Assembly: GCF_030811555.1 (NCBI RefSeq)
Contig: NZ_JAUSQZ010000001.1
Location: forward strand, 2,849,241 to 2,913,240
Reading direction: 5' to 3'
Source of the DNA: Kineosporia succinea
Lineage (GTDB): Bacteria; Actinomycetota; Actinomycetes; Actinomycetales; Kineosporiaceae
DNA: 64,000 nucleotides
In this document: piece by piece, positions 1-64,000 of the stretch
How the letters are laid out: each line of letters opens with the position of its first letter
Position numbering within the stretch: the stretch's first letter is position 1
Position numbers and translations under genes: made by a program
Notes under the pieces: generated by a model
Told to the model about the DNA's origin: nothing
The model's input: the letters and a program-made list of their open reading frames with translations, nothing else
Databases searched by the model: none

Positions 1-104
1 GGTTCGAGGTCCTCACCGGTGCGTGGGTTGCGGGCGCGGAAGGTACCGGTGTCGCCGAAGACGCTCGTGGCGCCGATCAGCATCTCCCCGGTGAGGTCCG
101 TCAT
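1..104 (-). CDS. Aldehyde dehydrogenase, N-terminal fragment (probable 2-oxoglutarate semialdehyde dehydrogenase)
   Basis: Only the first 34 codons lie in the window; the gene continues past base 1. The peptide starts [17 protein letters not shown] and continues with ARNPRTGE, which resembles the N-terminus of NADP-dependent alpha-ketoglutaric semialdehyde (2,5-dioxovalerate) dehydrogenases. The ATG overlaps the TGA of the upstream dehydratase gene by 4 nt (ATGA), so the two are translationally coupled. In the aldarate pathway this enzyme would oxidise the product of that dehydratase to 2-oxoglutarate. The catalytic Cys and Glu lie outside the window, so the assignment rests on the short N-terminus and the neighbour. 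Confidence 0.75.
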   Translation of the reverse strand, partial: MTDLTGEMLIGATSVFGDTGTFRARNPRTGEDLE

Positions 105-1015
105 CACGCCACCTTCTTCACGAGGTCGGTGAGGTCGGCCAGCTCGGCGTCGGTGAGGTCGACCAGCGGCGGGCGCACCGAACCGGCCGGGCGGCCCACG
201 GCCTGCAGACCGGCCTTGACGATGGAGACCGCGTAACCGGCCCGGCGGTTGCGGATCTCGAGGTAGGGAAAGACGAACTCGCGCAGGCGGCGGTAGACGT
301 CGTCCCGGTCGCGGCTCCGCACGGACCGGTAGAACTCACCGGCCCAGCGCGGGGCGAAGTTGTAGATGGCCGACGAATAGGTCGTCGCGCCCAGCTCCAG
401 GTACGGCAGCGCGTAGGTCTCGGCCGTGGGCAGCCCGCCGACGTAGACCAGGCGGTCGCCGTGCGTGGCGTAAAGGTTGGCCATCAGGTCGATGTCACCG
501 ATGCCGTCCTTGAACCCGATGAAGTTGTCGAACCGGTCCACCAGCTGGTTCACGGTCTTCGCGGTGAACTTGGCGTTGGCCCGGTGGTAGACGATCACCC
601 CCAGGTCGGTGGACGAGCAGACCCGGGCCACGTGCTCGTACAGGCCCTCCTGCGTCATCTCGGTCAGGTAGGGCGGGAGCAGGAAGATCCCGTCGGCGCC
701 CGCCCCCTGCGCGGCCTGCGTCATCTCCACCGCGATACCGGTGCCGTAGCCGGCCGGCCCGACCACCGGGACGTCGGTGACCTCCTGCGCGCTGATCCGC
801 ACCACGCGCTCCACCTCGGACGGCGTGAGGGCGAAGAACTCGCCGGTGCCGCCCGCCGCGAACAGGCCCGCGGCGTCGAACTCCCGCAGGTAGCGCAGGT
901 GCTCACGCAGCCCACCCTCGTCAAGGGCGAGCTCGGCGTCGGTGTGGGTGACCGGGAACGACAGCAGACCCGACCCGAGGGCATCGCGCAGTTCGGTGGG
1001 CGAGAAACGAGACAT
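104..1015 (-). CDS. kdgD: 5-dehydro-4-deoxyglucarate dehydratase (DapA superfamily)
   Basis: 303-residue DHDPS/NAL-superfamily (beta/alpha)8 enzyme. It dehydrates and decarboxylates 5-dehydro-4-deoxy-D-glucarate to 2,5-dioxopentanoate. Visible motifs are the GGTGEF loop near residue 57, the conserved Tyr in [10 protein letters not shown], and the Schiff-base Lys in [15 protein letters not shown] in place of GTTGE and the KDGIGD context separate this subfamily from true DapA. The ATG at 1015 is preceded by AGGAG about 6 nt upstream; a longer in-frame extension to 1147 runs into the divergent promoter region and is not supported. It is followed by the coupled semialdehyde dehydrogenase and is divergent from an ABC transporter operon. 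Together with the glucarate dehydratase at 7647-8909 it completes the route from aldarate to 2-oxoglutarate. Confidence 0.93.
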
Positions 1016-1209
1016 CGACGGCTCCTGAAAGTCGTGGGTTCCGTCCACGCTAGGCGGCCTTTTCGATACCTGTCCAAGCTCACTTCGGCATGGATCAATA
1101 CCCGAAGAGCATTGCTGACCAGTGGTTGACGTCACAAATGGCCGCACCTACGGTACGTCTACGAATCCAGATCGTGTCCACGAGAAGTGGACGGCTGGGA
1201 AGGAACTCA
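1016..1209. promoter_or_regulatory. Divergent promoter region between the dehydratase and the ABC transporter operon
   Basis: This 194-nt gap separates the two outward-facing operons of the aldarate locus and must hold both promoters. SD sequences are visible on both sides (AGGAG for the minus gene, GGAAGGA for the plus gene). I could not assign a clear operator. No regulator gene lies in the cluster inside the window, so control may come from a gene beyond base 1. Confidence 0.5.
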
Positions 1210-2760
1210 ATGTCGAGCCCACCGATTCCCCGAAAAACCATGCTGCTCAGTGCTGTTCTGGGGGTGTCGCTGATCGCCAGCGGCTGTACCGTCGCCAACT
1301 CCGAGTACGTCACCGGCGGCGGGGCGGGCGGTCTGCGCATCGTCCTGCCGGAGGAGCCCCCGACGCTCGAGGCCTGCCAGAGCTCACTCACCTCGACCGG
1401 CGTCGTCATCCGGTCGAACATCACCGAGCCACTCGTCGAGCGCGACGCCGACACTGGTGAGCTGGGGCCGAAACTCGCCACCGAGTGGGAGCAGACGTCC
1501 GACGAGACCTGGACCTTCACCCTGCGCGAGGGGGTCACGTTCACCGACGGCACCCCCTTCGACGCCGAGGCGGCCGCGTTCACCATCGACCGCGCGGTGA
1601 ACTCCGATCTCGGATGTGAGGTCGAGGGTTATGTTTTCGGCGACACCGATCTGGACGTGAAGGTCGTGGACGACACCACGCTGACCGTCACCACCCCCGA
1701 GCCCGACCCGATCCTCCCGCTGCGTCTCTCGTTCGTCGAGATGGTCTCCCCGAAGACCAGTACGACCGAGAAGGTGCGCGTCCCGATCGGCACCGGCCCC
1801 TACGAGGTGGCCGACTGGCAGGCGGGACAGAGACTTTCGCTCGACGTCAACCCGAACTACTGGGGCGACGCGCCGGGCTACCAGAGCGTGAACTACGTCT
1901 GGCGCGCCGAGGGCAGTGTGCGCGCCGCGATGGTGACCAACGGTGAGGCCGACATCGCGACCAGCCTGGCCCCCGAGGACGGTGCCGGCGAACTGGCCGT
2001 GGCCTACCGCAACAACGAGACCACGGCACTGCGCATCCAGTCGGACGAGCCGCCGCTCGACGACATCCGTATCCGTCAGGCCGTCAACTCGGTGATCGAC
2101 CGGAACACTCTCGTGCAGACGCTTTTCGAGAACCTGGCGACGCCGGCCGGGGAGCTGATCCCGGAGGGCGTCGTCGGCTACAATCCGGACGAGAAGATCT
2201 GGCCCTACTCGCCTTCCGAGGCGAAGCGTCTGGTGGACGAGGCCCGGGCCGACGGGGTCCCGGTCGACACCGAGATCCGGCTGATCGCCCGCACCGGCCA
2301 GTTCCCGCGCATCGCCGAGACCGTCGAGGTGATCCAGAACGAGCTGGAGAAGGCCGGTCTCAACGTCAAGATCCAGATGATGGACACCAATACCCAGCTG
2401 ACGTACCAGATCCGGCCCTTCCCCGAGGACACCGGGCCGTACCTGCTGATGATCATGCACGGCAACCAGGCCGGTGACGCCGCGTTCACGCTCGACCAGT
2501 ACATGCTCAGTGAGGGCTACCAGAGTTCCTGGGGCACCGAGGAGTTCGACGGGATGATCCGGGAGGCCGAGGCGCTCAAGGGCTCCGAGCGGCAGGCCGC
2601 GTTCGAGAAGCTCTGGCCCTACGAGCAGGAGAAGATCGTTCAGTACGCGTACATCGCGCACATGAGCGCGATCCTGGCCAAGTCCGCAAGCGTCTCGTAC
2701 GAGCCGGATTCCGCCACCGGCGACGAGATGCGCCTGGCTGAGATGAGTCCCGTGTCATGA
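1210..2760 (+). CDS. ABC transporter substrate-binding lipoprotein (SBP family 5)
   Basis: 516 residues. The N-terminus has a basic region, a hydrophobic core (MLLSAVLGVSLIASGC) and a lipobox ending at Cys, so the mature protein should be lipid-anchored outside the membrane. The body is typical of SBP_bac_5 (peptide/nickel/opine) proteins, including the segment LATEWEQTSDETWTFTLREG followed by TDGTPFDAEA. The ATG at 1210 follows GGAAGGA; the in-frame upstream extension to 1090 is rejected because the signal peptide would then be internal. It overlaps the first permease by 4 nt. Family 5 binds peptides but also sugars and organic acids. Placement among aldarate genes suggests an aldarate or uronate-derived ligand, which is inference. 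Confidence 0.9.
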   Translation: MSSPPIPRKTMLLSAVLGVSLIASGCTVANSEYVTGGGAGGLRIVLPEEPPTLEACQSSLTSTGVVIRSNITEPLVERDADTGELGPKLATEWEQTSDETWTFTLREGVTFTDGTPFDAEAAAFTIDRAVNSDLGCEVEGYVFGDTDLDVKVVDDTTLTVTTPEPDPILPLRLSFVEMVSPKTSTTEKVRVPIGTGPYEVADWQAGQRLSLDVNPNYWGDAPGYQSVNYVWRAEGSVRAAMVTNGEADIATSLAPEDGAGELAVAYRNNETTALRIQSDEPPLDDIRIRQAVNSVIDRNTLVQTLFENLATPAGELIPEGVVGYNPDEKIWPYSPSEAKRLVDEARADGVPVDTEIRLIARTGQFPRIAETVEVIQNELEKAGLNVKIQMMDTNTQLTYQIRPFPEDTGPYLLMIMHGNQAGDAAFTLDQYMLSEGYQSSWGTEEFDGMIREAEALKGSERQAAFEKLWPYEQEKIVQYAYIAHMSAILAKSASVSYEPDSATGDEMRLAEMSPVS

Positions 2761-3686
2761 CCGGATTCCTGCGCCGCCGGGCGTTCACCAGTCTCCTGCC
2801 GCTGATCGCCGTGCTGCTGGGCGTGTTCTTCCTCGCCCGGCTCACCGGTGACCCGGCCAACCTCTACCTGCCGGTGTCCGCGACGCCCGAGCAGCGTCAG
2901 CAGTTCATCGAGCAGAACGGTCTCGACGACTCGGTCTGGGCCCAGATGTGGGACTACCTCGGGGGCATCCTGCGGCTGGACTTCGGCGAGTCGCTGCGCA
3001 CCGGGGAGTCGGCGGCCACGATGGCGCTGCGGGCCTTCCCGGCCACGCTGCAGCTGGCCTTCTCGACGATGCTCATCGCCGTGGCCGGCGCGATCGTGAT
3101 CGGCTGCTGGGCCGCCTACCGGCCCAACTCGATCGCCGACCGGATCTCCAGCTTCCTGTCGATGACCGCGGCCAGCGTGCCCGACTTCTGGTTCGCCATC
3201 ATCGGCGTCTGGATCTTCGCGGTCGGCCTGGGCTGGCTCCCGACCTCGGGCGTCACCGGGGGCATGGCCTCGTGGGTGCTCCCGGTGGCGACGCTGGTGA
3301 TCCGGCCGCTGGGGGTGCTGACCCAGGTGGTGCGCGGGGCGATGGTGTCGGCCCTGTCCGCGCCCTACGTGCGGCTGGCCCGTTCCAAGGGCGCCGGTGA
3401 CCTGCGCGTCGTCACCCATCACGCCCTGCGCAACGCGGCCGCCCCGGCCCTGACCGTGGCCGGTGACCTGATGGTCGGCCTGATCAACGGCGCGGTGGTG
3501 GTCGAGACCATCTTCGGCTGGCCGGGTATCGGCAAGCTGATGATCGACTCGATCCTCGGCCGCGACTTCGCCGTGCTGCAGGCCTGTGTGCTGCTCACGG
3601 CGGTCTCGATCTTCGTGCTCAACATCCTCATCGACATCGGTTACGCGCTTCTGGACGCGCGGGTCAGGGAGAAGGTGTCGGCGTGA
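2757..3686 (+). CDS. ABC transporter permease, DppB type
   Basis: 309-residue inner-membrane permease of the peptide/opine/nickel uptake family. It has an N-terminal TM (LLPLIAVLLGVFFLARLTGD), a periplasmic loop, then about five TMs. The family motif RPLGVLTQVVRGAMVSALSAPYVRLARSKGAG carries the EAA-like loop that contacts the ATPases. The C-terminus has ETIFGWPGIGKLMIDSI, diagnostic of DppB-like subunits. The start overlaps the binding-protein stop (ATGA) and the stop overlaps the next permease start, so stoichiometric translation is likely. Confidence 0.93.
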   Translation: MTGFLRRRAFTSLLPLIAVLLGVFFLARLTGDPANLYLPVSATPEQRQQFIEQNGLDDSVWAQMWDYLGGILRLDFGESLRTGESAATMALRAFPATLQLAFSTMLIAVAGAIVIGCWAAYRPNSIADRISSFLSMTAASVPDFWFAIIGVWIFAVGLGWLPTSGVTGGMASWVLPVATLVIRPLGVLTQVVRGAMVSALSAPYVRLARSKGAGDLRVVTHHALRNAAAPALTVAGDLMVGLINGAVVVETIFGWPGIGKLMIDSILGRDFAVLQACVLLTAVSIFVLNILIDIGYALLDARVREKVSA

Positions 3687-4621
3687 CGGACGTGGTGGAA
3701 GTCGTTTCTCCTGAGCGGGTTTCGCATCAGGTTTCGCTCTGGAGACTCCTCCTGCGCGACAAGGTGGCCACGCTCGCCGCCCTGGTGCTCGCGTTCATCG
3801 CCCTGGTCGCGGTCTTCGGGCCGATGCTGGTGGGCGACGAGGCGCGTCAGCAGAACCTGCTCAACGCGAACGCCGAGCCGTTCAACCTGTCCGAGGGGTG
3901 GCTCAACTTCCTCGGCACCGACGCACTGGGGCGCAGCGTGCTGGCCCGGCTGATCGTGGCCAGCCGCACCACGCTCTCGGTGGCGGTGCCCGCGGTGCTG
4001 CTCTCGCTGGTCATCGGCTCGCTGATCGGCATGTGGGCGGGCTACCACCGGGGCTGGCGCGAGACCGTGGTGATGCGGGTGGCCGACATCATCCTGAGCT
4101 TCCCCTCGCTGCTCATGGCCGTGGTGGTGCTCTACATCTTCTCGCCCAGCTCGGCGAACCTCGTTCTCGTGCTGGCGATCACCCGGATCCCGATCTACCT
4201 GCGCACCGCCCGGGCCGAGTCGGCCGAGCTGCAGAGCCGGCTGTTCGTGGATGCGGCGCGCACCTTCGGCACCAAGCCGCCGGCGATCATCTTCCGGCAC
4301 GTGCTGCCGATCATCCTGCCCACCCTGCTGACGGTGGCCACGCTCGACTTCTGCTTCGTGATGCTGTCGGAGTCGTCGCTGAGCTTCCTCGGTATCGGCA
4401 TCCAGCCGCCGTCGGTGAGCTGGGGCCTGATGGTGTCGCAGGGCCGCACCTACCTCCAGACCGCCTGGTGGCTCTCGTTCTTCCCCGGTCTGGCCATCGT
4501 GGTCACCACCGTCTCGGCGACGATCCTGGCGTCCTGGGCCCGGCTGGCCACCGATCCCGCGCAGCGCTGGCGGCTGGCGCTGCCCCGCGGCAAGCGACGT
4601 GTTCCCAAGGAGGTCAAGTGA
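3683..4621 (+). CDS. ABC transporter permease, DppC type
   Basis: 312-residue partner permease. It has an N-terminal cytoplasmic stretch, TM1 (VATLAALVLAFIALVAVFGP), then the DppC hallmark LGTDALGRSVLARLIVASRTTL and five more TMs. The EAA loop is seen in RLFVDAARTFGTKPPAIIFRHVLP, and SSLSFLGIGIQPPSVSWG near the end is typical of the subfamily. The start overlaps the DppB stop by 4 nt. It should form the heterodimeric channel with the preceding gene product. Confidence 0.93.
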   Translation: MTDVVEVVSPERVSHQVSLWRLLLRDKVATLAALVLAFIALVAVFGPMLVGDEARQQNLLNANAEPFNLSEGWLNFLGTDALGRSVLARLIVASRTTLSVAVPAVLLSLVIGSLIGMWAGYHRGWRETVVMRVADIILSFPSLLMAVVVLYIFSPSSANLVLVLAITRIPIYLRTARAESAELQSRLFVDAARTFGTKPPAIIFRHVLPIILPTLLTVATLDFCFVMLSESSLSFLGIGIQPPSVSWGLMVSQGRTYLQTAWWLSFFPGLAIVVTTVSATILASWARLATDPAQRWRLALPRGKRRVPKEVK

Positions 4622-5592
4622 TGTCCGTTCTCAGCGTGAACGACCTGACCGTCGACATCGAGACCCCGGGTGGCACCCTGCGGGCGGTCGACGGCGTCGG
4701 CTTCGACGCGGTGCGGGGCGAGACCCTGGCCCTGCTGGGCGAGTCCGGCTGCGGCAAGTCGATGACGGCCCAGGCCATCGTCGGGCTGCTCGAGCCGGTC
4801 GCCTCGGTGACGAAGGGCTCGGTCACCCTGAACGGCACCGACCTGGTCAAGGCCTCACGGCGCCGGCGCCGGGCGATGGCCGGGCCGGAGCTGGCGATCG
4901 TGTTCCAGGACGCGCTGACGGCGCTCAACCCGGTCTACACGGTGGGTACCCAGCTGGCCGAGCCGTTCCGCATCCACCGGCGTCTCTCGGCGAAAGCGGC
5001 TCGGGTCGAGGCGATCGAGCTGATGCGGCGCGTCGGCATCCCGCACCCCGAGTCGCGGGTGGACGCGTATCCGCACCAGTTCTCGGGTGGCATGCGGCAG
5101 CGCCTGCTCATCGCGATGGCCGTGGCGCTCAACCCCTCGGTGCTGCTGGCCGACGAGCCCACGACCGCTCTCGACGTCACCGTGCAGGCCCAGATCATGG
5201 CTCTGCTCAAGGATCTCCGGGCCGAGCGGGAGATGGCCGTGGTGCTGATCACCCACGACCTGGCCCTGGTCGCCGAGGAGGCCGACAAGGTCGTGGTGAT
5301 GTACGCCGGCCACGTGGTCGAGACCGGCTCGGTGTCCGAGGTGTTCGGGAACCCGCGGCATCCGTACACCAAGGGCCTGCTCGACTCGGTGCCGGTGCAC
5401 GTGGCCCGGGGGTCGGAGCTGGCCTCGATCGGCGGTACCCCGCCCGACCTGGCCTCGATCCCGAACGGCTGCGTCTACCAGGCCCGGTGTCCCCTGGCCC
5501 GAGACCGTTGCGTGGCGGCCCGCCCGGTGCTGCGTGAGGTCGCCCCCGGTCGCCAGGCGGCCTGTCACTACTCCGAGGAGGTGTCCCGATGA
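4621..5592 (+). CDS. ABC transporter ATP-binding protein, DppD/OppD type
   Basis: 323-residue nucleotide-binding subunit. It has Walker A GESGCGKS near residue 40, signature FSGGMRQRL, Walker B VLLADEPTTALD and H-loop ITHDLALV. The C-terminal oligopeptide-transporter extension has the Cys pattern CVYQARCPLARDRC, which in DppD-type proteins binds an Fe-S cluster. The ATG at 4621 shares its A with the TGA of the preceding permease and follows AAGGAGG. Confidence 0.94.
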   Translation: MSVLSVNDLTVDIETPGGTLRAVDGVGFDAVRGETLALLGESGCGKSMTAQAIVGLLEPVASVTKGSVTLNGTDLVKASRRRRRAMAGPELAIVFQDALTALNPVYTVGTQLAEPFRIHRRLSAKAARVEAIELMRRVGIPHPESRVDAYPHQFSGGMRQRLLIAMAVALNPSVLLADEPTTALDVTVQAQIMALLKDLRAEREMAVVLITHDLALVAEEADKVVVMYAGHVVETGSVSEVFGNPRHPYTKGLLDSVPVHVARGSELASIGGTPPDLASIPNGCVYQARCPLARDRCVAARPVLREVAPGRQAACHYSEEVSR

Positions 5593-6572
5593 GCGCGCTG
5601 CTCGAGGTGGACGAGCTGACCAAGACCTTCGACGTGAAGGGCGGCCGGCTCAAGGCCCTCGACGGCATCTCGCTGCGGCTGGGCCGGGGCGAGACGCTCG
5701 GTCTGGTGGGGGAGTCGGGCTGCGGCAAGTCGACGCTGGCCCGCACGCTGCTCATGCTCGAGAAGCCCGACGCCGGCACCGTGCGGTTCGACGGCACCGA
5801 TCCGTTCTCGTTGCGCGGCAAGGAGTTGCTGGGCTGGCGGCGGCGGGTGCAGATGGTTTTCCAGGACCCCTACGGTTCGCTGAACTCGCGGATGACGGCC
5901 GGTCAGATCATCGCCGAGCCCTGGAAGACCCACAAGCAGATGTACGCGAACTCCCGCGACCGGGCCGCCCGGGTGCGGGAGCTGCTGGCCCTGGTGGGTC
6001 TTCGCCCGTCCGACGCCGACCGCTACCCGCAGGAGTTCTCGGGTGGTCAGCGGCAGCGTCTCGGCATCGCCCGCGCGCTGGCGCTGCAGCCCGACGTGAT
6101 CATCTGTGACGAGCCGGTTTCCGCGCTCGACCTGTCGGTGCAGGCGCAGGTGCTGAACCTGCTCAACGACCTGCAGCGTCAGCTCGGGGTGTCGTACGTG
6201 TTCATCTCGCACGACCTGTCGGTGGTGCGGCACGTGGCCGACCGGGTGGCCGTGATGTACCTCGGGCGCATCGTCGAGCAGGGTCCGACCGAAGCGGTTT
6301 TCGAGCGTCCCCGGCATCCGTACACGGCGGCGCTGATGTCGGCGGCGCCCAAGCTGCACGAGTCCGACCGGGGTGAGCGGATCCTGCTCCAGGGCGAGAT
6401 CCCGTCACCCCTGAACCCGCCGTCGGGCTGCCGGTTCCGCACCCGCTGCTGGAAGGCGACCGACATCTGCGCGGCCGAGGCGCCCCCACTCACCCGTGAT
6501 CCGGCCGCCGAGGACCACGCGGCCGAGTGTCATCACCCGCTCCCGGCGGGGCGTCAGCTGGTGGTGGCCTGA
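5589..6572 (+). CDS. ABC transporter ATP-binding protein, DppF/OppF type
   Basis: 327-residue second ATPase of the importer. It has Walker A GESGCGKST, Q-loop QMVFQDPYGSLN (the DPYGSL wording is characteristic of OppF/DppF), signature FSGGQRQRL, Walker B VIICDEPVSALD and H-loop ISHDLSVV. The C-terminal Cys-rich extension CRFRTRCWKATDIC is present. It overlaps DppD by 4 nt and ends the operon, followed within 10 nt by a perfect 22-bp hairpin. Confidence 0.94.
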   Translation: MSALLEVDELTKTFDVKGGRLKALDGISLRLGRGETLGLVGESGCGKSTLARTLLMLEKPDAGTVRFDGTDPFSLRGKELLGWRRRVQMVFQDPYGSLNSRMTAGQIIAEPWKTHKQMYANSRDRAARVRELLALVGLRPSDADRYPQEFSGGQRQRLGIARALALQPDVIICDEPVSALDLSVQAQVLNLLNDLQRQLGVSYVFISHDLSVVRHVADRVAVMYLGRIVEQGPTEAVFERPRHPYTAALMSAAPKLHESDRGERILLQGEIPSPLNPPSGCRFRTRCWKATDICAAEAPPLTRDPAAEDHAAECHHPLPAGRQLVVA

Positions 6573-6580
6573 GCGAACCG

Positions 6581-6626
6581 CGAGGGTGGACGCGCGAACT
6601 CACCTGAGTTCGCGCGTCCACCCTCG
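6581..6626. terminator. Bidirectional hairpin terminator between convergent genes
   Basis: A 22-bp perfect inverted repeat (6581-6602 against 6605-6626, arm start CGAGGGTGGACGCGCG) follows the transporter operon and faces the end of the convergent dehydrogenase gene. There is no T tract, as is common for actinobacterial terminators. Confidence 0.8.
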
Positions 6627-6705
6627 GCTCTGCCTGGCCACCGCCGCAGTTTCATCCGGACGCCGGGAGTCGGGAGCATCGCCGGCCGTGGTGCCCCCGA
6701 TGCTC

Positions 6706-7650
6706 TCAGCGAGTGATCGAATTCTTCAGTGGCCGGCCGTGCTCCAGGGCCTCGATGTTCGCCACGATGTCATGGGCCCGGCCGCGGAAGGTCTCGTCGG
6801 TGTGCCCGGACTGGTGCGGCGTCAGCACCACGTTGTCGAACCCGGTGAAGTCGAGGTGCGAGGGTGGGGGGCTGCCCGGCCCGCGGGGATCGCGCCACCA
6901 GACGTCGATCGCGGCGCCGCCGATCGTGCCGTGGGACAGGGCGTCGTGCAGGGCCTGCTCGTCGACCACGGCGCCGCGGGCCACATTGACGAGAATGGCG
7001 CCCGGGCGCATGGTTTTCAGGGCGGTGGCGTCGATCAGGCCGCGGGTGGCGTCGCTCAGCGGAACCGTCACCACCACGATGTCCGACGAACCGAGCAGCT
7101 CGGGCAACTGCTCGGAGGTGCCCATCCACTCGACGCCGGGAGCTGGGCGTCCCGAGTGACGCACCGCTCGCACCCGCAGGCCCAGCGCACCCGCGAGAGC
7201 TGCCACCTGGGATCCGATCTCGCCGAAGCCGACGAGGCCGATCGTGCGCCCGGCCAGCACCTCGCCGAAAGGCAGCGTGGGATCGGTCATCACCGTGCGC
7301 CAGGTGCCCCCGCCCAGCTCGCGGCCGGCCCGGGGAACGTGACGCAGCAGCATCATCGAGACCATGATGACGTGCTCGGCGATCGACCGGCCGTGATGAA
7401 AGGTGTTGGCCAGCTCGACGTTCGGGGGCAGTGCGGCGAGGTCGATCTTCTCGTAGCCGGCGCCCGTCACCTGCACCAGCCGCAGGTCGTCGCCGCAGGC
7501 ACGGATCAGATCGGCGGACGCCTGCCCGGAGACGAGAACGTGCGTGCCCGGCGCCTCGGCCGGATCGTCGCTGAACACCCACTCGTGCCCCGGGGTGTTC
7601 AGCACGTCGCGGAACCGCTGCAGGATCGGCTCGGTCACCAGGATCTTCAC
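6706..7650 (-). CDS. D-isomer-specific 2-hydroxyacid dehydrogenase
   Basis: 314-residue NAD(P)-dependent dehydrogenase. The Rossmann motif GLVGFGEIG is at about residue 145, the substrate-carboxylate Arg is in NVARGAVVDE, and the catalytic His is in LTPHQSGHT. The GTG at 7650 overlaps the stop of the glucarate dehydratase gene (GTGA), so it is the coupled second gene of that operon. Its substrate is not evident. In an aldarate locus it may interconvert a 2-hydroxy and a 2-oxo acid such as glycerate/hydroxypyruvate, which is inference from position. The long in-frame extension to 8106 is shadow sequence inside the dehydratase gene. Confidence 0.88.
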   Translation of the reverse strand: MKILVTEPILQRFRDVLNTPGHEWVFSDDPAEAPGTHVLVSGQASADLIRACGDDLRLVQVTGAGYEKIDLAALPPNVELANTFHHGRSIAEHVIMVSMMLLRHVPRAGRELGGGTWRTVMTDPTLPFGEVLAGRTIGLVGFGEIGSQVAALAGALGLRVRAVRHSGRPAPGVEWMGTSEQLPELLGSSDIVVVTVPLSDATRGLIDATALKTMRPGAILVNVARGAVVDEQALHDALSHGTIGGAAIDVWWRDPRGPGSPPPSHLDFTGFDNVVLTPHQSGHTDETFRGRAHDIVANIEALEHGRPLKNSITR

Positions 7651-8909
7651 CAGAGGGGCGCCTTCCAGGCCGGGTCGATGCTGCGCATGTACCCGGTGTC
7701 GTCGCGGTTGCGGATGCCGGAGTCGAGGTACTGCTGGTGCATGCGGGCCAGGGCGTCGCGGTCGAGCTCGATGCCCAGCCCGGGTTTCGTCGGCACCTTC
7801 ACCGCACCGTTCGCGAAGGCCAGTTCGCCGGGCACGATCACGTCGTCCTCGGGACGTTTCCAGGGCCAGTGGGTGTCGCAGGTGTAGTCGAGATTGGGAG
7901 TGGCGGCGGCCAGGTGAACCATCGCCGCCAGGCTGATGCCGAGGTGCGAGTTGGAGTGCATGCTCAGCCCGAGGCCGAACGTGTCGCAGACGGCGGCGAG
8001 TGACTGTGACCGGCGCAGGCCGCCCCAGAAGTGGTGGTCGGAGAGCACCACCCCGACCGCTTCTTGCTGCACGGCCGGTTTCAGGTGGTCGAACGCCACG
8101 ACGCACATGTTGGTGGCCAGCGGCATCGGCACCTCACGGGCGACCTCACCCATGCCCGGGATGCCCGCGGTGGGATCTTCGAGGTACTCCAGCACCCCCT
8201 CGAGCTCCTGCCCGACCTTGATCGAGGTGGGCACGGTCCACACCGCATTCGGGTCCAGGCGCAGGGGAGTGTCGGGAAAGGCCTGCCGCAGAGCCCGGAT
8301 CGCGGCCACCTCCTGATCGGGAGGGAACACGCCGCCCTTCAGCTTGATCGACGAGAAACCGTACTCGGAGATCATTTTCGTGGCCTGCCGCACCAGCCCG
8401 TCGGGGTCGAGGGCGGCACCCCACTCGTCTTCGTCGTGCCCCGGATGAGAAGCCCACTTGTAGAACAGGTATCCGGTGAAGCTCACCTCGTCGCGCACCG
8501 CGCCACCGAGCAGGTCGCTCACCGGCCGCCCGGTGATCTTGCCCTGCAGGTCGAGTGCGGCCACCTCGAACGGCGACAGCACCCGGTCGCTGGTGGACGA
8601 CGTGGTCACCATCCCGGCCATGCCGTGACCACCGGTGCTGGTGTCTTCGGCGAGTGAGGCGATCACCCGGCGCTGCATCCCGTGCAGGTCGAACACGTCG
8701 GTGCCGATCAGGGCGGAGGCGGCCCGTTCGATGCGGCGCAGATGCGGTTCGTCGCCGTAGGTCTCGCCGAGCCCGTGATGGCCGCCCTCTGTGACGACTT
8801 CGACGACGGTGCGGAGCGCGAAGGGCTCGTGCACGCCGACACTGTTGAGCAGCGGGAGATCTCGGAAGGCCACCGGGGTCACGCGGACGGCGGAGACGAG
8901 CTCGGACAT
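7647..8909 (-). CDS. gudD: Glucarate dehydratase (enolase superfamily)
   Basis: 420 residues. It dehydrates D-glucarate (and often L-idarate) to 5-dehydro-4-deoxyglucarate, the substrate of the enzyme at 104-1015. Enolase-superfamily features in order are the KxK acid-base motif in SIKLKGG, metal-ligand Asp in LRLDPNAVW, Glu in EYLEDPT, Asn in ATNMCV, and the catalytic His in MHSNSHLG. The N-terminal capping domain with GLGETYGDE matches the GlucD family. The ATG at 8909 follows AAGGG with 6-nt spacing. It is first in a two-gene operon with the 2-hydroxyacid dehydrogenase. Confidence 0.95.
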   Translation of the reverse strand: MSELVSAVRVTPVAFRDLPLLNSVGVHEPFALRTVVEVVTEGGHHGLGETYGDEPHLRRIERAASALIGTDVFDLHGMQRRVIASLAEDTSTGGHGMAGMVTTSSTSDRVLSPFEVAALDLQGKITGRPVSDLLGGAVRDEVSFTGYLFYKWASHPGHDEDEWGAALDPDGLVRQATKMISEYGFSSIKLKGGVFPPDQEVAAIRALRQAFPDTPLRLDPNAVWTVPTSIKVGQELEGVLEYLEDPTAGIPGMGEVAREVPMPLATNMCVVAFDHLKPAVQQEAVGVVLSDHHFWGGLRRSQSLAAVCDTFGLGLSMHSNSHLGISLAAMVHLAAATPNLDYTCDTHWPWKRPEDDVIVPGELAFANGAVKVPTKPGLGIELDRDALARMHQQYLDSGIRNRDDTGYMRSIDPAWKAPLW

Positions 8910-9153
8910 GGTCATCCCTTCATTGGGAGTCGTCCGAGCATCCTGACACGGCGGCGCGAGCGCGAACAAGGATGCGGAATGCCTTATACCGAAGCGGTAT
9001 TGAGTGATACCCGGGGGACCTGTCGCGCTACGGGGAGAAGGAGTGGGCCCAGCTCTCGAGGCCGGCACCGCGGCCGCTCTCGTGGCCCGGGCCGCGACGG
9101 CGCCGATGCCTCGCCAGCTCCCCCGGCGCAGGCCGCCGGGGGAGCCACGGGGT
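8910..9153. other. Intergenic region upstream of gudD
   Basis: About 240 nt between the gudD start and the terC stop. It must contain the gudD promoter. I see no ORF, strong hairpin or obvious operator in it. Confidence 0.4.
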
Positions 9154-10197
9154 TCAGGCGGCGCGGGTGGGCTCGTCGTCCTTCGAGGTGAGGGCGCCCT
9201 CGGCGACCGCCGCGTTGCGCTCGTCGCGCCGGTTGGCCAGCGTGCTCGTGATCGTCACGACCACCAGGATGCCGACGATGACGCTCAGCGAGAGCCAGGT
9301 CGGCACCGCCGGCACCGCGTGAATTGGCTCGCCCCCGTTGAGGAACGGCAGGTTGTTCTCGTGGAAGGCCTCGAGAATCAGCTTCACACCGATGAACGCG
9401 AGGATGACCGACAGGCCGGTGTCGAGATGGCGCAGCCGGTCGAGGAGGTCGCGCACCACGAAGAACAGCTGGCGCAGGCCCATCAGGGCGAAGGCGTTGG
9501 CGGTGACGACCAGGAACGGTTCCTTGGTCAGGCCGAAGATGGCCGGGATCGAGTCGAGCGCGAAGAGCACGTCGGTGACGCCGATCGCGACCATCGTGAC
9601 CAGCATCGGCGTGGCGATCCAGCGGTGGTTCTGCTTCACGAACGGCCGGCCGCCGTGCCACACCGGCGTGCTCGGGATGACCCGGCCGATGAAACCGACC
9701 ACGGCGGGCGGGGCCTCCTCGTCGACGTCGGGCTCACCGTCACCGTGCTTAGAACGCACCAGGTTCCAGGCGGTGTAGAGCAGGAAGGCCGCGAAGATGA
9801 AGAACACCCAGGAGAACTGGGAGATGGCCGCGGCGCCGATGGCGATCAGGCCGGCCCTCAGCACCAGTGCGAGCAGGATGCCGATCGTGAGCACGCGCAG
9901 CTGTAGGCGTTCCGGCACCGAGAACCGGGTCATGAGCACCAGGAACACGAACAGGTTGTCAGCGCTGAGGCTGTACTCGGTGAGCCAGCCGGCGATGAAC
10001 TGACCGCCGTAGCCGGGCCCGAAGCCGATGATGATCGCGACGCCGAACGCGAGGGCGACCGCGACATAGAAGAGCACCCACCGCACAGCGTGCCTGACGG
10101 TGATGTGGGTCTGACCCCGGTTGAGGAAGAGGTCGATGGCGGTGATCGCGAGAACCAGGACTACGGTCGCGATCCACCAGGCAGCGCTGACGTGCAT
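9154..10197 (-). CDS. TerC/Alx family integral membrane protein
   Basis: 347 residues with about eight hydrophobic segments. The two TerC signature regions are present: YSLSADNLFVFLVLMTRF in the first half and DVLFALDSIPAIFGLTKEP in the second. Members include Alx/MeeY/MeeF-type Mn2+ exporters and TerC proteins that help metalate exported or membrane enzymes. The ATG at 10197 was chosen because it opens directly on TM1 (AAWWIATVVLVLAITAIDLF) and lies just after a structured leader. That leader matches the manganese-sensing yybP-ykoY riboswitch, which supports an Mn role here over a tellurium role. Confidence 0.92.
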   Translation of the reverse strand: MHVSAAWWIATVVLVLAITAIDLFLNRGQTHITVRHAVRWVLFYVAVALAFGVAIIIGFGPGYGGQFIAGWLTEYSLSADNLFVFLVLMTRFSVPERLQLRVLTIGILLALVLRAGLIAIGAAAISQFSWVFFIFAAFLLYTAWNLVRSKHGDGEPDVDEEAPPAVVGFIGRVIPSTPVWHGGRPFVKQNHRWIATPMLVTMVAIGVTDVLFALDSIPAIFGLTKEPFLVVTANAFALMGLRQLFFVVRDLLDRLRHLDTGLSVILAFIGVKLILEAFHENNLPFLNGGEPIHAVPAVPTWLSLSVIVGILVVVTITSTLANRRDERNAAVAEGALTSKDDEPTRAA

Positions 10198-10204
10198 TTT
10201 CCAG

Positions 10205-10392
10205 GGCCTCCGGTTTCTTCCCACACGAAAGAACCGGAGGTCTCCTCCGCCCGGCAGATGTCGCCGTGTTCGATGAACACGCCTGATCTGTTGGTCCGAG
10301 CCGATGACGCCGGGCATGACCGGTCCACATTGACCGGCCTGGTATCGAGATGCCGTGCTGACGACGTCACCGTTCTAGGGAGTACTCCCCTC
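10205..10392 (-). promoter_or_regulatory. Probable yybP-ykoY (manganese) riboswitch leader of the TerC gene
   Basis: Read on the minus strand, the leader opens with GGGGAGTACTCCC (complement of about 10378-10390) and continues with CGTCA-containing helices. Near its 3' end it carries GGAGGAGACCTCCGG, and finishes with a hairpin (CCTCCGGTT at 10207-10215 against AACCGGAGG at 10232-10240) just before the TerC start. The 5' GGGGAGUA element and the 3' GAGACC element are the conserved loops of yybP-ykoY RNAs, and TerC/Alx genes are a classic target. The class call is by eye from motifs; the fold was not computed. Confidence 0.72.
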
Positions 10393-10570
10393 CACTACCG
10401 GCCCAGTGTGCTCTGCCTGTAGGGGCGGAGTCCACTTCCGGTGAAGTAAGACACATGCGGTGCGGGAACCTTTACAGTGCCCGCGCCTCATGCGTCTCGT
10501 AGAACGTCTTTTGGTCCCGGTTTGTTTCGGTGCTTGCGGACGCGGTGGTCACCCGCCGCCCGCAGGGCGC

Positions 10571-12085
10571 CTATCGGGCCGCGTACGCCAGTTCCTGCTC
10601 CGGTGCGGCCTCGGCACCACTCAGCAGGTAGCGAACCGCCTCCTGGGCGTCCCAGCCGTCCGGGTACTGGTTCAGCAGCTGCTTGGCGGCCGTCAGGTCG
10701 GAGCCGAGGGTGAGCAGCGGCCCCTCCTCGATGCCGGACCGCACCTGGGGCATGCCGATGGTGGCCATCAGGCCGTTGCACAGGCACTTGCGGCCCACGG
10801 TGTTGCTGAGCTCGCCGCCCTTGCGCACGTAGTCGTCCTCGGGCTCGGACGGGCAGCGGTAGCCCAGCTGGCCGGGCTTCTTCTCGTACGCGGTGCGCAG
10901 GTAGGCCAGGTCGCAGATGCGGGTGCGCTCCAGGTACGTCTCCTGCTCGCCGAGCGTGCCGTCCATCGGGACGACCTTGAACGGGAAGCCGGTGGGCGAG
11001 GCCAGGGCGTCGGTGCGGACCTCGAGGCGGTCGGCGGCCAGCGCGTCGAGCAGTTTGCCGCGGTTCTCCGGCGTGGTGCCGGAGTCACTGCTGAGGGCGA
11101 AGATCGTGCCGACCTGGACGCCGACCGCGCCCTGGGCGATGGCCTGCTGCACCAGCTCCGGGGTGGCGTAGGCGCCGGCCAGCCAGAACGGCAGGCCGAA
11201 CTTGGCGATCTTGGGGATGTCGGCCTCGTCGCGGGTGCCGTAGACCGGCTCACCGTTGTCGGCGAACGTCATCCGGCCGCGCGGCGGGGCGTTGTGCCCA
11301 CCGGCGATGTGGCCCTCGACGACGAAACCGTCCGGCGTGGTGGCCTCTTCCTTGGTCAGGTAGGCCGCCAGCGGGTGCGAGGCGATGATGGCGAGGAATT
11401 TGGGACGCTTGAGCGGAGGGAAGTTCTCCGGCACCACGTCGTAGGGGTTGAGCTCGGTGGCGTACGTCTGCGTGGACTCGTCGACGTGGATCTCCATCGC
11501 CACCTGCTCGTGGCGGGCCATCTTGTCGAGCAGACGCGGGATCTTGGACGGGATACCCGCGCCGACCAGTACGTAGTCGACACCGGCCAGCATCGAGCCG
11601 TAGAGCGAGGGCACCATCGCCAGCTGGATCTTCTCCAGCAGGTTGATGCCGACGGGGCCGTCGTGGCCCTCCTTGGCGAGCCAGACCTCGACGAACGCGC
11701 TGGCGACCATCAGCTCGCGGCTGCGGGAGACCGGCTTCAGCGTCAGGTTGGGCACCGGCAGGTACGCCTTGCCCTCTTCGCGGCCGTTCTCGTTGAAGTA
11801 GCGGTCGAGGATGCGCTCGGCCACCTCCGGCACCGGGAAGTGCGCCAGGGCACGGCGCATGTGCCCGCCCGGGTCGCCGTCCTGCAGGCGGCGGGCCACC
11901 ACGGTGTCGAGCGCGGTACCGGACACCACGCCGAGGTTGCCGGTCATGGCGACCTGCCTGGCCAGGTTCCAGTCGGAGACCGCGGCCCCCATGCCGCCCT
12001 GGATCACGACGGGCAGGGCCGGCTCGCCGGTTGGCGCACCGGGCTGCGCCAGGTCGAGACCGGGCGCGGACTCTTCGTTCCTCAC
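10571..12085 (-). CDS. Nitronate monooxygenase-like NAD(P)H-dependent flavin oxidoreductase (2-nitropropane dioxygenase family)
   Basis: 504-residue FMN enzyme of the NPD/NMO superfamily, longer than classic nitronate monooxygenases (about 320-360). The phosphate-binding segments FVVEGHIAGGHNAPP and AIAQGAVGVQVGTIFAL match the TIM-barrel FMN site, and VVIQGGMGAAVS opens the barrel. The C-terminal third, with Cys-containing CPSEPEDDYV and RKCLCNG segments, is extra. GTG start at 12085. The substrate is unknown. Two palindromic operators lie just upstream, so the gene is probably repressed by a regulator that is not encoded next to it. Confidence 0.8.
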   Translation of the reverse strand: MRNEESAPGLDLAQPGAPTGEPALPVVIQGGMGAAVSDWNLARQVAMTGNLGVVSGTALDTVVARRLQDGDPGGHMRRALAHFPVPEVAERILDRYFNENGREEGKAYLPVPNLTLKPVSRSRELMVASAFVEVWLAKEGHDGPVGINLLEKIQLAMVPSLYGSMLAGVDYVLVGAGIPSKIPRLLDKMARHEQVAMEIHVDESTQTYATELNPYDVVPENFPPLKRPKFLAIIASHPLAAYLTKEEATTPDGFVVEGHIAGGHNAPPRGRMTFADNGEPVYGTRDEADIPKIAKFGLPFWLAGAYATPELVQQAIAQGAVGVQVGTIFALSSDSGTTPENRGKLLDALAADRLEVRTDALASPTGFPFKVVPMDGTLGEQETYLERTRICDLAYLRTAYEKKPGQLGYRCPSEPEDDYVRKGGELSNTVGRKCLCNGLMATIGMPQVRSGIEEGPLLTLGSDLTAAKQLLNQYPDGWDAQEAVRYLLSGAEAAPEQELAYAAR

Positions 12086-12114
12086 AGCAGCAGGCCTTCC
12101 CGTCGAAGATGATC

Positions 12115-12161
12115 AACTTACGATTTCGTAAGTTACGCCTACGGAAACGTAAGTTACGCCC
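12115..12161. promoter_or_regulatory. Tandem palindromic operators upstream of the flavin oxidoreductase
   Basis: AACTTACG (12115-12122) and CGTAAGTT (12127-12134) form a perfect 8-bp dyad around ATTT. A second, imperfect copy follows at 12140-12156 (CCTACGGAAACGTAAGT). The block CGTAAGTTACGCC recurs at 12127 and 12149, a 22-bp period, which is about two DNA turns. The form resembles TetR-family operators. Confidence 0.65.
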
Positions 12162-12335
12162 TCGAAGGTTCCGGGCGCCAGAGGCAGGTGCGGGGAAGAG
12201 CGCTGGGTCACAGACCCTCGAGAGCCCAACGGTCGAGGTCAGAAGCTGGTTCGGCAGATAACCCGTTCGGCTGAACCGGGCCGGTTCCGGCTCCAGGATT
12301 TCTTGACCGGGCATCGCCCAATTCCGGCCCAACGG

Positions 12336-13013
12336 TCAGATGTAGCCCCATTTGCTCCCCGCGTAGACCGCCTCGGCCCGGCGGGAGACGGCGAGCTTGC
12401 GCATGAGGTTGCTGACGTGGAACTTCACCGTGGTCTCGGAGATGTAGAGCCGGGTCCCGACCATCCGGTTCGAGCAGCCCTGGGCCAGCAGCCGCAGCAC
12501 CTCGATCTCCCGCCCGGTCAGCCGCGGCCGGCCCCGGTCGGCACCCGGGCTCAGGCTGCGCACCATCGCCGCGGTGCTCCGGGCGTCCAGGGCGCCCTCG
12601 CCCCGCCCGACCGCCCGCACGGCCCGCACCAGCTCCGACGTGTCCACGTCCTTCACCACGTAACCGCGCGCCCCACGCTGGATCGCGGCCAGCACCAGCC
12701 GGTCGTCGAGCAGTGTGGTCAGCACCAGCACGCCGAGGCCGGGGAAGTGGTTGGTCAGGGTGGCGCACAGGTCCAGGCCCTCGGTGTCCGAGGGGCCGGA
12801 GAGCTTCAGGTCCAGCAGCACCACGTCGGGCCGCGCCCGCTCGACCACGGCGAGCACCCCGGGAGCCGAGGCCGACTCACCGACGACGCGCAGATCGTCC
12901 TCACGCTCGAGAAGTGCCCGCAGACCCTGCCGCACGTTGGCGTGGTCGTCGACCACCACGACCGTGGTGCTTCCGGTTCGAGATGCCGGCACCTGCACTG
13001 ACGTCGTTGTCAT
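12336..13013 (-). CDS. NarL/FixJ family response regulator (orphan)
   Basis: 225 residues. The receiver domain (about 17-135) has acidic VVVVDDH, phospho-acceptor Asp in VVLLDLKLSG, and conserved Lys in YVVKDVD. The C-terminal LuxR-type HTH (about 155-215) has LTGREIEVLRLLAQGCSNRMVG and ISETTVKFHVSNLMRKL. ATG at 13013 follows GGAGG. No histidine kinase is adjacent; the nearest kinase is at 20603-22351, but pairing them would be speculation. Confidence 0.92.
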   Translation of the reverse strand: MTTTSVQVPASRTGSTTVVVVDDHANVRQGLRALLEREDDLRVVGESASAPGVLAVVERARPDVVLLDLKLSGPSDTEGLDLCATLTNHFPGLGVLVLTTLLDDRLVLAAIQRGARGYVVKDVDTSELVRAVRAVGRGEGALDARSTAAMVRSLSPGADRGRPRLTGREIEVLRLLAQGCSNRMVGTRLYISETTVKFHVSNLMRKLAVSRRAEAVYAGSKWGYI

Positions 13014-13168
13014 CGTGCACCCTCCAGATCGGGATCCTCCTGGACGGTAGGCCGGGGTGAACCCCTACGTAAAGGCCTAACCGCGCAGCGTGAGGACCTG
13101 TCCGGTCGGAGGGGGAATCCGACCGTTCGGCCGGGACCGGCGGTGCCGGCCCGGCTAGGGTCCGGATC

Positions 13169-13690
13169 ATGACCTACTCCCCGTTCCCCGAGCTGAACGC
13201 GCTGTGGGACTTCCAGTCCGAGAACGGCTTCGAGTCCTACGCCCAGGGGTTCGGCCTGTACGGCGAGTTCGGCGACCGGGACACGCTGGCGCCCGGCTGG
13301 TCGGGTGACGAGGAGTTCCACGCCCGGCTGAAGGCGTTCGCCCAGGCCACCGGGGGTGGCTCGATCTACGCGCTGTGGGATGCCGGCGACGGCACCCGTC
13401 CGGTCGTCGTCTTCGGCGACGAGGGTGGCATCCACGTGATCGCGGCCGACGTGCGTGACCTCCTGCGCGTGCTCACGTTCGACGTCGAGCCGATGGTCGA
13501 CTGGGACCGCGTGTACTACTTCAAGAGCGACGAGGACGAGCCCAGCGACGAGCACGACCTCTTCGTCAGCTGGCTGCGGGAGACCTTCGGGATCGAGCCG
13601 GTGGACGACGCGGACGCGTTGGTGGAGTCCGCCCAGTCGCGTCACGGTGCGGCTTTCCGGGCCTGGATCGGGCGTTTCGAGCTCGGCTAG
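13169..13690 (+). CDS. Hypothetical protein, possibly SMI1/KNR4 (SUKH)-like
   Basis: 173-residue acidic soluble protein. FGDEGGIHVIAADVRDLLRVL and many aromatic residues in DWDRVYYF recall SUKH-superfamily immunity-type proteins, but I cannot confirm it. A TAGGGT box (13156-13161) ends 7 nt before the ATG, suggesting a leaderless transcript. The stop overlaps the convergent oxidoreductase stop by 4 nt. Confidence 0.7.
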   Translation: MTYSPFPELNALWDFQSENGFESYAQGFGLYGEFGDRDTLAPGWSGDEEFHARLKAFAQATGGGSIYALWDAGDGTRPVVVFGDEGGIHVIAADVRDLLRVLTFDVEPMVDWDRVYYFKSDEDEPSDEHDLFVSWLRETFGIEPVDDADALVESAQSRHGAAFRAWIGRFELG

Positions 13691-15282
13691 CGGTACAGCA
13701 CCTTCATCGCCCGCCCGCGCAGGGCCTTGACCGGCCGCCCCAGGCGGCCTTCGGCGGCCAGGGCCGAGCGGGCCGCGATCCATCCGCAGGCTCCGTGCAC
13801 CCCGCCGCCCGGATGGGTGGAGGCTCCGGCCAGGTACAACCCGTCGATCACGGTCTCCGGGCGGCCGAGCCCGGTGGCCGGCCGGAACACCAGCTGCTGG
13901 TGCAGCTGCGCGGTGCCGCCGTTGATCGCGCCGCGGTACAGGTTCCCGTTCGAGGCCTGCAGGTCGGACGGGTGCTGCACGGTGCGGTGCCGCACCCGGT
14001 CGCGGAAGCCGGGGGCCAGCTCCTCGAGCCTGGCGTCCATCGCGGTGGCGACCTGTCCCGCGTGCGCGTCGTCGTACTTCTCGCGCGGGAGATGTGTGTA
14101 GGCCCAGACGCTTTCGGTGCCGGAGGGGGAGCGTGTGGGGTCGGCCGTGGTCATCTGGCCGAGCAGGGCGAACAGCTCGTCCGGTTCCCGGCCCGAGGCC
14201 AGGTCCGACGACCAGCGCGACAGCCCCGACAGGCCGGTGCCGAAGTGCACCGTGCCGGCCGTGCGGGCGGCCTCGGCGCGCCACGGGATGCCGCCCTCGA
14301 CCAGCCAGTTCACCTTGACCGTGGGCAGATCCCACTCGAACCGCGCCAGATCACGGCGCAGTCGTTCGGGAAGGTGCTCCGCGCCGACCATTTCGTTGAA
14401 CAGGCGAGGTGCATCCACGTCCGCAAGCACTGCTCGCCGCACCGCCACCTCGCGCCCGCTCGCCGTGCGCACCGAGGTCGCGCGCCCTCCCCGGACCCCG
14501 ACCGACACCACGTTCTCGCCGACGTCGATGCGGGCCCCGGCCGACTGTGCGCGGCGCGCCATCGCTTTCGTCAGCATGCCCGAACCACCCTGCGGCACCG
14601 GGAAACCCACGTCCTGCGCGAGCATCACCAGGAGCCAGCCGAAGATCCCGCTGCCCGGTGCCTCCATCGGGACGTCGGCGTGCATGGCGTTGCCGGAGAC
14701 CAGTAGTTTGCCGTGCTCGCCCCGGAACCACTCCTGGGTCAGGCGGATCACCGGCGCCGCGGCGATGCGGGCCAGGTCGAGCGTGTCGTGAGCGCCCGCG
14801 CGCCACAGCAGTTTCGCGCCGGAACGGACCGGGGGGAACGGTGTGAACAGGGCGTCGAGCAGCGGATCACGCAGACGCTGCCACTGCTCGAACAGCCTCA
14901 GCCAGGAATCGCCGTCGCCGGGGGCGTCCGCGTCGAGGGCCTCGGCGGTCCGCGCCGGGTCGCGGTGCACCACGGCGCACCGCTCCTCGTCGGCATCGGC
15001 CACGTGCGCGATCACGCTCGGCGCCTGCACCCAGGTCAGGCCGTGCTGCTCCAGGCTCAGCCGTTTGATCACCGGGGACGCTGCCGCGAGCGGGTAGAAG
15101 GCGCTGAACAGGTCGGACGTGGTCTCGGGAGACTCCGGCCAGAGCGAGCCCGAGCGCACCGCACCGCCGATCTCGTCCTGGGCCTCCAGCACCAGCACGT
15201 CCCAGCCGGCGTCGGCCAGGGCCGACGCGGCGACCAGCCCGTTCGGCCCGGCCCCGATGACCACGGCGTCCACGGTCTCCAT
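13687..15282 (-). CDS. FAD-dependent phytoene desaturase/carotenoid isomerase-type oxidoreductase
   Basis: 531 residues. The N-terminal dinucleotide fold VVIGAGPNGLVAASALADAGW and VLVLEAQDEIGGAVRS bind FAD. Near the C-terminus, GLYLAGASTHPGGGVHGACGWIAA is the CrtI/PDS-like signature that closes the FAD site. No other carotenoid gene is nearby, so this may belong to the widespread NAD(P)/FAD-dependent oxidoreductase group of uncertain substrate (pyridine nucleotide-disulfide oxidoreductase domain 2-like). The ATG at 15282 was chosen for GGAGA upstream and because the FAD motif starts within ten residues. Confidence 0.85.
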   Translation of the reverse strand: METVDAVVIGAGPNGLVAASALADAGWDVLVLEAQDEIGGAVRSGSLWPESPETTSDLFSAFYPLAAASPVIKRLSLEQHGLTWVQAPSVIAHVADADEERCAVVHRDPARTAEALDADAPGDGDSWLRLFEQWQRLRDPLLDALFTPFPPVRSGAKLLWRAGAHDTLDLARIAAAPVIRLTQEWFRGEHGKLLVSGNAMHADVPMEAPGSGIFGWLLVMLAQDVGFPVPQGGSGMLTKAMARRAQSAGARIDVGENVVSVGVRGGRATSVRTASGREVAVRRAVLADVDAPRLFNEMVGAEHLPERLRRDLARFEWDLPTVKVNWLVEGGIPWRAEAARTAGTVHFGTGLSGLSRWSSDLASGREPDELFALLGQMTTADPTRSPSGTESVWAYTHLPREKYDDAHAGQVATAMDARLEELAPGFRDRVRHRTVQHPSDLQASNGNLYRGAINGGTAQLHQQLVFRPATGLGRPETVIDGLYLAGASTHPGGGVHGACGWIAARSALAAEGRLGRPVKALRGRAMKVLYR

Positions 15283-15671
15283 GCTCGGTTCTCCGCTCGC
15301 TAGTCCGGGCACCATCCCAGCAGGCGCCCGCGGCGGGCGCGAGCCGGAGTGGTCCCCGGTATCGGCCGAGGGAACCCGGGCACAGGCGGGCGGACCGAAG
15401 TCCGGTTCTGACCGATCGGCGACTACGTCTTGCAGTCAGGCGTATCCGCAGGGAAAGCTTGGGGCACCCAAAGACGGGCAAGCACGGAGGAAGAATGTCC
15501 AGTCGCGACAGACACGTAGCTCGCCCGCTCAGACACCCGGCGGTCTAGACCTCCGGGCCCTCAGCGCCAGGACTTCGCTCCCCACCGCACTCCGCGAGAG
15601 TCGCCGGTCCGGTGGGCGGCGGATGTCCGGTCGATCGCCAACTTCCCGTAGGTCGGGAACCGGGCGTGACC
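15283..15671. other. Intergenic region, no gene seen
   Basis: About 390 nt between the oxidoreductase start and the LysR stop. It contains a GC-rich inverted repeat near 15323-15341 (GGCGCCCGCGGCGGGCGC). I found no ORF with convincing codon use and no RNA gene. Confidence 0.4.
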
Positions 15672-16820
15672 TCAGGCGCTGATCCGGCCCGGGCGCGCCG
15701 CCGCCCGCAACTGCTCCAGCACGGCCTCCACGGCCGGCACCCCGTGGCTGCTCGGCGCCAGCACGGCCGACACCGTGCGTGACGGGTAGCCTTCCAGGGG
15801 AACCACTTTCACCGACGGATTGAGACTGGCCGCGAGCGCCATGCCGGGCAGGGCGGCCACCGCCAGCCCGGCCGCGACCAGGGCCTGCACCACCACGTAG
15901 TCGTCGGTGCTGTGCCGGATGTCGGGCGTGAAGCCGGCTTTCACGGCCTCGCGCACCAGGTGCTTGCGGCACGAGACGCAACCGGCGATCCAGCGCTGCC
16001 CGGCCAGGTCGTTCATGGTGACCGAGTCCCGGCCCGCCAGAGGGTTTTCCGGTCCGATCACGGCGTGCAGCGGGTCGCGCAGCAGTTGCACGGCGTCGAG
16101 CGGGCCGCGCTCGAACTCCTCGCCCGGGTAGTCGAAGACGATGGCCAGGTCGCACTGCCCCTCGGCGATCAGCACCAGGGCCTCGGGGGGTTCGACCTGG
16201 GTCAGGCGCACGTCCAGCCCGGGATGGTCGGTGCCCAGGCTCATCAGGGCCTTCGAGACCAGGGTGGCGCTGGCCGAGGGGAACGCCGCGATCCGGACCC
16301 GGCCGGTGCGGCGCCGGGCCAGGTCGGCGAGGGCCTCGCCGGCGGCCTCGAGGCGCGCGTCGATCGCGTCGGCGTGACGCAGCAGAAGCTGGCCCGGATC
16401 GGTGAGCGCGATGCCCCGCCCGACCCGGGTGATCAGCGCCAGGCCGAGGTCTTTCTCCAGCTTGCGGATGTGCTGACTGACGGCCGGCTGGGTCCAGCCC
16501 AGGGTGCGGGCGGCCGCGGCCATCGAACCGGAGTGCGCCACCTCGCGGAACACGAGCAGGCGCCTCGGGTCGAGCTTGAGCGTGGCCGAGCCCTCGCCGA
16601 GCACCGGGCGGTCGGCCTCGGGCTCCGGCTCGGGCGTGACCGGAGATTTAACCGGGGGCGTCGCGGTCTCCTGCGCGGCCACCACCTCGGGCCGGGCCGC
16701 GGGGTGCTCGTTCTCGTGGCGGGGCACCGGGCCGGTTCCTCCCAGCACCGCTTCCACCTGCGCCTCCGGCACGGCGTGGGTGTGAGCGACGGGCTGCTCG
16801 TCGTCCGCGATCGGTGGCAT
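15672..16820 (-). CDS. LysR-family transcriptional regulator with a long acidic N-terminal extension
   Basis: 382 residues if it starts at the ATG at 16820. The winged HTH (FREVAHSGSMAAAARTLGWTQPAVSQHIRKLE) begins only near residue 90; ordinary LysR proteins begin with it. The extension is rich in Pro, Glu and Ala and looks disordered. The effector domain has a Cys pair in WIAGCVSCRKHL. A later start (GTG before LGEGSATLKLDPRR) would give about 306 residues, the normal family length, but its SD is weak. It is divergent from a racemase gene and is the likely regulator of that gene. Confidence 0.85.
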   Translation of the reverse strand: MPPIADDEQPVAHTHAVPEAQVEAVLGGTGPVPRHENEHPAARPEVVAAQETATPPVKSPVTPEPEPEADRPVLGEGSATLKLDPRRLLVFREVAHSGSMAAAARTLGWTQPAVSQHIRKLEKDLGLALITRVGRGIALTDPGQLLLRHADAIDARLEAAGEALADLARRRTGRVRIAAFPSASATLVSKALMSLGTDHPGLDVRLTQVEPPEALVLIAEGQCDLAIVFDYPGEEFERGPLDAVQLLRDPLHAVIGPENPLAGRDSVTMNDLAGQRWIAGCVSCRKHLVREAVKAGFTPDIRHSTDDYVVVQALVAAGLAVAALPGMALAASLNPSVKVVPLEGYPSRTVSAVLAPSSHGVPAVEAVLEQLRAAARPGRISA

Positions 16821-16958
16821 GGACCCATTCAGCCACACAAATCTGCGAAACCAAAGCTGAGCTTGGGGCTCACTCCGACCAAGACGTTCTTGTCGCAGTC
16901 TCAAGGTTGCGGGACGGTGAAAAAGGTTGCGGTGGCCGAGATGCACGTGGAGGACGAG

Positions 16959-17660
16959 ATGCTGACGATCGGGTTGCTGGGCGGGATGAGCTGGCAGTCG
17001 ACGGCGGAGTACTACCGGATCGCGAACGAGATGGTGGCGCAGCGGCTGGGCGGGCTGCACTCGGCACGCGTGGTGATGGCTTCTGTCGACTTCGCCGAGA
17101 TCGGGGTGCTGCAGCGCGCCGGGCAGTGGGACGAGGCCGGGCGGGTGCTGGCCGAGCAGGCCCGGGGGCTGGTGGCGGCCGGCGCCGACATGGTGCTGAT
17201 CTGCACGAACACCATGCACAAGGTGGCCGACCAGGTCGCCGCCGCGATCAGCGTGCCGCTGGTGCACCTGGCCGACACCACGGCCGAGGCCGTGCTCGCG
17301 CAGGGGGTGGGCACGGTCGCGCTGCTGGGCACCGCGTTCACCATGGAGCAGGACTTCTACCGCGACCGGCTGGCCTCGCACGGGCTGGAGGTGCTGGTGC
17401 CGACCGAGCCGGAGCGGGCGCTGGTGCACCGGGTGATCTTCGAGGAACTCTGCGTCGGGATCATCCGTGAGGAGTCCCGGCAGGCCTACCGGGACGTGAT
17501 CGCCGGGCTCGTCGAGCGCGGCGCGCAGGGCGTGATCCTGGGCTGTACCGAGATCGAGCTGCTGATCTCGCAGGCCGACAGCACCGTGCCGGTCTTCCCG
17601 ACGACGCGCCTGCACATCGAGGCGGCGGTGAACCGGGCGATGGCGCTCGCGGTGGCGTAA
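16959..17660 (+). CDS. Aspartate/glutamate racemase family protein
   Basis: 233 residues, the size of YgeA-type broad amino-acid racemases. TIGLLGGMSWQSTAEYY opens the first lobe. The two catalytic Cys are in MVLICTNTMHKVAD (about residue 85) and GVILGCTEIELLIS (about 195), so the cofactor-free two-base mechanism is intact. The ATG at 16959 follows GGAGG with 5-nt spacing; the upstream ATG at 16941 is possible but has no comparable SD. Divergent LysR gene. Confidence 0.88.
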   Translation: MLTIGLLGGMSWQSTAEYYRIANEMVAQRLGGLHSARVVMASVDFAEIGVLQRAGQWDEAGRVLAEQARGLVAAGADMVLICTNTMHKVADQVAAAISVPLVHLADTTAEAVLAQGVGTVALLGTAFTMEQDFYRDRLASHGLEVLVPTEPERALVHRVIFEELCVGIIREESRQAYRDVIAGLVERGAQGVILGCTEIELLISQADSTVPVFPTTRLHIEAAVNRAMALAVA

Positions 17661-17753
17661 GAGCCCGATGGCGGACGCGTCGGTCGGGCCGACCGACGCG
17701 GTCGCCTCGGTCGAGGGCAGGGGTCGGGTCGGGGTCCGGGCGGTCCGCGAGGT

Positions 17754-17769
17754 TTCGCCGTCCGGCGAA
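17754..17769. promoter_or_regulatory. Palindrome in the promoter of the ArsR-type gene
   Basis: TTCGCCG (17754-17760) and CGGCGAA (17763-17769) form a perfect dyad with a 2-nt centre. It lies where a -35 element would be relative to the TAGCGT box at 17782-17787, fitting autorepression of the gene at 17795. Confidence 0.5.
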
Positions 17770-17794
17770 CTGTTGCCGCGCTAGCGTCGACGGC

Positions 17795-18484
17795 ATGCAG
17801 ATCGCCAACGTGGACGTGGCCGCCGCCGCGCGGCTGCTCGCCGAGGAGTCCCGCTCGGCGATGCTGACCCTGCTGCTCGACGGCCGGGCCCATCCGGCCG
17901 GAGTGCTCGCCCAGGTCGCGGGCATCGGCCGGCCCGCCGCCAGCGCACACCTGAAGCAGCTGGTCGAGGCCGGGTACCTCGAGGTCGTGGCGCAGGGGCG
18001 GCACCGCTACTACCGGATCTCGCGGCCCGAGGTCGCCACCGCGCTGGAGTCGCTGGCCGCCATCGCCCCGCCCCGGCCGGTGCGCAGCCTGCGCCAGAGC
18101 AGCACCGCACGTCGGCTGGCCGCCGCCCGCACCTGTTACGACCATCTGGCGGGCCGGGCCGGGGTCCTGCTGCGCGATGCCCTCGTCGACCACGGGCAAG
18201 TGGCAGAGGGTGTCGTGACGGCGCTGGGTGCAAAGGATTTCGGTGAGCTCGGAATCGACGTCCCCACTCTGGCGAGAGCACGTCGTCCTCTGGTGAAAGA
18301 CTGCCTCGACTGGACCGAACGCCGGCCCCATCTCGCCGGAGCCCTCCCGGCCGCACTGCTTCTCGCGTTCACCGGCCGCGACTGGATGACCCGCCAGGCC
18401 GGGCGCCAGGTCGAGATCGATCCGGCCGGATGGCGCCAACTGGGCGACTGGCTGGGCTGTTCCGGCGGATGCCACAGCCGCTGA
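17795..18484 (+). CDS. ArsR-family HTH transcriptional regulator
   Basis: 229 residues. The N-terminal winged helix (about 10-90) has RSAMLTLLLDGRAHPAGVLAQVAGIGRPAASAHLKQLVEAGYLEVVAQGRHRYYRIS, a clear ArsR-type domain. The long C-terminal region with ARTCYDHLAGRAGVLLRDAL and a terminal CSGGC is typical of a large actinobacterial subgroup whose ligand is unknown. TAGCGT lies 7 nt before the ATG, so the transcript is probably leaderless. Confidence 0.88.
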   Translation: MQIANVDVAAAARLLAEESRSAMLTLLLDGRAHPAGVLAQVAGIGRPAASAHLKQLVEAGYLEVVAQGRHRYYRISRPEVATALESLAAIAPPRPVRSLRQSSTARRLAAARTCYDHLAGRAGVLLRDALVDHGQVAEGVVTALGAKDFGELGIDVPTLARARRPLVKDCLDWTERRPHLAGALPAALLLAFTGRDWMTRQAGRQVEIDPAGWRQLGDWLGCSGGCHSR

Positions 18485-18639
18485 ACGGCCGCCAGGGACC
18501 TCCCGTACTCCGCGTCGGCCAAAGGTCATTGCCGGTTCGGGCATTTCGATGCCGAGATCGCCCGGACCCTTCGCTCGGCGCGCCCGCCCGGCTAGATTGG
18601 GACTCGTCTCGATGCGGAGCGCGTGAAGGGCGGACACCG

Positions 18640-19020
18640 GTGAGAATCAGCCAGCTGTGCGAGAAAACCGGGGTCAGCGCGCGCTCGCTGCGGTACTACG
18701 AGCAGCAGGGGCTGATCGAGGCCGGGCGCCGGCCCAACGGTTACCGCGACTACGACGACGACGCGGTGGTGACCGTGCTGATGATCCGCTCCCTTCTCGA
18801 ACGTGGTTGCCCCACCGAACTGATCCGCAGTCTCCTGCCCGGTCCCACCGGTGGTGGCTGCCCCGACGACCAGGCCGTGGGGCAGGGAGTCATCGACTGC
18901 GTCACGAGTGTCCGTGACGAGGTGGCCGAGAAGGTCGCCCACCTGTCCCGCACACGTGACTCGCTCACCCGTTTCCTCGAGCAGCAAGACCAGTCAGTCG
19001 GTTCGCTCGTCACGCAGTAG
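18640..19020 (+). CDS. MerR-family transcriptional regulator (paralogue 1)
   Basis: 126 residues. N-terminal HTH RISQLCEKTGVSARSLRYYEQQGLI followed by GRRPNGYRDYDDDAV and a dimerisation coiled coil ending LSRTRDSLTRFLEQQ. It has no metal-binding Cys cluster like MerR or SoxR. GTG at 18640. The 3' end overlaps the convergent esterase gene by 27 nt. It is a close paralogue of the MerR protein at 19908-20255. Confidence 0.88.
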   Translation: MRISQLCEKTGVSARSLRYYEQQGLIEAGRRPNGYRDYDDDAVVTVLMIRSLLERGCPTELIRSLLPGPTGGGCPDDQAVGQGVIDCVTSVRDEVAEKVAHLSRTRDSLTRFLEQQDQSVGSLVTQ

Positions 19021-19851
19021 CCCGGCCAGCAGGTCGGCGGCCGAGCCGTCGCGGTGGGTGCGGCCGACCACCAGGGCGGGTGCGTTGCCCGGCCCGGGCA
19101 CGGTGTGGCCGCCGCCGTTCACGGTGTAGAGCGCCACGTGAAGACGCTCCGGTTGGCTGAACGACGTGCGTTCCACTGACGTCGTGGTCGATCGGGTGGG
19201 AAGTGCGGTGGTCTCGGGTGGCGTGGTGATGCCGTTGCGGGCCGCGAAGTAACGGGCCGTCTCGGGCATCGACAGCGTGCGCCCGCCGACCTTGAAAAGG
19301 GTGCGGGTGAGCCAGGACATCTCACCGCCGCGGTAGCTGACGATCGGGTCTTTCGTGCCGTGGATGAGGATCACCGGCAGCGGGACGACCGGCTCGGTCG
19401 GCGCCAGGAAGTTCTCCGGCGCGGGCAGGGTGGCCGCGATGATCATGGCTCCACCGAGCAGGCCGGGCGCCTCGTGGATCAGCCGCATCACCATCTGCCC
19501 GCCGTTGGAGTAGCCGACGGCGAAAACTTTTCGGGCCCCCAGCTTCTCGATCACGGCCCGGGTGAAGGCGACGTCGTCGACGTTCGCGGTGCGGGCCGGG
19601 AAGAAGCTCTCCTTGCGGGCGTCGTTCCAGTTGCCCCGGTATCCGTCGAGATACACCACCCGGGCGCCGTGACCGGTCAGCCGGTCGAACTGGTGGCCGG
19701 TGAACGTGCGGTGCGCCGCCCCCGACTGTCTCGAACCGTGGAAAACCAGGACGATAAGCGGCGATTGCGGCCCGACGGCCATGAAGGTCCGGGTGCGGCC
19801 GTCGATCTCGACGCTGTCGTGCGTCACAAGTTCTTGCTCTTTCGTGCTCAT
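18994..19851 (-). CDS. Alpha/beta-hydrolase esterase, polyhydroxybutyrate depolymerase (LpqC-like) family
   Basis: 285 residues. Nucleophile Ser in AVGYSNGGQM, acid Asp in HGTKDPIVS, His in GGGHTVPG. The first strand motif VLVFHGSRQSG supplies the oxyanion hole. It lacks a signal peptide, unlike secreted PHB depolymerases, so it is probably a cytoplasmic esterase or depolymerase-like enzyme. It is transcribed from a MerR-type promoter whose predicted start falls on the ATG, and it is flanked by two paralogous MerR genes. Confidence 0.85.
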   Translation of the reverse strand: MSTKEQELVTHDSVEIDGRTRTFMAVGPQSPLIVLVFHGSRQSGAAHRTFTGHQFDRLTGHGARVVYLDGYRGNWNDARKESFFPARTANVDDVAFTRAVIEKLGARKVFAVGYSNGGQMVMRLIHEAPGLLGGAMIIAATLPAPENFLAPTEPVVPLPVILIHGTKDPIVSYRGGEMSWLTRTLFKVGGRTLSMPETARYFAARNGITTPPETTALPTRSTTTSVERTSFSQPERLHVALYTVNGGGHTVPGPGNAPALVVGRTHRDGSAADLLAGLLRDERTD

Positions 19852-19857
19852 ACGGCG

Positions 19858-19888
19858 ACGCTAAACGTTGACATCGTGTCAAGGTCAA
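19858..19888 (-). promoter_or_regulatory. MerR-type promoter with 19-bp spacer and central dyad
   Basis: On the minus strand TTGACC (19888-19883) and TAGCGT (19863-19858) are separated by 19 bp, the stretched spacing that MerR activators correct. The spacer holds the perfect dyad TTGACA-CGA-TGTCAA (19882-19868). The predicted start site, 7 nt past the -10, is the A of the esterase ATG. Confidence 0.75.
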
Positions 19889-19907
19889 GCAAGCCGGGAG
19901 CGCCGCG

Positions 19908-20255
19908 GTGAAGATCAGTGAACTGGCCACGAAGACCGGTGTGAGTGCCCGGTCGCTGAGGTACTACGAGCAGCAGGGGCTGATCACGGCGCAGCGGCGG
20001 GCCAACGGCTACCGCGAGTACGACGACGAGGCCGTGGCCACGGTACTCACCATCCGCTCGCTGCTCGACCTGGGCTTTCCGAGCGACCTGATCCGCACCG
20101 TGATGCCGTGCACCAAAGGCGAGACGCAGGAAGACATCTGCGGCGGGGTGCTGCAGCGGGTCGAGGCCATCCGCGACGAGGTGGCCGAGCGGGTCGTGCA
20201 GATGCGGCGCACCCAGGAGACTCTGACCCGCTACCTCGACGAGGCCCGCGCCTGA
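19908..20255 (+). CDS. MerR-family transcriptional regulator (paralogue 2)
   Basis: 115 residues. HTH KISELATKTGVSARSLRYYEQQGLI, then RRANGYREYDDEAVATVLTIRSLLDLGFPSDLIR and a C-terminal coiled coil RVVQMRRTQETLTRYL. It starts with GTG and is divergent from the esterase, with the MerR-type operator in the 56-nt gap. It is the best candidate for the regulator binding that operator and would also control itself. A single Cys pair (CTKGETQEDIC) sits at the effector end. Confidence 0.9.
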   Translation: MKISELATKTGVSARSLRYYEQQGLITAQRRANGYREYDDEAVATVLTIRSLLDLGFPSDLIRTVMPCTKGETQEDICGGVLQRVEAIRDEVAERVVQMRRTQETLTRYLDEARA

Positions 20256-20336
20256 GGTTCTGGTCCGGGCCGCCAAAACGGAGAACCGGAGGCCGCGGCC
20301 TCCGGTTTCGTGGGGTGGTCGCCCCCTGGTGATCTG

Positions 20337-20522
20337 TCAGTCGTCATGGCGGTCCACCTTCTGCCGGGCCTCCCGGCGCCGTCCCTCGGCCCGGCGGTCA
20401 CGGCGGGAGCCGTTGGTGGCCGAGGCGATCCGGTTGAGCAGCAGGCGGTGCTGGAGTTCGTCGGGGCTGAGGGCACGGTGGGCCAGGAGCTGCCCGTCCG
20501 TCCAGGTCTTCGCGAGTTTCAT
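20337..20522 (-). CDS. Small basic hypothetical protein
   Basis: 61 residues, MKLAKTWTDGQLLAHRALS with a C-terminus rich in Arg and Lys. Codon use has strong GC3 bias like the real genes around it. No SD is seen; a TATCCA box lies 7 nt before the ATG, so a leaderless transcript is possible. No family recognised. It is 80 nt upstream of the end of the histidine kinase gene's convergent space, with no obvious partner. Confidence 0.55.
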   Translation of the reverse strand: MKLAKTWTDGQLLAHRALSPDELQHRLLLNRIASATNGSRRDRRAEGRRREARQKVDRHDD

Positions 20523-20602
20523 GAGGTACTGGATAACGCCTGGAACGTCCCGGCGTCACCTGGTTTTCCGGGGCACGGTGCGGCCCGCCGGCGACCGGAG
20601 GT

Positions 20603-22351
20603 CTAGACCGGCACCTGCCAGCACACCACGGTGCCGCTCGCCCCGCTCGACCGCGTCCTGAAGGCGCAGGTGCCCTCGTGCCGCTCGGCGCGCGTGCGCA
20701 TGGTCGTGGTGCCCGTACCGATCTTGGCGTCGGCGGAGACGCCGCTCCCGTCGTCCTCGATCTCGAGCGTGACCTGACCGTCGTCCACCCCGAGCCGCAC
20801 CTCCACGGCCGTGGCGTGGGCGTGGCGGGCCGCGTTCGAGAGGGCCTCGCGCAGCACCGCGAGCAGGTCGCTGTGCACCGACACCGGCACCAGCGTGTCG
20901 ACCGGGCCGCGGAAGGTCAGCACCGGCTCGAAACCCAGCGCGGTGGTGGCCTCCGAGACCACGCCGAGCGCCTCCGACCGCAGGCTGGCGGGCTCGTCGT
21001 CGGGCTGCTGCAGGCTGAAGATCGAGGTCCGGATGGCGTTGATCGTGGTGTCGAGGTCGTCGATCAGGCCGGAGAGCTTGCCCGTCTGGGCCGGGTTCTG
21101 GATGCTCATGCCGATGCTCTGCAGGCCCAGGCCCACCGCGAAGATCCGCTGGATCACCAGGTCGTGCAGGTCACGGGCGATGCGGTCGCGATCTTCGAGC
21201 ACGGCCAGGCGCTGCCGGTCGGAGGCCTGCCGGCTGAACTGCACGGCCAGGGCCGCGTGCCCGGCGAAGCTCTCCACCATCTGCATGTCGGCCTCGGAGT
21301 AGGGCTCCTCCTGCGGACCGCGCGCCACCGTGAGCGCACCGATCACATTGTCGCCGACCACCAGGGGCACGAGCACGGCCGGTCCGCTGTAGCACTCGGA
21401 GATGCCCGGGCCGGTCACGAAACCCTCGGCCAGGAAGGCTTTCGGCTCGGAGAGACGGGTGTCGGCCAGGTGGTAGGAGGTGCCGAGCGTGGCCTCGGTG
21501 TTGTCGCCGTAGGCCGCGCGCACGCTCAGGCCGCCGTCGTGGTCGTTGAGCAGCAGGAAGCTCGCCCCGCCCCCGGCCACGGTGGAGGCCCGCTGCACCA
21601 CCAGGCGCATGGTCTCCTCGGTCTCGGCGCCCGCCAGCAGCGACTTGGTCACGTCACCGGCCGCGGTCAGCCAGGCCTCCCGGCGCCGGGTGACGTCGAA
21701 CAGCCGGGAGTTCTCGATCGCGATGCCGGCGGCCGCGGCCAGGGCCACGATCAGCTGCTCGTCGCGCTCGGTGAAGCTTCCGCCGTCCCGCTTCTCGGTC
21801 AGGTAGAGGTTGCCGAAGACCTCACCGCGCACGCGCAGAGGGACGCCCAGAAAGCTCCCCATCGGCGGGTGGTTGGCCGGGAACCCGGACGATGCCGGGT
21901 GGTCCGAGAGCTTGTCGAGCCGAAGCGGAACCGGCAGCTCGATGAGGACTCCGAGGATGCCCTTGCCGCGCGGCGGATCACCGATCCGGGCGCGGGTGTG
22001 GGCCGGGATCCCGACGGTGATGAAGTCGGCCAGGTCGCGGCCGTCGGGCCCGAGCAGGCCGAGCGCGGCGTACTTGGCCTCGGCCAGGTCGGCCGCGAGC
22101 TCGGTGATGCGGCGCAGGGTGTCAGGAAGGCTGAGGTCGCTGGCCACCGCGATCACCGCGTCGAGCAGACGGTGCAGCTGCTTCTCGGTGTCGATGATCT
22201 CCTGGGAGCGCCCGATCAGCTCCTGCAGCAACCGCTCCAGCCCCAGCTCGGGCAGGGGTGGGGGTTGTCCGGCGCTCCAGTACCGGTGGGCCTCGATGGC
22301 TTCCCGGTTGTGGCCGTAACGTTCGATGTCGTCGTCGCTCTGGTCATTCAC
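20603..22351 (-). CDS. GAF-GAF sensor histidine kinase (DevS/DosT-like architecture)
   Basis: 582 residues. Two GAF domains (about 75-215 and 235-375) precede a HisKA_3 dimerisation domain with the H-box DRIARDLHDLVIQRIFAVGLGLQ and a HATPase_c domain (N-box LREALSNAARHAHA, G-box EIEDDGSGV). The order matches DevS/DosS and DosT, which sense O2, NO or CO through a heme in the first GAF; I cannot show heme binding here. No cognate response regulator is adjacent. Downstream partners on the same strand (FMN split-barrel protein, universal stress protein, DoxX) are typical DosR-regulon types. Confidence 0.9.
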   Translation of the reverse strand: MNDQSDDDIERYGHNREAIEAHRYWSAGQPPPLPELGLERLLQELIGRSQEIIDTEKQLHRLLDAVIAVASDLSLPDTLRRITELAADLAEAKYAALGLLGPDGRDLADFITVGIPAHTRARIGDPPRGKGILGVLIELPVPLRLDKLSDHPASSGFPANHPPMGSFLGVPLRVRGEVFGNLYLTEKRDGGSFTERDEQLIVALAAAAGIAIENSRLFDVTRRREAWLTAAGDVTKSLLAGAETEETMRLVVQRASTVAGGGASFLLLNDHDGGLSVRAAYGDNTEATLGTSYHLADTRLSEPKAFLAEGFVTGPGISECYSGPAVLVPLVVGDNVIGALTVARGPQEEPYSEADMQMVESFAGHAALAVQFSRQASDRQRLAVLEDRDRIARDLHDLVIQRIFAVGLGLQSIGMSIQNPAQTGKLSGLIDDLDTTINAIRTSIFSLQQPDDEPASLRSEALGVVSEATTALGFEPVLTFRGPVDTLVPVSVHSDLLAVLREALSNAARHAHATAVEVRLGVDDGQVTLEIEDDGSGVSADAKIGTGTTTMRTRAERHEGTCAFRTRSSGASGTVVCWQVPV

Positions 22352-22394
22352 CGCTGCTGGATCCTCACCGCCGCCGACACGTGCCCGGCTTGAA

Positions 22395-22970
22395 TCATTT
22401 CACGGTGGGCTCGAGGTATCGCCCCGTCACGCGTTCCAGCGCGACCGCGAGCATGCGGTCGTGACGCCCGGGCATCCAGGCCCGGGGGCGGTTGACCTGA
22501 CGGCCGGCCAGCGAGTCACCCTCGCGCAGCTCGAACGAGCGGCCCACCACGGTGACGCTCCAGCCCAGGTGGGTGGCCTCGTCGATCTTGTCGACGTGGA
22601 AGGCGACCACGGTGTTGCGGGCTGCGCGCTCGATCGTCGAGCCGTCGGCGAAGGGGATCAGCAGGACGTCGTCGGCGAGGGCGACGTTCACCGGGAGCAC
22701 GTCGGGCATGGCCTGGTAGGTGAAGACGAGCTGGCCGATCTGGGCGGTGCCCAGCAGTGCCAGGCACTCGGCGCGGTCGAGAACACGCACGGTCAGCTCC
22801 GGAAGCCCGTCGTCGTCACCGGACGTCGCGGGCAGCGTGACGTCGGGCTGCTGGTCGGTGCTGGGCACGAAGAGGTCTGACCTTCCGGAGTCCGGCGGAG
22901 GTGCGGATCTGGCGAGTCTGCGCTTCACGGTCAGACGTTCAACAGGGTCGAAGGTCCTGATGCCGAGCAT
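22395..22970 (-). CDS. Pyridoxamine 5'-phosphate oxidase-like FMN split-barrel protein
   Basis: 191 residues. The core LTVRVLDRAECLALLGTAQIGQLVFTYQAMPDVLPVNVALADDVLLIPFADGS followed by VVAFHVDKIDEATHLGWSVTVVG is a clear PNPOx-like/flavin-reductase split barrel (F420- or FMN-binding). About 50 extra N-terminal residues look disordered, so the real start may be a downstream GTG. It ends 43 nt before the histidine kinase start and probably shares a transcript. In mycobacteria such proteins belong to the DosR regulon. Confidence 0.83.
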   Translation of the reverse strand: MLGIRTFDPVERLTVKRRLARSAPPPDSGRSDLFVPSTDQQPDVTLPATSGDDDGLPELTVRVLDRAECLALLGTAQIGQLVFTYQAMPDVLPVNVALADDVLLIPFADGSTIERAARNTVVAFHVDKIDEATHLGWSVTVVGRSFELREGDSLAGRQVNRPRAWMPGRHDRMLAVALERVTGRYLEPTVK

Positions 22971-23031
22971 CCGGGGCCTCGCTTTCCAGGGGGTCGCTAC
23001 CGGGGGTGGTGCAGCGGGTCGATGACAAGAA

Positions 23032-23063
23032 CCGAGGCCAGGGAGGGAATCTCCTGGCCTCGG
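23032..23063 (-). terminator. Hairpin terminator after the universal stress protein gene
   Basis: CCGAGGCCAGG (23032-23042) and CCTGGCCTCGG (23053-23063) form an 11-bp perfect stem with a 10-nt loop, 20 nt past the stop of the minus-strand stress-protein gene. Confidence 0.75.
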
Positions 23064-23084
23064 GCGGGTGATGCGTTCTCGGAT

Positions 23085-23558
23085 TCAGCCGGCTTCGACG
23101 AGACCCTCCTTCCGTGAGGTGTTCTCCTCGGGGACGGTCTCCCCGTGGACGACCAGGGCGGGGCAGGAGGCGTACTCGGCGACCTTGGCGCTGACCGAGC
23201 CGAGCAGGACGCCGGCGACGCCTCCGTGACCGCGGCTCCCGACGACCACCAGAGTGGCGAAACGGGATTCGTCGATCAGGGTCTTCGCGGCGTTGCCCTC
23301 ACGGACCACCTGCTCGACGGTGACCGGCGGGCGGTCCCCGAGAGCGTCGGTGACGGTCTCGGCGAGCACGCGGGCCGCGTCGCGTTCGGGGTTCCAGTCG
23401 GCCGGGCAGGCGGCCCAGCCGTAGGTGGCGGGGAATTCCCAGGCGGTGACGGCGCGGAGGGTGTCTCCGGTGGCCGCGGCCAGCTGGGAGGCCCATCGCA
23501 GGGCCTGGCGGGACTGGATCGAGCCGTCGACCCCGACGACGATGCGGTGGGTGGTCAT
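23085..23558 (-). CDS. Universal stress protein (UspA family, single domain)
   Basis: 157 residues. N-terminal RIVVGVDGSIQSRQALRWA and the ATP-binding motif VVVGSRGHGGVAGVLLGSVSAKVAEYASCPALVV (G-2x-G-9x-G-S) place it with nucleotide-binding USPs. The ATG at 23558 has AGGGG upstream. Part of the dormancy-like cluster. Confidence 0.93.
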   Translation of the reverse strand: MTTHRIVVGVDGSIQSRQALRWASQLAAATGDTLRAVTAWEFPATYGWAACPADWNPERDAARVLAETVTDALGDRPPVTVEQVVREGNAAKTLIDESRFATLVVVGSRGHGGVAGVLLGSVSAKVAEYASCPALVVHGETVPEENTSRKEGLVEAG

Positions 23559-23642
23559 GGCCGGATCCCCTTTCTCGGTGGGTGTTCTCGTGAATTCTCG
23601 GGCCGGGTCACCCGGTAGCGACCCGGCGGATCGCCGGAGGGG

Positions 23643-24266
23643 TCAGTGCATCCACTTCTGGCTGCTGACGACCGGGAGCTTCTCCCAGACGTTGCCCAGG
23701 CCCCAGGTCTTGCCGGCGGCCACCGCGACCAGGGCGAAAAGCACCAGGGCGTAGGCGATGTGGTAGTCCATGAACGGGTTGGTGCTGCCGGTGGGCTCGC
23801 CCGCGCCGGTGGTCTGGGCCATCGGCCACTCGGCCAGCCACATCATCGCCATGATGAGCGATCCGCTGACGGCCGAGATCTTCATGGCGACACCGGCGAT
23901 GACCGCGACACCGATCGCGAACATGCCCAGGATGAAGAGCACGTCCACCACGACGTTGCCCGCCATGTTGTTGAAGAGCGAGGCGAACGGGCCCTGGTCG
24001 ATGCTGCCCAGGAAGCCCTTGGTCGGGGAATTGCCGTTGATCCAGGCCTTTTCGCTGCTGGTCGAGTACCCCAGCCCGAAGGTCTTGTCGATCGAGGCCC
24101 AGAGGAAGATGAACCCGACGAGGATCCGCAGGACCGCGAAGAGTTTCGCGGCGCCGCTGCTCAGGGTGCTGTTCTTGGCTCCGGCTGCGCCCACGGGGCC
24201 GGCGCTGCTGGTGAGGCCACTTGCCGACGACGGGCTCTCGACGGGGGCCGCGTTCTCGATCGACAT
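23643..24266 (-). CDS. DoxX-family membrane protein
   Basis: 207 residues. About 45 N-terminal residues rich in Ser, Ala and Gly precede LFAVLRILVGFIFLWASIDKTFGLGY, the DoxX opening helix, then three more TMs ending near FALVAVAAGKTWGLG. DoxX proteins are linked to membrane redox and stress complexes. The ATG at 24266 follows GAGAGGA; the much longer ORF to 24530 has poor sequence and is rejected. A direct repeat resembling DosR boxes lies about 100 nt upstream. Confidence 0.88.
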   Translation of the reverse strand: MSIENAAPVESPSSASGLTSSAGPVGAAGAKNSTLSSGAAKLFAVLRILVGFIFLWASIDKTFGLGYSTSSEKAWINGNSPTKGFLGSIDQGPFASLFNNMAGNVVVDVLFILGMFAIGVAVIAGVAMKISAVSGSLIMAMMWLAEWPMAQTTGAGEPTGSTNPFMDYHIAYALVLFALVAVAAGKTWGLGNVWEKLPVVSSQKWMH

Positions 24267-24364
24267 GACCGGTTCCTCTCTGAGGTTCTTGCGTCCTTTG
24301 CTGATGCCTTGAGTCTTCTCCGCCGGAACGGTTCCGGAACCGGCCAAAAGCACGCCGTCGGCCC

Positions 24365-24388
24365 GGCAAAGGTCCCGCCAAAGGTCCC
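24365..24388 (-). promoter_or_regulatory. Tandem DosR-like boxes upstream of the DoxX gene
   Basis: On the minus strand GGGACCTTTGGC and GGGACCTTTGCC follow one another as 12-nt direct repeats (complement of 24377-24388 and 24365-24376). GGGACYTT is the conserved half of DosR binding sites. The second half of the palindrome is poorly conserved. Confidence 0.45.
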
Positions 24389-24578
24389 TGCCTTTCTGCA
24401 AAGATTTCGCACTGATTGACACCCCTTCTGACCAGGGCATTCGTCTTTTGTGGCGGGGTGTTGCAAAGTGGCGCGCACCCAAGGGCGGCGAGGCGGTTTT
24501 CGTCGATCTTGGCGACCGCTGACAAGGCACCGCCAGGTGCCTTCACAAACGCATTTGGTGATCAGTGTGAGGTGCGCT

Positions 24579-24776
24579 GTGCTGCATAATTTCGACCTCG
24601 TCGCTCTGGCCGTGACTCTGCCCGAGCACGATCTGGTTCCCGGGGCGCTGGGAACGGTCGTCGAGGTCTACACCGACCCGAAAGAGGCGTACCACGTGGA
24701 GTTCGGGGCTTCCGACGGCGGCGTGACCCCGCTGGTCCGGCTCGGGCCCGACGAGGTGCACAAACTCGGTCGATGA
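24579..24776 (+). CDS. DUF4926-like small protein
   Basis: 65 residues. LHNFDLVALAVTLPEHDLVPGALGTVVEVY, then YHVEFGASDGG and a hydrophobic end, matches the small all-beta DUF4926 family. GTG at 24579 with GAGG 6 nt upstream; longer in-frame starts lie in the DoxX promoter region. Function unknown. Confidence 0.72.
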   Translation: MLHNFDLVALAVTLPEHDLVPGALGTVVEVYTDPKEAYHVEFGASDGGVTPLVRLGPDEVHKLGR

Positions 24777-24781
24777 GGGGT

Positions 24782-24798
24782 GGGGCCCGTCGGGCCCC
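24782..24798 (+). terminator. Short GC hairpin terminator
   Basis: GGGGCCC (24782-24788) and GGGCCCC (24792-24798) with a 3-nt loop, 6 nt past the DUF4926 stop. Confidence 0.6.
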
Positions 24799-25101
24799 TT
24801 CCCGATGCTCTCGTCAGACGTGTCGGCGAGTCGGCTGCCGGGGCCGTTGCGGCATCCCGGCCGCGGGCGGTTCGTGTGGTCTGGGTTACGCCGGGGTCGC
24901 CTTTGTGCCTGATCGTGGACGCGCCGGGGCGGCGACCCGCCGTGTCCCGATCTCCGGGTGGTTGGCATCGGTGCAGGTCAGGACGGGTTTCCCGGGGTTG
25001 CGGAGGCGGAGTCCGGAAGTCGCTTTGGAGATCGGCCCCCTCATCCCCTAAGCTTCTACATGTCCGCAACGGAGACCAGAAAAGTCCGACGCGAGTCTGA
25101 G
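24799..25101. other. Non-coding region upstream of the tRNA genes
   Basis: About 300 nt. It should contain the promoter of the tRNA cluster. No ORF with convincing codon bias is present. Confidence 0.4.
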
Positions 25102-25174
25102 GCCCCCATCGTCTAGTGGCCTAGGACGCCGCCCTTTCAAGGCGGTAGCACGGGTTCGAATCCCGTTGGGGGTA
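25102..25174 (+). tRNA. tRNA-Glu (UUC)
   Basis: 73-nt cloverleaf. Acceptor GCCCCCA pairs with TGGGGGT (with a terminal G-U), anticodon stem CCGCC/GGCGG encloses loop CTTTCAA with anticodon TTC, T-loop GGTTCGAATCC. No encoded CCA. Confidence 0.95.
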
Positions 25175-25196
25175 CGCTTCACCGCACCATCAGCAA

Positions 25197-25270
25197 GGCC
25201 CTGTAGCGCAGTTGGTTAGCGCGCCGCCCTGTCAAGGCGGAGGTCGCGGGTTCAAGTCCCGTCAGGGTCG
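25197..25270 (+). tRNA. tRNA-Asp (GUC)
   Basis: 74 nt. Acceptor GGCCCTG pairs with CAGGGTC, anticodon loop CTGTCAA gives GTC, T-arm GGGTTCAAGTCCC. It lies 22 nt after tRNA-Glu, so the three tRNAs are probably one transcript. Confidence 0.95.
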
Positions 25271-25304
25271 CTTCGCCTGAGTCAGCACGTTCGTCTCAGG
25301 TTCC

Positions 25305-25381
25305 GGCCAGGTAGCTCAGTTGGTACGAGCGTCCGACTGAAAATCGGAAGGTCGACGGTTCGACCCCGTCCCTGGCCACCA
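25305..25381 (+). tRNA. tRNA-Phe (GAA) with encoded CCA; integration site
   Basis: Acceptor GGCCAGG pairs with CCTGGCC, anticodon loop CTGAAAA gives GAA, T-loop GGTTCGACCCC; CCA is encoded at 25379-25381. Its 3' part from 25336 onward is duplicated exactly at 35102-35155. The element therefore integrated into this gene and restored it with its own copy of the 3' end. Confidence 0.96.
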
Positions 25382-25389
25382 GAACAAAA
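25336..25389. repeat. attL: 54-bp direct repeat overlapping the tRNA-Phe 3' end
   Basis: 54 nt identical to 35102-35155. It spans the anticodon loop to just past the CCA and begins ACTGAAAATCGGAAGG. It sits beside the integrase gene, as expected for attL. Confidence 0.93.
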
Positions 25390-25428
25390 GCGCCCCTGAC
25401 CTGCGGAAACGCAGGGCGGGGGCGCTTT
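25387..25428 (+). terminator. Terminator behind tRNA-Phe, supplied by the element
   Basis: AAAGCGCCCC pairs with GGGGGCGCTTT across an inner CTGCG/CGCAG stem and ends in a short T run. The host's own related hairpin is now at the far end (35154-35191). Confidence 0.75.
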
Positions 25429-25478
25429 CTGGTTTGCTCACTGGGACCGTTCCGATGGGCTAGTTGCTCACGTATTGC

Positions 25479-26789
25479 TCACAAGGTGCGGCGATCGGGG
25501 CGGTGTCGTGTCAGAAGCTTCGCCGCTTCGTTGACCTGTTGAGCGGCCTCACCCCGGATCAAGTGGGCGTAGACCTGTCGTGTCACCTGCGGGGAGGAGT
25601 GCCCGAGGATGAGCTGAACGATCTCGATCGGGACGCCGCCGGCCAGCATCAGGGAACACGCGCCATGCCGGGTGTCGTGCAGTCTGACCGAGGGAAGGTC
25701 GCAGGCGCGCGCCTGACGCTCGAACTCCACGGTCACCCTGTCTGGGCGCAGGGGTACGCCGTCGGGGCGGCAGAAGACCAGGTCGTGGTCCTGGTAGTCG
25801 GACCCCATGAAGTCCTTCTCGGCGTTTTGGCGCTCACCGTGCCGCTGGAGAGCTTCCTGTGCGGGAGAGGCCAGAGGCACCCACCGGCGCCCCTTGCGCG
25901 ACTTGGGTGCCTTGAACAGGCGGCCGACGTGTTCGGCGGCGCACGCCGGGCAGGCGGCCTGCTGGGGCGTGATCTGTTTCCGGGTCACGGACACGATCGT
26001 CTGTCGCACCCGGAGGCCGGCGCCGTCGGGATCGATGTCCGACCAGCGCAGGCCGCACAGCTCCGCTCGGCGGAGTCCCGCATAAGCCGCGAGCTCGTAC
26101 AGCGCCGATAGCCGATCGTCGAACATGTGCTCAAGAAAGCGCGCCGTCTCGGCCGGCTGCCACACAACGGGTTCGTCGTCATCGTCGATCTCTGAGGCGG
26201 TGGAGATTGAATCCATCTGTCCCATGGCCGGATTGACTGCTATCAGCTCTCGCCGTTGAGCCGCCGAGAGAGCGGCCCGGAGGGTACGGCGATATCCGTC
26301 AATGGTTGCGGAGGATCGCTTTTCGACTCGACGCCCGACGTTGCCGGCCGGACGGTCCCCGTCGATCGGTGCAGACAGGGCAGCGAGAACGGACTCGATC
26401 TGACTGCGGCGAAGGTCTCGAAGTAGAACGTTGCCGAGATAAGGCTTCCATGCGTCCCTGACGTGCCCACGGTAGTTCTTGATGGTGTTCACCGATCGAC
26501 CACCCGCCACCATTTCCGCGAGCCACTGATCAAGCCACTTGCCGAGAGTCATTCGCTGGTCGTCGGTCCATGTCCCGGTGTTCAGCTTCGTCAGCTCTGC
26601 CGTAAGCGCTTCCTCGGCAAAATCTTTGGTGCGGAAGCCGCTTCGGGTGATCTGGCGGCGCTTGCCAGTGGTGGAATCCGTTCCGGCGTCAACGGTGTAT
26701 GACCAGGAACCGTGCTGCTTTCGGCAGTTCTTCACTCGGCGACCATCGGCGGTCCGGCATTGGCAGCGCTTGGAAACGGAGCCACGCAT
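25479..26789 (-). CDS. int: Tyrosine recombinase (integrase) of the element
   Basis: 436 residues, the size of actinomycete element integrases. N-terminal arm-binding part with SGFRTKDFAEEALTAE, core-binding SAM-like domain (about 85-190), then the catalytic domain: Arg in AAYAGLRRAELCGLRW, Lys in APKSRKGRRWVPL, HxxR in LHDTRHGACSL, His in LGHSSPQVT, and nucleophile Tyr in RQVYAHLIRG. An inserted CPACAAEH segment in the catalytic domain may bind metal. The ATG at 26789 follows AAGGA. It reads toward attL and ends 90 nt from it. Confidence 0.96.
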   Translation of the reverse strand: MRGSVSKRCQCRTADGRRVKNCRKQHGSWSYTVDAGTDSTTGKRRQITRSGFRTKDFAEEALTAELTKLNTGTWTDDQRMTLGKWLDQWLAEMVAGGRSVNTIKNYRGHVRDAWKPYLGNVLLRDLRRSQIESVLAALSAPIDGDRPAGNVGRRVEKRSSATIDGYRRTLRAALSAAQRRELIAVNPAMGQMDSISTASEIDDDDEPVVWQPAETARFLEHMFDDRLSALYELAAYAGLRRAELCGLRWSDIDPDGAGLRVRQTIVSVTRKQITPQQAACPACAAEHVGRLFKAPKSRKGRRWVPLASPAQEALQRHGERQNAEKDFMGSDYQDHDLVFCRPDGVPLRPDRVTVEFERQARACDLPSVRLHDTRHGACSLMLAGGVPIEIVQLILGHSSPQVTRQVYAHLIRGEAAQQVNEAAKLLTRHRPDRRTL

Positions 26790-26877
26790 TCTTTGAGAAT
26801 CCTTCTGGGGTAGGGATATGACGGTGGGTTGCGGCACGGGCCGTGCGGATACGTGGCACGGCCCGTGCCAGGGTTGA

Positions 26878-27132
26878 TTACCGCTGGATGTCGTCGCCGG
26901 AGACCTTGCGGAGGGCGCGCTCCACATCCTCATCGGTGGCTTCGGGAAGGTCGTTCAGCCAGGCGTTGAACCTGGCCTTGGGGATAACCCAGCGGTCCCC
27001 AATCTTTTTCGCGGGAATCTCTCCCTTCCGGATCATCGTGTACGTCGTCCCTCGGGACAGGGAGAGAAGCTGCGCCACTTCCATGACGGTGTAGACGGCC
27101 CGGTTGGATTCGATGCGGACGACGGTGCTCAC
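26878..27132 (-). CDS. xis: Helix-turn-helix excisionase-like protein
   Basis: 84 residues. YTVMEVAQLLSLSRGTTYTMIRKGEIPAKKIGDRWVIPKARFNAWL is a MerR-like/AlpA-type HTH_17 domain typical of element excisionases. GTG at 27132 with GGAGG 5 nt upstream; it overlaps the stop of the preceding gene by 4 nt (GTGA). Position just upstream of int supports the Xis role. Confidence 0.88.
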   Translation of the reverse strand: MSTVVRIESNRAVYTVMEVAQLLSLSRGTTYTMIRKGEIPAKKIGDRWVIPKARFNAWLNDLPEATDEDVERALRKVSGDDIQR

Positions 27133-27476
27133 GGAGCCTCCAGGTCGATGGTGGTCATGCAGAAGTCGCAGAGTCCGTAGGCGTAGAGCAAGGGGCCGCA
27201 GAAGGCGAGGTTGAGGTTGAGGGTGTCGACCTCGCGGCGGCAGCGGTCGCAGGTGTTGTCCTCGGCTCCTTGGGGGTCGAGCAGGGGGAAGCAGGTCGGG
27301 CAGGCGATGTGGTCGGGTGCCCAGGCGGCGGCGCATCGGGTGGGTGTGGTGGCCAGGTGCGGGCAGGCTCGGAGGTTGCCGGCGGCGGCACGGTCGGCGA
27401 TGGTGCGGACCTTGTTCATGAGCCAGGCGGGCGTGGCGCTGGTGTCCAGGTGGGTGGTGATCGTGGGGCGAGACAT
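27129..27476 (-). CDS. Cys-rich zinc-ribbon-like element protein
   Basis: 115 residues. Cys pattern includes ACPHL, HIACPTC, NTCDRCRREVD and LCDFCMTTID, suggesting one or two zinc-binding knuckles. Similar small proteins precede xis in actinomycete integrative elements, but I cannot name a family. Coupled to xis through GTGA. Confidence 0.78.
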   Translation of the reverse strand: MSRPTITTHLDTSATPAWLMNKVRTIADRAAAGNLRACPHLATTPTRCAAAWAPDHIACPTCFPLLDPQGAEDNTCDRCRREVDTLNLNLAFCGPLLYAYGLCDFCMTTIDLEAP

Positions 27477-27585
27477 GGTGGTGGCGTGTCCTCTCGCGGG
27501 TGGGGACGGCAGGAGCGGCTAGAGCATTAGGCGGGAATCCGAGGGTGTTTCAGCCGGTGTTCGCGGCTCGCGGCCGGTGGTGGGT

Positions 27586-27662
27586 CTAGGTCCTAGTGGC
27601 CTGCTCGGAGCTGGTTTTTGGGTCTAGGGGTGCCTCTAGGGCTAGGGGCCGGGTGGCTCTAG
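27586..27662. repeat. CTAG cluster A (six CTAG in 77 nt)
   Basis: CTAG at 27586, 27593, 27624, 27636, 27642 and 27659, mostly within CTAGG or CTAGGGG. CTAG is usually rare in GC-rich genomes. The surrounding 27480-28060 stretch has no gene. Confidence 0.75.
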
Positions 27663-27904
27663 GGGTCTTGGTCGTGCCGGGCGGATCGAGCTCGGCCGGC
27701 GGGGTTAACCCGCTCGGAGCAGAGTTAGCTTTGTAACTCCGTCGCCGGGAGGTGTTATCTGTGGGCTGACCTGCGGTGAGTTAGGAAGTTAAGCGAGTTA
27801 GGTGCGGCCCGCAGAGGGCCTGGTAGGGGCCGGATGAGCCGTTTCGGGGAGGGGTCAGGGACGTAACTCGCCGGGCGCTCGGTCCCCGGCCGGATTGGGG
27901 CGCC

Positions 27905-28007
27905 GCAGAACCCGCACAACCTGCACAACCCCTGCCGACCGGTCGTGACCAGGCGCGTTGCTTCCCGGTCTCTGGTTCCGCAGAACTGTGCAGAACCCGC
28001 AGAACCT
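27905..28007. repeat. 9-bp iteron array, left copy
   Basis: Tandem units GCAGAACCC, GCACAACCT, GCACAACCC at 27905-27931, then GCAGAACTG at 27980 and GCAGAACCC, GCAGAACCT at 27990-28007. An inverted counterpart lies at 34502-34604. Confidence 0.85.
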
Positions 28008-28063
28008 CCTGCCGCGACGCGGGATCGGTTGAACCTGCTCTGTTGGTGTAGATCCTCGGGTGG

Positions 28064-29659
28064 TCATTGGTCCTGCTTGCCGGGGGTGTGGTGGGTGGCC
28101 GGGTGGACGTCGTAGCGGGGGGACGGTGGCCGGCCGCCTTTGCGGGGGCCGGGCGGGGGTTCCTGCTGTTTGATCCAGCCGGTGTCTTCGAGCGTGGCCA
28201 GGGGCGCGTCCAGGTCGGTGGCTTTCGGGAACCGGGATCGGGGCAGGGCGTTGAAGGCGTCTCGGCGGGTGAAGGTTTCGGTGCCGGTGCGGGTGATCCA
28301 GTCCAGGACGGCGCGGGCGTCGTCGGTCTGGGTGTCGGAGCCCATGAGGTCGAACACGGCCAGGGCGTGAGCGAGGTAGTAGGTGCCCAGTCGTGCTGCA
28401 CCGTGCATGGTTTCGAGGCTGACCGGGTGTGTCCAGGCGTCGGGGTGTTCGGCCAGGTGCAGGAGGCCGGCCAGGCGGGTGGTGGCTCCGATGAGCTTGG
28501 AGGCCCAGTCGGTGACGTGGGCCAGGCTCGCGCCGGGGGCCAGGCGGGGTTCTAGCTCGGTCTCGAGTCGCAGGACTTCCTGTGCGGCTTCGGGGGTGAG
28601 GGTCAGGACGGCGGGGTCGGTCCACTCGGCCAGGGTCAGCACGAGGGCGCACAGGCGGTCGCTGTAGGCGGTGAGAACCTGCTCGGTTGGTGCGGGCGGG
28701 CCGATCTGTCGTCGGCCGACGGTGTTCTCGGGTAGGGAGTACAGGATTCGACCGAGCAGCCCACGTCCCCGGAACCCGGGCATCCCGGCGATGTCGCGCA
28801 GCACGTCGGGCTGCACGGCCAGGCCGAGGGTGAGGGCCGGGGCGGTGATGTGCTCGGCGTCGCGGCCCTTGCGGTCCACGCGCATCATGTCCCCGGCGTG
28901 GCCCTTGAGGAACACCTCAAGGTTGGGGGTGCCGGAGTAGCGGCCGGCGATCGTGGCGAAGATGCCGCCCTCGGCCGACAGGACGGCCAGGCGTCCGCCC
29001 TGCTCGGCCAGCAGGGACGTTGCGGTTTCGGGGGTGATGTCGTCGGCGACCAGGCGCGGGATGACGGGGACCGTGATCCCCCGGACCTCGGCCGCACTGC
29101 CCAGGGCATCGGCGAACGCGTCGTGCCCGCCCTGCTCGGCGGTGCGGGCGAGCTTTTCGGCGTTGGCCTGAGCCACCCGCAGCATGAGGGCGGACTCGTC
29201 GATCTGGTGGGCGACCTGTTCGGCCAGGGCTCGTTCAGCGGCCAGGATCGGCCCGGTCAGGGCCTTGAAGACCGGGGACTTGCGGGAGCCGGGCGGCAGC
29301 GCGACGACGGTGAACAGGTTCACCGGTTCACGCCACCCGGCGCGGACCTCGACCACGGCCCGTCCGCCGGCCGCTGTGGACAGCGCGGCCAGGGCGATGC
29401 ACCCGGCCAGGTCCGGCGGGGTCTGGTTGAACACGGTCACGGCCTCGACCTGGTCTCGGACCCAGGCGGGGAACACGTCGACCGGGAACGGCGGAAGCAT
29501 CCGGGCCGGGGACAGCGGGGTTGGTGGTCCGTCCCACTGCGGCGGCACCCGGTCCGCCTGTCCGGCATGGTCGGCCTGTGGGGGCGTGTCGAGGTCGGGG
29601 ACGGCCCGGACAGGACCGCGACGGTGCGGGGCGCTGGGACGCTCGGCGTTGACGCTCAT
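28064..29659 (-). CDS. DUF3987/YfjI-like replication-associated protein
   Basis: 531 residues. PAWVRDQVEAVTVFNQTPPDLAGCIALAALSTAAGGR and a P-loop-like VALPPGSRKSPVFKAL match the DUF3987 (YfjI) family, which accompanies primases in phage and integrative elements. The C-terminal 100 residues resemble a winged helix (FTRRDAFNALPRSRFPKATDLDAPLATLEDTGWI). ATG at 29659 overlaps the small repeat-protein stop. Likely role is in element replication with the primase-polymerase upstream, perhaps as helicase or loader; that role is inference. Confidence 0.85.
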   Translation of the reverse strand: MSVNAERPSAPHRRGPVRAVPDLDTPPQADHAGQADRVPPQWDGPPTPLSPARMLPPFPVDVFPAWVRDQVEAVTVFNQTPPDLAGCIALAALSTAAGGRAVVEVRAGWREPVNLFTVVALPPGSRKSPVFKALTGPILAAERALAEQVAHQIDESALMLRVAQANAEKLARTAEQGGHDAFADALGSAAEVRGITVPVIPRLVADDITPETATSLLAEQGGRLAVLSAEGGIFATIAGRYSGTPNLEVFLKGHAGDMMRVDRKGRDAEHITAPALTLGLAVQPDVLRDIAGMPGFRGRGLLGRILYSLPENTVGRRQIGPPAPTEQVLTAYSDRLCALVLTLAEWTDPAVLTLTPEAAQEVLRLETELEPRLAPGASLAHVTDWASKLIGATTRLAGLLHLAEHPDAWTHPVSLETMHGAARLGTYYLAHALAVFDLMGSDTQTDDARAVLDWITRTGTETFTRRDAFNALPRSRFPKATDLDAPLATLEDTGWIKQQEPPPGPRKGGRPPSPRYDVHPATHHTPGKQDQ

Positions 29660-29868
29660 CGGACACCACCGTCCGCGACCGCACCGGACAACCGGGCGGA
29701 CATCGGGGCGGACATCTGGCCGGACAGTTCGGGGGCGTTGAGGGTCGGTGCGGGCAGGGTGTTGGCCCTGGTCAGTGGGGTGATCGTGTCCGGTCGAATG
29801 TCGGGCTCCTTGTCGGTGCGAATGTCGGGCACGGTGTCGGCCCTGATGTCGGTTCGGGTGTCGGTCAT
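29656..29868 (-). CDS. Small D-x-R repeat protein bridging primase and DUF3987 genes
   Basis: 70 residues. The first 27 consist of degenerate repeats (DTRTDIRADTVPDIRTDKEP and on), then a Pro/Leu-rich part. The ATG at 29868 has AGGAG 6 nt upstream. It overlaps the primase stop by 4 nt and the DUF3987 start by 4 nt, so all three are translationally coupled, which is strong evidence that it is a real gene. No family recognised; the repeats look disordered and charged. Confidence 0.75.
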   Translation of the reverse strand: MTDTRTDIRADTVPDIRTDKEPDIRPDTITPLTRANTLPAPTLNAPELSGQMSAPMSARLSGAVADGGVR

Positions 29869-30890
29869 GCCGCGCTCCTGCGGGTCGAGGTTGCGGGCAG
29901 GGTGCGGGGACGCTCGGCGCCGCGTCGCAGCCCGGACGCGATGGTCCGGACGGTTTCGGTGTCGCTCTGTCCGACAGCTCTCGCGGCCGGTGTCAGCACG
30001 TCGTGGACGGTCTGCTCGCTCAGGGCGCCACCGGCGACCAGTTGTCCGAGCTGAACCGCGGCGGCGTACACGGCGCGGTTGCGGGTGCCGTCCCCGGCCG
30101 CGTGGATTGAGGCCACGGCCCCGTTCACGGCCGCTTCGAGGTAGGCCCGGGCACGGGCGTTCCCACCGTGAAGCCGCACCGGGGACGGCCCGGCCACCGG
30201 CGCCGGGCGCGGGGCGAGTACCTCGGCCAGCCACCCGGGCAAGGGCGCGGCCGGGGCGTCGTGGTCGTGCGCGCGGTAAGGGCGGCTGGCCACGATCGTG
30301 GGCGGGGCGACCACGTACCCACCGTGTGCCCGGGTGTCGACCAACCACCCGAGGTGCCCGGCCGTCGAGCGCAGCCGGGGCGCGTCCGGGCCGCTCGGGG
30401 CGGCGAAGTACAGGTGCGTCCCGCCGGACCCGGTGCTGACCGTGTATGTGTCCAGCGGGACCGGCTGACCGGACCGAGCACACAGCAGGTCGAAAACGTC
30501 TGCACCGTCAATGATCCCGGGTTCGGTCCACTCGGCCGGCGGGCGGGTGAGTGCGCCGTCAGGGCCGGTCTTGGGCCGGTCGAGGTCGATCACGACCAGG
30601 TCGGAGGGGCCGGTAGCGATCCCGATGCCGAACGGCACTCGCGACCAGGCCGCCTCGATCCGGCCGGGATCGGTGGTGGCCCGCTCCTGCCACGGCACGT
30701 GCCGTCCTGCCCGGCGGCATCGGGGATCGGTTGCGGTGCAACGGGTCTCGGAGTGTTCAGGGAACGCGGGACGTTTGTCCCCCGGCCGCAGCGGGAAGAC
30801 GTGCCACCCGCGTGCGGCGTAGGCCAGCGCGGCCGGCACCAGGGCGCCGTGCTGCTCGGGTGCGGGGTGAGGACCGGTGATCCAGCTCAA
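29865..30890 (-). CDS. Bifunctional DNA primase/polymerase (Prim-Pol, archaeo-eukaryotic primase family)
   Basis: 341 residues. AARGWHVFPLRPGDKRP opens the Prim-Pol domain; the metal-binding acidic motif is in DLVVIDLDRPKTGPDG, the S-x-H-like motif in STGSGGTHLYFAAP, and HGGYVVAPPT follows. The C-terminal part has a helical region with a conserved NRAVYAAAVQLGQLVAGG. TTG at 30890 is chosen because GAGAGGAG lies 8 nt upstream and the domain begins about 20 residues in; upstream in-frame sequence is low-complexity. It would prime replication of the excised element. Confidence 0.9.
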   Translation of the reverse strand: MSWITGPHPAPEQHGALVPAALAYAARGWHVFPLRPGDKRPAFPEHSETRCTATDPRCRRAGRHVPWQERATTDPGRIEAAWSRVPFGIGIATGPSDLVVIDLDRPKTGPDGALTRPPAEWTEPGIIDGADVFDLLCARSGQPVPLDTYTVSTGSGGTHLYFAAPSGPDAPRLRSTAGHLGWLVDTRAHGGYVVAPPTIVASRPYRAHDHDAPAAPLPGWLAEVLAPRPAPVAGPSPVRLHGGNARARAYLEAAVNGAVASIHAAGDGTRNRAVYAAAVQLGQLVAGGALSEQTVHDVLTPAARAVGQSDTETVRTIASGLRRGAERPRTLPATSTRRSAA

Positions 30891-30952
30891 CGGCTGATCT
30901 CCTCTCGGTTGACGCGGATCAGGGACGCTGGTGGGGGCGGGGGGTTGCCTCC

Positions 30953-31363
30953 TCAGGGGTTGAGGGTGTTGGCGCGAGAAGTCCCGAACCGCAGGTAGTT
31001 CGGGTGACGCTCGCGCATCCGGGCCAGGTGCAGGCGCTGGCCCATGCTCCGGGCCGCGTCGAAGCGTCGGCTCCCGCCGGTCATCACCCGGTAGGCGTCC
31101 GTCAGTTCGGCCCGCTCCCGCGAGTCCATGCCGCCCTCGCGCATCCGGGCGGCGGTCACGCTCATCTCGGCGTCGAGCATCAGGACGCGGGCGATACCGA
31201 CCCGGTCCACGATCACGGCGGCGACCAGGTCGTGAAGCTCCTGCACACTCAGCCGGTCCCGATCGGCCGGCGACCACTCATCGGTCAGCAGCAGAGCGGC
31301 GGCCAGGTGACTGGCCGCGAGATCCGCGACCCAGGAAAGGTTTCCCGACTCCAGAGTCTGCAT
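30953..31363 (-). CDS. Hypothetical element protein
   Basis: 136 residues, mostly helical, MQTLESGNLSWVADLAASH at the N-terminus and a basic C-terminus (MGQRLHLARMRERHPNYLRFG). AAGGGG lies 7 nt before the ATG. No recognised family. It is the first gene of the replication block after the CTAG cluster B. Confidence 0.7.
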   Translation of the reverse strand: MQTLESGNLSWVADLAASHLAAALLLTDEWSPADRDRLSVQELHDLVAAVIVDRVGIARVLMLDAEMSVTAARMREGGMDSRERAELTDAYRVMTGGSRRFDAARSMGQRLHLARMRERHPNYLRFGTSRANTLNP

Positions 31364-31428
31364 CGCACGTCCCCTTCACGACAGGAAGAACATCTACGGA
31401 GCGTTACGGATCGACGGAGGGACGCAGC

Positions 31429-31597
31429 GCTAGCGAGCGGCGCGGGGCTGTGTCCGAAACGGCGTGAACACGGGGTTTCACGCATCGGCCGGCGGATCGG
31501 TGCTAGTTGCTAGCGTCCTGGCCAGAGCCCGGACAGACTGCTAGCGGGGGTGCTAGCGCTAGCAGGGCCAGGTGCTAGAGCGAGCAGCCCTGCTAGC
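31429..31597. repeat. CTAG cluster B (eight CTAG, six as GCTAGC)
   Basis: CTAG at 31430, 31503, 31510, 31541, 31553, 31559, 31575 and 31593. GCTAGC palindromes are at 31429, 31509, 31540, 31552, 31558 and 31592. The cluster fills the gap between two minus-strand genes. Confidence 0.85.
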
Positions 31598-31608
31598 GCC
31601 CGCTCCCA

Positions 31609-32133
31609 CTACGGACGGTGAATGCCGGCCAGAGCCCGGGGGCGCGTCGCGCGGGCCGGTCGCGCGGGCTGGGTGCACGGAACCTGAGTGGGAACCGGGG
31701 CCGGGCCGGGGTCGAACCCGAACGCGGCATCCACGGCCCGCGAGATCAGGGCGAAGCACTCGGCCAGGTCGTGGCCGGCGTAGCTGTCCTGAAACTCGTC
31801 GGTCTCGATCGTGCCCTTGACCCGCCAGGAACCGGCGGACATGTAAGCGCCGAGAACCCACTCGCGGAAGGTGTCCGCGTCGAGGTCCGCGATGTCATCG
31901 CCGGTCCACCCGGCCTGGATCGCCGTCATACCGGCCGCAACCAGAACCTCACGGCCGAACGGGATCGCGATCCACGCGGACTGCTCGGTCAGGGGCCAAC
32001 CGCGACCGGCGGCGGCAACGAGATCCGCCTCGTGTGTGGTGGTGGCAATCTCACGACTGTCGGCCAGGAAGAACCGGTTGCCGAACTCGGACCGCTCGGC
32101 TTCACGGGGAGCAAGGATAGGCTTGACCTGCAT
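31609..32133 (-). CDS. Hypothetical element protein
   Basis: 174 residues, MQVKPILAPREAERSEFGN at the start; acidic middle with WTGDDIADLDADTFREWVLG; Pro/Ala/Arg-rich tail. AGGAGA lies 6 nt before the ATG at 32133. Not recognised. Transcribed from the divergent promoter that carries the 10-bp phased repeats, so it is probably controlled by the GntR regulator on the other side. Confidence 0.72.
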   Translation of the reverse strand: MQVKPILAPREAERSEFGNRFFLADSREIATTTHEADLVAAAGRGWPLTEQSAWIAIPFGREVLVAAGMTAIQAGWTGDDIADLDADTFREWVLGAYMSAGSWRVKGTIETDEFQDSYAGHDLAECFALISRAVDAAFGFDPGPAPVPTQVPCTQPARPARATRPRALAGIHRP

Positions 32134-32260
32134 CGTTCTCTCCTGACCTAGGAAGTGTCGATGTACGAGGTCCGGCGGCTGAGCCCCGCCGGGCCTCACT
32201 CGTTTTGCGGCCTTGCCAGTGGCGCTGCTCCGGTTGGGTGAACCTTCTGAGCACTTCCCC

Positions 32261-32310
32261 AAGGTTCCATAGGGTTCCAAAGGGTGTCAAGCAGTTCCCT
32301 AGGGTTCCTG
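32261..32310. repeat. Five 10-bp phased AGGGTTCC repeats in a divergent promoter
   Basis: Consecutive 10-nt blocks AAGGTTCCAT, AGGGTTCCAA, AGGGTGTCAA, GCAGTTCCCT, AGGGTTCCTG. They share one face of the helix and lie between the minus gene starting at 32133 and the GntR gene at 32366, where an autoregulatory operator is expected. Confidence 0.8.
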
Positions 32311-32365
32311 CTGGAAGCGCGGTAGGCTTGGAGTCGTCAGTGACGCATCGGCAAGGAGCGAAGAA

Positions 32366-33124
32366 ATGCCAGGTCAGGCCGACAATCGGGCGCCATACGC
32401 GAAGATTGCCGCGCACTACATGGAGCTCATCTCATCTGGCGCTTTGCAGCCGGGGACCTTGCTGCCGAGCATCAAGGCGCTCTCGGAGGAGTGGAAAGTC
32501 AGCACGACCACGGCAGAGAAGGCTCTCCGCAAGCTGCGGGACGAAGGGCTTGTCCGTGGGATTCACGGCATCGGCACTGAGGTGCTCGATCAGCCGGCGC
32601 CGATGTCATCGGGTGCTCAGCGGCAGGATCGCGGGCGGCGCACTGGTTCTAGTTGGGGATCTGGTGAGCGATCTGACTCGCACGCGGCGGACGTAGTGCC
32701 GGCGCCTGTCGATGTGGCCCAGGCCCTTGATATCCAGCCCGGAGCCGAAGTTGTCCGTCGGAGCCGGGTGTACCGAGACCGGCATGGCATTGTGGCTCAA
32801 AGTACGTCGTGGATTCCGATGCGTTTCGGAAAGCTCATTCCGCAGCTGCTATCCAGTGAGCGACTGACAGGCGGAACGTCGTTGCAGCTCATTGCGAAAG
32901 TGACGGGAAACCCAATCAGTCATCGAATTGACACCGCGTCAGCGCACCTGTTGACGACGGAAACTGCTCTCCTGTTAGAGCTGGACCCGGACAATCCACC
33001 ATCGGATCCCGTAGTAGTGATGACTGCAAAGTTTGTGGACAGTGAAGGCGAAATTGTGGAGTACGGTGTCGATCTCGGTGGGCCGGGACGGACATGGCGC
33101 ACGGAGTCAGAGGTATCGCCGTGA
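32366..33124 (+). CDS. GntR/HutC-family transcriptional regulator
   Basis: 252 residues. GntR winged helix (about 8-75: YAKIAAHYMELISSGALQPGTLLPSIKALSEEWKVSTTTAEKALRKLRDEGLV) and a C-terminal UTRA ligand domain (about 110-245, VVRRSRVYRDRHGIVAQSTSWIPM). This type is the usual repressor of actinomycete integrative elements (KorSA/TraR-like). AAGGAG precedes the ATG. Its stop overlaps the next gene by 4 nt. Confidence 0.92.
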   Translation: MPGQADNRAPYAKIAAHYMELISSGALQPGTLLPSIKALSEEWKVSTTTAEKALRKLRDEGLVRGIHGIGTEVLDQPAPMSSGAQRQDRGRRTGSSWGSGERSDSHAADVVPAPVDVAQALDIQPGAEVVRRSRVYRDRHGIVAQSTSWIPMRFGKLIPQLLSSERLTGGTSLQLIAKVTGNPISHRIDTASAHLLTTETALLLELDPDNPPSDPVVVMTAKFVDSEGEIVEYGVDLGGPGRTWRTESEVSP

Positions 33125-33687
33125 CCGGTGGTGATGTAAAGCTGCCCCAATCACCGTTCTGCGTTCTGATGGTAGGACTCCCCGGCTCGGGAAAAACTAC
33201 TCTCGCGCGTGCACTTACCGATCGAGGGTATGAGCGCATTTCTCCTGATGAAGAAATGTTTCGCAGGCATGGTGTCTATGGAGTGGATTTTCCGCGAGGT
33301 ATATTTCCAACTTTGGAAAAGCCGGTGCTGGAAGAGACTCGTGTAGTCCTCGCAGATCTTCTGCGATCTGGAAAAAACGTGGTTGTAGATCACGGATTCT
33401 GGACTCCGGAAGACCGAGCGCTTTGGCGTGAAACGGCGGAGGGGGCAGGCGCCAGAACAGCTCTGGTGTATCTCGAAGCCACCCATGAGGAGTTGTGGGA
33501 GCGAATCGAGAAGCGCAACAAGTATCACGAGAATGATCCGAACTCGATCTATTTTGCCGAGAGTGATTTGAAGCGCTATCGAGCCCGCTTCATCCCTCCT
33601 CAGGCTGACGAGCCGCATCTGTTGTACGACGGTGATGCCGACATCGTGCGGGTGTGGGAGGAGTCTGAGGCGCGACCGTCGGAGTAG
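33121..33687 (+). CDS. P-loop kinase-like ATPase (AAA_33 type), element cargo
   Basis: 188 residues. Walker A in LMVGLPGSGKTTLARAL, then ERISPDEEMF (acceptor-site-like), and VVVDHGFWTPEDRALWRETAE. The fold matches small polynucleotide/antibiotic/zeta-type kinases; the true substrate is unknown. GTG start overlaps the GntR stop (GTGA), so regulator and kinase form one operon. Base composition is clearly more AT-rich than neighbours, pointing to separate acquisition. Confidence 0.82.
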   Translation: MTGGDVKLPQSPFCVLMVGLPGSGKTTLARALTDRGYERISPDEEMFRRHGVYGVDFPRGIFPTLEKPVLEETRVVLADLLRSGKNVVVDHGFWTPEDRALWRETAEGAGARTALVYLEATHEELWERIEKRNKYHENDPNSIYFAESDLKRYRARFIPPQADEPHLLYDGDADIVRVWEESEARPSE

Positions 33688-33769
33688 TTCTGTGCAGGGT
33701 CTCTGTGGATCGTGTGATTTCTGTGGCGAACGGCCATCGCTGTGATGATGGCGGCGTGACGGCTTCCGT

Positions 33770-34393
33770 GTGCAGTATCAGTTAGGCCATGATGGCCCGG
33801 TGCTTACGACGGCTCAAACAATCGCCGAGACGGCCCCCTGGTGGTTCGCCGGCACCATCGGCCTAGCTGGTGTGACGATCGGCGTGATCCTTAAATGGAT
33901 TACCGATGCTCTCTCGCAGCGGAACAGGAATAGGCGAGAGTCGCAATACCGGTTTATCGCTGATAAGCGGACTGCTTTCACCAACTTTCTTGCAGCCTCC
34001 CACGCGGTGGCGGACGTCCGGGAGCAGATGCGGGACCATGAGGTGCGTAGGTTGCAGTTGGACGCCAAAGATTCAAGCCAGGCTGAGGACGATGAATTCA
34101 ACGAAAAGCTGGATCATTTAGGCCGAGCATGGGAGTCATCATGGTCTGACCTTCGGGAGGCAGTTGCCATGATCGACCTCATAGCCGACAAGGCGACAAT
34201 CAGCGCGTGTCACGCTCTCGCCTCGGTCGCGCATCGGAAGCACGGCCTTCGCCGACGATGGGAGGCAGAGGAGAAGTTCATAGCGGAGGCTCGGCGCGAG
34301 CTTGAAGCCGTGCCCGTCAAAGACGCAACTGCATGGGTTCCGGAGGACTTTGCTGATGACGAGGATGAGGAGGAGCAGGAGGCCTCGCGGTAG
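33770..34393 (+). CDS. Membrane-anchored coiled-coil hypothetical protein
   Basis: About 207 residues from GTG 33770; a later start is possible. One N-terminal TM (APWWFAGTIGLAGVTIGVILKWI) is followed by a long helical region with charged heptads and an acidic tail ending DEDEEEQEASR. Topology suggests a cytoplasmic domain tethered to the membrane. No family recognised. Last gene of the element's right arm. Confidence 0.65.
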   Translation: MQYQLGHDGPVLTTAQTIAETAPWWFAGTIGLAGVTIGVILKWITDALSQRNRNRRESQYRFIADKRTAFTNFLAASHAVADVREQMRDHEVRRLQLDAKDSSQAEDDEFNEKLDHLGRAWESSWSDLREAVAMIDLIADKATISACHALASVAHRKHGLRRRWEAEEKFIAEARRELEAVPVKDATAWVPEDFADDEDEEEQEASR

Positions 34394-34501
34394 TTCGCGG
34401 GCGATGGCCCGGATTCTCAGCCCGGAGATGGGACTGTGAGACGACATCCCCCATATCGCGGCGTGAGTCAGCGGCTGGCCAGCCGTGCTGGCCGCCGGGC
34501 A

Positions 34502-34604
34502 GGGTTGTGCGGGTTTTGTGAAGTTCTGCGGAGGTGAAGCCCGCGAAGCAACATGCCTGGTCACGGCTGGTCAACAGAGGTTGTGCAGGTTGTGCGGGTT
34601 CTGC
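34502..34604. repeat. 9-bp iteron array, right copy (inverted)
   Basis: AGGTTGTGC at 34578 and 34587 and GGGTTCTGC at 34596; further units GGGTTGTGC at 34502 and GGGTTTTGT at 34511. Read on the minus strand 34578-34604 matches 27905-27931 at 26 of 27 positions. Confidence 0.85.
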
Positions 34605-34610
34605 GTGAGA

Positions 34611-34772
34611 GGTAGCGGTAGCGGCTGGGGAGCACCCGCGGGGCAGGTTACTGAGGGATTCTGCAGCCGTCGAGACGGCCGCCGCTACCCGGGGATTGCG
34701 GGCATCGATGCTGGTCACGTGCGGGCGGGAGCGGTAGCGGCTGAGGTGACGTCGCCGCTACCCAGGTAGCGG
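34611..34772. repeat. GGTAGCGG 8-bp repeat cluster (six copies, both orientations)
   Basis: GGTAGCGG at 34611, 34617, 34733 and 34765; CCGCTACC at 34682 and 34755. Short 8-bp repeats of this kind are the layout of transfer loci recognised by TraB-type translocases in Streptomyces plasmids; the sequence itself differs from those I know. Confidence 0.78.
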
Positions 34773-34844
34773 CTCGCGGGGAAGGCGCCGGCATGTTCCG
34801 CCAGGCCAAATTCCGTGCGGGCGGTGGCAACGTCTGTCGGGCCG

Positions 34845-34938
34845 CTAGGCCGCAAGAGACCAGGCGGCAGAGGGCGGGAAGGGCAAGACGATGCCTAGCG
34901 GGTCCGCTAGGGCTAGCGGGTCGGGTCGCTAGGCCTAG
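34845..34938. repeat. CTAG cluster C (six CTAG in 94 nt)
   Basis: CTAG at 34845, 34895, 34907, 34913, 34929 and 34935. CTAGCGG-GT-CCGCTAG (34895-34910) is a perfect 7-bp dyad. It overlaps no convincing gene and lies 165 nt inside attR. Confidence 0.8.
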
Positions 34939-35101
34939 CGGGGTACGACGTGCCCTGTCGGGCTTGCTCACGGACTGCTCACGAGACCGTTGGCACTGCG
35001 TGATACCAGGTGACACGTCGGGTCGGGGTGAATGGCCTCTGAGCTGCGGGGGAACCACGCGTAGCGCATCCAAAGTCACCAGTTTGCAGGGGTACTCGCA
35101 C

Positions 35102-35155
35102 ACTGAAAATCGGAAGGTCGACGGTTCGACCCCGTCCCTGGCCACCAGAACAAAA
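35102..35155. repeat. attR: duplicated tRNA-Phe 3' segment
   Basis: 54 nt identical to 25336-25389. The 5' half of a tRNA is absent, so this is not a functional tRNA gene. Confidence 0.93.
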
Positions 35156-35191
35156 CGCCCCTGAACTGCGAAGCAGCGGTTCGGGGGCGTT
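35154..35191 (+). terminator. Original chromosomal terminator of the tRNA operon, displaced to attR
   Basis: AACGCCCC pairs with GGGGCGTT over an inner GAACTGC/GCGGTTC stem with one mismatch. It is the host counterpart of the hairpin at 25387-25428. Confidence 0.65.
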
Positions 35192-35228
35192 CTGGTTCGC
35201 CCTGTCTCCCCGAGGCGCCCGGCCTCCC

Positions 35229-35648
35229 TCAGTGACCCTTCGGTGCACTCCCGAGCAGCAGGTCCAGCGTCGAATGCTGCTCACCATCGGTCGCCCACCT
35301 CACCGCCGTGAAGCCGGTGCCGCCGTCCTCGCGGAGCCAGGGATCCGCGCCGGCGGTCAGGAGCTCCTTCACCACCGCGTCGTGGCCGTGCGAGGCGGCG
35401 CCGCACAGGGGCAGGCCCTCGTCTCCCGGGCCGCTCTCCAGGTTGGGGTCGGCCCCGGCCGCGAGCAGTACCCGGACGTTCTCGGAGCGGTTGCCGAGGC
35501 TCGCGCGGTACAGGGGCGTGCTTCCTCCCTCGCCGCGGACGTCGGGGTCGGCCCCGGCCCGCAGAAGCCGCCTCACCTGCCCGGGTGACCCCCATGCGGC
35601 AGCCTCGAACAGACGTCCCTGCAGCTTCTTGCGCTTGCGGCGGTTCAT
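35229..35648 (-). CDS. Ankyrin-repeat protein
   Basis: 139 residues. Three to four ankyrin repeats: GSTPLYRASLGNRSENVRVLLAAGADPN, then GLPLCGAASHGHDAVVKELLTAGADPW, with a partial first repeat (VRRLLRAGADPDVRG). The N-terminus MNRRKRKKLQGRL is strongly basic. Protein-protein interaction role; partner unknown. First host gene after attR. Confidence 0.88.
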   Translation of the reverse strand: MNRRKRKKLQGRLFEAAAWGSPGQVRRLLRAGADPDVRGEGGSTPLYRASLGNRSENVRVLLAAGADPNLESGPGDEGLPLCGAASHGHDAVVKELLTAGADPWLREDGGTGFTAVRWATDGEQHSTLDLLLGSAPKGH

Positions 35649-35746
35649 GGGGGCATCTTCTACCAGCGTGGGGCGGCCGGGGCTCTCGATTGGGCTCGGT
35701 CGCGGCTGCGCCCTAGCCTGGGCGACCGAGCCGAGGGGGAACCGCC

Positions 35747-35881
35747 ATGACCACCGAGCCACAGACGATCGCCGACGCCCGGGCCGAGTTCCTGAGGCTC
35801 GGCCTCTGCCTCGACCCGATCCCGGTGCAGGATCCGCCCGAGGGCGGCGAGGAGTGCCTGCTCACCTTTCCGTGGGGCTGA
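35747..35881 (+). CDS. Small hypothetical protein, 44 residues
   Basis: Starts MTTEPQTIADARAEFLRLG and ends LLTFPWG. ATG at 35747 has GAGGGGGA 6 nt upstream and codon use is fully host-like, so it is probably real although short. No family recognised. Confidence 0.65.
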   Translation: MTTEPQTIADARAEFLRLGLCLDPIPVQDPPEGGEECLLTFPWG

Positions 35882-36040
35882 CCGGACCGGCCTGCGTCAG
35901 CTGACAGCGGGACATTCCCTCCCGAACGGATCGACGCTGCGCCAAAAGGTTCTGCCCCGCGCGGTGCGTTCGGATCCGCACCAATCCACTGTCCCGGTCG
36001 GCCGCGAACTCCTTGCCGATACGACGATGGTGGAGGAGCA

Positions 36041-37579
36041 ATGTCGCCTACGACCGGTAAGTCCAGCAGAGTCGGACCTGTTCGCGCCGCGCTGGCGGGC
36101 CTGGTGGCCGCCGGGCTTGCGCTCGGAGTGGCCGAGCTGGTGGCCGGCGCCATCGGCCGGGCGGTGGCGCCCGCGATCGTGGTCGGGGGTGCCGCGATCG
36201 ACCGGACCCCGCGCTGGCTCAAGGAATTCGCCATCGAGCAGTTCGGCGAGAACGACAAGAACGTCCTCCTGACGGGAATTTTCGTCACCGTCGCGGTGCT
36301 CGCGGCAGTGGTCGGAGTGATTGCCGGACGGCATCGCCGGGTCGGTCTGGTCGGTGCCGCCCTCCTGGGCGTGGTGGCCGCGGCCGCCGCGGCCACGCGT
36401 CCGCAGGCCCATATCATCGACGTGGTGCCATCTTTGGTGGCCGCTGTCGTTGCCGTGGTCGCCCTGGCCGGTCTGCTCTCGGTCAGTGCTCCCGGCCGGT
36501 CGGCCGAGGGGCCCGGGCGCCGGGCGGTTCTGCTGACGTCGGGGCTGGCTGTCGCCGCCGGGTTCGCCGGGGTCGCGGGTCGCCGTCTCCAGAACCTGCG
36601 GACGGACGTGGCGGCGTCGCGTCGGGCCCTTCGGCTCCCGGCGCCCACCACGGCCGCTCCGGCCCTGCCGCCGGGCGCGATGCTCGACGTGAACGGGGTC
36701 AGTGCCTTCTACACGGCGCCGGCTGACTTCTACCGGGTGGACACGGCCCTCTCGGTGCCCCGGCTGACCACGGACGAGTGGAGTCTCAAGATCCACGGAA
36801 TGGTCGAGAGGGAGATCACTCTCGACTTCGACGACCTGCTCGCGCGCCCGATCGTCGAGAACGACATCACGATGACCTGCGTGTCGAACGAGGTCGGCGG
36901 CGGTCTGGTGGGCACGGCCCGCTGGCTCGGCGTCGAACTCGCCCCGCTGCTGCGGGAGGTCGGTGTCGACCCGAACTCGGACCAGCTGGTCGGCACCTCG
37001 GTGGACGGGATGACGATCGGCACGCCGGTCTCGGCCCTGATGGACGGCCGGGCGGCGATGCTGGCGATCGCGATGAACGGCGAACCGCTCCTGCCGCAGC
37101 ACGGATTTCCCTGCCGCATGGTGGTGCCGGGGCTCTACGGATACGTCAGTGCGACGAAATGGCTCGTCGATCTCGAGCTCTCGAGGTTCGACGCGTTCGA
37201 TCCGTACTGGGTGCGGCGGGGCTGGGAACAGCAGGCGCCGATCAAGACCAGTTCGCGCATCGACACGCCGCGTCCGCTGGCCCGGGTCAAGCCGGGCAAG
37301 GTGGCCGTGGCCGGGGTGGCCTGGGCCCAGCAGCGGGGCATCAGCAAGGTCGAGGTGCGGGTCGACGGCGGATCCTGGCAGGAGGCCGAGCTTTCGGCGC
37401 GGGTGAACGACGACCTGTGGCGGCAGTGGGTCTGGACCTGGGACGCGGCCGAGGGCTCGCACACGCTGCAGGTCAGAGCCACGGACCGGGAAGGCGAACT
37501 GCAGACCGAGGACCGCGCCGAGCCGTTCCCGAACGGCTCCTCCGGGTGGCAGTCGATCGTCGTCACCGTAGGCGCCTGA
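36041..37579 (+). CDS. Membrane-anchored molybdopterin-dependent oxidoreductase (sulfite oxidase/MsrP family)
   Basis: 512 residues. N-terminal half has four to five TMs (for example VRAALAGLVAAGLALGVAELVAG, VLLTGIFVTVAVLAAVVGVI). The extracytoplasmic part holds the oxidoreductase molybdopterin domain with the Mo-ligand Cys in ITMTCVSNEVGG, LVGTARWLGVEL and FPCRMVVPGLYGYVSATKW, then a Mo-co dimerisation domain at the C-terminus (WAQQRGISKVEVRVDGG). Substrate unknown. GGAGG precedes the ATG. The next gene encodes a fasciclin lipoprotein, a pairing often seen in actinobacteria. Confidence 0.92.
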   Translation: MSPTTGKSSRVGPVRAALAGLVAAGLALGVAELVAGAIGRAVAPAIVVGGAAIDRTPRWLKEFAIEQFGENDKNVLLTGIFVTVAVLAAVVGVIAGRHRRVGLVGAALLGVVAAAAAATRPQAHIIDVVPSLVAAVVAVVALAGLLSVSAPGRSAEGPGRRAVLLTSGLAVAAGFAGVAGRRLQNLRTDVAASRRALRLPAPTTAAPALPPGAMLDVNGVSAFYTAPADFYRVDTALSVPRLTTDEWSLKIHGMVEREITLDFDDLLARPIVENDITMTCVSNEVGGGLVGTARWLGVELAPLLREVGVDPNSDQLVGTSVDGMTIGTPVSALMDGRAAMLAIAMNGEPLLPQHGFPCRMVVPGLYGYVSATKWLVDLELSRFDAFDPYWVRRGWEQQAPIKTSSRIDTPRPLARVKPGKVAVAGVAWAQQRGISKVEVRVDGGSWQEAELSARVNDDLWRQWVWTWDAAEGSHTLQVRATDREGELQTEDRAEPFPNGSSGWQSIVVTVGA

Positions 37580-37597
37580 AAAAGATTTTCCCACCGA

Positions 37598-37625
37598 CCA
37601 ATCCGGATACCCGGTTGGTCCGAAC
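37598..37625 (+). promoter_or_regulatory. Possible ECF (SigK-like) promoter of the fasciclin gene
   Basis: CCAATC (37598-37603), 16-nt spacer, CCGAAC (37620-37625). SigK promoters of mpt70/mpt83-type genes use CCATCC and CCGAAT with similar spacing, so the fit is partial. The start codon is 50 nt downstream. Confidence 0.4.
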
Positions 37626-37675
37626 CCCTCGTGAAGCTCAAGGACGTCAGACACAACGGGAAGAAGGAACCTCCG

Positions 37676-38353
37676 ATGAACGCCTCGTTCCGCAAGGTTT
37701 TCGTGCTCGGCGTCGCTCTCACGGCCACGGCCGGACTGGCTGCCTGTGGCAGTGACAGCGACGGTGACACCGGCGCGATGACCGACACCAGCACGTCCGC
37801 AAGCAGTTCCGCTCCGATGATGAGCGCCGACAGCACCGAGGGCTCGGCCATGGACAGCGGCCTGGTCGGCTCGGGCTGTGCCGCCTACGCCGAGCAGGTG
37901 CCGGACGGTGCGGGCTCGGTCGAGGGCATGTCGGCCGACCCGGTGGCGACCGCGGCGAGCAACAATCCGCTGCTGAAGACCCTGACCCAGGCCGTTTCCG
38001 GGAAGCTGAACCCGAAGGTCGATCTGGTGGACACGCTGAACGGCGGCGAGTTCACGGTTTTCGCCCCGGTCGACGATGCCTTCGCCAAGGTCCCGGCCAA
38101 GACCCTGGACACGCTGAAGACCGACAGCAAGACCCTGACCGACATCCTGACGTATCACGTGGTGGCGGGCCAGCTTTCGCCGACCGACGTGGTGGGTGAG
38201 CAGAAGACGGTCGAGGGCAAGAACGTGGACGTGACCGGTTCGGGTGACAACCTGAAGGTCAACGGCGCCAGCGTGATCTGCGGCGGCGTGAAGACCGCCA
38301 ACGCCACGGTGTACCTGATCGACGAGGTGCTCAGCCCGGCTGACGCCAAGTAG
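37676..38353 (+). CDS. Fasciclin (FAS1)-domain lipoprotein, MPT70/MPT83-like
   Basis: 225 residues. Signal peptide with lipobox ending GLAACGSD, then a Thr/Ser/Met-rich linker, then one FAS1 domain (about 90-225) with [42 protein letters not shown] and [22 protein letters not shown]. The order and linker closely match mycobacterial MPT83/MPT70. Surface-anchored, probably adhesion-like or redox-linked through the neighbouring Mo enzyme. Start at 37676; the longer frame adds residues before the signal peptide. Confidence 0.92.
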
Positions 38354-38366
38354 TACCACTTCCCGA

Positions 38367-38417
38367 CACGTCCGGACGGGTCAGTCGCGATCTCGGCGAC
38401 TGGCCCGTCCGGACGTG
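38367..38417. terminator. 22-bp perfect hairpin terminator
   Basis: CACGTCCGGACGGGTCAGTC begins the left arm (38367-38388), and the right arm is 38396-38417. It serves the fasciclin gene and the convergent gene at 38442. Confidence 0.8.
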
Positions 38418-38441
38418 CTGGGCGAAAGTTCTCTCCTCGTC

Positions 38442-38918
38442 TCAGCCCTCTTCGTCGACCTCGCCCTGCGCGCCCTCGAGCACGTGCAGCACCTCGTCGA
38501 GGTAGTCCGTCCACTCCTGCTCGTCGGGCGGGTACACCGCGAGCAGCCAGCCGCCCACCGCGAGACCGGTGGTGGCCACGTCACCGGGGTCCATGACCTC
38601 GAGCACCGGCTTCTCGCCCACCGCGGCCGACATGTAGGTGCGAGCCAGGTCGGCCGAGACCTCCGACCAGTTCTCCTGGGTCTCGGCGAAGTTCTGGGCC
38701 AGGTCTTCGATGTCGCCCTCGGCCGGCACGTCGCCGTCGTGCAGGTCCTGCAGAACCACCGCGGTGACGTTGATGGTCAGCTGGAACGCGTTGATCGTGA
38801 AGTCGTCGCCCTGTTCCAGGATGGCGTCGATCGCGGCGTCGAACTGGTCCGGGTCCTCGAACACGGAGGCTGCGAAGCCCTCGCGCACGGCCGCCTCTAC
38901 GGCGTCGTCGATCAGCAC
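38442..38918 (-). CDS. Acidic hypothetical protein
   Basis: 158 residues, strongly acidic (many Asp and Glu), no TM or Cys. MLIDDAVEAAVREGFAASVF at the N-terminus. No recognised family; host-like codon use supports a real gene. Confidence 0.75.
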   Translation of the reverse strand: MLIDDAVEAAVREGFAASVFEDPDQFDAAIDAILEQGDDFTINAFQLTINVTAVVLQDLHDGDVPAEGDIEDLAQNFAETQENWSEVSADLARTYMSAAVGEKPVLEVMDPGDVATTGLAVGGWLLAVYPPDEQEWTDYLDEVLHVLEGAQGEVDEEG

Positions 38919-38991
38919 TGGCCGTCTCCTTGCTCGCGAGTGAGGCCTTCACCGTAATGCCCGGACCCGGTCGCCGGACGACCCCTCGGCA

Positions 38992-39402
38992 TCAACCGCG
39001 GCCAGGGGCCGGTGAGCCGGGGACTTCTGAGGGCCGGTCCATCGAGTGCACGTCGGCCGTTGTCGCGTGCCGTCCCCAGCGCACCTCGATGTCGGTGGAC
39101 GCGTCCGGTTCCGGCAGTGTCCGCAGCCCGCCGTAGACCTTCTGGCCGGCGTCGAACGTGCTGGGACCCACCGACCGGAACAGGCTTTCGCTGTAGAACC
39201 GCCAGGCTGCGTCGGAGTGCCCGCCCAGGCAGTAGTCGTCGGTGAGCACAGTCATCCGCAGAGGGTCCTGGCAGACGGCCACGAACGCGAGGGCGGCCGT
39301 CGCGGCCGGGGCGGGGTCCGCATCGACGGTCGCGCAACCGACGGCAACGAGGCCGAACACGGCAGCGAGCAGCGCGTGCAGGCCGCGGGCGGCGGCGGGC
39401 AT
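38992..39402 (-). CDS. Small lipoprotein of unknown function
   Basis: 136 residues. Signal peptide ALLAAVFGLVAVGC with lipobox Cys, then an extracytoplasmic domain with a Cys pair (VCQDPL and YCLGGH) that could form a disulfide. ATG at 39402 follows GGAGG; the longer frame to 39522 is rejected. Function unknown. Confidence 0.78.
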   Translation of the reverse strand: MPAAARGLHALLAAVFGLVAVGCATVDADPAPAATAALAFVAVCQDPLRMTVLTDDYCLGGHSDAAWRFYSESLFRSVGPSTFDAGQKVYGGLRTLPEPDASTDIEVRWGRHATTADVHSMDRPSEVPGSPAPGRG

Positions 39403-39650
39403 GGGGGTCCTCCGGAAGATACCGGGGGTTGTCAGGGACCCGGCGCCGAACCACGTTCGCACAATCGCCGGGGTATGTCCGGGATTCTGGCCAAAAACAA
39501 TGGTTGAAGCTGTGTGTCGCACCAGTGGTGTGTGGACGCGCGGGGCGGCTCACAGGGGGAGCCGGGAGGCGGGCGAGGCACCTCGCGCAGCAGGCCTGAG
39601 CACGCGCGGGGCGCAATGGCCGAGGGAGGGCCGGACGACCCCGCCCGTCC

Positions 39651-40595
39651 CTACCCGGCCTGGCTGTCGCTGCGGACGTGCTCGTCGCCCCAGGTGGGGG
39701 AGGCGGAGCTCAATTCGGACAGCACGGCCTGAATGGCCGGGCTGGCGTCGGCGCTGCGGCGCCAGGCCGCGAACACCTCGCGCTTCGGGGCCCGCTTCAG
39801 CGGCAGTGCCACCAGGTCGTCACGCAACGGCGGGCGGGCCAGCCGGGGGATCAGGGCGATCACCGACCCGGACGCCACCAGAGACAGTTGCGTGCTGAAG
39901 TCGTCGATCAGGTGCCGCACGTCGGGTTCCTCGGCCGCGCCGGCGAACAGCCGCCGGAACCATTGGTGACACACGGTTCCCGGCGGGCTGGTGACCCAGG
40001 CGTGCCCGGCCAGGTCGTCGATGCTGAGCGGGCGCCCGATCGCGGCCAGGGGGTGGGTGCGATGGAGCACGACGTCGCCGACGTCGGTGTGCACGTGCCG
40101 CTGGCTGACGGACGTGGGGAGGGTGACCGGGAGCCCGTCGGCGTCGTGGACCATCGCCAGGTCGGCGGTGCCGGCCTCGACGCTGTGCAGGGCCTGCTCG
40201 GGATCCTGCTCGGAGATGTGCAGCGACAGGTCCGGTGCCTGGGCGAACAGCGCCGTGACGGCCGGGGCCAGCAGCCCGCGGATCCCGGTCGAGAAACCGA
40301 CCACCCGCAGCACCCCGCGCGGCGCCCCCTCGGAGACCGACCGCGCGGCCTCGGCGCAGTGCTCCAGCGCCTGGAAGACCTCGGGCGCCGAGTCGACGAT
40401 CGCCTGCCCGGCCGGGGTCAGCACCACCCCGCGTCCGGCCGGGGCCAGCACCGGCACCCCGACCTCCCGCTCCAGGCGCTTGATCTGCTGCGACACCGCG
40501 GAGGCGGTGAAGCCCAGCTCGTCGGCGGCCTTGGCCAGCGTGCCCAGCACCGCCACCGATCGCAACGCGCGCAGGGCGCTCACATCGATCATCAA
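39651..40595 (-). CDS. LysR-family transcriptional regulator
   Basis: 314 residues. HTH at the N-terminus (LRSVAVLGTLAKAADELGFTASAVSQQIKRLEREVG), then a PBP-type effector domain. Standard length. Divergent from the DapA-family synthase at 40666 with a 70-nt gap, so that gene is a likely target. Confidence 0.92.
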   Translation of the reverse strand: MMIDVSALRALRSVAVLGTLAKAADELGFTASAVSQQIKRLEREVGVPVLAPAGRGVVLTPAGQAIVDSAPEVFQALEHCAEAARSVSEGAPRGVLRVVGFSTGIRGLLAPAVTALFAQAPDLSLHISEQDPEQALHSVEAGTADLAMVHDADGLPVTLPTSVSQRHVHTDVGDVVLHRTHPLAAIGRPLSIDDLAGHAWVTSPPGTVCHQWFRRLFAGAAEEPDVRHLIDDFSTQLSLVASGSVIALIPRLARPPLRDDLVALPLKRAPKREVFAAWRRSADASPAIQAVLSELSSASPTWGDEHVRSDSQAG

Positions 40596-40665
40596 GTCAG
40601 ATTACGCAATACCGCCAAGAAACCTTCGCTGGACCGCAGGGGTGACAAGCGGCAGGATCATCCCC

Positions 40666-41574
40666 ATGGCTACCGAGCGCATCCCTGCTGACCTGCTCTT
40701 CGGCTCCAACATCGTTGCCATGGTGAGCCCGATGAAGCCGGACGGTTCCATCGACGACGCCGGGGTGGCGAGCCTCGTCGAGCACCTGCTCAGCACCGGG
40801 TGCGACGGCCTCGTCGTGGGCGGCACCACCGGGGAGGCGCCCACTCTCGGCGACTTCGAGGCCATCGAGCTCGTGCGCCTGGTCAAGAAGCTGGCGCAGG
40901 GGCAGGTTCCGGTGATCGCCGGTGTCGGCACCTACGACACCGCCGCCACCGTGCGCCGCGCCCAGGAGGCCGAGGCGGCCGGCGCTGACGCGCTGCTGCT
41001 GGTCACGCCCTACTACAACCGCCCGACCCAGGCCGGTGTGGTGGCCCACTGCACGACCGTGGCCGACGCCACCGCCCTCCCGGTGATGCTCTACGACATC
41101 CCCGGGCGCACGGGCCTGGCGCTCACCGCGTCCACCATCATCGAACTGGCCGCCCACCCGCGCATCCAGGCGATCAAGGACGCGAAGGGCGACCTGTTCG
41201 AGGCCATCACGATCATGGCCCGCACCGGTCTGGCCTACTACTGCGGCATCGACGAGCTGAACCTGCCCTACCTCGCCAGCGGCGCCACCGGAGTGGTCAG
41301 CGTCGTCGGCAACGTGGTGGCCGACCGCAACGCCGAGCTGATCCGGGCGGTGCGCGAGAGCAACCTCGACGTCGCCCAGAAGGTGAACCGCGAGCTGATC
41401 CCGGTGACCGACGCGCTGATGCGCACCTCGTCCGGCGCGATCATGGCCAAGGCGGCGCTCGCCGAGCTGAAGATCATCGAGAACGCCACGGTGCGCCTGC
41501 CGCTCGTGGAGTCGCCCGCCGAAGACCTGCAGAAGCTGCGCTACGCCCTGGAGACCGTCGCGATCAAGGCCTGA
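40666..41574 (+). CDS. dapA: 4-hydroxy-tetrahydrodipicolinate synthase
   Basis: 302 residues. Canonical DapA motifs: GLVVGGTTGEAPTLG, PYYNRPTQAGVVAHC, catalytic Tyr in MLYDIPGRTG, Schiff-base Lys in IQAIKDAKGD. The start ATG at 40666 follows a CAGGAT box at 7 nt, so leaderless transcription is possible. It condenses pyruvate and aspartate semialdehyde for lysine and peptidoglycan diaminopimelate synthesis. Confidence 0.93.
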   Translation: MATERIPADLLFGSNIVAMVSPMKPDGSIDDAGVASLVEHLLSTGCDGLVVGGTTGEAPTLGDFEAIELVRLVKKLAQGQVPVIAGVGTYDTAATVRRAQEAEAAGADALLLVTPYYNRPTQAGVVAHCTTVADATALPVMLYDIPGRTGLALTASTIIELAAHPRIQAIKDAKGDLFEAITIMARTGLAYYCGIDELNLPYLASGATGVVSVVGNVVADRNAELIRAVRESNLDVAQKVNRELIPVTDALMRTSSGAIMAKAALAELKIIENATVRLPLVESPAEDLQKLRYALETVAIKA

Positions 41575-41582
41575 GCGAAGGG

Positions 41583-41960
41583 TCAGCCCAGCACGTAGGT
41601 GCCGATCAGCTGCCCGATCGCCCGGATGTCGACGCGGCCCTTGAACTCGAACCGCACGTTGCCCACGGCGCTGAACCACAGGTCGAGCTCGGCGTCGAGG
41701 TCGAAGGTGCCGGCCGTCTCGATCGAGAACACCTGCACCTTGTTGTAGGGCAGCGTGGTGAAGTCCTTCTTCTTGCCGGTCATGCCCTGCACGTTCACCG
41801 CGATGATGCGCTTGTTCGTGAAGACGACGTGGTCACGCACGGTCTTGAAGGCCCACAGGATCTGCTCGTTCTGGATCAGCAGCGGGCCCACGTGCTTCTC
41901 CACGTCGCGGGGCGAGCACTCGCTGAGCCGGAACACCGAATCGGTGGCGAAGTCGATCAT
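41583..41960 (-). CDS. PH-domain (bacterial PH, YokE-like) protein
   Basis: 125 residues. LIQNEQILWAFKTVRDHVVFTNKRIIAVNVQGMTGKKKDFTTLPYNKVQVFSIETAG is the bacterial pleckstrin-homology fold typical of stress and membrane-associated proteins. TAGACT lies 6 nt before the ATG, so the transcript is probably leaderless. Convergent with dapA. Confidence 0.9.
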   Translation of the reverse strand: MIDFATDSVFRLSECSPRDVEKHVGPLLIQNEQILWAFKTVRDHVVFTNKRIIAVNVQGMTGKKKDFTTLPYNKVQVFSIETAGTFDLDAELDLWFSAVGNVRFEFKGRVDIRAIGQLIGTYVLG

Positions 41961-42033
41961 TTACGCAGTCTAGGCAAAAGGGCCCGATGGGGGACGACGC
42001 CCGCACCGACGTCGTCGTCTCCCGTCGCGGGGT

Positions 42034-42900
42034 TCAGGCCATCTGGACCGACCGGATCGAGTTGCCCATCACGATTCTGCCGAAAGCACTTTCGATGCCC
42101 TGTCCGGGAGCGGAGGCCGCGCCCAGGGTGAGCAGCAGGGGCACGAAGTGGTCGGACGTCGGGTGCGCGACCTGTGCCCCCGGCGCCTTCGCCCGGAAGT
42201 CCACCAGCTCGTCCACGTCACCGCGGGCCATCGCGTCCACGGCCCACTCGTCGAAGGCCTGGTTGTGCCCGACCAGACGGGGATCCCGGAACACCGCGAA
42301 GCTGTGGGTCATGAAGCCGGAACCGATGACCAGGTAGCCCTCCTCCCGCAGTGACCGCAGCCGCTCACCCAGCTTCAACAGCGCCGACGGGTCGAGACTG
42401 GGCATGCTGAGCTGGATCACGGGCACGTCGGCGGCCGGGTACATGGCCATCATCGGGATGAACGCGCCGTGGTCGAGGCCCCGGTTCACGAACTGGTGCA
42501 GCGGCGTGGTGTCGGCGAGCGTGCCGGCGACCTGGTGGGCCAGTGCCGTGGCGTCGGGCGAGCGGTACTGCAGCGAGTAGTAACGCGGGTGGAAACCGCC
42601 GAAGTCGTAGTAGAGCTCGGTGCCCGGGGCCGATCCGGAGATCGCCAGCGGGGCGTTCTCCCAGTGCGCGCTCACGATCACGATGCCGCGCGGCTTCGGC
42701 ATCTTCTGGCCCCAGTCGAACAGGTCGCGGAGCCAGGCCGGGTCGTCGAGGGTCGGCGGCGCCCCGTGGCTCACGAACAGCGAGGGCAGCGGGCCGTCGG
42801 AGGGTTCCCACACCCTCTGGGCACGGGCCTGGGGCAGGACGGCGGCGACCAGATCGTCGTAGGCACCGGCCGGGACTGCGGGGTTGAACGGATCGGACAC
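42034..42900 (-). CDS. Extradiol ring-cleavage dioxygenase, DODA/LigB family
   Basis: 288 residues. Metal ligands and active-site residues in SHGAPPTL, VSAHWEN, DHGAFIPMM and HPTSDHFVP match 4,5-DOPA dioxygenase (YgiD-type) enzymes, which open catechol rings with a non-heme Fe(II) or zinc. GTG at 42900 with GGGAG 7 nt upstream. Native substrate unknown. A TTGAA-CC-TTCAA dyad lies 47 nt upstream. Confidence 0.9.
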   Translation of the reverse strand: MSDPFNPAVPAGAYDDLVAAVLPQARAQRVWEPSDGPLPSLFVSHGAPPTLDDPAWLRDLFDWGQKMPKPRGIVIVSAHWENAPLAISGSAPGTELYYDFGGFHPRYYSLQYRSPDATALAHQVAGTLADTTPLHQFVNRGLDHGAFIPMMAMYPAADVPVIQLSMPSLDPSALLKLGERLRSLREEGYLVIGSGFMTHSFAVFRDPRLVGHNQAFDEWAVDAMARGDVDELVDFRAKAPGAQVAHPTSDHFVPLLLTLGAASAPGQGIESAFGRIVMGNSIRSVQMA

Positions 42901-42946
42901 AGCGGGCTCCCGGGATGAGACGTGAGGACTATGGAGGTAGCGTAAC

Positions 42947-42958
42947 TTGAACCTTCAA
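42947..42958. promoter_or_regulatory. TTGAA-N2-TTCAA dyad upstream of the dioxygenase
   Basis: A perfect 5-bp palindrome resembling MarR/HxlR-type operators that often control DODA genes. No such regulator is encoded in the window. Confidence 0.45.
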
Positions 42959-43031
42959 CTATTCCCGCGATGCTCGCAGGCCTACCTGGTCGGGCCTACG
43001 AGTCCCCGCCGCCCCGGCCTAGCCTGAGGAC

Positions 43032-43433
43032 ATGGCTGATCCCGAAGCGATCACTGCGGCCTGGACCCGAGCCGTTCGCGCGCTGGACGAGGGCGACAGG
43101 GACGCCGCCGCCACCTACGCCGTGCGGGCCCTGGAGATGGATCCGGGCTTCCGGGTGCACGCGCCCGCCTCCGGCACCGGTCCTCACCGGCTGACCGGCC
43201 ATGAACTCGTACCGCACACCTGGGCGCTCTACGTGCCGCACCTGGAGGTGGTCGTGGTGACCCGCTCGGTGCGCGACGAGTTCGCCGGGTCGGCCGAGAT
43301 CCACCACTTCGCCGACCGCATCGGCGAATTCACCGAGCCGACCTGGGTTCGCTACGACCCCTGGGTGTGGGCCATGCACATGGAGTACAGCCGCGGTGAC
43401 CCGTTCGCGACCCCCCTGGCGTGGCCGGAATGA
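43032..43433 (+). CDS. Hypothetical protein
   Basis: 133 residues, MADPEAITAAWTRAVRALDEG, then GPHRLTGHELVPHTWALYVPHLEVVVVTRSVRDEFAG and a Trp-rich tail (WVRYDPWVWAMHMEY). No family recognised. TAGCCT (43020-43025) is 6 nt before the ATG; GAGGA also overlaps there. Confidence 0.72.
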   Translation: MADPEAITAAWTRAVRALDEGDRDAAATYAVRALEMDPGFRVHAPASGTGPHRLTGHELVPHTWALYVPHLEVVVVTRSVRDEFAGSAEIHHFADRIGEFTEPTWVRYDPWVWAMHMEYSRGDPFATPLAWPE

Positions 43434-43503
43434 CGAGGCATGCACCCCCGCACGGCACTCCCCTCCGGGCGGCGTTCGGCTGACTGCTCTAGGCTTTCGG
43501 GGC

Positions 43504-43689
43504 ATGAGCGAGTCGTCACCGAGCACAGAGCAGATCGAGCAGGCGATGGCGGTCCTGGCGGCTGCCGACCCCGGGAGTCTGCCGTTCGACTTCGTGTACC
43601 GCCTGCGCGCGTGGCACGAGCAAGAAGTACTGCGGCTCGACGTGAAACAGGAGCCCGCCCAGGGCTACGACTGGTTCGCCGACGTCTAG
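43504..43689 (+). CDS. Small hypothetical protein
   Basis: 61 residues, MSESSPSTEQIEQAMAVLAA, then SLPFDFVYRLRAWHEQEVLRL. TAGGCT box 8 nt before the ATG suggests a leaderless transcript. No family recognised. Confidence 0.68.
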   Translation: MSESSPSTEQIEQAMAVLAAADPGSLPFDFVYRLRAWHEQEVLRLDVKQEPAQGYDWFADV

Positions 43690-43695
43690 AGGCGT

Positions 43696-43887
43696 CTAGA
43701 AGCGCACGTCCACCAGCTGCGGTTCGAGCATGAGCGGCGGCACGTACTCGTCCCACGACCGGTGCTCCACCCGCCACTCGTAGTCCAGGCGGCTCACCCA
43801 GCGGTACTCCGCGCAGATCACGAACCCGCCGGCGACCAGCAACCCCGTCGCCAGGTACCAGACCGCCAGAAACACGACCGCCAGCAT
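43696..43887 (-). CDS. Small single-TM membrane protein
   Basis: 63 residues. N-terminal TM (MLAVVFLAVWYLATGLLVAGG), then a charged cytoplasmic or extracytoplasmic tail with WRVEHRSWDEYVPP. GAAGGGGG precedes the ATG and codon bias is host-like. No family recognised. Convergent with the gene at 43504, stops 6 nt apart. Confidence 0.7.
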   Translation of the reverse strand: MLAVVFLAVWYLATGLLVAGGFVICAEYRWVSRLDYEWRVEHRSWDEYVPPLMLEPQLVDVRF

Positions 43888-43990
43888 GACGCCGCCCCCT
43901 TCGCGAAGGCGTCATCGAAACAGGCGGCGCGGCGGGTGCGGGGGACGTCCGGCCCGCCGCGAGTGTGCCGAAGTGCGGATTGTGCAACAG

Positions 43991-44111
43991 CTTCGGCCCC
44001 GTCTCGTACGAGACGGGGCCGAAGCCGTTCACGACCAGACCTACCCCGGCTCCGACCAGCCGGGGTAGGCGTAAGGGGCGGTCCCGCCAGGGGAGGGGCG
44101 TGGCGGGACCG
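43991..44111. repeat. Three tandem perfect hairpins in a non-coding gap
   Basis: (1) 43991-44024, a 34-nt perfect palindrome with arm CTTCGGCCCCGTCTC; (2) CCTACCCCGGCT (44040-44051) with AGCCGGGGTAGG (44058-44069); (3) CGGTCCCGCCA (44079-44089) with TGGCGGGACCG (44101-44111). They lie 145 nt past the end of the minus-strand gene at 44256-45233. The gap 43888-44255 has no gene. They could be serial terminators or a structured RNA. Confidence 0.75.
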
Positions 44112-44255
44112 GACTGTCCAGGGCACCGTCATGGAGGCGAGCAATGCCCTGAACAGGAGTCGATGCGGCTTCGTGGCCGACGGAACCGCATCACCTCGAG
44201 GCCTCAGTCGGGTGGGCCGGGCCAAAGGTTGCCCGGCTTCCCGAAAAAGTTTAAT

Positions 44256-45233
44256 TCAGCTCGTCGAGGCCGTCGCCGCCAGCAGGTGAACCGGTCCGCG
44301 ACCGCTCTCCAGGTCGATCGTGGTCTCACCGGAGTGCGACGGGATCGTCACCGTGACCTTGTAGCCCATCGCCGTTCCGCCGAGCTCCGCCCGCTGTTGC
44401 TTCAGATCCTCACCGCTGACCACCACGTTCATCAGGTTGCCGGTGTACAGCGTCACGGTGCGGGCAGCCGAGGAGGCCGTCACCGTCACCACCGCCCCGT
44501 CGGTCTGCAGCCAGCGCGTGGTGTTCGCCCGGTCCTGCTCGGGCTTGCCCCCGCTCCAGGAGAGCGAGAACGGCCCGTCGACGCTCGCGGCCGAGGGCGG
44601 CGCGGTGAAGTTCAGCAGCGGGTTCGCGTCCGAGGCCTTCTTGCGCACCGTCTTCAGGTCGTTACGCACGCCGATGGCCAGCCAGTCCTCGTCCGCGTCG
44701 CCGAGAGTCAGGGCCTGACCCGAGTTCAGCGCCTGCACCGAGATGCCGGCCTGCGTCGAGGTCGCCTCGTCGTCGGCCGCCGGGTTCTGCGGCCCCGAGG
44801 GCGAACTGGAGGACGCGGTGGCCGGGTTCTCCTTCTCGCTCCCCTCGGACCTCGGGGTGGCGGGGGAGGAGGACGCGCTCGCTCCGTCGGGCGTCTTCTC
44901 CTTCTCCCGGGTGTTCTCCACCGACGGGCTCGGGTCCGCGGAGACGGACGGCTCGGGGGAGACGAACGTCGGCACGGTGACCGGGATGCTCGACGGGGTC
45001 TGGTTGCCCGCCGGTCCCATCTGCGACACCGCCGCCGTCACGCCGCCGCCGATGAGCAGGGCCGCGGCGGCCGACAGCAGGACCGGGCGCTTGCGGGGCG
45101 CGTCGTCCACCCGGCGGCGCAGGGGCACCACCTTGGGACGCTTCTCCTCCATGCGACGCCGGATCGCCGCCACGTCGGGCTCATGATCCGCGCCGAGCCC
45201 CCTGAGGGCATCGAGCAGTTCATCCTCGGGCAC
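44256..45233 (-). CDS. Membrane protein partner of the SigE-family sigma factor (anti-sigma-like)
   Basis: 325 residues from GTG 45233. Cytoplasmic N-terminus (about 50 residues with DVAAIRRRMEEKRPKVVPLRRR), one TM (PVLLSAAAALLIGGGVTAAVSQ), a long Ser/Pro/Glu linker, and an extracytoplasmic beta-rich domain. The SD AAGGAGG sits 10 nt before this GTG; GTG 45242, only 1 nt after that SD but overlapping the sigma stop, is the alternative. The layout matches the second gene in SigE-family sigma operons, which often acts as a membrane regulator. Confidence 0.82.
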   Translation of the reverse strand: MPEDELLDALRGLGADHEPDVAAIRRRMEEKRPKVVPLRRRVDDAPRKRPVLLSAAAALLIGGGVTAAVSQMGPAGNQTPSSIPVTVPTFVSPEPSVSADPSPSVENTREKEKTPDGASASSSPATPRSEGSEKENPATASSSSPSGPQNPAADDEATSTQAGISVQALNSGQALTLGDADEDWLAIGVRNDLKTVRKKASDANPLLNFTAPPSAASVDGPFSLSWSGGKPEQDRANTTRWLQTDGAVVTVTASSAARTVTLYTGNLMNVVVSGEDLKQQRAELGGTAMGYKVTVTIPSHSGETTIDLESGRGPVHLLAATASTS

Positions 45234-45238
45234 GCGGA

Positions 45239-45853
45239 TCACGCCTCCTTCCGGGCGGTTCTGCCGTCGGCCGCAGCCGCGGCCGCACGAGCGGGGTCCA
45301 GCTGACTGCGCAGCTGGGCAAGACCTTTCGATGTCTGGCTCTTGACCGTGCCAAGGCTGATCCCGAGTGTGCGGGCCACCTCCTCCTCCGGCAGGTCGAG
45401 CACGTGGCGCATCACCACGCACGCCCTGCGCCCCGGAGGCAGTGACAGCACGGCCGCCTGCAGGTCCACCGCCCCGCCGACATCCGGCGAGTTGTAGAAC
45501 CAGCGGGTCAGCGGCGCCATCAGACGATGCCGCTGCCGGTCCCGTACAGCCGTACGGACACGCTCGACCGACAGGTTCACCACGATCTTGCGCACATAGG
45601 CGAGCGGACTGTCCGCCCCCTGCACGCGATCCCAGTGTTCCCAGGCCGAGGCGAGTGCCTCCCCGACCACGTCGTCGGACTCGGCCCGGTTGCCGGTCAT
45701 GGTGTAGGCCAGCCGGGCCAGCTCACGGTGATGACGGCGGAAGAAGTCCTCGAACTCGGCCCTGGCGCTGCCGGTACCACCGGAGGTGCTGCTACCGGTG
45801 CTACTCATGTCGCCGAGCCGGGCCGTACTCTTCAGCCGACCGGATTTGCTCAT
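45239..45853 (-). CDS. RNA polymerase sigma factor, SigE family (ECF-type)
   Basis: 204 residues. Region 2: FEDFFRRHHRELARLAYTMTGNRAESDDVVGEALASAWEHWD; region 4: LPPGRRACVVMRHVLDLPEEEVARTLGISLGTVKSQTSKGLAQLR. Lacks region 1 and 3, as for ECF sigmas. AGGAGA lies upstream of ATG 45853. Coupled to the downstream membrane protein. Target promoters not identified. Confidence 0.92.
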   Translation of the reverse strand: MSKSGRLKSTARLGDMSSTGSSTSGGTGSARAEFEDFFRRHHRELARLAYTMTGNRAESDDVVGEALASAWEHWDRVQGADSPLAYVRKIVVNLSVERVRTAVRDRQRHRLMAPLTRWFYNSPDVGGAVDLQAAVLSLPPGRRACVVMRHVLDLPEEEVARTLGISLGTVKSQTSKGLAQLRSQLDPARAAAAAADGRTARKEA

Positions 45854-46047
45854 CCGTGGAGCCGTCTCCTTGTCTAGTCAGAGCCGTGCGGGAGGCTCCC
45901 GAATGCCCGCGGGGGCCTCCCGTACGCGCTCCAGGTCGGTCGGGGGCGCCCAAAGGTTGCCCGCTCCGCCGAGAAATTATGTTTTGCCCGCGATAAGCCC
46001 GTGCAGTGTCGTCCGCGGGACGGGGAGGGTCTGGCAGGATCCACGCC

Positions 46048-47826
46048 GTGGGGGACTCGGGGGCGACGACACCAGGGGGCAGCGAGCCGGACGACGCGTT
46101 CGCGCGGGCCCGGCAGGCCGCGCGTGAACAGGCGGGCGCCGCACCGGTGGACGCGCTCCTCGGCGTGCTCACCTACGTCCACCCCGACGGACTGAGTCCC
46201 GGTCTGCTGGCCCGTCTTCCCGGCCTCGGGGTCGCGTCCGAGGCGCTGATCGCAACCGGTGGGCTCCTGCGGGCCCGCGAGGGAAACGTCCGCATCCCCA
46301 CCCACGCCGCCCACCTCGTCCTCCGACGCGACCTCACCGATGGCACCACCGCCGGCCGGCTCGACGGACTGGCCGGGGCGCTCGCCGGCATGGTGTCGGG
46401 TGCCTCCCGGGCCGCCTCGCTCGAGATCGCCCGTCACGCCCTGGCGTTGTGGAACCACGCCCTGGAGGCGGCGACCGCGGGGCAGGACGACGCGGTGGAG
46501 CCGGTGAGCCGCACCGCGACCGAGGTGGTGGCGCACCTGCAGTCGATCGGTGAGGCGGCGCGCGCCGTCGAGGTCGGGGCCGAGGTGCTCGCCGGATGCC
46601 GTCGCGTGCTCGGCGACGACCATCGCGTGACGCTGGGCGCGGCCGGGCGCCTGGGCGGTCTGCTGCTGTCGGCGGGCGACGTGGCCCACGCCGCGGACCT
46701 GCTCGCCCCGGTGCTCGCGGCCCGCCCCGACCCGGCGGACATCGCCCAGCCCGAGCTCATCACCATGACCCACAACCTGGCCTACGCGCGCGGCGCCGCC
46801 GGGCAGACGGCCGAGGCGATCCCGTTGTACGAGAAGGCCTTCGCGGCCAGCTCGGCGGTGTACGGCGGCGAGCACCCGACCAGCCTGACCATTCTCGGCA
46901 ACCTGGCCGAGAGCTACCGGGCGATCGGTGACTACGGCCGGGCGGTGCCGTTGCTCCGGCAGGTGCTGGAGGAGCGGCAGGCCGTGCTCGGCGAGGACCA
47001 CCCCGACACCCTCACCGCCGCGAACAACCTGGTCGGCGCGTACAGCGATCTCGACGGCACGGCGATCCCGGTGAGCGTCTTCGCGACCATCGCCTCGAGC
47101 CGGGCCCGGGTGCTGGGTGCCGACCACCCGAGCACGCTGATCTCGCAGAGCAACCTGGCCAGCGCGCACCAGCGGGCCGGTGACCTGCCCACCGCGATCG
47201 CGCTGATGAAGCAGGTGCTGCGACTGCGCAAGGCGAAACTCGGTGCGGCGCACCCGGACACGCTCACCGTGATGAGCAACCTGAGTGCCGCCTACGCCGA
47301 CTCCGGCAAGATCTTCCGCGGCTACCGGCTGTGCCGCCGGGTGGTGGCCGGGCGTAGCGCCGCCCTCGGCGAACGGCACCCGGACACCCTGCTGGCCATG
47401 AACAACCTGGCGCAGGCCCATCTCGCCGTCGGCCGCACGAAGGCCGCCCTCAGCCTGCACGCCCGGGTACTCAGCGACCGGCACACGCTGCTCGGCGGCG
47501 ACCACCTCGACACCCTGGCCTCGATGAACAACCTGGCCTCGGCCCTGAACCGCTCGGGTCACCCGGCCGACGCGCGTCCCCTGCACGAGCGGGCGCTCGC
47601 GGGCCGTCGCCGCATCCTCGGCGACACCCACCCCGACACCCTGGCATCGCTCAACAATCTGGCCTTCTCGTACCTGTCACTGGGTGAGAGACCGCGCGCG
47701 ATCGACCTTTTCGAGCAGGCCCGCACCGGCGCGCAGGCCACCCTGGGCGAGGAGCACGCGATCACGCGCCGGTTCGCCGAGAACCTGCGCCGGGCCCGCC
47801 GGGCCGAGGGCGGCACCCAGGGATGA
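46048..47826 (+). CDS. Tetratricopeptide (kinesin-light-chain-type TPR) protein
   Basis: 592 residues. Seven clear 42-residue TPR_10/TPR_12 repeats with HPDTL...NNLA consensus (for example HPDTLLAMNNLAQAHLAVG and HPDTLASLNNLAFSYLSLG), preceded by a degenerate one and about 190 N-terminal residues that may be a winged-helix region. GTG at 46048 with AGGA 8 nt upstream. No NB-ARC domain. Scaffold or peptide-binding role; partners unknown. Confidence 0.88.
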   Translation: MGDSGATTPGGSEPDDAFARARQAAREQAGAAPVDALLGVLTYVHPDGLSPGLLARLPGLGVASEALIATGGLLRAREGNVRIPTHAAHLVLRRDLTDGTTAGRLDGLAGALAGMVSGASRAASLEIARHALALWNHALEAATAGQDDAVEPVSRTATEVVAHLQSIGEAARAVEVGAEVLAGCRRVLGDDHRVTLGAAGRLGGLLLSAGDVAHAADLLAPVLAARPDPADIAQPELITMTHNLAYARGAAGQTAEAIPLYEKAFAASSAVYGGEHPTSLTILGNLAESYRAIGDYGRAVPLLRQVLEERQAVLGEDHPDTLTAANNLVGAYSDLDGTAIPVSVFATIASSRARVLGADHPSTLISQSNLASAHQRAGDLPTAIALMKQVLRLRKAKLGAAHPDTLTVMSNLSAAYADSGKIFRGYRLCRRVVAGRSAALGERHPDTLLAMNNLAQAHLAVGRTKAALSLHARVLSDRHTLLGGDHLDTLASMNNLASALNRSGHPADARPLHERALAGRRRILGDTHPDTLASLNNLAFSYLSLGERPRAIDLFEQARTGAQATLGEEHAITRRFAENLRRARRAEGGTQG

Positions 47827-47859
47827 GGGACGACGGGGAGTCTCCCCGTCGTCCCTCAT
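47823..47859. terminator. 17-bp perfect hairpin overlapping the TPR stop codon
   Basis: ATGAGGGACGACGGGGA (47823-47839) and TCCCCGTCGTCCCTCAT (47843-47859) with a 3-nt loop. It serves both convergent genes. Confidence 0.85.
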
Positions 47860-47862
47860 GGT

Positions 47863-48756
47863 TCAGCGCTTGGTGACCGTCACCTTCACGGCGTTGGAGA
47901 CGCTCGCCGCGGACTCGCCGTCGCCCGGGAACGACAGGCGGAACGTGCCCGAGCGGCGGGCGTCGATCGTGGTCGAGATCGAGTCGCCGGACGCCGGAAC
48001 CGTGCGCACCGTGCGGAAGGCCGACTCGTCGGGCGCCTTGAACTGCAGCTTGGCGGTGGTGCCCCAGGCATCGAACGTGCCCGTGTCCCAGTTGGCCCGG
48101 CTGAGCCGGCCGCTCAGGGTGAGGTCGGCGCCCTTGGTCACGCTCGGCGCCGAAGCCGCGAAGCTGGAGCCGAAGTCGGTGGCGCGCAGCAGTTCGAGGG
48201 TGCCGGTGATGTTGTCGCGACCGCTGGAGGTCTTGGTGCACTGGTTGTTGTCGTCGCAGTCGTACGACGTGTCGTCGTCACGGTTGTTGCGGTCGGCGTC
48301 GTCGAAGGCGTAGACGTAGGCCGCCTGCTCGCCGGCCATCGTGTTGCCCTGGAACTGCTTGCCGCCGACCAGGTCGAGCGTGGCCCTGCCGTCGGGGCAC
48401 TTGAGCACCGCGGGGCCGGCGTAGGTGTAGGTGCAGGCGCCGAACCAGCCGACGTGGCTGTTCTGGTAGAGCTCTCCGGTGACGGCCCACTTGACCGAGT
48501 GCGCGGAGTCGTCGCAGTCGGTGCTCACCGCGAACTGCACGGCCTCGGGTTTCACTCCGACCGTCACCGAGCTCGGCGAGAAGCCGGTGATGGTGCAGTC
48601 GCCGTCGGCGACGGCTCTGTCTGCCGATTTGACGATCTTGGAGAGCGGTTTCGGCGTGTCGGGCGTGTCGGCGGCCTGCGCGGAGGCAGGCGCGACGAGG
48701 CTGATCGACAGCGCGGAGGCCGCACCGAGGGCGATGAGTAACGGGCGAAGTCGCAT
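47863..48756 (-). CDS. Secreted protein of unknown function
   Basis: 297 residues. Sec signal peptide (RLRPLLIALGAASALSISLVAPASAQA, cleavage after AQA). The mature part has two Cys-containing modules (CTITGFSPSSVTVG; CTYTYAGPAVLKC; CDDNNQC) and a C-terminal Ig-like beta region. ATG at 48756. No catalytic motif seen; likely a surface or extracellular structural protein. Confidence 0.8.
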   Translation of the reverse strand: MRLRPLLIALGAASALSISLVAPASAQAADTPDTPKPLSKIVKSADRAVADGDCTITGFSPSSVTVGVKPEAVQFAVSTDCDDSAHSVKWAVTGELYQNSHVGWFGACTYTYAGPAVLKCPDGRATLDLVGGKQFQGNTMAGEQAAYVYAFDDADRNNRDDDTSYDCDDNNQCTKTSSGRDNITGTLELLRATDFGSSFAASAPSVTKGADLTLSGRLSRANWDTGTFDAWGTTAKLQFKAPDESAFRTVRTVPASGDSISTTIDARRSGTFRLSFPGDGESAASVSNAVKVTVTKR

Positions 48757-48897
48757 GCGTAGTCCCAAGTCGGAAGACGACGTCTGGCCGGCCCATCATT
48801 GCCCAAGTCGTGCACAGGATGCCTCCGGCAGGCGCTCCGGGTGCCGACTTGCTGAAACTTAAGGTGACTTTGGGGAATTGGTTAACCGTTGAGGCGA

Positions 48898-49986
48898 CTA
48901 TGCATGGCTGCCGGCCGGACTCACGTGAATCGTGGCCGCCGTGAGTCGCGGGACGTACGTGACCAGATGGTCTTCTGCGTGGTGGGCGAGTTCGTGGGCC
49001 CGGGCCACCGTGAGGGTCGGCGCGACGGTGACGTCGGCCTCGGCCCGCAGGGTGTGGCCGATCCAGCGCAGCCGCAGGTCGCGCACCTGCTCGATGCCCT
49101 CGACCCGGCCGATCGCCTCGGTGGCGGCCTCGACGAGAGCGGGATCCACCGCGTCCATCAGCCTGGCCCCGACCTGCATCAGTGCCGAGCGCAGCACGCC
49201 CAGGATCGCCACGGCGATGACCAGGCCGATCACCGGGTCGGCCCAGCTCCAGCCGACGGCCACCCCGGCCGCGCCGATCAGCACCGCGAGGCTGGTGAAA
49301 CCGTCGGTGCGGGCGTGCAAACCGTCGGCGACCAGGGCGGCGCTGCCGATCCGGCGACCGACCCGGATGCGGTAGCGCGCGACCAGCTCGTTGCCGACGA
49401 ACCCGACGAACCCGGCCGCCGCCACGATGCCGACGTGCGTCACCTGGCGCGGGTGCAGCAGGCGGTCGACGGCCACCCACACCGCCAGGCCCGCGGAGAG
49501 CGCGATCATCGCCACGACGAACAGGCCGGCCAGGTCTTCGGCCCGGCCGTAGCCGTAGGTCAGGCGTTTCGTGGCGGGGCGGCCGGCCAGGGCGAAGGCG
49601 ATGAGCAGGGGTACGGCGGTGAGCGCGTCGGCCACGTTGTGCAGGGTGTCGCCGAGCAGGGCGACCGATCCGGAGAGGCTCACGATCACGGCCTGCACCG
49701 CGGCGGTGACGCCCAGTCCGGCCAGGCTGATCAGCAGGGCGCGCCGGCCCTCGGCATCGGCCTCGAGAGCGTCGTCGACCTGGTCGGCCACGTCGTGCGA
49801 GTGGGTGCCGAACAGGTCGCCGAGAGCGTGGCCGGTCTTACCGATGAGGGACGTGGTGGCCGGGTGCCCGTGGCCGTGCCCCTGATGGCCGTGGCCGTGG
49901 TGGCCGTGCCCCTGGTAGCCGTGCCCGTGGCCGTGCCCCTGGTGGCCGTGGCCGGCGTGATGGTGGCCGGGCCCTGAGTTTGTCAC
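48898..49986 (-). CDS. Cation diffusion facilitator (zinc-type efflux) with His-rich N-terminus
   Basis: 362 residues. The first 40 residues are a repeated HGHGH tract, likely metal-binding. Six TMs follow; metal-site residues are in GDTLHNVADAL (TM2) and DGLHARTDGFTS (TM5), the HxxxD pair that favours Zn2+. C-terminal ferredoxin-like domain ends VSPAGSHA. GTG at 49986 preceded by TAACGT and 7 nt, so probably leaderless. Divergent from an ArsR metal sensor. Confidence 0.92.
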   Translation of the reverse strand: MTNSGPGHHHAGHGHQGHGHGHGYQGHGHHGHGHQGHGHGHPATTSLIGKTGHALGDLFGTHSHDVADQVDDALEADAEGRRALLISLAGLGVTAAVQAVIVSLSGSVALLGDTLHNVADALTAVPLLIAFALAGRPATKRLTYGYGRAEDLAGLFVVAMIALSAGLAVWVAVDRLLHPRQVTHVGIVAAAGFVGFVGNELVARYRIRVGRRIGSAALVADGLHARTDGFTSLAVLIGAAGVAVGWSWADPVIGLVIAVAILGVLRSALMQVGARLMDAVDPALVEAATEAIGRVEGIEQVRDLRLRWIGHTLRAEADVTVAPTLTVARAHELAHHAEDHLVTYVPRLTAATIHVSPAGSHA

Positions 49987-49998
49987 GACACCTACGTT

Positions 49999-50018
49999 AC
50001 CTTCGCAATCGTGAAGGT
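49999..50018. promoter_or_regulatory. ArsR-type operator between CDF and ArsR genes
   Basis: ACCTTCGCAATCGTGAAGGT, a 6-bp perfect dyad with 8-nt centre. It overlaps the minus -10 (TAACGT) and lies in the -35 zone of the plus gene. Confidence 0.75.
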
Positions 50019-50045
50019 GTGAAGACGCGACCTATGCTCAGGTGC

Positions 50046-50387
50046 GTGTCAGATCAGGGTCCCCCGCACGCCGACCTCCCGACCCCGGAGCAGGTGGCGT
50101 CGGCGGTGCAGTCGTTCGCCCTGCTGGCCGACCCCACCCGGGTGCGCATGCTCTGGACGCTGCGCGACGACGAGGCCGACGTGAGCAGCCTGGCCGAGGC
50201 CGCCGGATGCCGGCCGACCGTGGCCAGCCAGCACCTCTCGAAACTGCGCCTGGCCGGGCTCGTCGACACCCGCCGCGACGGGCGCCGGGTGGTCTACCGG
50301 CTGCGTGGTGGGCACGTGAAGCGCCTGCTCGCCGAGGCCCTGTTCCACGCCGACCACCAGATCAGCGGCGAGCCGATCCACGACTAG
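50046..50387 (+). CDS. ArsR/SmtB-family metal-sensing repressor
   Basis: 113 residues. ALLADPTRVRMLWTLRDDEADVSSLAEAAGCRPTVASQHLSKLRLAGLV is the winged helix. The C-terminal helix has HVKRLLAEALFHADH, fitting the alpha-5 pattern H-x10-H-x2-H of Zn/Co/Ni sensors. GTG at 50046 with TATGCT 7 nt upstream (leaderless); ATG 50034 is the alternative. It most likely represses itself and the CDF exporter and releases DNA on zinc. Confidence 0.88.
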   Translation: MSDQGPPHADLPTPEQVASAVQSFALLADPTRVRMLWTLRDDEADVSSLAEAAGCRPTVASQHLSKLRLAGLVDTRRDGRRVVYRLRGGHVKRLLAEALFHADHQISGEPIHD

Positions 50388-50995
50388 GTCCTGTTTCGTG
50401 GGCCCTGGCCGGGCTGCACGGCGGCCAGTCGCTCGTTGCTCAGCTTCAGGAAGAGCCTGGCCGCCGAGGTCACGGCGACGGCCTCGTCCTGGTCGGTGAC
50501 CTGGTCGGTCTGCTTCTGACGGTCGTCCAGCCAGGTCTCGTTCCTGGTCAGCAGTTCCTCGCGGGCGGAATCGTCGCCCGCGCCGAGGAACTCGATCTCC
50601 TGCAGCCGGTTGATCTTCTCGTCGACCGCGACGGCCTCCGCGAGGTAGCAGTTCGCGACCTCCTGGTAGGTGCCCTTGGGGTCGCAGTTCTCGACCGGGA
50701 CGAGGAACGGCTCGGTCAGCGGCTGGTACTTCAGCGGCCCGGAGGACGTCTGGGACACGGGGGCGGCGTCGACCCCGACGACCGATGTGGTGGTCTCGGG
50801 ATCGCTGGTGCCGGAAACGTTCTCGGTCGTCCCGGTGGCCTTCGAGGGCCCGGGCGACGTGAGGGTCGTGGGCGCCGACGTGACCACGGGCTTGTCGTCA
50901 CCGTTGTCCAGGACGACGCCGGCGGCCACGGCTCCGGCCAGCAGCGCCACGCCTGCGGCGGCCACGAAGGGGGCGTAACGGCGGGTGGTCGTCAT
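50384..50995 (-). CDS. LprI-like (DUF1311) membrane-anchored protein
   Basis: 203 residues. One N-terminal TM (YAPFVAAAGVALLAGAVAAGVVL), a Thr/Ser-rich linker, then an extracytoplasmic domain with CDPKGTYQEVANCYLAEAVAVDEKIN, the Cys-x10-Cys pattern of LprI-type lysozyme inhibitor N-terminal domains. The inhibitor role is inference. The stop overlaps the convergent ArsR stop by 4 nt. Confidence 0.75.
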   Translation of the reverse strand: MTTTRRYAPFVAAAGVALLAGAVAAGVVLDNGDDKPVVTSAPTTLTSPGPSKATGTTENVSGTSDPETTTSVVGVDAAPVSQTSSGPLKYQPLTEPFLVPVENCDPKGTYQEVANCYLAEAVAVDEKINRLQEIEFLGAGDDSAREELLTRNETWLDDRQKQTDQVTDQDEAVAVTSAARLFLKLSNERLAAVQPGQGPRNRT

Positions 50996-51170
50996 GATCA
51001 GTCTCTTTTCAGGCGATGTCGTCGGCCTCTGTCGTGGCGACATCGAGTGAGATGACGGTTGTGGGCGGATTTGTTCGGGTGAGCTGGATCACAGGCCCGG
51101 TGGCGCAGCCGGGGACGCCGCGGTGGTGGGCTCTACCGACCCACGCACCGCAACGTCCCTCATCGGCCCA

Positions 51171-52379
51171 CTAGGCCGAACCCACCAGGGCCTCGCCGAT
51201 GAACGCGCCCTCGGCACACCCGGGCGGGATCACGAACGCGGCGGAACCCACGTGCGTGATCCAGATGTTCATGGCGTCGGACTCGGCCAGCCGCTGCTGC
51301 ACGGGCACGAACGACTTCGCGGCGTCGGACTGGAAGGCCGCGAAAAGCAGCCCGCAGTCGGGCTTGCCGGAGGCGTCCGGCCCGTCGTCGTAGCTGAAAC
51401 CGCGCCGCAGCATGCGTTCGGCCGGTGTCAGCGCTGTCGCCCGCACCACGTGCGCCTCGGCCGCGACCACCGGCAGGCCCTGACCGTCGACCGCCGCGGT
51501 GTCCGGATCGTCCTGCTCCGAACCGCCGGTCACCGGGCTTCCGTCGGAAAGCCTTCGGGCGGTGGCCATCTCCTTGGCCGGGCGGCCGAGGTCGTCCCAG
51601 GTGTCGACGTCCATCCGGATCCGCCGGAACACCAGCATGCTGCCGCCCTTCAGCCAGTCCGGCCCCTCGGCCCACACCGTGTCGTCGAACTCCGTGGTCC
51701 CGGACGCGGGATTGGCCGTGCCGTCACGCTGCCCCATCAGGTTCCGGGGAGTGGTGGCGGCCGGTTCGCTGCCCCGGGCGGGGTTGAAACCGGTCTGCAT
51801 CCAGCGCACCGTGGCCAGGTCCCGGGCGTCGCGCACCAGGCGGCGCACGGCGTACGACAGCGGAACCGGGTCGTCGCTGCACACCTGCAGCAGCACGTCA
51901 CCGCCCGACCAGCGTTGCTCGAGCCGGTCGGTGGCGAAAACCGGCAGATCGCGGATCACCTCGGGGCAGTCCGCGCTCCGGCCGATCGCGTCGAACAGGC
52001 CCGGGCCGAAACCGAACGTCACCGTCAGACGCGACGGCAGCGACACGATCTCCGGGTCGTTCGAAGCCAGGGGCATTTGCCCGGCGGTGAGTTTCGCGGC
52101 GTCGTCGGTGAGAAGCCGCAGCAGGCGCCGCACGTGCTCGACGTCCGCCCCCTTCTTCAGGTCCAGGGCCAGGAATCGCGCGTGGGACTGGGCCTCGGTC
52201 GCGATCCCGGCCTGGTGGGGTCCGTGAAAGGGGACGTTCTGGGCGCCTTTGGCTTCCTCCTGCGGAACTGTGGCTTCCGGGGTCAGGGACAGACCTGCCG
52301 CCCCGGCCAGACCACCGCCCGCCAGCGTGGCGCCGCCTCCGAGCAGGAGGCGACGCCGGCTCAGGGAAGGCTGGGTCAC
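51171..52379 (-). CDS. DyP-type heme peroxidase, Tat-exported (EfeB/DtpA-like)
   Basis: 402 residues. Twin-arginine signal SRRRLLLGGGATLAGGG. The catalytic Asp motif is in MGQRDGTANP (GxxDG) and FRRIRMDVDTWD follows. GTG at 52379 overlaps the stop of the PCuAC gene (GTGA). In Streptomyces a DyP (DtpA) works with an extracytoplasmic copper chaperone; the same pair here supports a copper or iron-trafficking role. Confidence 0.92.
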   Translation of the reverse strand: MTQPSLSRRRLLLGGGATLAGGGLAGAAGLSLTPEATVPQEEAKGAQNVPFHGPHQAGIATEAQSHARFLALDLKKGADVEHVRRLLRLLTDDAAKLTAGQMPLASNDPEIVSLPSRLTVTFGFGPGLFDAIGRSADCPEVIRDLPVFATDRLEQRWSGGDVLLQVCSDDPVPLSYAVRRLVRDARDLATVRWMQTGFNPARGSEPAATTPRNLMGQRDGTANPASGTTEFDDTVWAEGPDWLKGGSMLVFRRIRMDVDTWDDLGRPAKEMATARRLSDGSPVTGGSEQDDPDTAAVDGQGLPVVAAEAHVVRATALTPAERMLRRGFSYDDGPDASGKPDCGLLFAAFQSDAAKSFVPVQQRLAESDAMNIWITHVGSAAFVIPPGCAEGAFIGEALVGSA

Positions 52380-52936
52380 TCCGTGCCTTCCGTGGTCATG
52401 TCGCTGTCCTCGTACTTCTCCTCGCCGGCGGAGGTGGTCTTGGCCAGGGCGGTGAAGTCCTCGGTGGAGCCGTCGTCGAGGGTCAGGCGCACGGTGACCT
52501 CGTCGCCCGCCTCGATGGCCTTCGCCATGTCCATGACCATGAGGTGGTCGCCGCCGGGAGCGAGTTCGTGCTTCGCGCCGGCCTTGATCACGAACCCGCC
52601 CTCCTTCTCCTGCATGATCATCTCGTTGTCCTTCATGACCATCTCGTGCAGCTGGGTCATGCCGGAGGCGGAGGTCTTGGCCGACTGCACGGTGATGTCG
52701 GTCGTGCCGGTGTTCTCGAGCACGCCGAAGACCGCGGTCATGCCGGCCTTCGCGTCGGCCGTCTTCACCCACGGGTCGGTGACGGTGAGCGCGTCGGCCC
52801 CGGTGCCGGTGACCTCGCCACCGACCACCTTCACGTCGTCGCTCGCGGAGGGGGTGCCCGAGCCGCTCGAGCAGGCGGTGAGAGCGGTGGTGGCGGCGAG
52901 CACGGTGGCGGCGAGCAGGAGCTTGTTCTTGCGCAT
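52376..52936 (-). CDS. PCu(A)C-type periplasmic copper chaperone lipoprotein
   Basis: 186 residues. Lipobox ATTALTACSS. The copper-binding pattern is visible: LHEMVMKDNEMIM and then GGDHLMVMD (H-M...H-x-M). Probably delivers Cu(I) to the DyP partner or to cytochrome oxidase. Upstream is a His/Met-containing membrane protein. Confidence 0.9.
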   Translation of the reverse strand: MRKNKLLLAATVLAATTALTACSSGSGTPSASDDVKVVGGEVTGTGADALTVTDPWVKTADAKAGMTAVFGVLENTGTTDITVQSAKTSASGMTQLHEMVMKDNEMIMQEKEGGFVIKAGAKHELAPGGDHLMVMDMAKAIEAGDEVTVRLTLDDGSTEDFTALAKTTSAGEEKYEDSDMTTEGTE

Positions 52937-53103
52937 GGCGATGGGAGACCTCTCGAAAGTCTGTGTGGATGAGCCGTCTTTCGCGGTCGCCGATGAGGGA
53001 CGCGTCGGACGGCGTCTCGGGCGCGAGTCGAGTTGCGCCCGTGGTCGGCTCTGAGCCCAGAGGTGGGCGGGCCCCGGGAACGGGGTGACGGATCAGTGAG
53101 TGA

Positions 53104-53733
53104 TCAGGCGAAAGTCGCTGCGGAGCGAGGCGGTCCGCGGCGCCCGACGGCACCGGTGAGAGGTTCGGGCCTGACCGGCGGCACGCTTCGGGAGGTGGCG
53201 CGGCGCCGGCGGGCGACGATCGGAACCGGTCGCGACAGAGCGGGAAGCGTGGGCAGGATCCACGAGAGCATCCGCCAGAGGGCCCACTCGCCGTGGCTCA
53301 GCAGCAGGCCGAGCAGGGCGGCGGCGCTCAGGTGGGTGAGCGTCATGAGGGGTGAGTCGCTGCTCATGGCCGCCATCGACTCGTCGTGGCAGACCAGGGC
53401 CCCGGTGGGAGCACCCGGATGGCCCAGGTGCGAGGACATCTGGACGCAACCCGCGGCGGGGCCGAACAGGCCGAAGAGCTCGTGCAGGCCGGCCTGCACG
53501 GCCACCATGGTGATGCCGACGGTGGTGCCGGAGCGCAGGCGCCCGGCGGCGACGGCGGCCATCGGGGCGAGCAGCAGGGCCAGGGCGATCAGGAGCACCG
53601 GCGTGGGGGGAGTGCCACCGGCGAACACGTGGGCGACGGCGGAGAGCGAAACGGCGCAGGCCGAGAACACCCCCGCGCGCACGACGCGGAGTTTGCCCTG
53701 GACGAGCTGTCGCTCGGCAGCCCGCGCACTCAC
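53104..53733 (-). CDS. Integral membrane protein, possibly copper-linked
   Basis: 209 residues, about four TMs (for example VLLIALALLLAPMAAVAAGRL). An extracytoplasmic loop has Cys and Met/His residues (CVQMSSHLGHPG, CHDESMAAMSSDSPLMTLTHLS) that could bind metal. GTG at 53733 with TATCCT 6 nt upstream (leaderless). First gene of the copper-linked block. Confidence 0.78.
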   Translation of the reverse strand: MSARAAERQLVQGKLRVVRAGVFSACAVSLSAVAHVFAGGTPPTPVLLIALALLLAPMAAVAAGRLRSGTTVGITMVAVQAGLHELFGLFGPAAGCVQMSSHLGHPGAPTGALVCHDESMAAMSSDSPLMTLTHLSAAALLGLLLSHGEWALWRMLSWILPTLPALSRPVPIVARRRRATSRSVPPVRPEPLTGAVGRRGPPRSAATFA

Positions 53734-53769
53734 ACCGTCAGGATAGCCAACGTCTTTCGGCGGGTTGCC

Positions 53770-54129
53770 TCAGACCGCCGGTCTCGGGAGTTCGGCGTGC
53801 CCCGGGAGCCCGGCGAGGATGTCGGTGGCGGCGTGCGGCCGGGTGACGCCGTCGACGATGATCACCGAGCCGGCGCTGTTGCGGGTGCGCAGCGGCAGGA
53901 TTGCCCGGTAGCCGGGAGAGTCGTACCAGTCGCGGGCGGTGCCGAGGTCGGGGAACGAGATCACCACCACGTCGCCGGGCCAGGTCTCTTCCAGCTCGTG
54001 CACCCGGGCGCCGTGCACCAGGAACTCCCCGCCGTAGGGCTCCAGCGTGGCGTCGATGCGGTGCACGTACTCCGAGACCTCCTCGTTCATGTCGACGTGG
54101 GTGAAGTGGGCGATGGCGTATGCGGTCAT
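53770..54129 (-). CDS. DUF1330-family protein
   Basis: 119 residues. MTAYAIAHFTHVDMNEEVSEYVHRIDATLEPYGGEFLVHGARVHELE and VVISFPDLGTARDWYDSPGYRAILPLR are typical of the dimeric alpha-beta barrel DUF1330 family. TAGCGT 7 nt before the ATG suggests a leaderless transcript. Function unknown. Confidence 0.88.
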   Translation of the reverse strand: MTAYAIAHFTHVDMNEEVSEYVHRIDATLEPYGGEFLVHGARVHELEETWPGDVVVISFPDLGTARDWYDSPGYRAILPLRTRNSAGSVIIVDGVTRPHAATDILAGLPGHAELPRPAV

Positions 54130-54368
54130 GCCGACGACGCTAGGACGCGTGGGTGCGGGTGGCGATGACCTGACGGGTCATGCGGGACCCGGGAAAAGCA
54201 GGGAAGCCTTACCTCTCTTTGTTCACCGGAGCTTGCGGTAATGACACGCCGGTGCACATTTTTTTGGGTGCGTCTCCTGTCGGCAATGCCCGTTATTTAT
54301 TTCGCCAGCCTCATCTTCGCTAATTAATTCAGAGCCTCTGACCTGCGGGCATGTGCTTTGTATGGCGC

Positions 54369-54412
54369 TTAGCCAAGCATTGCCTAACTCGAGTGAGGTT
54401 AGCGTTGCCTGT
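54369..54412 (+). promoter_or_regulatory. Two IdeR/DtxR-like boxes upstream of the DUF1540 gene
   Basis: 54369-54387 (reverse complement begins TTAGGCAATGCTTGG) and 54394-54412 (TGAGGTTAGCGTTGCCT) each match 13 of 19 positions of the IdeR consensus by eye, 25 nt apart. The 54130-54498 gap is unusually AT-rich and has no gene. Confidence 0.55.
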
Positions 54413-54498
54413 CAATTCCTGAATTGCGGTGCCGAGATATTTCTGGTGCTCTTCGGTCAAGCACTTCACCTGCCAGTGTTCGACGGAAGAGGTTCGCC

Positions 54499-54792
54499 AT
54501 GACCACCATGCCTGCTGTGAGCGAGTGCTCGGTCGACGGCTGCGGCTACAACCACGACGGCTGTCACGCCTTCGCCATCACGGTGTCGGGCACCAATGGC
54601 AGCGCCGACTGCGGCACGTTCATCCCGCTGGCGCGCAAGGGTGGGCTCGACAAGGTCGTGGCGCAGGTGGGTGCCTGCCAGCGCACCGACTGCTCGTTCA
54701 ACAGCAACCTCGAGTGCTCGGCCTCCGGTGTGCGCATCGGCGCCGGCCAGGGCAGTGCCAGCGCCAACTGCCTCACCTATCAGCCTGCCTGA
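54499..54792 (+). CDS. DUF1540 cysteine-rich protein (two repeats)
   Basis: 97 residues. Two DUF1540 modules: CSVDGCGYNHDGCHAFAITV then CGTF, and CQRTDCSFNSNLECSASGVRI then NCLTY, eight conserved Cys in all, so likely metal-binding. GGAAGAGG lies 8 nt before the ATG at 54499; the longer frame is rejected. The IdeR-like boxes suggest iron control. Confidence 0.88.
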   Translation: MTTMPAVSECSVDGCGYNHDGCHAFAITVSGTNGSADCGTFIPLARKGGLDKVVAQVGACQRTDCSFNSNLECSASGVRIGAGQGSASANCLTYQPA

Positions 54793-54808
54793 CGTCATCT
54801 GACGCCAC

Positions 54809-54830
54809 TGCCCGCACCCTCGTGCGGGCA
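54809..54830 (+). terminator. Hairpin terminator after the DUF1540 gene
   Basis: TGCCCGCAC (54809-54817) and GTGCGGGCA (54822-54830), 4-nt loop. Confidence 0.7.
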
Positions 54831-54915
54831 CTCGTGGGGTGATCCGTGGCCGCCTTCCGGGCGCACGGGTCGCCCCACTTCTCGTTTTGCCTGTTCACAG
54901 CCCTTCTTCGCGAGG

Positions 54916-54944
54916 TGACGTCAAAGCGCTGGACTTTGACGTCA
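54916..54944. promoter_or_regulatory. Perfect TGACGTCAAAG dyad upstream of the RHH gene
   Basis: TGACGTCAAAG (54916-54926) and CTTTGACGTCA (54934-54944) around 7 nt; each arm holds the palindrome TGACGTCA. Another TGACGTCA is at 54790. It sits at the expected operator position for autorepression by the ribbon-helix-helix protein at 54958. Confidence 0.65.
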
Positions 54945-54957
54945 TAGTGGCGTCATC

Positions 54958-55524
54958 ATGATGCCCATGGACGTCACCGCGTATACCGCCCGCCTGCACC
55001 GGGATCTCTACGCCGCCGGTCAGGTGGGGGGCGACGAATCTCTGGTCGTGGCCGAGCACATGGCGAACGCGCTCGACTCCTCGATCCGGCTGGTGCTGCT
55101 CGACGCGCTGGTCGAGGCCGCCGGCGAGATCAGCGAGGGGCTGGCGCCCGGCTCGGTCGAGGTGCGTCTGCTCGGCCGTGAGGTGCAGTTCGCCGTATCC
55201 GCCCCGGTGTCCGAACCGGCAGCCCCGGCTGCTGTCGTGCAGCCCCCGGTCGCCGCCGACGATCCCGAAGATGACGGCGCCACCGCACGTCTCAGCCTGC
55301 GCCTGCCCGAGCGGCTCAAGTCCCGCGTCGAAGAGGCGGCCTCCGCGGCCGGGCTCTCGGTGAACGCCTGGCTGGTGCGCTCGGTCGGCGCGCTGGTCGA
55401 GAACCCCACTCCGGGAGCTCGTCCGGCCGCCGGCGCTCGTCAGCCCGAGTCCGCTTCCCCGCCCCTGCCGCCGACCTGGAGCGGCACGGGCATGGGGCAG
55501 CGGCGCAGCGGGTGGGTCCGCTGA
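54958..55524 (+). CDS. Ribbon-helix-helix (HicB/Arc-like) DNA-binding protein
   Basis: 188 residues. The C-terminal RHH motif is ARLSLRLPERLKSRVEEAASAAGLSVNAWLVRSVGALVE (about 115-155); the N-terminal 90 residues are helical (AEHMANALDSSIRLVLLDALVEAAGEIS) and a Pro/Ala linker joins them. Usually antitoxin or regulator type. The downstream DUF4097 and ABC genes follow closely, so it may control that operon. Confidence 0.85.
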   Translation: MMPMDVTAYTARLHRDLYAAGQVGGDESLVVAEHMANALDSSIRLVLLDALVEAAGEISEGLAPGSVEVRLLGREVQFAVSAPVSEPAAPAAVVQPPVAADDPEDDGATARLSLRLPERLKSRVEEAASAAGLSVNAWLVRSVGALVENPTPGARPAAGARQPESASPPLPPTWSGTGMGQRRSGWVR

Positions 55525-55607
55525 ACCCCGCGCCCGCGGTTCGCTGACCGGCGAACCGCGGCCCGCGTCCTCAATTTCTGTGTGCACCGCCCTTCCTAGG
55601 AGCTGTC

Positions 55608-56462
55608 ATGCCCGAATTCAGCACGCCCGAGCCCATTTCGGTCCTCGTCGACGTGGGTGGCGCCTCGCTCACCGTGAACGCCGTGGCGGGTGGCCGTCAG
55701 ACCACGGTCGAGGTCAGGCCGCACAACACCGACCGAGCCGTCGACGTGGAGCACGCCCGGCGCACCACCGTCGAGCTGGCCGGGGGAAGGCTCACCGTCC
55801 GGGCGCCGCGCAGTGCGAAGGCACGGCTCAAGACGCTTTTCGGCTCGTCCGAGCGGGTCGACATCACGATCAGCCTGCCGGCGCACTCCACGCTGGAGAT
55901 GCGGGGCTGGGGCGACGTGCGCTCGTCCGGCGAGCTCGGTGACGTCGAGATCGACACCGGTATGGGCGACGTCCACCTGGAGTCCGTCGGCCGGGCGCGG
56001 GTCAAGACCGCGATGGGCGACGTGCACGCCGAAACCGTCGCCGGGCCGGCCGATCTTCGCACCTCGGCCGGATCGGTCTGGGTCGGCCGGGCGCGGGGCG
56101 AGGTCAGCGCCAAGACCTCCGCCGGTGACGTGCGGGTCGAGGAGAGCCTCGGCGAGGTGCGCATGACGACCTCGGCCGGTGACCTGCGGGTGCAGCGGGC
56201 CCTGGCCGGGGTCGAGGCCAAGACCTCCGCCGGGGACATCCGCCTGGGCTCGGTCTGCACCGGGTCGGTCAGCGCCACCACGTCGTACGGCAACCTCGAG
56301 ATCGGCATCGCCCCCGGCACCGCCGCCTGGCTCGACCTGAACGCCCGGCACGGCGCTGTGCGCAGCGGCCTCGAAGACGCTGACGGCCCGGGTGATTCCG
56401 AGCTGACCGTCGAGATCCACGCCACCACCGGCTACGGCGACATCGTGCTGCGCCGGGCCTGA
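55608..56462 (+). CDS. DUF4097-family beta-helix protein
   Basis: 284 residues. Repeated short strands such as TSAGDVRVEESLGEVRMTTSAGDLRV and KTSAGDIRLGSVCTGSVSATTSYGNLEIG form a right-handed beta-helix/adhesin-like fold. DUF4097 proteins are commonly found beside ABC transporters and two-component genes. Start ATG at 55608. Confidence 0.88.
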   Translation: MPEFSTPEPISVLVDVGGASLTVNAVAGGRQTTVEVRPHNTDRAVDVEHARRTTVELAGGRLTVRAPRSAKARLKTLFGSSERVDITISLPAHSTLEMRGWGDVRSSGELGDVEIDTGMGDVHLESVGRARVKTAMGDVHAETVAGPADLRTSAGSVWVGRARGEVSAKTSAGDVRVEESLGEVRMTTSAGDLRVQRALAGVEAKTSAGDIRLGSVCTGSVSATTSYGNLEIGIAPGTAAWLDLNARHGAVRSGLEDADGPGDSELTVEIHATTGYGDIVLRRA

Positions 56463-56493
56463 ACCTCCGTCTCGAAGAACGAAGGAGCGCTCC

Positions 56494-57453
56494 ATGGCAA
56501 CGCCGCCCGTTCCGCCCGTTCCACCCGAGCTCGCCATCGACGTCCGGGGTCTGCGCAAGAGCTTCGGCGACCACACCGTGCTCGACGGCATCGACCTGGC
56601 CGTGCCCCGCGGCACCGTGTTCGCCCTGCTGGGGCCCAACGGTGCCGGAAAGACCACCACCGTCAACATTCTCGCCACGCTGCTGGCGCCCGACGCCGGG
56701 TCGGTGCGCATCGCCGGGCACGACCTGGCCACCGCGCCGGGCCGGGTGCGCACCTCGATCGGCGTCACCGGGCAGTTCGCCGCGATCGACGACCTGCTCA
56801 CCGGCCTCGAGAACCTCATGCTCATGGGGCGGCTGCACCATCTCGGCAAGCACGAGAACCGGGAGCGGGCGCAGTCCCTGCTCGGCCGATTCGGGCTCAC
56901 CGACGTCGGTCACCGGCTCCCCAGCACCTACTCCGGGGGCATGCGGCGCCGGCTCGACCTGGCGATGGGCCTGATGGGCCGGCCACAGGTGGTGTTCCTC
57001 GACGAGCCCACCACCGGCCTCGACCCCCGCAGCCGCCGCGAGATGTGGGATGTGGTGCGCGCCCTGGTCGCCGACGGCGTCACCGTCCTGCTCACCACCC
57101 AGTACCTCGAGGAGGCCGATCAGCTGGCCGACCGCATCGCGCTGCTCGACGGCGGGCGCATCGTGGCGCAGGGCACCGAGTCCGAGCTGAAACGCCTGAT
57201 CCCGGGCGGGCACATCACCCTGCGGTTCGCCGACGCGGCGTCGCTGCACCGGGCCGGGCAGGTGCTCGGAACCGAGGGTGCCCACCCCGAAGACCTGAGC
57301 CTCGACGTGGTGGGGCGGGCCGACGTCCCCAATCTGCGGTTGCTGCTCAACCGTCTCGACGCGGAGCAGATCCCGGTCGACGACATCGTGCTGCACAACC
57401 CCGATCTGGACGACGTGTTCCTCGCCCTCACCGCCAAGGAGGCAGTTCGATGA
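56494..57453 (+). CDS. ABC transporter ATP-binding protein, DrrA (daunorubicin resistance) type
   Basis: 319 residues. Walker A LLGPNGAGKTTTVNIL, signature YSGGMRRRLDLAMGL, Walker B VVFLDEPTTGLDPRS, and the C-terminal DrrA-type domain with HNPDLDDVFLALTA. Four-nt overlap with the permease. Likely exports a lipid, antibiotic or other hydrophobic compound. Confidence 0.94.
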   Translation: MATPPVPPVPPELAIDVRGLRKSFGDHTVLDGIDLAVPRGTVFALLGPNGAGKTTTVNILATLLAPDAGSVRIAGHDLATAPGRVRTSIGVTGQFAAIDDLLTGLENLMLMGRLHHLGKHENRERAQSLLGRFGLTDVGHRLPSTYSGGMRRRLDLAMGLMGRPQVVFLDEPTTGLDPRSRREMWDVVRALVADGVTVLLTTQYLEEADQLADRIALLDGGRIVAQGTESELKRLIPGGHITLRFADAASLHRAGQVLGTEGAHPEDLSLDVVGRADVPNLRLLLNRLDAEQIPVDDIVLHNPDLDDVFLALTAKEAVR

Positions 57454-58277
57454 GCACGACCTTCCCGATCGCCGAAACCGACGGACCGCAGCCCTTCTCC
57501 GACTCGATGGCGATGTTCTCCCGGCAGACCCGGCGGCTGAGGCGCTATCCGGAGCTGACGGTCGTGGTGCTGGCGATCCCGATCATCTTCCTGCTGCTGT
57601 TCGTGTTCGTCTTCGGGGGCACGCTCGGGGCCGGGCTGAACGGCGGGGCCGGTGGCGGGGGCGATCGGGGCGACTACGTGAACTACGTGATGCCGGCGAT
57701 CCTGCTCATGACCATCAGCTCGATCGCGGCGGGCACCTCCACCAGCGTCTGCCAGGACATGACGACCGGCATCATCGCCCGGTTCCGCACGATGTCGATC
57801 TCGCCCGGGTCGGTTCTCACCGGGCACGCGCTGGCCGCCGTTCTGCAGAGCCTGATCTCGCTCGTCATCGTGGTCGCGGTGGGGGTGCTCGTGGGTTTCC
57901 GGCCGGAGGTCGACCTGCGCGGCTGGCTCGGCGCGGCGGCCCTGCTCGCCGGGATGTCGCTGGCGATCGCCTGGTTGTCGGTGGCGTGTGGCCTGATCGC
58001 CCGCTCCGTCGAGACGGCCAGCAACTTCTCCCTGCCGCTGGTCGTGCTGCCGTTCCTGGGCAGCGGGTTCGTCCCCACCGACTCGATGCCGTCCGGTCTG
58101 GCCTGGTTCGCCGAATACCAGCCGTTCACGCCGGTCATGGACGTGCTGCGCGGTCTGCTGCTGGGCACTCCCCTGGAGACGGGTGCGGTCGGGCTGGCGA
58201 TCGGCTGGTGCGTGGGGCTCACCGGCCTCGGCCACATCTGGTCGCGGCGTGTCTACGCCCGGCCGAGAAAGATCTGA
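57450..58277 (+). CDS. ABC-2 type permease, DrrB type
   Basis: 275 residues, about six TMs starting LTVVVLAIPIIFLLLFVFVFGG. GIIARFRTMSISPGSVLTGHAL and GFVPTDSMPSGLAWFAEYQPFTPVMDVLRGLLLG are the DrrB/NodJ-type signatures. The start overlaps the ATPase stop (ATGA). Forms the export complex with the preceding gene. Confidence 0.94.
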   Translation: MSTTFPIAETDGPQPFSDSMAMFSRQTRRLRRYPELTVVVLAIPIIFLLLFVFVFGGTLGAGLNGGAGGGGDRGDYVNYVMPAILLMTISSIAAGTSTSVCQDMTTGIIARFRTMSISPGSVLTGHALAAVLQSLISLVIVVAVGVLVGFRPEVDLRGWLGAAALLAGMSLAIAWLSVACGLIARSVETASNFSLPLVVLPFLGSGFVPTDSMPSGLAWFAEYQPFTPVMDVLRGLLLGTPLETGAVGLAIGWCVGLTGLGHIWSRRVYARPRKI

Positions 58278-58739
58278 CGCATCCTTAGAATCCAGTTCGA
58301 GATCGGCGGTCCGGCCGACGACAAGGCCTGAACCGGCGGTTGTGCGGGCGCCGACCGGCCGATGACCTCCCCGGGACGTTCGGTCGACCCTGGTCTCTCC
58401 GCCCTCACCGGCAACGTTCCGTAAACCGCACGACCCCGTGTCCCCGTGCCTGGCCGCATCGGCCGGGCGCCCGGGATGCGGGGATCCGTGCGTTTTGCCG
58501 ACGCGGTATCTGCGGTCTCGCCGGATTTGTCGACGAGTGGAAATCGTTGTGCTCGAACGGCTTCCCGGCGGCTTTGGCAGTGGGGGAGATGGGCCTGAAG
58601 CGACCTGTGGGGCAGCTACGGAACGCTCCCGCAATGCTCCACCTGGGTGCGCTGACAAGGCGAAACCGACTACTCTCCACACTCGGAAGAACACGATCCG
58701 TATTGAGGTCGGATCGAGGGATGCGGGAAGGGAGGGGGC
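58278..58739. other. Non-coding region upstream of the GGDEF protein
   Basis: About 460 nt between the permease stop and the diguanylate cyclase start. It should carry the promoter of the latter. I saw no convincing ORF; the open frames here have no host-like codon bias. Confidence 0.45.
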
Positions 58740-61700
58740 ATGACGCTCCTGCACGGCGGCGGTGCCAAGGGCACCGGGAGGCGGCGCGGCACCAAGCAGC
58801 GCACGCCCGACGCCGATCCTGGACCCGTCCTGCGTTCTCTCCTTCCCCGGGACGCCGAGCCGGACGACGAGCCGGGACCGGCCCGTCCGGTGGATCCGCG
58901 GGCCGAGCTGGCCGGCGATCCGGGTCTGGCTGCGCGGGCCGGTGGCTTCGCCGATCCCGCGGAACGACGTGACAGTGCCGAGCGACGCGCCGGTGACGGG
59001 TATGCGATCCCGTCGGCCTCGTCCGGAGCGGCGGATCTTCCGGGCCGTTCCACCGATTCGGCCGGCTCGGGTGCGCCTGTCGCCCCGGGGGCCGGTGAGC
59101 CGGGTCCGGGTGACCTGACCTGGGCGGAGATGGTGAGTGGACGACCGTCGGCGCAGGGTTCGTCCCGGCCGGCGCCGCGGCTGGAGATGGGCCGCAAGTA
59201 TCGCCAGCAGTGGGGGCGCACCGGTCAGGGAGAGCTCACCACGGCGTCCACCGACCTCTCGGGCGAATCCGCGGGGCGGAGTGCGGACTTCGTCGCGGGT
59301 GCTGACAACATTCCGGACTCGGGCGCGATGGTGCCCGCTGTTTCCGAGGCGCCGGGTGGGACTGCGGGGCGGGTGACGAACGAGGCGGCCGGTCGGTCTG
59401 TGTCTGCCCCTGCGGGTCAGGACCTCAACGGTTTTGCCGGTGGTCTGCTGGACGGTCTGGCCGGGGAGCCTTCCCCGTCGCCGACATCGGCCGCAGCGGA
59501 ACCGATCGCGACGCCTGATCTGGCGGTGGGCTACGCGGAGTCGTACCTGGACGCCGAGACCGCCGTGGCGGGGGAGTCCCCCACGCATGACGAGATGGCG
59601 CACGCTCTCGGCGTGGCTCCCGAGTCCGGTTCGGGCACGGAGGCCGTGGTGGTTGCTGAGGTCGGTCCGGAGCCCGAGATGGGTGCGGACGAGGCTCGTG
59701 GTGCCGGTTCGGGTGACGAGGTGCCTGGCGACCTCGAGCCCGACGACGAGGGCGGCTCGACAGCGCGGCAGGGGGCGTCCGAGAAGCCTCTGACGAGGCC
59801 CCTCGCCACCGGTGACCTGTCGATGGCCGAGGCTGTGCGCTGGGCGGGCCCGGCCTCCACCGACGACGCCGAGGACGAGGACTTCTTCGACGGGTTCTCC
59901 ACGGCTGACGACTTCGCCGAGAGCTCCGGCTTTCCCCACGACCTTCGAGGCGGAACGGTTCCGGACGGCGGGGTTCCGGGCGACGTGACTGCGGACGACG
60001 TGACCGATGACGTGACGACGGGGGATCTGGCCATGGGGGATCTGGCCGTGCGGGCCGCGGACGGCGTCCCCGGCGATGAGGCGTCCGGAGGCGAGTTCGC
60101 GGACGGCGAGACCGGTCGGGGGCTGGTTTCCGAGGCGTCATCGTCCGGTCGTGTCGTCGTCGAGCTGCCCGTGGTGGATGAGCTTCCCGTGGTGGAAGAC
60201 GCCGTCACGCTGGACGCCGCGCTGCACCGCATCGCCGACGCCGGACCGACTCCGTCCGAGGTGCTGGCCGAGCTGGTGCGCGATGCCGGCCTGCTGATGG
60301 ACGCCCCGACCCGGATCGCCAGCGTCGTCGACGACCGCCTGGTCTGGACCGCCGCCTACGGTGACGACTCGGTCGAGCTGGGCGCCGAGGTACTGCTCGA
60401 GAACACCGCGTGCGGCGCGGCCTGGGGTACGGCGCTGATCCAGCACGTGGCCTCGCCGGACCTGGACCCGGAGGGCGAGTACGCCGGGCCCGGCCCGGAA
60501 CTGACCACGGAGTGCTGTGGCTCGGTGGCCGCGGTGCTGGCGGTTCCGTTGCTGCGCGCGGCTCCGGCCGCGGCCGGCCGGCACGCGAGCGTCACCCGGG
60601 AGGTGCTGGCCGTGCTGGCCTTCACCGCCGATCGTCCGGGCTGGTTCACCGACGAAGACATCGAGGCCACCGCCGACCTGGCCGAGGTGGCGGGTGAGCG
60701 CATCGCCACGATCGAGGAGGAATCCTCGGGCGCGGCACGATCGGCTGCGGGGCACGGGATTTCGCACCCGGCACCCGAGGCGGCCTCGGCGCCGGTGTCC
60801 GTCACCGAAACGCCGGGGGCCGACCTGGTTGCCGACGCGGAGCCCGTGACGGACACCGAGTCGGCGGGCACCGAGTCGGCGGGCACCGAGTCGGCGGGCA
60901 CCGAGTCGGCGGGCACCGAGTCGGTGACGGGCATCGACTGGTTCACCGCGGCGGAGTCCACGGAGCCTTGGGCCGAGAGGTCCCCGGAGGACGAGTCGCA
61001 CCAGACGGTGGCGTCGGTGCAGACCGTCGCCGCTCCCGAGTCCGACCGGGCGACGACGATCACGGTCGCGGGACGCGTCCCGGGGATGCCGCGGCGTCGG
61101 GAAGCAGGATCGGCGGGAGCCCGTCCGATGGTGCCCGATGTCATCGGTGCCCGCTTCGACCGGTGGTTCACCCCGCACGTGCCGGCGGTGCCGTACGACC
61201 CGGAGAACCCGGCCGCGTCCGCTGTTTTCGGGGCGCTGGCGGCTGCGGATCCGATGATTCCGGCGGGCCCGTCCTCGCCGCTGAACCGTCCGTCCGACGG
61301 GACGGACACCACGCCGGACCCGTTCGGCCTGTTCACGCCGCCGCAGCGGGAGTACCAGGCGGAGTTCGGCAGTGGGCCGGTCACCGGCCGCATCGCCGGA
61401 CAGATGGACGACGCGACCCGTTCCACGGCCTTCGACCGCTTCTTCGGCCCGGCTTCCGAGGTCTCGGAGGCCTCCGGCACCGCTCCGGTCTCCCCGGAGG
61501 CGCAGGCGGCGCCGGCGCCGGTGTATCTCGACCAGAACACGTCCGCCCACGAGGGTTTCGACTGGAGCGCCGGGGTGTCCCTCGACGAGGCGCTGAGCCC
61601 GGACGAGGAAGACAACGAGCCGATCGCGACGATCCGGCCGACGGGGCAACAGCACGCGACGGGGGCGTACTCGGGGATGGCCGCTGAAGGTGGTGCGACG

Positions 61701-64000
61701 CCGACGGGAAACCGCGCGTCTGGCAGACGATCGACGTGGGCGGACGAGGAGACGGTTGCCGGTCCGTTTGTGGGTGAAGGCTTTCCCGAAGACGAGAACA
61801 GTGCCGGGGTGGATCAGGACGCTGACGAGACTTCCGGGCCGGAACGACGGGAGCCGGCCGAGCTGACGGCACCGGTCGAAACGGTTGCTACGGAAACCCA
61901 TCTGGCCGCGGCTTCAGGGCCGATGGGGCCGATGGGTGAGCGCCGGGCCCGGCGGGAGCGCGCCCGCGCCGCCCGCCTCGCCGAGGAAGCCGCCCAGGCC
62001 GCGGTCGAAGGACAGTTCCAGACACAGGCCGAGACGCAGGCCGAGGCTCGGGACGGGGTTCAGCTCGAGACACAGGTCGAGGCTCAGGTCGGGGCTCAGG
62101 CCGAGACACAGGTCGAGGCTCAGGTCGAGGAGGAGCAGCCCGAAGCCGAGGAGCAGCCGACCGAATTCGAGACTCGACAGCCCGAACCGGCCGCCACCCG
62201 CACGGTCGACGTGACCACCCCGGCGAGCTCCTCCGTTCCGGCCCCGCCCGCCGAGGGCCAGGCCGAAGAGGCCGTGCTCGACCTCGACTCCGGGACGCGC
62301 GCCGAGACACGTTCCGAAACCTGGTCCGGGCCGATCGCGATGGACATCGAAGAAGAGGCGGACAACCAGGAAGTCGTCCCCGCCTCCGGCGCCCCCACCA
62401 CCATGCACGCCCGCCTGGCCGAGATGCGTGAGACCCCGCGCGTCACCCAGCGGGCCAACGGTTCCCGGGCCCTCGGGCACACCGCCGCGAGCAGCAGCCC
62501 GAGCACCGGGACGGCCCGCCCCGACTCCGGTCTCGGGCTGCTCACACCCCCGTCCGGCAGCGATCTGCCGGGACGGACGCAGGGTGGGGTGACCACCGCG
62601 TCCACCATTGACCAGCACCGCATGCCGGGCCCCCGCGCCCGACGCGAGCGCCCCCAGACCGGGCAGACCGGGAGCCTGCCGACCGGCGGGCTGCCGACGT
62701 CGATGCCCTCGGCCGACAGCATGGGCCTGTGGCAGTGGGACGCCCTGAGCAACACGGTCACCTGGTCGTCACCGGTGACCCGTCTGCTCGGCCTGCCCAC
62801 CGACACCCCGCTCGACCTCGCCACGATCCGCTCGGTCCTGGCCGGCGCCGACCGCGGGCGGTTCGACGTCGCCGTGCAGGCCATCCAGTCCGGCCGCGGC
62901 GTGGCCGGGGCCCTGCGTCTGCGCACCCGCGACGGCCAGGCCAAGCACGCCTACGCCTGGAGCGAGGTCCGCCGTGACGACGCCGGCCAGCTGCTGGGCG
63001 CCTGGGGCGGTGTCGTCGACATCACCGCGTTCGAGCGGGACGCCGACTCGCTGCGTTCCGGCCTGGCCGGACTGCGCGCGGCCCAGGAGCTCGCGGGCCT
63101 GGCCACCTGGGAATGGCGGCCGGAGACCCGGGAACTCATCTGGTCGGACGAGATGTACCGGCTCGTGGGTGTTTCCGGTGAGACGTTCGAGCCCGACCTG
63201 GCCCGCTGGCAGGCCTTCGTGCACCCCGACGACCTGGCCCGGGCCCGGCGCGTCGACGTGGATCTCGACCCCTCGAACGCCGAGGACGAGTGCGTCGAGA
63301 CGTTCCGCCTGATCGGCACGGGCGGCGAGATCCGGCACGTGCAGTCGTGGGCGACGCCCGGACGCTCGCCCGACGGCACGATCACCGCGGTCTACGGCGC
63401 CACCATCGACGTGACCAAGCAGGTCCGCGACCGCATCGAGCTGGAGCGCATAGCCGCCACCGACCCGGTGACCGGCCTGGGCAACCGCAGCGCCTACGAA
63501 CGGCGCCTGCAACTGCTGCTTCGCGCCTCCGGCCCGACCCCGGGAACTCCCGAGAACGCGGTCAGCGTGCTGCTTCTCGACCTCGACCGGTTCAAGGTGG
63601 TCAACGACAGCCTGGGCCACGAGACCGGCGACCGGCTGCTGATCGAGGTCGCCCGCCGCCTGGTCGCGGTGGTGCCCGACGGCTCGCTGATCGCCCGGAT
63701 GAGCGGCGACGAGTTCGTCGTGCTCGCCCCCTCGGGCTGGACGCAGGCACAGACGGTCGGGCTCGGGCAGAGCCTGCTCGAGGCCCTGCGCGCGCCCTAC
63801 GTGCTGCCCGGCTCCGGCGAGGTGCTGATCTGCCCGGGCAGTCTGGGGATCTCGAGCAATCTCGGCCGTCCCGGCTCGACCGCGAACGACCTGCTGCGCG
63901 AGGCGGACGCCGCCCTGCACACGGTGAAACAGGCCGGGCGCGACGGGTACGCGGTGTTCGACGAGGCCCTGCGCGAGGAGGTGCGCGAACGGCGCCGCAC
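58740..64000 (+). CDS. Giant GAF-PAS-PAS-GGDEF protein, 3' end beyond window
   Basis: At least 1753 residues. ATG at 58740 with GGAGG just upstream. Order: about 480 residues of acidic low-complexity sequence; a GAF domain (about 490-660, APTRIASVVDDRLVWTAAYGDDSVELG ... AEVAGERIATIEEE); further disordered sequence with five TESAG repeats and a Gln/Glu/Ala-rich stretch (about 1090-1140); two PAS domains (about 1320-1430, 1440-1560); then a GGDEF domain (ATDPVTGLGNRSAYERRL; LLDLDRFKVVNDSLGHETGD; RMSGDEFVVLA). The catalytic signature is SGDEF, acceptable for activity. No RxxD inhibitory site precedes it. An EAL domain may follow outside the window. Confidence 0.92.
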   Translation, partial: MTLLHGGGAKGTGRRRGTKQRTPDADPGPVLRSLLPRDAEPDDEPGPARPVDPRAELAGDPGLAARAGGFADPAERRDSAERRAGDGYAIPSASSGAADLPGRSTDSAGSGAPVAPGAGEPGPGDLTWAEMVSGRPSAQGSSRPAPRLEMGRKYRQQWGRTGQGELTTASTDLSGESAGRSADFVAGADNIPDSGAMVPAVSEAPGGTAGRVTNEAAGRSVSAPAGQDLNGFAGGLLDGLAGEPSPSPTSAAAEPIATPDLAVGYAESYLDAETAVAGESPTHDEMAHALGVAPESGSGTEAVVVAEVGPEPEMGADEARGAGSGDEVPGDLEPDDEGGSTARQGASEKPLTRPLATGDLSMAEAVRWAGPASTDDAEDEDFFDGFSTADDFAESSGFPHDLRGGTVPDGGVPGDVTADDVTDDVTTGDLAMGDLAVRAADGVPGDEASGGEFADGETGRGLVSEASSSGRVVVELPVVDELPVVEDAVTLDAALHRIADAGPTPSEVLAELVRDAGLLMDAPTRIASVVDDRLVWTAAYGDDSVELGAEVLLENTACGAAWGTALIQHVASPDLDPEGEYAGPGPELTTECCGSVAAVLAVPLLRAAPAAAGRHASVTREVLAVLAFTADRPGWFTDEDIEATADLAEVAGERIATIEEESSGAARSAAGHGISHPAPEAASAPVSVTETPGADLVADAEPVTDTESAGTESAGTESAGTESAGTESVTGIDWFTAAESTEPWAERSPEDESHQTVASVQTVAAPESDRATTITVAGRVPGMPRRREAGSAGARPMVPDVIGARFDRWFTPHVPAVPYDPENPAASAVFGALAAADPMIPAGPSSPLNRPSDGTDTTPDPFGLFTPPQREYQAEFGSGPVTGRIAGQMDDATRSTAFDRFFGPASEVSEASGTAPVSPEAQAAPAPVYLDQNTSAHEGFDWSAGVSLDEALSPDEEDNEPIATIRPTGQQHATGAYSGMAAEGGATPTGNRASGRRSTWADEETVAGPFVGEGFPEDENSAGVDQDADETSGPERREPAELTAPVETVATETHLAAASGPMGPMGERRARRERARAARLAEEAAQAAVEGQFQTQAETQAEARDGVQLETQVEAQVGAQAETQVEAQVEEEQPEAEEQPTEFETRQPEPAATRTVDVTTPASSSVPAPPAEGQAEEAVLDLDSGTRAETRSETWSGPIAMDIEEEADNQEVVPASGAPTTMHARLAEMRETPRVTQRANGSRALGHTAASSSPSTGTARPDSGLGLLTPPSGSDLPGRTQGGVTTASTIDQHRMPGPRARRERPQTGQTGSLPTGGLPTSMPSADSMGLWQWDALSNTVTWSSPVTRLLGLPTDTPLDLATIRSVLAGADRGRFDVAVQAIQSGRGVAGALRLRTRDGQAKHAYAWSEVRRDDAGQLLGAWGGVVDITAFERDADSLRSGLAGLRAAQELAGLATWEWRPETRELIWSDEMYRLVGVSGETFEPDLARWQAFVHPDDLARARRVDVDLDPSNAEDECVETFRLIGTGGEIRHVQSWATPGRSPDGTITAVYGATIDVTKQVRDRIELERIAATDPVTGLGNRSAYERRLQLLLRASGPTPGTPENAVSVLLLDLDRFKVVNDSLGHETGDRLLIEVARRLVAVVPDGSLIARMSGDEFVVLAPSGWTQAQTVGLGQSLLEALRAPYVLPGSGEVLICPGSLGISSNLGRPGSTANDLLREADAALHTVKQAGRDGYAVFDEALREEVRERRR
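60855..60924 (+). repeat. 15-bp tandem repeat inside the GGDEF-protein gene
   Basis: Four copies plus one partial of ACCGAGTCGGCGGGC, in frame, coding for TESAG repeats. A slippage-prone site that could change protein length between strains. Confidence 0.85.

Follow-up and report, generated by a model that had tools for sequence, protein, structure and literature searches.

Small integrative elements that keep their integration and replication genes, and show no transfer gene, raise the question of how they are maintained and whether they still move between cells. We addressed it for an element inserted in a tRNA-Phe gene of Kineosporia succinea, within a window of 64,000 nucleotides of contig NZ_JAUSQZ010000001.1 (positions 2,849,241 to 2,913,240), whose own numbering is used below. 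The reading that we favor, with a probability of about 0.6, is that it belongs to the lineage of the actinomycete integrative conjugative elements (AICEs), lacks transfer genes, can excise and replicate by itself, and is carried between cells by a helper.

Boundaries and integration site

The element measures 9.77 kb from att to att, and the starts of its two repeats are 9766 nt apart (Table 1). The exact 54-bp repeats proposed in the first-pass annotation were confirmed, and a 36-nt part of them, searched across the 8.07-Mb chromosome with a tolerance of three mismatches, occurs at these two sites only, which excludes chance as the source of the pair. Among the six genomes of the genus, one shows the element at the tRNA-Phe site; searches with seven element proteins (E≤1e-5) found it absent there in the other five, the tRNA cluster being used as reference because DNA of the downstream flank was too divergent for an empty-site comparison. 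The relatives anticipated at other tRNA-Phe sites were therefore not encountered in this genus-limited search (0 of 5 congeners), and the sister element described below sits in tRNA-Ala. A tRNA-Arg called by ARAGORN at 28105-28189 was discarded as cargo, as it lies inside the DUF3987 gene and lacks Rfam support.

Table 1. Features of the tRNA-Phe element, in window coordinates.
Feature	Position	Strand	Evidence
tRNA-Phe (GAA), integration target left whole by insertion	25305-25381	+	ARAGORN; Rfam tRNA 71 bits
att repeat, tRNA side	25336-25389	+	54/54 identical to 35102-35155
Tyrosine integrase, start codon uncertain	25479-26933	-	PF00589 E 2e-20, Arm-DNA-bind_4; phrog_1 E 3e-73
Excisionase-like HTH protein, start uncertain	26878-27336	-	PF12728 (HTH_17) E 7e-15; NCBIfam 'excise' TIGR01764
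ZNF115, 115 aa, cysteine-rich, probably zinc-binding	27129-27476	-	No Pfam/PHROG family at E<1e-3
Iteron array A, six 9-bp repeats GTTSTGCR (other strand CASAA)	27904-28006	-	Repeat and motif searches
DUF3987 protein	28064-29659	-	PF13148 E 2e-110; phrog_2373 'DNA helicase'; model pLDDT 85; Foldseek
Prim-Pol (bifunctional primase/polymerase), ORF start uncertain	29865-31277	-	PF09250 E 1e-41
H136, orphan ORF overlapping Prim-Pol ORF	30953-31363	-	No family match
H223, orphan, at FtsK/TraB place of relatives	31609-32280	-	Relative in L140
GntR/UTRA regulator, divergent from replication genes	32366-33124	+	PF00392 E 4e-14, PF07702 E 1e-13
AAA_33 P-loop kinase-like protein	33094-33687	+	PF13671 E 9e-27
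TM207, predicted protein with N-terminal hydrophobic stretch	33770-34393	+	ORF; no Pfam family over cut-off
Iteron array B, inverted copy of array A	34503-34605	+	Repeat search
att repeat, distal end	35102-35155	+	Repeat search

Gene content and absence of transfer genes

The integrase, excisionase-like, primase-polymerase and DUF3987 genes read from the letters alone were all recovered as domain families. The HTH part of the excisionase-like ORF stops near 27100, and the Prim-Pol domain corresponds to residues 150-349 of its ORF. The gene layout, a point absent from the first-pass annotation, is that of AICEs: a divergent GntR gene faces a replication block in which Prim-Pol and DUF3987 are followed by xis and int. 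Two attributes of AICEs are thus present, a site-specific integrase with att repeats and a replication module (RepSA, RepAM or Prim-Pol type), here of the Prim-Pol type; their FtsK/SpoIIIE-type translocase, TraB, was found neither by Pfam over 20 ORFs nor by tblastn. The GntR/UTRA regulator would have a KorSA-like role. The kinase-like protein is probably cargo; its ORF also matched P-loop families weakly, including a 'terminase small subunit' family at E 6e-4. PADLOC returned weak matches only (E 3e-7 to 4e-4) and called no defence system.

No FtsK, relaxase or capsid family was detected by Pfam and PHROGs among the 10 main ORFs, and 10 further ORFs of the interval gave no Pfam family each. 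Furthermore, tblastn with 20 FtsK-type proteins revealed no FtsK remnant (best E 0.11). The claimed absence of translocase, relaxase and virion genes holds over this range, and the 20-ORF scan with the remnant-free tblastn speaks against a hidden tra, relaxase or capsid gene. The relaxase of an integrative mobilizable element is likewise missing (no relaxase family in the 20 ORFs).

Relatives and the place of FtsK

FtsK was found in 79 of the 115 DUF3987 loci compared, duplicates counted, and in 73 of the 109 distinct loci, 11 of which have a 5' flank too short for tra to be called absent. Because one of the underlying searches was limited to the 80 best among 370 relatives (79 loci), these shares should not be read as population estimates. 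Matches were obtained in 25 other genomes and flanks from 22 of them, G270, G362 and G461 being left out as partial matches. Among viral contigs, a single DUF3987 or H223 query found no relative and a 15-row alignment found nine. In the 45 loci showing a divergent GntR, FtsK and DUF3987, FtsK always lies between the other two; in the element, the orphan genes H223 and H136 occupy this place. An 18.5-kb circular Streptomyces record shows the same modules together with FtsK. H136 matched no ORF of the compared loci. The sole clear relative of H223 lies at 8731-9540 of locus L140 (31% identity over 137 columns, E 2e-12), and searches of plasmids, of viral contigs and of 393 further genomes from the class gave none; the H223 model, built from two sequences, has a mean pLDDT of 50 and was left out of the fold search.

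AICEs with Prim-Pol replication (SLP1-type), represented here by the DUF3987/TraB elements L042-L054, L065 and most of L112-L190, share with the element an integrase, excisionase, divergent GntR, Prim-Pol and DUF3987 in matching order, as well as tRNA sites and iterons 3' of DUF3987. However, FtsK/TraB, DUF2637 and the RRQRL protein were not found in the element, which has 9.8 kb, H223/H136 at the FtsK place and ZNF115 as an extra gene. AICE-like elements without tra or rep share that lack; they are likened by description, and the excerpted accounts describe no shared lineage or origin.

A sister element without FtsK

L140, from a Micrococcales MAG, encodes a DUF3987 protein 74% identical to that of the element, an H223 relative (31%) and a ZNF115 relative (41%), and its excisionase is 63% identical over 71 aa to the excisionase-like protein; the integrases differ (25%). 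It lies whole in tRNA-Ala between 48-nt att repeats (96%), has no Prim-Pol, and FtsK was not found at the locus. The FtsK-type genes of this possibly incomplete MAG lie in ORFs of 750 and 1568 aa, versus the TraB type of about 500 aa in the host of our element. In a tree of the quick kind, with a long-branch warning outside the clade of the element, both elements form a clade (SH-aLRT 100) within a 13-row clade (95). Their DUF3987 genes differ at 18, 11 and 45% of codon positions 1, 2 and 3, respectively, over 489 codons, therefore the helicase stayed under selection.

These data bear on whether the element is an immobile remnant, derived from an AICE by loss of the transfer genes and now inherited only vertically. 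The missing transfer gene, the missing helper signature and the occupation of the site in one of six genus genomes are as such a remnant would have them; exact att repeats, core genes that are all open, the lack of any tra remnant, and a tra-less sister in another tRNA and genome with DUF3987 under purifying selection speak against it, and we consider it unlikely. Since the sister also lacks FtsK and has another integrase in tRNA-Ala, the absence of tra looks inherited rather than a product of fresh decay; a single loss with later drift in both members may have given the same picture, because the transfer-less branch has two known members only.

Iteron arrays and the DUF3987 protein

Array A lies 58 bp downstream of the DUF3987 stop codon and forms with array B a 103-nt inverted repeat (82% complementary). 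Immediately downstream of DUF3987, 47 of the 109 loci carry tandem 9-bp iterons with the CASAA core, an enrichment of about 230-fold for a motif picked after data inspection, and the other 62 have no iteron pair as defined. CASAA-N4-CASAA pairs number 124 in the 38.8 kb 3' of DUF3987 versus 28 in 2.04 Mb elsewhere; the reversed-motif control gave no pair 3' of DUF3987. The element contains five pairs, versus a mean of 0.02 and a maximum of one in 300 shuffles, while a cruder first count without composition correction gave five copies, shuffles of up to five and equal numbers in 4 of 11 other windows. All five exact tandem pairs of the 8.07-Mb genome lie inside the element. TraB, TrwC and transfer-less elements carry these iterons at the matching place. 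Clustered short direct and inverted repeats thus adjoin a putative initiator gene, as in iteron-type replicons, and to judge from the letters the array 3' of DUF3987 is likely the replication origin, which strengthens the first-pass description of the element as replicative. The family-wide array is newly recognised here. A clt-like role of the iterons, as binding sites of the host TraB, is disfavored, as the rest of the host genome has no exact tandem pair and the motif keeps its place with TraB, TrwC or neither.

A comparable replication locus was described in the Streptomyces plasmid pWTY27, where the genes of a primase/polymerase (RepB) and of RepA (522 aa) adjoin an iteron that has a long inverted repeat (about 105 bp) and is bound by RepA in vitro (PMC3583192, in excerpt). 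The element resembles it in its primase/polymerase and adjacent iteron, RepA and DUF3987 being likened by description only; however, the iteron letters differ and pWTY27 has its own tra.

The DUF3987 protein is predicted to be an AAA+-like replicative helicase with a C-terminal winged helix. A single PDB entry, an MCM (TM 0.34/0.31), matched its model at E≤0.001, followed by MCM, RuvB and similar proteins and by the SaPI5 primase-helicase at E 0.04; these modeled likenesses point to an AAA+ helicase and to no finer identity.

Possible helpers and proposed mode of transfer

The search for a helper suggested by the first-pass annotation succeeded as far as candidates go: the host carries an att-bounded RepSA/FtsK/integrase element in tRNA-Arg, a second RepSA/FtsK locus and three terminase large-subunit matches, one with an internal stop. 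Neither kind is linked to the element by a DNA signature. The only DNA that it has in common with the FtsK elements is a short stretch next to the att site, and it shares nothing clear with 60-kb stretches around the terminases, where two matches of 41-60 nt (E 0.007-0.02) compare with one at 0.02 in a control stretch.

The terminases raise the case of a phage satellite, in which a helper phage would induce excision and package the circle, as in PICMI/PICI. PICMI are detected by an integrase, HTH_17 and DUF3987 together with a fis gene (PMC10803314, in excerpt). The element has the first three kinds, including an HTH_17/AlpA-type regulator and DUF3987 as replication gene, as well as small size and a tRNA site, and ZNF115, with further kin at locus L059, has kin in L194, a tailed prophage that encodes terminase and portal, at a place directly following the primase/helicase genes of that prophage. 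However, fis is absent among the 20 ORFs, there is no packaging gene and no known helper phage, and the gene order and nearest kin are those of AICEs, not satellites, so that we regard this origin as rather unlikely. A conjugative helper is somewhat likelier than a phage because of the AICE gene order.

For the transfer-less AICE-lineage element that we favor, GntR would hold the operon off and, once this block is lifted, Int and Xis would cut out the element as a circle of some 9.77 kb. The DUF3987 helicase would bind the CASAA iterons and open the origin, and Prim-Pol would prime replication. The circle would then be passed on by a helper, for which a conjugative element of the TraB/FtsK type, like those of the host itself, is the likeliest candidate; this type moves double-stranded DNA and needs no relaxase. 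H223 and perhaps ZNF115 would be lineage genes that replaced the transfer block. It is quite doubtful, though conceivable, that they define a hitch-hiker lineage with the iteron replicon and regulator layout of AICEs, in which H223/ZNF115 stand in for the transfer genes and recruit the double-strand translocase of the helper and the inverted CASAA arrays act as both origin and loading site.

AICE surveys searched for or required FtsK/TraB (PMC3218068 and PMC9513070, in excerpt), therefore transfer-less relatives would have been missed or set aside as remnants. If true, the transfer-less lineage would be an actinobacterial counterpart of mobilizable islands known elsewhere, using a double-strand, relaxase-free route. 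The motif adjoining DUF3987 marks a candidate origin across many actinobacterial elements, turns an unannotated family into a testable candidate iteron-binding helicase, and opens a direct route to mini-replicons from TraB, TrwC and transfer-less elements.

Gene content and boundaries of the tRNA-Phe element

The insertion in tRNA-Phe is a real, intact-looking, transfer-less relative of the actinomycete integrative conjugative elements (AICEs), with one sister element. Its att repeat begins within the tRNA-Phe anticodon arm; with up to three mismatches allowed, a 36-nt segment of the repeat occurs at the two att copies and nowhere else in the 8.07-Mb single-contig genome. Between the att copies, the minus strand encodes an integrase, an excisionase-like HTH protein (XIS), the cysteine-rich ZNF115, the predicted helicase DUF3987, a primase/polymerase (Prim-Pol) and the orphan ORFs H136 and H223, followed on the plus strand by a GntR/UTRA regulator, a P-loop kinase-like gene and a 207-aa protein. 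No translocase, relaxase or virion gene was found in the 20 ORFs scanned with Pfam (10 also against PHROGs, PADLOC and NCBIfam), and a tblastn search with 20 FtsK-type proteins gave no FtsK remnant in the element (best E-value 0.11). The first-pass annotation, which described exact 54-bp repeats, this integration and replication gene set and the absence of transfer or virion genes, was right in its core; that the element depends on a helper is fairly inferred.

Coordinates of the features in the window, host genome and compared loci
Feature	Location	Details
att repeat copies	25336-25389 and 35102-35155	54 nt, exact
tRNA-Phe	25305-25381
ZNF115		115 aa, minus strand
Iteron array A	27904-28006	103 nt
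Iteron array B	34503-34605	103 nt
CTAG-rich short repeats	27580-27660 and 34890-34960	near both element ends; possibly integrase arm sites
tRNA-Arg call (ARAGORN)	28105-28189	inside DUF3987 gene; no Rfam call, probably spurious
Chromosomal gene	36041-37579	orthologue in congeners L100 and L101, about 2-3 kb after tRNA-Phe
Doubled tRNA-Asp/tRNA-Phe pair	L102 13364-13859	congener, in tandem at same site
Host tRNA-Arg AICE	G000:C1 ~2629344-2644173	L011 4345-19174
ZNF115 relative	L194 8562-9008	directly after primase/helicase genes

The tRNA-Glu/Asp/Phe cluster is present in all five other genomes of the genus. The 6-14 kb retrieved past the cluster in each of them held none of seven element proteins, so the insertion is confined to this genome among those compared, and the related elements expected at other tRNA-Phe sites did not appear in these congeners.

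Relationship to AICEs

AICE replication is defined by RepSA, RepAM or Prim-Pol in PMC3218068, where SLP1 is noted to pair its Prim-Pol with the SCO4618-like gene RepPP, and four Frankia elements without transfer or replication genes are listed as remnants or mobilizable; traB is the basis for classing elements in PMC9513070. Relatives of DUF3987 are scarce close to the host (1 of 147 relatives, own genome aside) and more frequent across the class (26 of 394 genomes, own included). We compared 115 loci, window included: 26 loci collected first, nine viral contigs and 79 genome contigs, the last drawn from the best 80 of 370 relatives. AICEs are the nearest kin, with 50-63% identity. FtsK was called in 79 of the 115, duplicates included, with a TraB profile derived from 16 of the compared loci; with duplicates removed, 73 loci have FtsK, 25 lack it although their 5' flank extends 5.8 kb or more, and 11 cannot be called. 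Where a locus has both a divergent GntR and FtsK upstream of DUF3987, FtsK lies between GntR and DUF3987 in 45 of 45 cases (duplicates included). The 18,451-bp circular record of Streptomyces sp. NBC_00562 is annotated with the complete module set, in the order GntR, DUF2637, RRQRL zinc protein, FtsK, Prim-Pol, DUF3987 ('YfjI'), HTH and integrase; the window element has the same layout, but its FtsK block is gone. In Dactylosporangium roseum (L136/L138), two consecutive DUF3987/FtsK units within about 20 kb are likely a tandem accretion of two AICEs.

The DUF3987 model (mean pLDDT 85) shows a helical, AAA+-like core and a C-terminal winged helix, and its best solved-structure match is an MCM (E-value 9e-4, low TM-score), in line with the helicase prediction in PMC5862659.

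The sister element and probable loss of FtsK

The sister, L140, comes from a Micrococcales MAG (contig PMJN01000029.1). A repeat of 48 nt (96%) marks its ends, with copies 13.7 kb apart, one of them in tRNA-Ala. Identities with the window are 74% for DUF3987, 63% for XIS, 41% for ZNF115 and 31% for H223; the integrase differs (25%). Its H223 copy is the sole clear relative of that protein, with a further match in an ORF of L148 (E-value 7e-5) and one in a phylum-sample genome confined to the C-terminal HTH part of the L140 copy. Neither Prim-Pol nor FtsK was found in L140, and FtsK is not concealed by a gap, because the sole N run is two bases within the GntR gene. The DUF3987 tree pairs the window with L140 (SH-aLRT 100); the 13-row clade around this pair (95) also holds two MAG loci that carry FtsK and nine loci from Pseudonocardia. 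In all nine of the latter (L116, L119, L129, L130, L135, L137, L139, L143 and L157) a TrwC relaxase gene, joined to the Prim-Pol/DUF3987 replicon, replaces FtsK. Over all rows, the transfer label needs at least eight changes. Codon positions 1, 2 and 3 of DUF3987 differ between window and L140 at 18, 11 and 45% (489 codons); selection has thus maintained the helicase in both. On the simplest reading, FtsK disappeared before window and L140 diverged and the element lived on as a replicating unit; with a branch of only two members, separate losses may also account for its absence.

Candidate helpers in the host

DUF3987 serves as a satellite marker in PMC10803314. ZNF115 relatives follow DUF3987 in L059 and the primase/helicase genes in L194, a tailed prophage carrying terminase and portal, so this protein associates with replication modules and is no proof of phage life. 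The host carries an AICE in tRNA-Arg with integrase, RepSA and a 503-aa FtsK, bounded by a 111-nt, 98% att repeat with copies 14.7 kb apart. Its distal att copy is closely followed, on the outer side, by tandem 8-bp repeats, CCCGGCAG, of which 18 overlapping copies are listed, and by 17-bp repeats. At a second RepSA/FtsK/GntR locus no att repeat or integrase was found. Three terminase matches are present in the host genome, and no TrwC. The suggested search for a helper thus yielded two FtsK loci and three terminase matches, but no convincing DNA similarity links the element to any of these. Candidate helpers of both kinds are present, and ancestry alone chooses between them.

Iteron arrays 3' of DUF3987

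Arrays A and B are mutually inverted (82%) and hold tandem 9-bp repeats, GCASAACCY. The genome has five exact tandem pairs, all within the element, and 42 matches with up to two mismatches versus 12 for the reversed control. In the kin, a 9-mer cluster, often palindromic, lies directly 3' of the DUF3987 stop: at +11, +20, +29 and -55, -64, -73 in Micromonosporaceae, and at +23, +32, +88, +109 and mirrored in Streptomyces. L140 has three direct and two inverted copies overlapping the stop codon. The composition-corrected 9-mer score is at least 4 in 59 of 107 loci, and 40 of the 107 outscore all control windows of their own locus; the window array is beaten by none of its 17 control windows and that of L140 by one of 23. 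By a cruder iteron count the window did not stand out.

The iterons share the core CASAA. The 38.8 kb immediately 3' of DUF3987 contain 124 pairs of the form CASAA-N4-CASAA, a motif defined post hoc from these data, against 28 in the remaining 2.04 Mb, an enrichment of about 230-fold; the reversed pattern occurs 15 times in all and never in the 3' regions, and shuffled regions contain almost no pairs. At least one pair is present in 47 of 109 loci (33 in both orientations) and 62 have none; by group, pairs occur in 33 of 73 FtsK loci, six of nine TrwC loci, both members of the window's branch and six of 25 others.

RepA-iteron binding is shown for a primase/polymerase replicon in PMC3583192. 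In place, spacing and symmetry the array fits a replication origin that the adjacently encoded protein would recognize. Since array B lies across the att site and int-xis, both blocks would flank that module in the excised circle, about 3 kb apart. No paper treating AICE and iteron together was found in the open literature searched; the origin motif is likely new, short of certain because subscription papers fall outside that search. The family-wide iteron array is the most reusable result of this analysis.
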